Origin: an uncultured Alphaproteobacteria bacterium
GTDB lineage: Bacteria > Pseudomonadota > Alphaproteobacteria > Rhizobiales > Hyphomicrobiaceae
Length of the DNA stretch: 11,081 nt
Assembly: GCA_937950105.1 (NCBI GenBank)
Contig: CALFEM010000535.1
Coordinates: 1 to 11,081, forward strand
Direction of reading: 5' to 3'
The first letter of the stretch is position 1. Each line of letters opens with the position of its first letter. The notes under the pieces are model-generated. The model was not told the origin of the DNA. It saw only the letters and a program-made list of their open reading frames with translations, and did not search any database. A program made the translations under genes and the position numbers. Below, piece by piece: positions 1-11,081 of this stretch.

Positions 1-47
1 GACCACCGAGATCTACACTCTTTCCCTACACGACGCTCTTCCGATCT
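1..47 (+). other. Illumina TruSeq/P5 adapter remnant (artefact)
   Basis: These bases match the 3' 47 nt of the Illumina TruSeq universal (P5) adapter, ending in the diagnostic GCTCTTCCGATCT at 35-47. They are library-preparation sequence left on the end of the contig. Read on the minus strand they add the well-known artefactual tail DRKSVV followed by a stop to any open frame running off the contig. Nothing in 1-47 should be annotated as genomic. Confidence 0.98.
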
Positions 48-94
48 GTCACCATCCCGAGGTGGCGTGTCTGCGGTCGCTTCCAGGTGTTCAT
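48..94 (-). CDS. 5' end of an unknown gene, truncated by the contig end
   Basis: An ATG at 94-92 is preceded on the minus strand by AGGAGGA (107-101) with a 6-nt spacer, one of the strongest ribosome binding sites in the window. The visible product is MNTWKRPQTRHLGMV plus a Thr whose codon spans the adapter junction. Everything after that (DRKSVV, stop) is adapter. The piece is too short to assign to a family. It is divergent from the metallo-hydrolase gene and shares its upstream region of about 220 bp. The strong Shine-Dalgarno argues for a real gene start rather than chance. A Trp-x-x-Pro opening is shared with PqqA-type peptides, but the conserved Glu and Tyr are not seen, so no function is assigned. 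Confidence 0.55.
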
Positions 95-316
95 CGTGAT
101 TCCTCCTGCAATGACACCGATCTGACAGGAAACGATCCGGCCGCCGGCCGGCCGTCGCGCCGCGCTTGCGCCCGAGTGCCGCAGTATCGGCCACCGACTG
201 GTCGCGGGCGTGGCATCAGGGTTTGCCGGCGCGGTCGATCGCGGGCATTCTGATACACGAATGAGAAGCTCGGCCACGAGCGAGAATGGGCCACGAGAAC
301 GGACAGGAGACGCAGC
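95..316. promoter_or_regulatory. Divergent intergenic region
   Basis: This 222-bp spacer separates a minus-strand gene start (94) from a plus-strand start (317), so it should hold promoters for both. It contains a very GC-rich palindromic tract of CCGG/GGCC units around 138-156. It also has a 9-bp direct repeat, GGCCACGAG, at 272-280 and 289-297 (17-bp period) just before the plus-strand gene. A weak sigma70-like pair, TTGCCG then 17 nt then CATTCT, lies at about 215-243. None of these is a confident promoter, and no gene is visible in the region. Confidence 0.4.
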
Positions 317-1309
317 ATGCCAACCAAGCCCAACGGTGCCCATCCCTCCGCCAGCCTGCACCTGCCGACGCGGCGCGAGTTGCTGGCAGGCGCGGGCGCC
401 ATCGGGGCCATCGGCTGGGCGGCGGGCGTGCTGCCCACGATATCGCCTGCGCTGGCACGAGCCGCCACCTCGCACGCGCTGAAGCTCGGCGCCTTCGATA
501 TCACCGTCGTCAGCGACGGCCATCTGGTCATGCCGGCGCGGCTCGCCGCCCCCGATGCGCCGGCCGAAGAACTGAAAGCAGCCTTGTCGGCGGCAGGGCA
601 GACCGGCGACATGGCCGAGCCGCCGGCCAACGTCACCGTCATCAAGTCGGGCAGCGACGTCATCCTCGTCGATACTGGTGCCGGCCCGAACTTCATGCCG
701 ACGACCGGCAAGCTGCTCGCCAACCTCGAGGCCGCCGGCATCGCGCCCGACAGCGTCACCAAGGTGGTTTTCACCCACGGGCACCCGGACCACTTCTGGG
801 GCGCGCTCGACGACTTCGAGGAGAATCCGCGCTTCGCCAACGCCACGCACTACTTCCCGGCCGCCGAGTGGGACTTCTGGATTTCGGACAAGGCCGAGCA
901 GGGCTTGCCGGCGGATCGCGCCAGCTTCGTCCCTGCGGCACGCCGCAATCTCAAGGGTATCGAGGCGAAGGCGCAGCGCATCAAGCCGGGCGACGATATC
1001 GTCAGTGGACTGCGCGTCATCGCGACGCCGGGGCACACCCAGGGGCACATCTCACTGGAGCTCGCGGGCGGGTCGGAGAGCCTCGTCATTCTCGGCGACG
1101 CCCTCATCCACCCGGTCATCTCCTTCGCGCATCCGGAGTGGCGTCCGGCGGCGGATCATCAGCCGGACGTTGCGGCGGCGACGCGCAAGGCTCTGCTGGA
1201 TCGCCTCGCCACCGACAAGAGCCGCGTCATCGGCTACCACCTGCCGTTCCCGTGTGTCGGTCGGGTCGAACGCAAAGGCTCCAGCTACGTTTACACCGGC
1301 GAGAGTTGA
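317..1309 (+). CDS. Tat-exported MBL-fold metallo-hydrolase, methyl-parathion-hydrolase/OPHC2-like
   Basis: The 330-aa product starts at an ATG preceded by AGGAGA (305-310, 6-nt spacer). Residues 18-47 form a twin-arginine signal: TRRELL, a hydrophobic Ala/Gly-rich core, and a probable cleavage site after PALA (A47). The mature domain begins LGAFDITVVSDG (57-68), a typical opening of the methyl parathion hydrolase branch. Metal ligands of a binuclear zinc site are visible as HGHPDH (H154, H156, D158, H159), TPGHTQGH (H240), GDA (D261) and GYHLPFP (H308). Spacing and total length fit methyl parathion hydrolase, which is also about 330 aa and exported. It is therefore predicted to be a periplasmic zinc hydrolase cleaving an ester, lactone or phosphotriester bond; the natural substrate is unknown. 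It lies 284 bp upstream of two lipid oxygenase genes on the same strand, but co-transcription is uncertain. AHL-lactonase activity is an alternative that sequence alone cannot exclude. Confidence 0.88.
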   Translation: MPTKPNGAHPSASLHLPTRRELLAGAGAIGAIGWAAGVLPTISPALARAATSHALKLGAFDITVVSDGHLVMPARLAAPDAPAEELKAALSAAGQTGDMAEPPANVTVIKSGSDVILVDTGAGPNFMPTTGKLLANLEAAGIAPDSVTKVVFTHGHPDHFWGALDDFEENPRFANATHYFPAAEWDFWISDKAEQGLPADRASFVPAARRNLKGIEAKAQRIKPGDDIVSGLRVIATPGHTQGHISLELAGGSESLVILGDALIHPVISFAHPEWRPAADHQPDVAAATRKALLDRLATDKSRVIGYHLPFPCVGRVERKGSSYVYTGES

Positions 1310-1593
1310 GCGGCCGGTTGACGGCGCTCAGACGGTGGCGGAGTGACGCGGGGCGGCCGAACAGCCTCAGGCGGTTGGAGTTTCCGCCGTATTGGCAGAA
1401 GCTTAACCAAGATGGGTTCACACGAGTGACGAAGTTTTGATTGTCTTGGACAAGAACTGCTGACGTATTTCCGTTCTGGCGGGTGACACGGGCGAGACTG
1501 CGCCCTCTTGCCCGGTTCCAGAGGAAACATCCCCCTCGCGCCGGACGTGCCGTGATGGTCCGCCAGCCCCGTCCGCGCCCCGGAGACTTTGCG
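1310..1593. promoter_or_regulatory. Intergenic region with a relatively AT-rich patch, possible promoter
   Basis: No gene is recognisable in these 284 bp. The stretch 1380-1475 is clearly richer in A and T than its surroundings and is the likeliest place for a promoter serving the two downstream oxygenase genes. It includes the short palindrome TTGTC-TTG-GACAA (1441-1453) and the imperfect element AACC-N6-GGTT near 1405, either of which could be an operator. The frame of the next gene is open back to a TTG at 1441, but that extension lacks a ribosome binding site and reads as low-complexity basic sequence, so it was left out of the gene. Confidence 0.35.
1582..1585 (+). promoter_or_regulatory. 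Ribosome binding site deciding the start at 1594
   Basis: GGAG with an 8-nt spacer to the ATG at 1594. The alternatives in the same frame (TTG 1441, ATG 1555) have no comparable site, and the protein from 1594 begins just before its first membrane segment, as is usual for the family. Confidence 0.6.
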
Positions 1594-2571
1594 ATGCCCG
1601 CTGCCCGCACGATCACGCGCTATCTCTACGCTCCGTTCATGCTGATCGGGCTCAACGGTCTCGGCTACTATTTCGTGGTCAACGGCTGGTCGTATGTCTG
1701 GATGGCGCTACCGCTCGCCATTGCCGTTGCGGTCGCATTCCTGGCCGAGCGCGCCTCACCCAATTACGAACAGTGGAACGACAGTCACGGCGACGGCGCC
1801 GCCAACTGGATCCACGCCGTCGTCTACGAGATCTCCAACGTCAACGCGACGCTGCTCATTCCGGTGATCGCCTGGCTGTTCCCGTTCGAGGGGCTGTGGC
1901 CGCGCGATCTGCCGATCATCGTGCAACTGCTGATCGCCGTCGTGTTCGCCGATCTCGGCTTCACGCTGGTCCATTACTTCAGCCACCGCTGGCCGCTGCT
2001 GTGGCGCCTCCACGCCGTGCATCACGGCGTGCCGCGTCTCTACGGCCTGAACGGCCTCGTCCGCCACCCGCTCCACCAGACGCTCGACCTGCTGTTCGCC
2101 ACGGGGCCGCTCGCGCTCCTCGGCATGCCGATCGATGTCGCCGTGCTGCTCGGCCTCGTCGTGTCGATCCAGCTGATCGTCCAGCACTCCAACGTCGACT
2201 ACCAGCTCGGGCCGTTCCGCAACCACATGGCGATCGGACAGTTGCATCACCTCCACCACGTCAACTGGGGCAAGGAGGGCGACTGCAACTTCGGCCTGTT
2301 CCTGACGCTGTGGGACCGCATGCTCGGCACTTTCCAGCCGGAGCCGTCGCGCCGCATCCAGGCGCACGACATGGGCGTCGACGAGGTGCCGGACTTCCCC
2401 AAGACCTACTGGCAGCAGCTGCTGTTCCCGTTCGTCTACCAGCCGGGCGCGGGCAAGCAGACGGGCCTGCGCCCGCAACCATCCGCGCAAGCAGCGCTCG
2501 ACAAGACGCGGGCGCTGCCGTCAGACTCGGCGGCGAAGCGCGGCAGGGAGCGGCCGACGCCCGCTGAATAA
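1594..2571 (+). CDS. Sterol desaturase / fatty acid hydroxylase superfamily membrane protein
   Basis: The 325-aa product is an integral membrane diiron oxygenase of the PF04116 type. Hydrophobic segments lie at about 11-28, 33-50, 82-96, 106-126 and 165-195. The histidine ligand set is complete: HYFSH (127-131), HAVHH (140-144), RHPLH (157-161), QHSN (H198) and QLHHLHH (216-222). The C-terminal 45 residues are hydrophilic and low in complexity. Family members use O2 and electrons to hydroxylate or desaturate membrane lipids, sterols, carotenoids or ornithine-lipid head groups (OlsE belongs to this superfamily). The substrate cannot be read from the sequence. It is followed after 69 bp by another diiron membrane oxygenase on the same strand, suggesting a joint lipid modification step. 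The start at 1594 is preferred over 1555 because of its ribosome binding site. Confidence 0.9.
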   Translation: MPAARTITRYLYAPFMLIGLNGLGYYFVVNGWSYVWMALPLAIAVAVAFLAERASPNYEQWNDSHGDGAANWIHAVVYEISNVNATLLIPVIAWLFPFEGLWPRDLPIIVQLLIAVVFADLGFTLVHYFSHRWPLLWRLHAVHHGVPRLYGLNGLVRHPLHQTLDLLFATGPLALLGMPIDVAVLLGLVVSIQLIVQHSNVDYQLGPFRNHMAIGQLHHLHHVNWGKEGDCNFGLFLTLWDRMLGTFQPEPSRRIQAHDMGVDEVPDFPKTYWQQLLFPFVYQPGAGKQTGLRPQPSAQAALDKTRALPSDSAAKRGRERPTPAE

Positions 2572-2580
2572 CAGCACGGG

Positions 2581-2601
2581 ACGGACGTAGCACGGACGTA
2601 G
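2581..2601 (+). repeat. Short tandem repeat, ACGGACGTAG x2
   Basis: ACGGACGTAG occurs at 2581-2590 and again at 2592-2601 (11-bp period), in the 69-bp spacer between the two oxygenase genes. It is short, may be chance or slippage, and has no evident function. Confidence 0.5.
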
Positions 2602-2640
2602 GGAGAGACGCGCGGCGCGCGGTCGAGGGAGCAGGACGAC

Positions 2641-4035
2641 ATGGCCATCACGGATACCGGGGGTGCGGTGGCACGCGGCCTGACCGACCCGTCCGACATC
2701 GTTGCATCCGGGCGCCAGCGCCGTGTCGATCCGCAAGCCCTGCAGCGGTTGAAGACCCGCGACAACCACACCAACATCCGCCATCTCGCGTTCGTGTGGG
2801 CGATGATCGTGCTCGCCATCGGCGGCGCCATCGCCTTCGAGCATTGGCTGATGGCGGCCGGCCATTCGGCGTGGTGGAACCTGCCGGTGATCGTCACGGC
2901 GATCGTCGTAGTCGGCGCCTCGCAGCATCAGTTCGGCGGCGCCATTCACGAAGGCACCCACTACATCCTGTTCGCCGACCGGCGCGCCAACGAGATTGCC
3001 TCCGACTGGCTCGCCGCCTTCCCGATCTATACCTCGACGTACCAGTTCCGCGTCCACCACCTGGCCCACCACCAGTTCGTCAACGATCCCGAGCGCGATC
3101 CCGACATCGCCCAGCTCAAGGAAAGCAATCACTGGCTCGACTTTCCCGTCGAGCATGTCGACCTGGTGCGCAAGCTGGCGAGCCAGCTCTGGCTGCCGAA
3201 CCTGATCCGCTACACCATCATCCGCGCCAAGTATTCGGCACTCGGCTTCGACCAGAACCCGTACCGCGACGACACCGTGAAGACGTCGATCTGGCCGACG
3301 CGCGCCGGCATCCTGTTCGCGGTCGGCGCCCCCGCGGTGGTCGTTCCGCTCGTCGCGTTCGGCTTCGGCTACTGGTCGCTCATCGCCCTCGCGGCGCTCT
3401 ACGCTGCGGTTGCCACCTACTACGCGCGCCTTCCCGCCGACGAATTTCCGGGAACGCAACTGCAGCCCGTCGTCTCGCACCGCGCCACAGCCATCGGCCG
3501 CATCAGCTTCATGGCGCTCGTCTATGCCGGCGTCACCATCGCCGAGGTTGCGACCGGCGCCCCGGCCTGGGCCTACTATGGCCTCTACTGGATCGTGCCG
3601 CTGTTCTCGGCGTTCCCGCTGTTCATGGTGCTGCGCCAGTGGGTGCAGCACGGCAATGCCGATCGCGGCCGCTACACCAACACGCGCGTTTTCCTGGTCA
3701 ATCCACTGGTGCGCTACGCGGTGTTCCCGTGGGGCATGGACTACCACCTGCCGCATCATCTCTATGCGTCGGTGCCGCACTACAATCTGCGCGAATTGCA
3801 CGAGGTGCTGCTGGCAGACCCCGAGTATCGCGACAAGGGCGTGATCGTCGAAGGCTACTTCGGCGGTGACGATCCGGCGACCGGACGCCCTACGGCGATG
3901 TCGGTGATCGGTCCAGCGCACGCGCCGAAGACGCTCGAAGCGATCCACATCGACGACGCGACGCTCGAGTACGCGGTGGTGAAGGATGCCGCCGCCATCC
4001 AGCGCGAGGCGGACGCCTCACGACGCGGAGTTTGA
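2641..4035 (+). CDS. Membrane fatty acid desaturase family protein
   Basis: The 464-aa product starts at an ATG behind GGGAG (2627-2631, 9-nt spacer). It carries the three histidine boxes of membrane diiron desaturases (PF00487): HEGTH (103-107), HHLAHH (139-144, followed by QFVNDPERDPD) and HLPHH (369-373). QHGN at 336-339 may add a further ligand. Membrane segments are predicted at about 47-66, 81-98, 221-241, 244-262, 288-304 and 312-331, with the His boxes on the cytoplasmic face. It should use O2 and a ferredoxin- or cytochrome-type electron donor to desaturate or hydroxylate an acyl chain or related lipid. The protein is long for the family: about 45 hydrophilic residues precede the first helix and about 90 follow the last His box, the latter with no recognised domain. 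It probably forms a two-gene operon with the preceding hydroxylase-family gene. Substrate and regiospecificity are unknown. Confidence 0.9.
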   Translation: MAITDTGGAVARGLTDPSDIVASGRQRRVDPQALQRLKTRDNHTNIRHLAFVWAMIVLAIGGAIAFEHWLMAAGHSAWWNLPVIVTAIVVVGASQHQFGGAIHEGTHYILFADRRANEIASDWLAAFPIYTSTYQFRVHHLAHHQFVNDPERDPDIAQLKESNHWLDFPVEHVDLVRKLASQLWLPNLIRYTIIRAKYSALGFDQNPYRDDTVKTSIWPTRAGILFAVGAPAVVVPLVAFGFGYWSLIALAALYAAVATYYARLPADEFPGTQLQPVVSHRATAIGRISFMALVYAGVTIAEVATGAPAWAYYGLYWIVPLFSAFPLFMVLRQWVQHGNADRGRYTNTRVFLVNPLVRYAVFPWGMDYHLPHHLYASVPHYNLRELHEVLLADPEYRDKGVIVEGYFGGDDPATGRPTAMSVIGPAHAPKTLEAIHIDDATLEYAVVKDAAAIQREADASRRGV

Positions 4036-4095
4036 GCCGCAAGGCCGTAAGCAAGATCACTCGCTGCCGGCGCCGCCGTTTGCGCTCTGATGGCG

Positions 4096-4224
4096 TCAGC
4101 GGGCCGGCTTGTCGCGCGCGGCCTGTTCCCATGTGCCGTAGATGGTGACGGTGTGATCGCGCGCCAGCGCCACGAAGGCGGCGAGCGCCGGGACGGCGCA
4201 GGCGGCGATGACGATGCTGGTCAT
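4096..4224 (-). CDS. Small 42-aa exported or anchored peptide (copy 2 of a paralogous pair)
   Basis: The ATG at 4224-4222 follows AGGA (4237-4234, 9-nt spacer), and the frame closes with TGA at 4098-4096. Residues 1-21 are an uninterrupted hydrophobic stretch (starting MTSIVIAACA) ending in ALA, like a signal peptide or single membrane anchor, though without the usual N-terminal Lys/Arg. The rest is RDHTVTIYGTWEQ followed by a basic tail. It aligns without gaps over all 42 residues with the peptide encoded at 4452-4580, sharing the T27-I28-x-G30-x-W32 core and K39, and is thus a diverged duplicate. Identical length, conserved core and a ribosome binding site in front of both support a real gene despite its size. 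Function is unknown. It is the last minus-strand gene before the convergent desaturase gene, 60 bp away. Confidence 0.65.
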   Translation of the reverse strand: MTSIVIAACAVPALAAFVALARDHTVTIYGTWEQAARDKPAR

Positions 4225-4451
4225 GATGTCTCGTCCTGCGATGCCCTACATGTCTCCCTGACCCGCCCCCCCCTTTGCACCGTCACCCCGGCCTTTGGCC
4301 CCGGGCCCAAATTCGTTGACATCCAGGGTGCCGACTCTCGATGTCACGACGTGTCTGGGTCCCGGCCTTCGCCGGGATGACGGCAGAGTGTGACGCCGCC
4401 GCAGCCATCCGCAGCACTTGGACCGCGGAACGATGACGGCGTGCGGACAGA
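4225..4451. other. Spacer between the two small-peptide genes
   Basis: These 227 bp hold the palindromic element annotated at 4281-4382 and a run of eight C residues at 4266-4273. No third copy of the small peptide and no other gene could be found on either strand. Confidence 0.5.
4281..4382. repeat. Nested palindromic intergenic repeat, REP/MITE-like
   Basis: The outer arms 4281-4309 and 4356-4382 are imperfect inverted copies of each other. Both read CGTCA[CT]CCCGGC at the outer edge and end in CCCA at the inner edge. Each arm can also fold on itself; the right arm gives TCCCGGC-CTTC-GCCGGGA, a stable hairpin. Inside lies another exact inverted repeat, TGACATC (4317-4323) and GATGTCA (4340-4346). 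GTCATCCCGGC-GAAGG-CCGGGAC motifs are familiar as dispersed extragenic palindromes in many alphaproteobacterial genomes. In the minus-strand direction it lies 69 bp after one small-peptide gene and 56 bp before the other, so it could act as a terminator or mRNA-stabilising stem. Confidence 0.75.
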
Positions 4452-4580
4452 TCACTTGCCCTTCTTCTCGGCCCAGATCTTGTCCCAGACGCCATGGATG
4501 GTGATGTCGTCGGCGTGGGCCGTGGCGGTGAGGGCCGAGAGCGACAGCGCGGCGGCGAGGGCGACGATGAGCGACTTCAT
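4452..4580 (-). CDS. Small 42-aa secreted peptide (copy 1 of a paralogous pair)
   Basis: The ATG at 4580-4578 is preceded by AGGAGA (4593-4588, 7-nt spacer), which fixes the start; the frame is open further upstream to 4718 but that part reads as non-coding. The protein opens MKSLIVALAAALSLSALTAT and continues to AHA, a textbook Sec signal peptide with cleavage after A23. The predicted mature peptide is only 19 residues, beginning DDITIHGVWDKIW and ending in a basic Lys/Gly tail, with two Trp. It aligns end to end with the 42-aa product at 4096-4224. I do not recognise the family. A small periplasmic peptide, a membrane-active peptide or a partner of an envelope protein are all possible. Confidence that it is a real gene comes from the signal peptide, the ribosome binding site and the paralogue. 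Confidence 0.78.
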   Translation of the reverse strand: MKSLIVALAAALSLSALTATAHADDITIHGVWDKIWAEKKGK

Positions 4581-4587
4581 GGGTGCT

Positions 4588-4593
4588 TCTCCT
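4588..4593 (-). promoter_or_regulatory. Ribosome binding site deciding the small-peptide start
   Basis: AGGAGA on the minus strand, 7 nt before the ATG at 4580. It selects the 42-codon gene with a clean signal peptide over an 88-codon frame starting at 4718. Confidence 0.7.
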
Positions 4594-4749
4594 GTGCGAG
4601 GTTTCAAGTTCTCCCCATGCGGTGCGCCAGCCCATCGGGTCTCGGCTCGTGCATGGTTGAACTGAGAACCCGCGGCAGGGCGCGAACAGATGCAGCCCCG
4701 CGACGCCGCTCCGATCACAAAGAATCGAACGGCGGGTGGTGATCCAGTT

Positions 4750-5673
4750 TCACGGCAAAGCGATCGTCGCCGTCACCGGGCGGTGATCCGACCCAATATG
4801 CGGCCCGATTTCGAACGCGACCCTGCTTATGTCCGGCGTGGTGACGACGTTGTCGAGCAGCAGCAGGGGCAGCGGTGTGCTCGGCCACGAAGCCGAGATG
4901 CCACCATGCCGCTTCAAACCACGCAAGATGAGGAATCGATGGAACCGCCAGCTCCACGGCGTGGCGTTGAAATCACCGACGAGCGCGATCGGTCCGACCC
5001 GATGATCGAGCAGTTCGCTCGCGTTGAGCGCGGTGAAATGAGCCGCGTGCTGATCGGGCTTCTTAGGGTAGGTCGTGTGAACGCCTACCAGCTTGAGTGG
5101 CCTGCGCTCGGCCAGCGTCAACGTCATCCACGACATTGCAGGATCGTTCGCAGTCCGCGCCTGCCCGCCCGCACTGGTGAACGGATGACGCGAAAGGATG
5201 GCGATGTCGTTGCAGCGGCAGTCGTGAACGTGCGGGTAAAGCCGCTGTAGCGGCGCAACGATCTCGCGGCGCGCGTTGTCGTTGAACTCCTGCAGCACGA
5301 TGACGTCCGCGTCAGAGCGCGCCAGCCAATCGCGAGAGCGCTCGAGTTCGGTGTTCCTGGTCCAGACGTTGAACGAGACGACACGCAGTTGCCCTGCCGC
5401 GTTCGCACGCGCAGGCGCCTTCTGCAACAGTGGCACAGCGGCGAGCCACAAGTTGACTATCAAAGCGAAGCTTGCCGCGCGTGCGATCCAGACCGACGAA
5501 GCGCGGCGTGTCACGACCGCGGCGACGATCGCCGTTGCGATGAGAACCGGACGAAAATCGTTGGCGAGATCGGCAACGACGAAATACGGCGCTGCCAGCC
5601 CGGCTGCCGTCGCCGACACGATACCCGCGAGCAGCAGGCGCGCAATAAGATCGGCCGCGCGCCGCACGCGCAT
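4750..5673 (-). CDS. Membrane-anchored endonuclease/exonuclease/phosphatase family protein
   Basis: The 307-aa product has three predicted N-terminal membrane segments (about 9-31, 42-56 and 66-82), followed by a complete EEP (DNase I/exonuclease III/inositol phosphatase fold) domain at 96-306. Catalytic landmarks are VVSFNVW (N102), VLQEF (E129), GVHTTYP (H199), VGDFNATPWS (D234, N236), LDNVVTTPD (D274, N275) and SDHRP (D296, H297). All the residues expected for Mg-dependent phosphodiester hydrolysis are present. The arrangement resembles E. coli YafD and related membrane-tethered EEP proteins; whether the substrate is nucleic acid, phospholipid or sphingolipid is not decided by the sequence. 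Its ATG overlaps the parE stop by one base (TGATG at 5675-5671), so translation is probably coupled to parE. Confidence 0.88.
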   Translation of the reverse strand: MRVRRAADLIARLLLAGIVSATAAGLAAPYFVVADLANDFRPVLIATAIVAAVVTRRASSVWIARAASFALIVNLWLAAVPLLQKAPARANAAGQLRVVSFNVWTRNTELERSRDWLARSDADVIVLQEFNDNARREIVAPLQRLYPHVHDCRCNDIAILSRHPFTSAGGQARTANDPAMSWMTLTLAERRPLKLVGVHTTYPKKPDQHAAHFTALNASELLDHRVGPIALVGDFNATPWSWRFHRFLILRGLKRHGGISASWPSTPLPLLLLDNVVTTPDISRVAFEIGPHIGSDHRPVTATIALP

Positions 5674-7706
5674 CAGATGTCGAGGTCCTTGGCGAAGGCG
5701 GCGCGCTCCTGGATGAAGCGGAAGCGGGCTTCGGGCTTGGAACCCATCAGCGCGTTGACGGCGTCGGCGAGTTCGCTGCCCTCGCCCTCGCCGATCTCGA
5801 CCTTGAGGAGCGTGCGCACCTTCGGGTCCATGGTCGTTTCCTTGAGCTGCTGGGCGTTCATTTCGCCGAGGCCCTTGAAGCGGCCGACTTCGATCTTCTG
5901 GTTGGCCTTGAACTCGCGCTTGATCAGCTCGGCGCGGTGCCTGTCGTCACGTGCATAGAGCGACTTGGTGCCCTGCGTCAGCTTGTAGAGCGGCGGCACT
6001 GCCAGATAGAGGTGGCCGTTCTCGATCAGCGGCCGCATCTCCTGATAGAAGAACGTGATGAGCAGCGAGGCGATGTGGGCGCCGTCGACGTCGGCGTCGG
6101 TCATGACGATGACGCGCTCGTAGCGCAGATCCTCGTCGCGGTACTTGCTGCCGGTGCCGACGCCGAGCGCGGTGATGAGATCGGAGAGCAACTGGTTCTG
6201 CGACAGCTTCGCCGAGGATGCGTTGGCGACGTTCAGGATCTTGCCGCGCAACGGCAGGATCGCCTGGGTCTCGCGAAGGCGCGCGCTCTTGGCGCTGCCG
6301 CCGGCCGAGTCACCCTCGACGATGAAGATTTCCGTTCCTGCCGCCTGCTGCACGGTGCAATCCGCGAGCTTGCCGGGCAGGCGCAGGCGCCTCGTCGCCG
6401 ACTGGCGGCCGACTTCCTTTTCCTTGCGGCGGCGCTGGCGTTCCTCGGCCCGCTCGATGGTCCATTCGAGCAGCTTGGTCGCCTGCTGCGGATTGTCGGC
6501 GAGCCAGTGGTCGAACGCATCGCGCAGCGCCGTCTCGACGATGCGCGTCGCCTCCTGCGTGGCGAGCTTGTCCTTGGTCTGGCCCTGGAACTCCGGCTCG
6601 CGAATGAACACCGACAGCATGGCCGCCGAGGTTCCCATCACGTCGTCGGAGGTGATCTGGCCGGCGCGGCGGTTGTTGGTCAGTTCGCCGTACGCGCGGA
6701 GCCCCTTGGTCAGCGCCTGCCGGAGCCCCGCTTCGTGCGTGCCGCCTTCGGGCGTCGGAATCGTGTTGCAGTACGAGCGTGAGAAGCCGTCGTCGTCGGC
6801 GATCCACGCCACCGCCCACTCGACCGAACCGTGGCCCGCCTCGCGCTTGATGTTGCCGGCGAAGATGTCCTTGGCGACGAGCGTGTTGCCCTCGATGGTG
6901 GCGGAGAGGAAATCCTTGAGGCCGCCGGGGAAGTGCAGCCGCGCCTCGGCGGGCGTCGCGGTGTCCTCACCGAGCAGGGCCGGATCGCAGCTCCAGCGGA
7001 TCTCGACGCCACCGAACAGGTACGCCTTCGAGCGCGCCATGGTGTAGAGCCGCGCCGGCTTGAACCTGGCGCCCTTGCCGAAGATCTGCTCGTCCGGCTT
7101 GAAGCGCACGCGCGTGCCGCGTCGGTTCATCACCGAGCCGAGCTTTTCGAGCCTGGTCTGCGCGAGGCCGCGCGAGAACACCATGCGATAGAGCTGCTGG
7201 CCGCGCGCGACCTCGACCTCGCATGTTTCCGACAGCGCGTTGACGACCGAGACGCCGACGCCGTGCAGACCGCCCGACGTGTTGTAGGCCTTGCCGTCGA
7301 ACTTTCCGCCCGAGTGCAGCGTGGTCATGATGACCTCGAGCGCCGACTGGTTCTTGAACTTCGGATGCGGATCGACCGGGATGCCGCGACCGTTGTCGAG
7401 CACGGTGAGGAAGCCGTCGGCGCCGAGATGCACTTCGATGAAGGTGGCGTGGCCGGCGACGGCTTCGTCCATCGAGTTGTCGATGACTTCGGCGAACAGG
7501 TGGTGCAGCGCCTTCTCGTCGGTGCCGCCGATGTACATGCCGGGGCGGCGGCGCACGGGTTCGAGCCCTTCCAGCACCTCGATGTCGGCAGCCGTGTAGT
7601 TGTCGGAGGCGTCGCCCGATTTGCGGGGCGCGGCTTTGCTCGCGGCGGTCTTGTCGCTCATGGTCCCGGCGATGCTGGAAAAGAGGTCGCGTTTCGGCTG
7701 GCCCAT
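5673..7706 (-). CDS. parE: DNA topoisomerase IV subunit B
   Basis: The 677-aa product is the ATPase/TOPRIM subunit of a type IIA topoisomerase, which with ParC decatenates replicated chromosomes. A basic low-complexity lead of about 40 residues precedes the GHKL ATPase domain, with EVIDNSMDEA (Mg/ATP Asn), DNGRGIPVD and GGLHGVGVSVVNALS. A transducer domain follows, then the TOPRIM domain with EIFIVEGDSAGGSA, DADVDGAH and GRFKGLGEMNAQQLKETTMDP. Length near 680 aa, compared with about 800 for most GyrB, the FKGLGEM form of the motif and the ending FIQERAAFAKDLDI favour ParE over GyrB. The start at 7706 is supported by GGAG 9 nt upstream; an internal ATG at 7661 lacks a comparable site. It is followed directly by the overlapping EEP-family gene. 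Confidence 0.95.
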   Translation of the reverse strand: MGQPKRDLFSSIAGTMSDKTAASKAAPRKSGDASDNYTAADIEVLEGLEPVRRRPGMYIGGTDEKALHHLFAEVIDNSMDEAVAGHATFIEVHLGADGFLTVLDNGRGIPVDPHPKFKNQSALEVIMTTLHSGGKFDGKAYNTSGGLHGVGVSVVNALSETCEVEVARGQQLYRMVFSRGLAQTRLEKLGSVMNRRGTRVRFKPDEQIFGKGARFKPARLYTMARSKAYLFGGVEIRWSCDPALLGEDTATPAEARLHFPGGLKDFLSATIEGNTLVAKDIFAGNIKREAGHGSVEWAVAWIADDDGFSRSYCNTIPTPEGGTHEAGLRQALTKGLRAYGELTNNRRAGQITSDDVMGTSAAMLSVFIREPEFQGQTKDKLATQEATRIVETALRDAFDHWLADNPQQATKLLEWTIERAEERQRRRKEKEVGRQSATRRLRLPGKLADCTVQQAAGTEIFIVEGDSAGGSAKSARLRETQAILPLRGKILNVANASSAKLSQNQLLSDLITALGVGTGSKYRDEDLRYERVIVMTDADVDGAHIASLLITFFYQEMRPLIENGHLYLAVPPLYKLTQGTKSLYARDDRHRAELIKREFKANQKIEVGRFKGLGEMNAQQLKETTMDPKVRTLLKVEIGEGEGSELADAVNALMGSKPEARFRFIQERAAFAKDLDI

Positions 7707-7943
7707 GGCACGAGGCTCCGCTGGCGTAGTTCCGGTGACGTGAGGCCCGGACCTGACGCAAAACGGGCGTCCGGCGACTCTCTCAGTTGTTGCGATTGGC
7801 CTTCAGATGGCACGCGCGCCGTGGCGTTGGCAAGGCGACCGCGCACACCCGGCTGCGGTGAAACCGCCTCCGGATTGTATCGACTGGGTAATCCGGGAGG
7901 CGTCGCGCGAAGTTGTCGCTCGCCGGCCACAGACCGCTGCGAA
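7707..7943. other. Intergenic region between sufA and parE
   Basis: No protein here is supported: open frames crossing the region have no recognisable similarity, ribosome binding site or sensible composition. It should contain the end of the suf transcript and a promoter for parE, but I could not pick out a convincing -35/-10 pair on the minus strand. The only clear structure is the hairpin at 7865-7902. Confidence 0.4.
7865..7902 (-). terminator. Hairpin downstream of sufA, possible terminator
   Basis: CGCCTCCGGATT (7865-7876) pairs with AATCCGGGAGGCG (7890-7902) across a 13-nt loop, giving a 12-bp stem with one bulged base. It begins 41 nt past the sufA stop in the direction of transcription. 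Only three T residues follow it on the minus strand, so it is a weak candidate for an intrinsic terminator and could equally be an mRNA 3'-end stabiliser. Confidence 0.4.
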
Positions 7944-8333
7944 TCAGCTCTTGAACGCGGCCAGCTTGTCGGCCGACGCGGGCGCCAGCTCGACGCTCTC
8001 GCCGCAGCCGCACGCGCTCTTCTGATTCGGGTTGTTGAAGACGAACCCGGCCGAAAGCTTGTCCGTCCGGTAGTCCATCTCGGTGCCAAGCAGATAGAGC
8101 ACGGCCTGCGGATCGACGATCACGCGGGCGCCGTCCTGCTCCACCACCTCGTCGAACTTGCCGATGCTCTCGGCCCACGACATGGCGTACTCCATGCCGG
8201 CACAGCCGCCCTTCTTGACGGCGATCTTGAGGCCGGCGACGGCCTCGCCCTTCTGCGCCATGATCGCCTTCACGCGCGCGGCGGCGGCCGGCGTCATGGT
8301 CATCACCTTGGGGCGCTCTCGTGTCGTGGTCAT
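7944..8333 (-). CDS. sufA: A-type iron-sulphur cluster carrier (HesB/IscA/SufA family)
   Basis: The 129-aa product is an A-type Fe-S carrier that accepts clusters from the SufBCD scaffold and passes them to apo-proteins. The three ligand cysteines are in place: KGGCAGMEY (C44) and SACGCGES (C108, C110). The start at 8333 gives the usual family length with a short extra N-terminus (MTTTRERPKV); GGAG lies 11 nt upstream, which is a loose spacing, and M11 is an alternative start. The gene is the last of the suf cluster, 82 bp after the DUF59 gene. Position in the suf operon favours the name sufA over iscA. Confidence 0.92.
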   Translation of the reverse strand: MTTTRERPKVMTMTPAAAARVKAIMAQKGEAVAGLKIAVKKGGCAGMEYAMSWAESIGKFDEVVEQDGARVIVDPQAVLYLLGTEMDYRTDKLSAGFVFNNPNQKSACGCGESVELAPASADKLAAFKS

Positions 8334-8415
8334 GGGATCGCTTGCTCCGGGCGGCCGCGACGGCCTTCGACCAATAGAAATGGGATCGTGCGGCGATGTT
8401 TCCAATCCGTGACGA

Positions 8416-8964
8416 TCAGAACATGCCGATCGCGAGCTTCGCCTCGTCCGACATGCGGCTCTGGTCCCATGGCGGATCGAACACGATCTGCACCTTGACG
8501 GCATTGACGCCCGGTACCGCGCCGACCGCGTTCTCGACCCAGATCGGCATCTCGCCGGCCACCGGACATCCGGGCGCCGTCAGCGTCATGTCGATCGCCA
8601 CGTTGCGCTCGTCGTCGACATCGATCGAGTAGATGAGGCCCAGTTCGTAGATGTCGGACGGGATCTCGGGGTCGTAGACCGTCTTCAGCGCCATCACGAT
8701 GCCCTGGCGCAGTTCGTCGAGTTCCTCCGCCGAGAGCGTCGTCCCCGCGACCGGCGTGCCGCCTTCGGTGACAGTCGTTGCCGCGGTCGGCACCGGAGAC
8801 GGATCACTGCACGAGCCTTGCCGCACCTCGTCGTCGGGCGTGCCTGTATGCGCCGCCTTCAGATCAGCCGAGCGATCATCGGCAGCGGACGAGGGTCTCA
8901 GCTCCGACGGCTGCTCGGGAACGGCGACGTCGAGCCGGTCGCGTTCCATCGCTGCACTGGTCAT
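8416..8964 (-). CDS. sufT: SUF-associated DUF59/MIP18 family protein with long N-terminal extension
   Basis: The 182-aa product ends in a complete DUF59 (MIP18) domain at about 78-165, with YDPEIPSDIYELGLIY (97-112), the conserved Cys in TLTAPGCPVA (C133), FDPPWD (162-167) and a C-terminal MSDEAKLAIGMF. SufT proteins assist Fe-S cluster maturation, and the gene regularly lies between sufS and sufA in alphaproteobacteria. The start is fixed by AAGGAGG (8976-8970) only 5 nt before the ATG. This gives an N-terminal tail of about 77 residues that is hydrophilic, rich in Ser, Thr, Ala, Pro and Asp, and probably disordered; SUF-operon relatives I know of have shorter tails. It follows sufS by 24 bp, within one operon. 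Confidence 0.9.
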   Translation of the reverse strand: MTSAAMERDRLDVAVPEQPSELRPSSAADDRSADLKAAHTGTPDDEVRQGSCSDPSPVPTAATTVTEGGTPVAGTTLSAEELDELRQGIVMALKTVYDPEIPSDIYELGLIYSIDVDDERNVAIDMTLTAPGCPVAGEMPIWVENAVGAVPGVNAVKVQIVFDPPWDQSRMSDEAKLAIGMF

Positions 8965-8969
8965 CGTGA

Positions 8970-8976
8970 CCTCCTT
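8970..8976 (-). promoter_or_regulatory. Strong ribosome binding site of the DUF59 gene
   Basis: AAGGAGG on the minus strand with a 5-nt spacer to the ATG at 8964. It fixes the start and so shows that the long low-complexity N-terminus is translated. Confidence 0.75.
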
Positions 8977-8988
8977 CCAGTCTTTCCG

Positions 8989-10260
8989 TCAGGCGAACAG
9001 ATCGTGCGCACGCACCAGGGCGTCGTGCAGGGCGTCGATCTCGGCCTTCGTGTTGTACATGGCGAGTGACGCGCGGCAGGTCGCGGTCACGCCGAGCCGC
9101 TCCATCAGCGGCTGCGCGCAATGATGACCTGCACGCACGGCGACGCCCGAGCGGTCGATCAGCGTCGAGACATCGTGCGGATGCAGGCCATCGATGCTGA
9201 ACGACAGGATGCCGCCCTTGCCGGGTGCGGTGCCGTGAACCTTCAGCCACGGCAGCTCGGCGAGCCGCGCATGCGCGTAGGCACTCACCTCGGCTTCGTG
9301 GCGTGCGATCTTCTCGCGGCCGGTCTGCATCATGTAATCGAGTGCCGCGCCGAGCCCGATCGCCTCGACGATCGCCGGCGTGCCCGCCTCGAACTTGTGC
9401 GGTGTCTTGCCGTAGGTGATGCGGTCGACCGTGACGCTCTCGATCATCTCGCCGCCGCCCTCATAGGGCGGCATGGCGTCGAGGTGCTTGCGCCTGGCAT
9501 AGAGCACGCCGATGCCCGACGGCCCATAGGTCTTGTGGCCGGTGAAGACGTAGAAGTCGCAGCCGAGATCCTGCACGTCGACCGGCATGTGCACGGCGGC
9601 CTGACTGCCGTCGACCAGCACCGGTATGCCCTCGGCGTGGGCAAGGCGGATGATCTCCTTGATCGGCGTGATGGTGCCGAGCACGTTCGACATGTGCGTG
9701 ATGGCGACCATCTTGGTGCGCGGCGTGAGAAGACGCGCGAATTCGTCGAGCAGGAACTCGCCGTTGTCGGCGATCGGTGCCCACTTGAGCACGGCGCCGC
9801 GCCGCTCGCGGTGATAGTGCCACGGCACGATGTTGGAGTGGTGCTCCATGATCGAGAGCACGATCTCGTCGTCCTCGCCGATCACCATGCCGCCGAATGA
9901 ACTGGCGACGAGGTTGATAGCGCCCGTCGCATTGCGGGTGAAGATGATCTCGTCGCTCGAGGGCGCGTTGAGGAAGCGGCGTGCGCTCTCGCGGGCATCC
10001 TCGAACTTCTGCGTTACCGTGTTGGAGAGATAGTGCAGGCCGCGATGCACGTTGGCGTACTCGTGACGCCAGGCATGCTCCATCGCCTCGATGACGGGAA
10101 GCGGCTTCTGCGCCGAGGCGCCATTGTCGAGATAGACGAGCGGCTTGCCGTAGACCTCACGGAACAGGATCGGGAAGTCGGCGCGAATGCGCTCCACGTC
10201 GTAGCCGCTGGCACTGCCATGGCTGGCGGTCAACTCGCGCTTCAGTTGGCTCGTCGGCAT
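8989..10260 (-). CDS. sufS: Cysteine desulfurase SufS
   Basis: The 423-aa product is a class V aminotransferase-fold, PLP-dependent cysteine desulfurase of group II. It mobilises sulphur from L-cysteine as a persulphide for SUF cluster assembly. Landmarks are YLDNGASAQKP (43-53), NVHRGLHYLS (70-79), EHHSNIVPW (139-147), HMSNVLG (189-195), VDGSQAAVH (216-224), the PLP lysine in FTGHKTYGPSG (K243), and the catalytic cysteine in RAGHHCAQP (C381) followed by CRASLAMYNT (395-404). An ATG at 10260 preceded by AGGA (8-nt spacer) is preferred. A longer frame to 10344 would overlap sufD and gives an atypical Ser/Arg-rich N-terminus. With this start the gene lies 31 bp after the sufD stop. Its partner sulphur acceptor (SufE or SufU) is not in the window. 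Confidence 0.96.
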   Translation of the reverse strand: MPTSQLKRELTASHGSASGYDVERIRADFPILFREVYGKPLVYLDNGASAQKPLPVIEAMEHAWRHEYANVHRGLHYLSNTVTQKFEDARESARRFLNAPSSDEIIFTRNATGAINLVASSFGGMVIGEDDEIVLSIMEHHSNIVPWHYHRERRGAVLKWAPIADNGEFLLDEFARLLTPRTKMVAITHMSNVLGTITPIKEIIRLAHAEGIPVLVDGSQAAVHMPVDVQDLGCDFYVFTGHKTYGPSGIGVLYARRKHLDAMPPYEGGGEMIESVTVDRITYGKTPHKFEAGTPAIVEAIGLGAALDYMMQTGREKIARHEAEVSAYAHARLAELPWLKVHGTAPGKGGILSFSIDGLHPHDVSTLIDRSGVAVRAGHHCAQPLMERLGVTATCRASLAMYNTKAEIDALHDALVRAHDLFA

Positions 10261-10291
10261 CTCGACCGTCCTGTCTTTCCTTTGTTCGCTC

Positions 10292-11081
10292 TCAGACGCC
10301 GACGCCGAGCAGCCAGGTGCGCGCCATCTCGTCGAGCGCTTCACGGAGCCCCTCGTGTTCGACCTTGTCGATCGCCTCGCCGATGAACGACTGGATCAGC
10401 AGGGCGCGGGCTTCTTCCTTCGGAATACCGCGCGCGCGCAGATAGAACATCAAATCGTCGTCGAGTGCGGCCGACGTCGAACCATGGCCACAGACGACGT
10501 CGTCGGCGTAGATCTCGAGTTCGGGCTTGGAATCGAACTCGGCGTCCTCCGACAGCATTAGCGCCTGCGCCATCTGCTTGCCGTCGGTCTTCTGCGCGTC
10601 GGGCCGCACGATGACCTTGCCCTGGAAGATGCCGCGTCCGGCGTCGTCGAGCACGCCCTTGAACAGCTCGCGGCTCTCGCCGTGGCCGACCGCGTGATCG
10701 ACGAACAGCGTCGTGTCGATGTGCTCGTTGCGGCGCGCAAGAAACACGCCCGACAGGTCCATCTTCACGCCTTCACCGACGTAGCGCGCGCGGATCTCGT
10801 TGCGGGCGAGTCCGACACCGCAGGTGAACTGGAACCCGCGATAGGTCGAGTCCTTGTGCATATCGACGAGCCAGTTGGCGAGATGTGTCACCTTGCCCGC
10901 GTCTGCCGTCACCTTGAGATGCGCCAGTTCGGCACCCTCGCCGACCACGACTTCGCTCGCGGTGTTCACCTGGCCTTCGGCGGTCGAGCCCGGCACGTGC
11001 ACGAACACTTCGACGATGGTGGCGCGAGCGCCCGCGCCGACGCGGATGACGTTGCGCTGCACCGCGAGGCGCCCTTCGCTG
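10292..11081 (-). CDS. sufD: Fe-S cluster assembly scaffold subunit SufD (5' part outside window)
   Basis: The 262 visible residues are the C-terminal part of SufD, the partner of SufB in the SufBC2D scaffold. The frame stays open to the window edge (SEGRLAVQRNVIRV at the cut), so the N-terminal part, usually some 150-200 residues, lies beyond 11081. The visible part is the right-handed beta-helix core (for example GVKMDLSGVFLARRNEHID) followed by the family's helical C-terminus with ELEIYADDVVCGHGSTSAALDDDLMFYLRARGI. The CGHG motif and FYLRARGI are typical of SufB/SufD. Identification as SufD rather than SufB rests on position directly before sufS and on sequence character. sufC and sufB are expected upstream. 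The GTG at 11062 is an internal Val codon, not a start. Confidence 0.93.
   Translation of the reverse strand, partial: SEGRLAVQRNVIRVGAGARATIVEVFVHVPGSTAEGQVNTASEVVVGEGAELAHLKVTADAGKVTHLANWLVDMHKDSTYRGFQFTCGVGLARNEIRARYVGEGVKMDLSGVFLARRNEHIDTTLFVDHAVGHGESRELFKGVLDDAGRGIFQGKVIVRPDAQKTDGKQMAQALMLSEDAEFDSKPELEIYADDVVCGHGSTSAALDDDLMFYLRARGIPKEEARALLIQSFIGEAIDKVEHEGLREALDEMARTWLLGVGV

Follow-up and report, generated by a model that had tools for sequence, protein, structure and literature searches.

Phr pro-peptides, known from the Rap-Phr systems of Bacillus, are precursors of about 40 residues with a Sec leader and a short C-terminal product of 5-6 residues, and they often occur as paralogues. 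Class IIb bacteriocins consist of two short homologous peptides encoded by adjacent genes, with cationic mature forms. In animals, the Drosophila immune-induced peptides (Pfam family DIM, PF08194) combine a signal peptide with a very short tail. To our knowledge, no peptide communication system is known in Hyphomicrobiaceae.

In this work, we followed up two short ORFs, A and B, located in an 11,081-nucleotide stretch of alphaproteobacterial DNA (the window, meaning the whole stretch analysed), which an initial annotation had described as a tandem pair of exported peptides belonging to no named family. We report that gene A is conserved, encodes a Sec leader of the cleavable type and evolves as a protein under purifying selection. 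It is a member of a large family without a name (here the VHG family), which was found in Hyphomicrobiaceae and whose genes occur singly or in tandem and have no constant enzyme partner. The features of the window are collected in Table 1.

Table 1. Positions of the features discussed, numbered along the window.
Feature	Position	Strand	Description	Basis
Gene A	4452..4580	minus	42-aa exported-type micropeptide, VHG family, W subtype	translation, homologues, dN/dS
Leader of A, codons 1-23	4512..4580	minus	Sec-type, ends A21-H22-A23	sequence
Predicted mature peptide of A, codons 24-42	4455..4511	minus	DDITIHGVWDKIWAEKKGK	
AGGAGA	4588..4593	minus	likely ribosome-binding site of A	sequence
Element upstream of A	4679..4730	minus	CGATT..TTGTGATCG...GTCG...TCTGTTyGCGCC	alignment
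Repeat-like element of the spacer	4357..4381	minus	GTCATCCCGGCGAAGGCCGGGACCC; outside both genes	
Gene B	4096..4224	minus	42-aa paralogue: hydrophobic N-terminus, TVTIYGTW, basic tail	translation, homologues, hhalign
Fatty-acid hydroxylase gene	1441..2571			
Endonuclease/exonuclease/phosphatase gene	4750..5673			
Type II topoisomerase subunit gene	5673..7706		parE-like	
SUF-type iron-sulphur genes	7944..11062	minus	SUFBD_core, Aminotran_5, FeS_assembly_P, Fe-S_biosyn	Pfam

Two paralogous micropeptide genes and their sister locus

The two ORFs, each of 42 codons plus stop, encode MKSLIVALAAALSLSALTATAHADDITIHGVWDKIWAEKKGK (A) and MTSIVIAACAVPALAAFVALARDHTVTIYGTWEQAARDKPAR (B) and lie 227 bp apart (4225-4451), as initially annotated. 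Their gapless alignment contains the residues claimed to be shared, with 13 identities in 42 positions (M1, S3, A7, A10, L14, A16, A19, A21, T27, I28, G30, W32 and K39), and a search of all six reading frames of the window for the motif T-[IV]-[HYF]-G-x-W gave no occurrences other than those in A and B. When B was shuffled within its leader and mature parts, BLOSUM scoring gave p=0.001 for the leader and 0/20,000 for the mature part, and scoring by identities alone gave p=0.04 and p=0.005, respectively. In hhalign comparisons, the A-type and B-type alignments matched with a probability of 94.6% (E=6.6e-8); the value for B-type against the whole VHG family was 77%, B having Y in place of the core H. 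Furthermore, a B-type profile containing the B of genome G001 and excluding its A matched the A-type copies of that genome at E=2.9e-8 and 6.1e-6. These sequence comparisons indicate that A and B are homologous.

The hydrophobic leader attributed to both peptides is present in each, and the features of Sec cleavage were found in A only (K2, A21-x-A23, then D24). Cleavage of A is predicted before D24, and the peptide is very probably exported. The N-terminus of B is hydrophobic, lacks basic residues and presents no clear cleavable leader, thus resembling a signal anchor rather than a cleaved Sec precursor; given the absence of positive charge there and the basic tail, B probably stays in the membrane, and the positive-inside rule would even place its tail in the cytoplasm. 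AlphaFold2, run with 30 alignment rows, modelled residues 2-40 of A as a single helix running from the leader into the tail (mean pLDDT 74.6, pTM 0.31), a result uninformative about any ligand. In a profile search of the PDB, E<=1 was reached by nine sequences (best 0.12), all but one of them aligning to leader positions only.

Searches of about 5.8 billion predicted proteins (E<=10, query excluded) returned four homologues of A, with 76-98% identity, and three of B, with 74-86%. A scan of bacterial genomes, one per species, gave 26 candidate stretches and one confirmed locus, L001, in a metagenome-assembled genome of Hyphomicrobiaceae (G001). In this locus, two A-type genes come after parE, then a B-type ORF and a convergent fatty-acid desaturase gene; the window has the same order, except that the endonuclease/exonuclease/phosphatase gene lies between parE and A. 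The parE genes of the two loci are 88% identical, which makes it most likely that the DNA of the window comes from the same bacterial family as L001; the two B sequences are 31% identical. The GTG start of B in L001 overlaps the stop of the second A (GTGA), and a stretch after the first A copy resembles, by eye, a decayed B with an early stop. Among the 103 genomes of the family of G001, clear B-type genes were found in G001 only. The element upstream of A is common to the window, the first A copy of L001 and locus L134, and is a possible promoter or operator region of A. The spacer element between A and B, which we take to resemble the dispersed palindromic repeats of alphaproteobacteria, had no exact match in the 179 loci compared, and no inverted repeat of at least 12 was found.

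For A of the window, dN/dS estimates, which are rough at about 10 to 37 synonymous sites each, were 0.219/1.149 (0.19) against L001A1 and 0.190/0.428 (0.44) against L001A2, the two A copies of L001. Separately, the mature part gave 0.140/1.876 and 0.091/0.532, and the leader 0.328/0.945 and 0.322/0.379. Values for other pairs were 0.065/0.635 (L001A1-L001A2), 0.044/0.405 (L123-L124), 0.370/0.810 (L121-L122) and 0.021/0.118 (L127a-b). In eight gene pairs, including two L128 pairs of another tail type, the dN of the mature part was below that of the leader in four, above it in three (L001A1-L001A2, L123-L124 and L128a-L128b) and tied in one; the tail is thus the most constrained part in the lineage of the window, but not in general. 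The protein-level selection initially claimed for the pair is borne out for A by both ratios, and neither of the refuting conditions set initially was observed for A, whose homologues preserve reading frame, leader and core; for B the argument is one of protein conservation, drawn from its three homologues and the ORF of L001.

The VHG family

A 16-row profile search recovered 258 proteins at E<=10; 120 were listed, all with E<1e-10. The core [VIQ][HNRFY]G was found in all 120 listed members, as VHG in 114, IHG in three, and QFG, VNG and VRG in one each. Precursors measured 37-43 residues in 112 of them and 63 or 64 in the remaining eight, whose start may have been called too far upstream. In an alignment of 52 members, A21, A23 and D24 are each kept in 90% or more. 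With mature parts placed by a simple cleavage rule of the A-x-A type, mature lengths among the 120 ranged from 14 to 21 residues, net charge from -1 to +2, and cysteine occurred in two. The usual tail is Y-G plus up to three residues, and Y-G or Y-S was found within the last five residues of 108 of the 108 members lacking the W tail. The G-x-W tail of the window characterizes the other 12, whose mature parts have 19 residues with K as the last one and a net charge of -1 in four and 0 in eight (B left out). As the remaining 108 also range only from -1 to +2, the membrane-active role suggested for the pair is made less likely.

Gene A displays the leader of the family (A-H-A|D, a Sec-type A-x-A followed by D) and, soon after it, the core in the form ITIHG, but it carries WDKIWAEKKGK instead of a Y-G or Y-S ending, and is therefore assigned to a subtype rather than to the usual VHG form. 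Hence, the T-I-[HY]-G-x-W core that was initially proposed describes A and B and does not extend to the family, where V-H-G is the general motif and W marks a subtype. Similarly, the pair does consist of two related copies, but it is not the whole: A is one of at least 120 VHG proteins, to which B may be added as a diverged member, and other loci also have tandem copies (VHG genes are in tandem in G026 and G001). Broader-profile searches of relatives revealed peptides such as MKSLALAIALSLSALAAGSVAASADTFTVHGVFGGNNYGGR. Organism names among the 120 listed include Hyphomicrobium sp. and Candidatus Filomicrobium marinum, the latter annotated as 'exported protein of unknown function'.

The view that the peptides belong to no named family was upheld, as no Pfam or NCBIfam model fits: scans of A and of family members gave no convincing match, with scores below the curated cut-offs wherever these are given and the remaining members judged by their best E (0.0072 or worse, this being the best Pfam value). 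Literature searches returned titles and abstract openings holding nothing on the VHG family or on peptide communication in Hyphomicrobiaceae, and those on the TetR regulator and desaturase discussed below returned, at the same level, unrelated results only.

Within the 103 genomes of the family of G001, a 52-row profile detected clear copies (E<1e-10) in 11, with 14 copies in all; eight further genomes matched weakly (E from 5e-5 to 1e-3), in several cases because of other exported micropeptides. Among 397 genomes of the order, searched with the 16-row profile, 79 matched at E<=0.005, and E<1e-10 was reached in G001, G043 and G026 only, all three belonging to the 103-genome set; the next best match (1.6e-5) lies within a 395-residue frame. 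G001 was the sole positive among 385 genomes of the class (threshold 1e-6). No clear VHG copy was thus found outside Hyphomicrobiaceae in the order and class samples, where distant members could be missed because at most 19 candidates per genome were scored initially. Two VHG members were searched against 72,556 plasmid records, and neither matched.

Neighbouring genes, a TetR clade and other micropeptide arrays

A comparison of the genes up to 6 kb from the peptides covered 23 loci, 18 picked for their peptides and five for a TetR gene, with gene calls from a codon-position caller adopted after opposite-strand shadow ORFs appeared in GC-rich loci. Beyond synteny blocks of related genomes (L123-L125; L128, L132, L151 and L152, with a Usg gene; the window and L001), lipid genes shared by three loci and generic pairs of low identity (e.g., transporters, 25% between L122 and L127), the only common neighbour was a TetR regulator, present in four of the 18 peptide-picked loci and, by construction, in the other five. 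No receptor, protease or transporter was consistently linked to the peptide genes at the 23 loci, nor was any conserved enzyme, so that the initial suggestion of a partner of an envelope enzyme gains no support.

Individual candidates were also considered. The fatty-acid desaturase adjoins peptide genes in the window, L001 and L148 (G042), and the link was read as synteny, since parE is also near in these three loci. Its orthologues (E<=1e-50) occur in 49 of the 103 genomes; small-ORF candidates were present at five of 30 desaturase loci scanned, with VHG genes at that of G001 only, the candidates at the remaining four resembling, by eye, shadow ORFs of longer genes. G042, whose linked desaturase is outside these 30 loci, has a small exported protein gene beside it. 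The desaturase was rejected as a general partner, with a link in G042 being possible. The endonuclease/exonuclease/phosphatase gene was likewise set aside, being near the peptides in the window only among 28 loci compared. A gene 31% identical to the fatty-acid hydroxylase of the window is near peptides in two closely related loci, L151 and L152. A Usg-like gene is near the peptide arrays of L128 (8844-9128, PF06233 in the Pfam scan), L132 (1606-1881), L151 (11214-11603) and L152 (3530-3844), in what looks like common synteny with changing peptide content.

Orthologues of the TetR regulator (at least 54% identity) were identified in nine of the 103 genomes (loci L126, L127, L128, L131 and L148-L152), with domains PF16859 and PF00440 in the four tested. 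All nine adjoin a gene for a small exported protein, divergently in eight; an automatic scan found six of these adjacencies and the other three were read by eye. The neighbour is of VHG type in G004 and G026, of FDxxxF[FWY]xQQ type in G067 and G023, and of FAE[SD]YF type in G039 and G050. In G042 and G053 it is a repeat protein of 94 residues containing MQD[NH]PG; a related copy beside the TetR gene of G019 (L139) is interrupted by an in-frame stop, an apparent remnant. Of four further TetR genes with 46-49% identity, one (G037) has a small exported neighbour and none a clear operator. An 18-bp operator-like site, AWACGRNNCGTCTCGTWT, was found with at most one mismatch in seven of the nine TetR genomes, G004 and G019 being those where it was not found. 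Its search gave 18 rows, against five for the reversed control, and the site lies at 14 distinct places, the TetR-peptide locus accounting for 12; as the pattern was derived from these loci, its presence there is partly built in, but its scarcity elsewhere is not. The other two places lie inside a 699-residue frame and beside a stretch resembling a TetR C-terminus (31% over 96 residues); this fragment, in L167 (G026:C6), is an apparent remnant. TetR control in the window itself was rejected, as it contains no operator at up to three mismatches and no TetR gene. Unrelated genes of the TetR family adjoin a VHG gene in G084 (L122, 10155-10739) and an array of a third kind (SPWT...) in G032 (L130, 4494-5210).

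The FDxxxF[FWY]xQQ micropeptides resemble the VHG family in leader style, size and tandem layout, and in G067 and G023 they adjoin the TetR gene that is also found at two VHG loci, but their mature sequence is different. Profile matches (E<=5e-4) occur in 27 of the 103 genomes, with up to ten in one (G079) and none in G001. Tandem arrays of this or a similar type are located in L128 (9352-10406), L131 (512-1004), L129 (9833-10402), L212 (1501-2202) and L217 (1501-1787). Inside the array of L128 (G023), a peptide at 10263-10406 has a TVHG core and ends in SIVTVHGIFDAR, linking both kinds. Between the TetR and desaturase genes of L148, an exported protein (9264-9626) contains repeats of a MQDNPGVNGSGVTANPTAKPETG-like unit and has no Pfam match.

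Possible functions and comparison with known systems

Our preferred reading, held tentatively and at not quite an even chance, is that A is a Sec-exported, cleaved peptide ligand of the envelope or the extracellular space, and B its membrane-retained paralogue. A precursor of about 37-43 residues would be translated, exported by Sec and cut by signal peptidase I after A-x-A, releasing to the periplasm or outside a near-uncharged, almost always cysteine-free peptide of 14-21 residues. With its constant V-H-G core, accompanied by Y-G close to the end or, in the subtype of the window, by W-D-[KQ]-x-W, this peptide would serve as a diffusible or envelope-bound ligand, either a signal or a regulator of an envelope protein; that A acts as such a specific ligand, in or outside the envelope, we rate a little below even. 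The tandem paralogue B has kept the core and probably stays in the membrane. Considering the overlap of the B start with the A stop in L001, both were probably one translationally coupled unit in origin, which may later have been split in the window by the repeat-bearing spacer. A ligand is favoured over an enzyme subunit or a membrane-disrupting peptide because the core is strictly kept, the charge is close to neutral, the genes are copied in tandem and no enzyme gene accompanies them consistently. On a broader scale, Hyphomicrobiaceae might possess a peptide system of recombining tandem arrays of Sec-exported micropeptides with interchangeable short tails (VHG, FDxxxF[FWY]xQQ and others), switched in some members of the bacterial family by a dedicated TetR repressor through the 18-bp operator and producing secreted signals or regulators, with A and B as one branch; as a whole, this proposal is doubtful.

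Stress-induced periplasmic peptides with a protective or accessory role, made on a chemical cue and acting on the envelope in bulk rather than as specific ligands, would suit the TetR genes adjoining small exported peptide genes in relatives, the operator-like site at seven of nine loci, and a tandem copy number as for dose-dependent products; however, the core is more conserved than such a role seems to need, the window has neither TetR gene nor operator, and we consider this explanation unlikely. It is distinctly unlikely that the hydrophobic N-terminal part is the product, as a small membrane toxin or a regulator of membrane proteins, with the tail incidental: B does resemble a single-span micro membrane protein and the leader is more conserved than the tail in three of the eight pairs, but the dN of the tail is lower in both comparisons of the window with L001, and across the family leaders vary and V-H-G does not.

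Bacteriocin-like antimicrobials, with the tandem pair acting jointly as a two-peptide bacteriocin, would explain tandem paralogues with differing tails and the two kinds of peptide per locus in the window and L001; nevertheless, this is improbable, considering that the mature peptides are near neutral, that their tails are conserved instead of diversifying, and that no immunity-like or dedicated export gene was found among the window genes scanned against Pfam. Even less probable is a SecM-like function, by which a translation-arrest or leader peptide would sense export and control a gene located downstream, for although a short exported-type ORF with a conserved C-terminal part agrees with it, the copies are in tandem, no downstream gene is conserved, and the desaturase linkage is not general (VHG beside one of 30 desaturase loci, that of G001). 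Finally, non-coding chance ORFs are barely conceivable; short as the two ORFs are, homologues keep the frame, leader and core, and dN/dS is below 1 for A, for which this reading is practically refuted, while the argument for B is one of protein conservation only.

These findings define a family of exported peptides that is restricted to one clade, has a clear motif and offers enough sequences for testing by synthesis. The TetR clade and its operator-like site provide a possible regulator and a handle for studying relatives, and if the VHG peptides are signals, they would represent a peptide communication system in Hyphomicrobiaceae.

Regarding the known systems, VHG precursors share with the Phr pro-peptides their size, Sec leader, short C-terminal product and frequent paralogues, but the mature peptides, at 14-21 residues, are longer; no Rap or TPR match was found among the nine larger window genes scanned, and Pfam PhrC_PhrF matched one of eight VHG members at E=0.31. 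A and B recall the class IIb bacteriocins as two short homologous peptides of adjacent genes, overlapping in L001, but they differ in their Sec leader, in the near-neutral mature peptides (-1 or 0 in all 12 of W type, against the cationic class IIb peptides) and in having no immunity-like gene among the window genes scanned, a weak test since such genes can be short and unmodelled. DIM, which shares the combination of signal peptide and very short tail, scores highest for A among the Pfam models, with E=0.038 and 14.6 bits where the cut-off is 20.8 (E=0.0072 for the best member); for A the match is thus under the cut-off, and it covers residues 1-30, mostly leader. The architecture, a short Sec precursor with a short conserved product and paralogues, is therefore of an already known kind, and the VHG family is new to the model libraries searched (Pfam and NCBIfam); the greatest novelty, although outside the window, lies in the arrays with interchangeable tails beside TetR genes.
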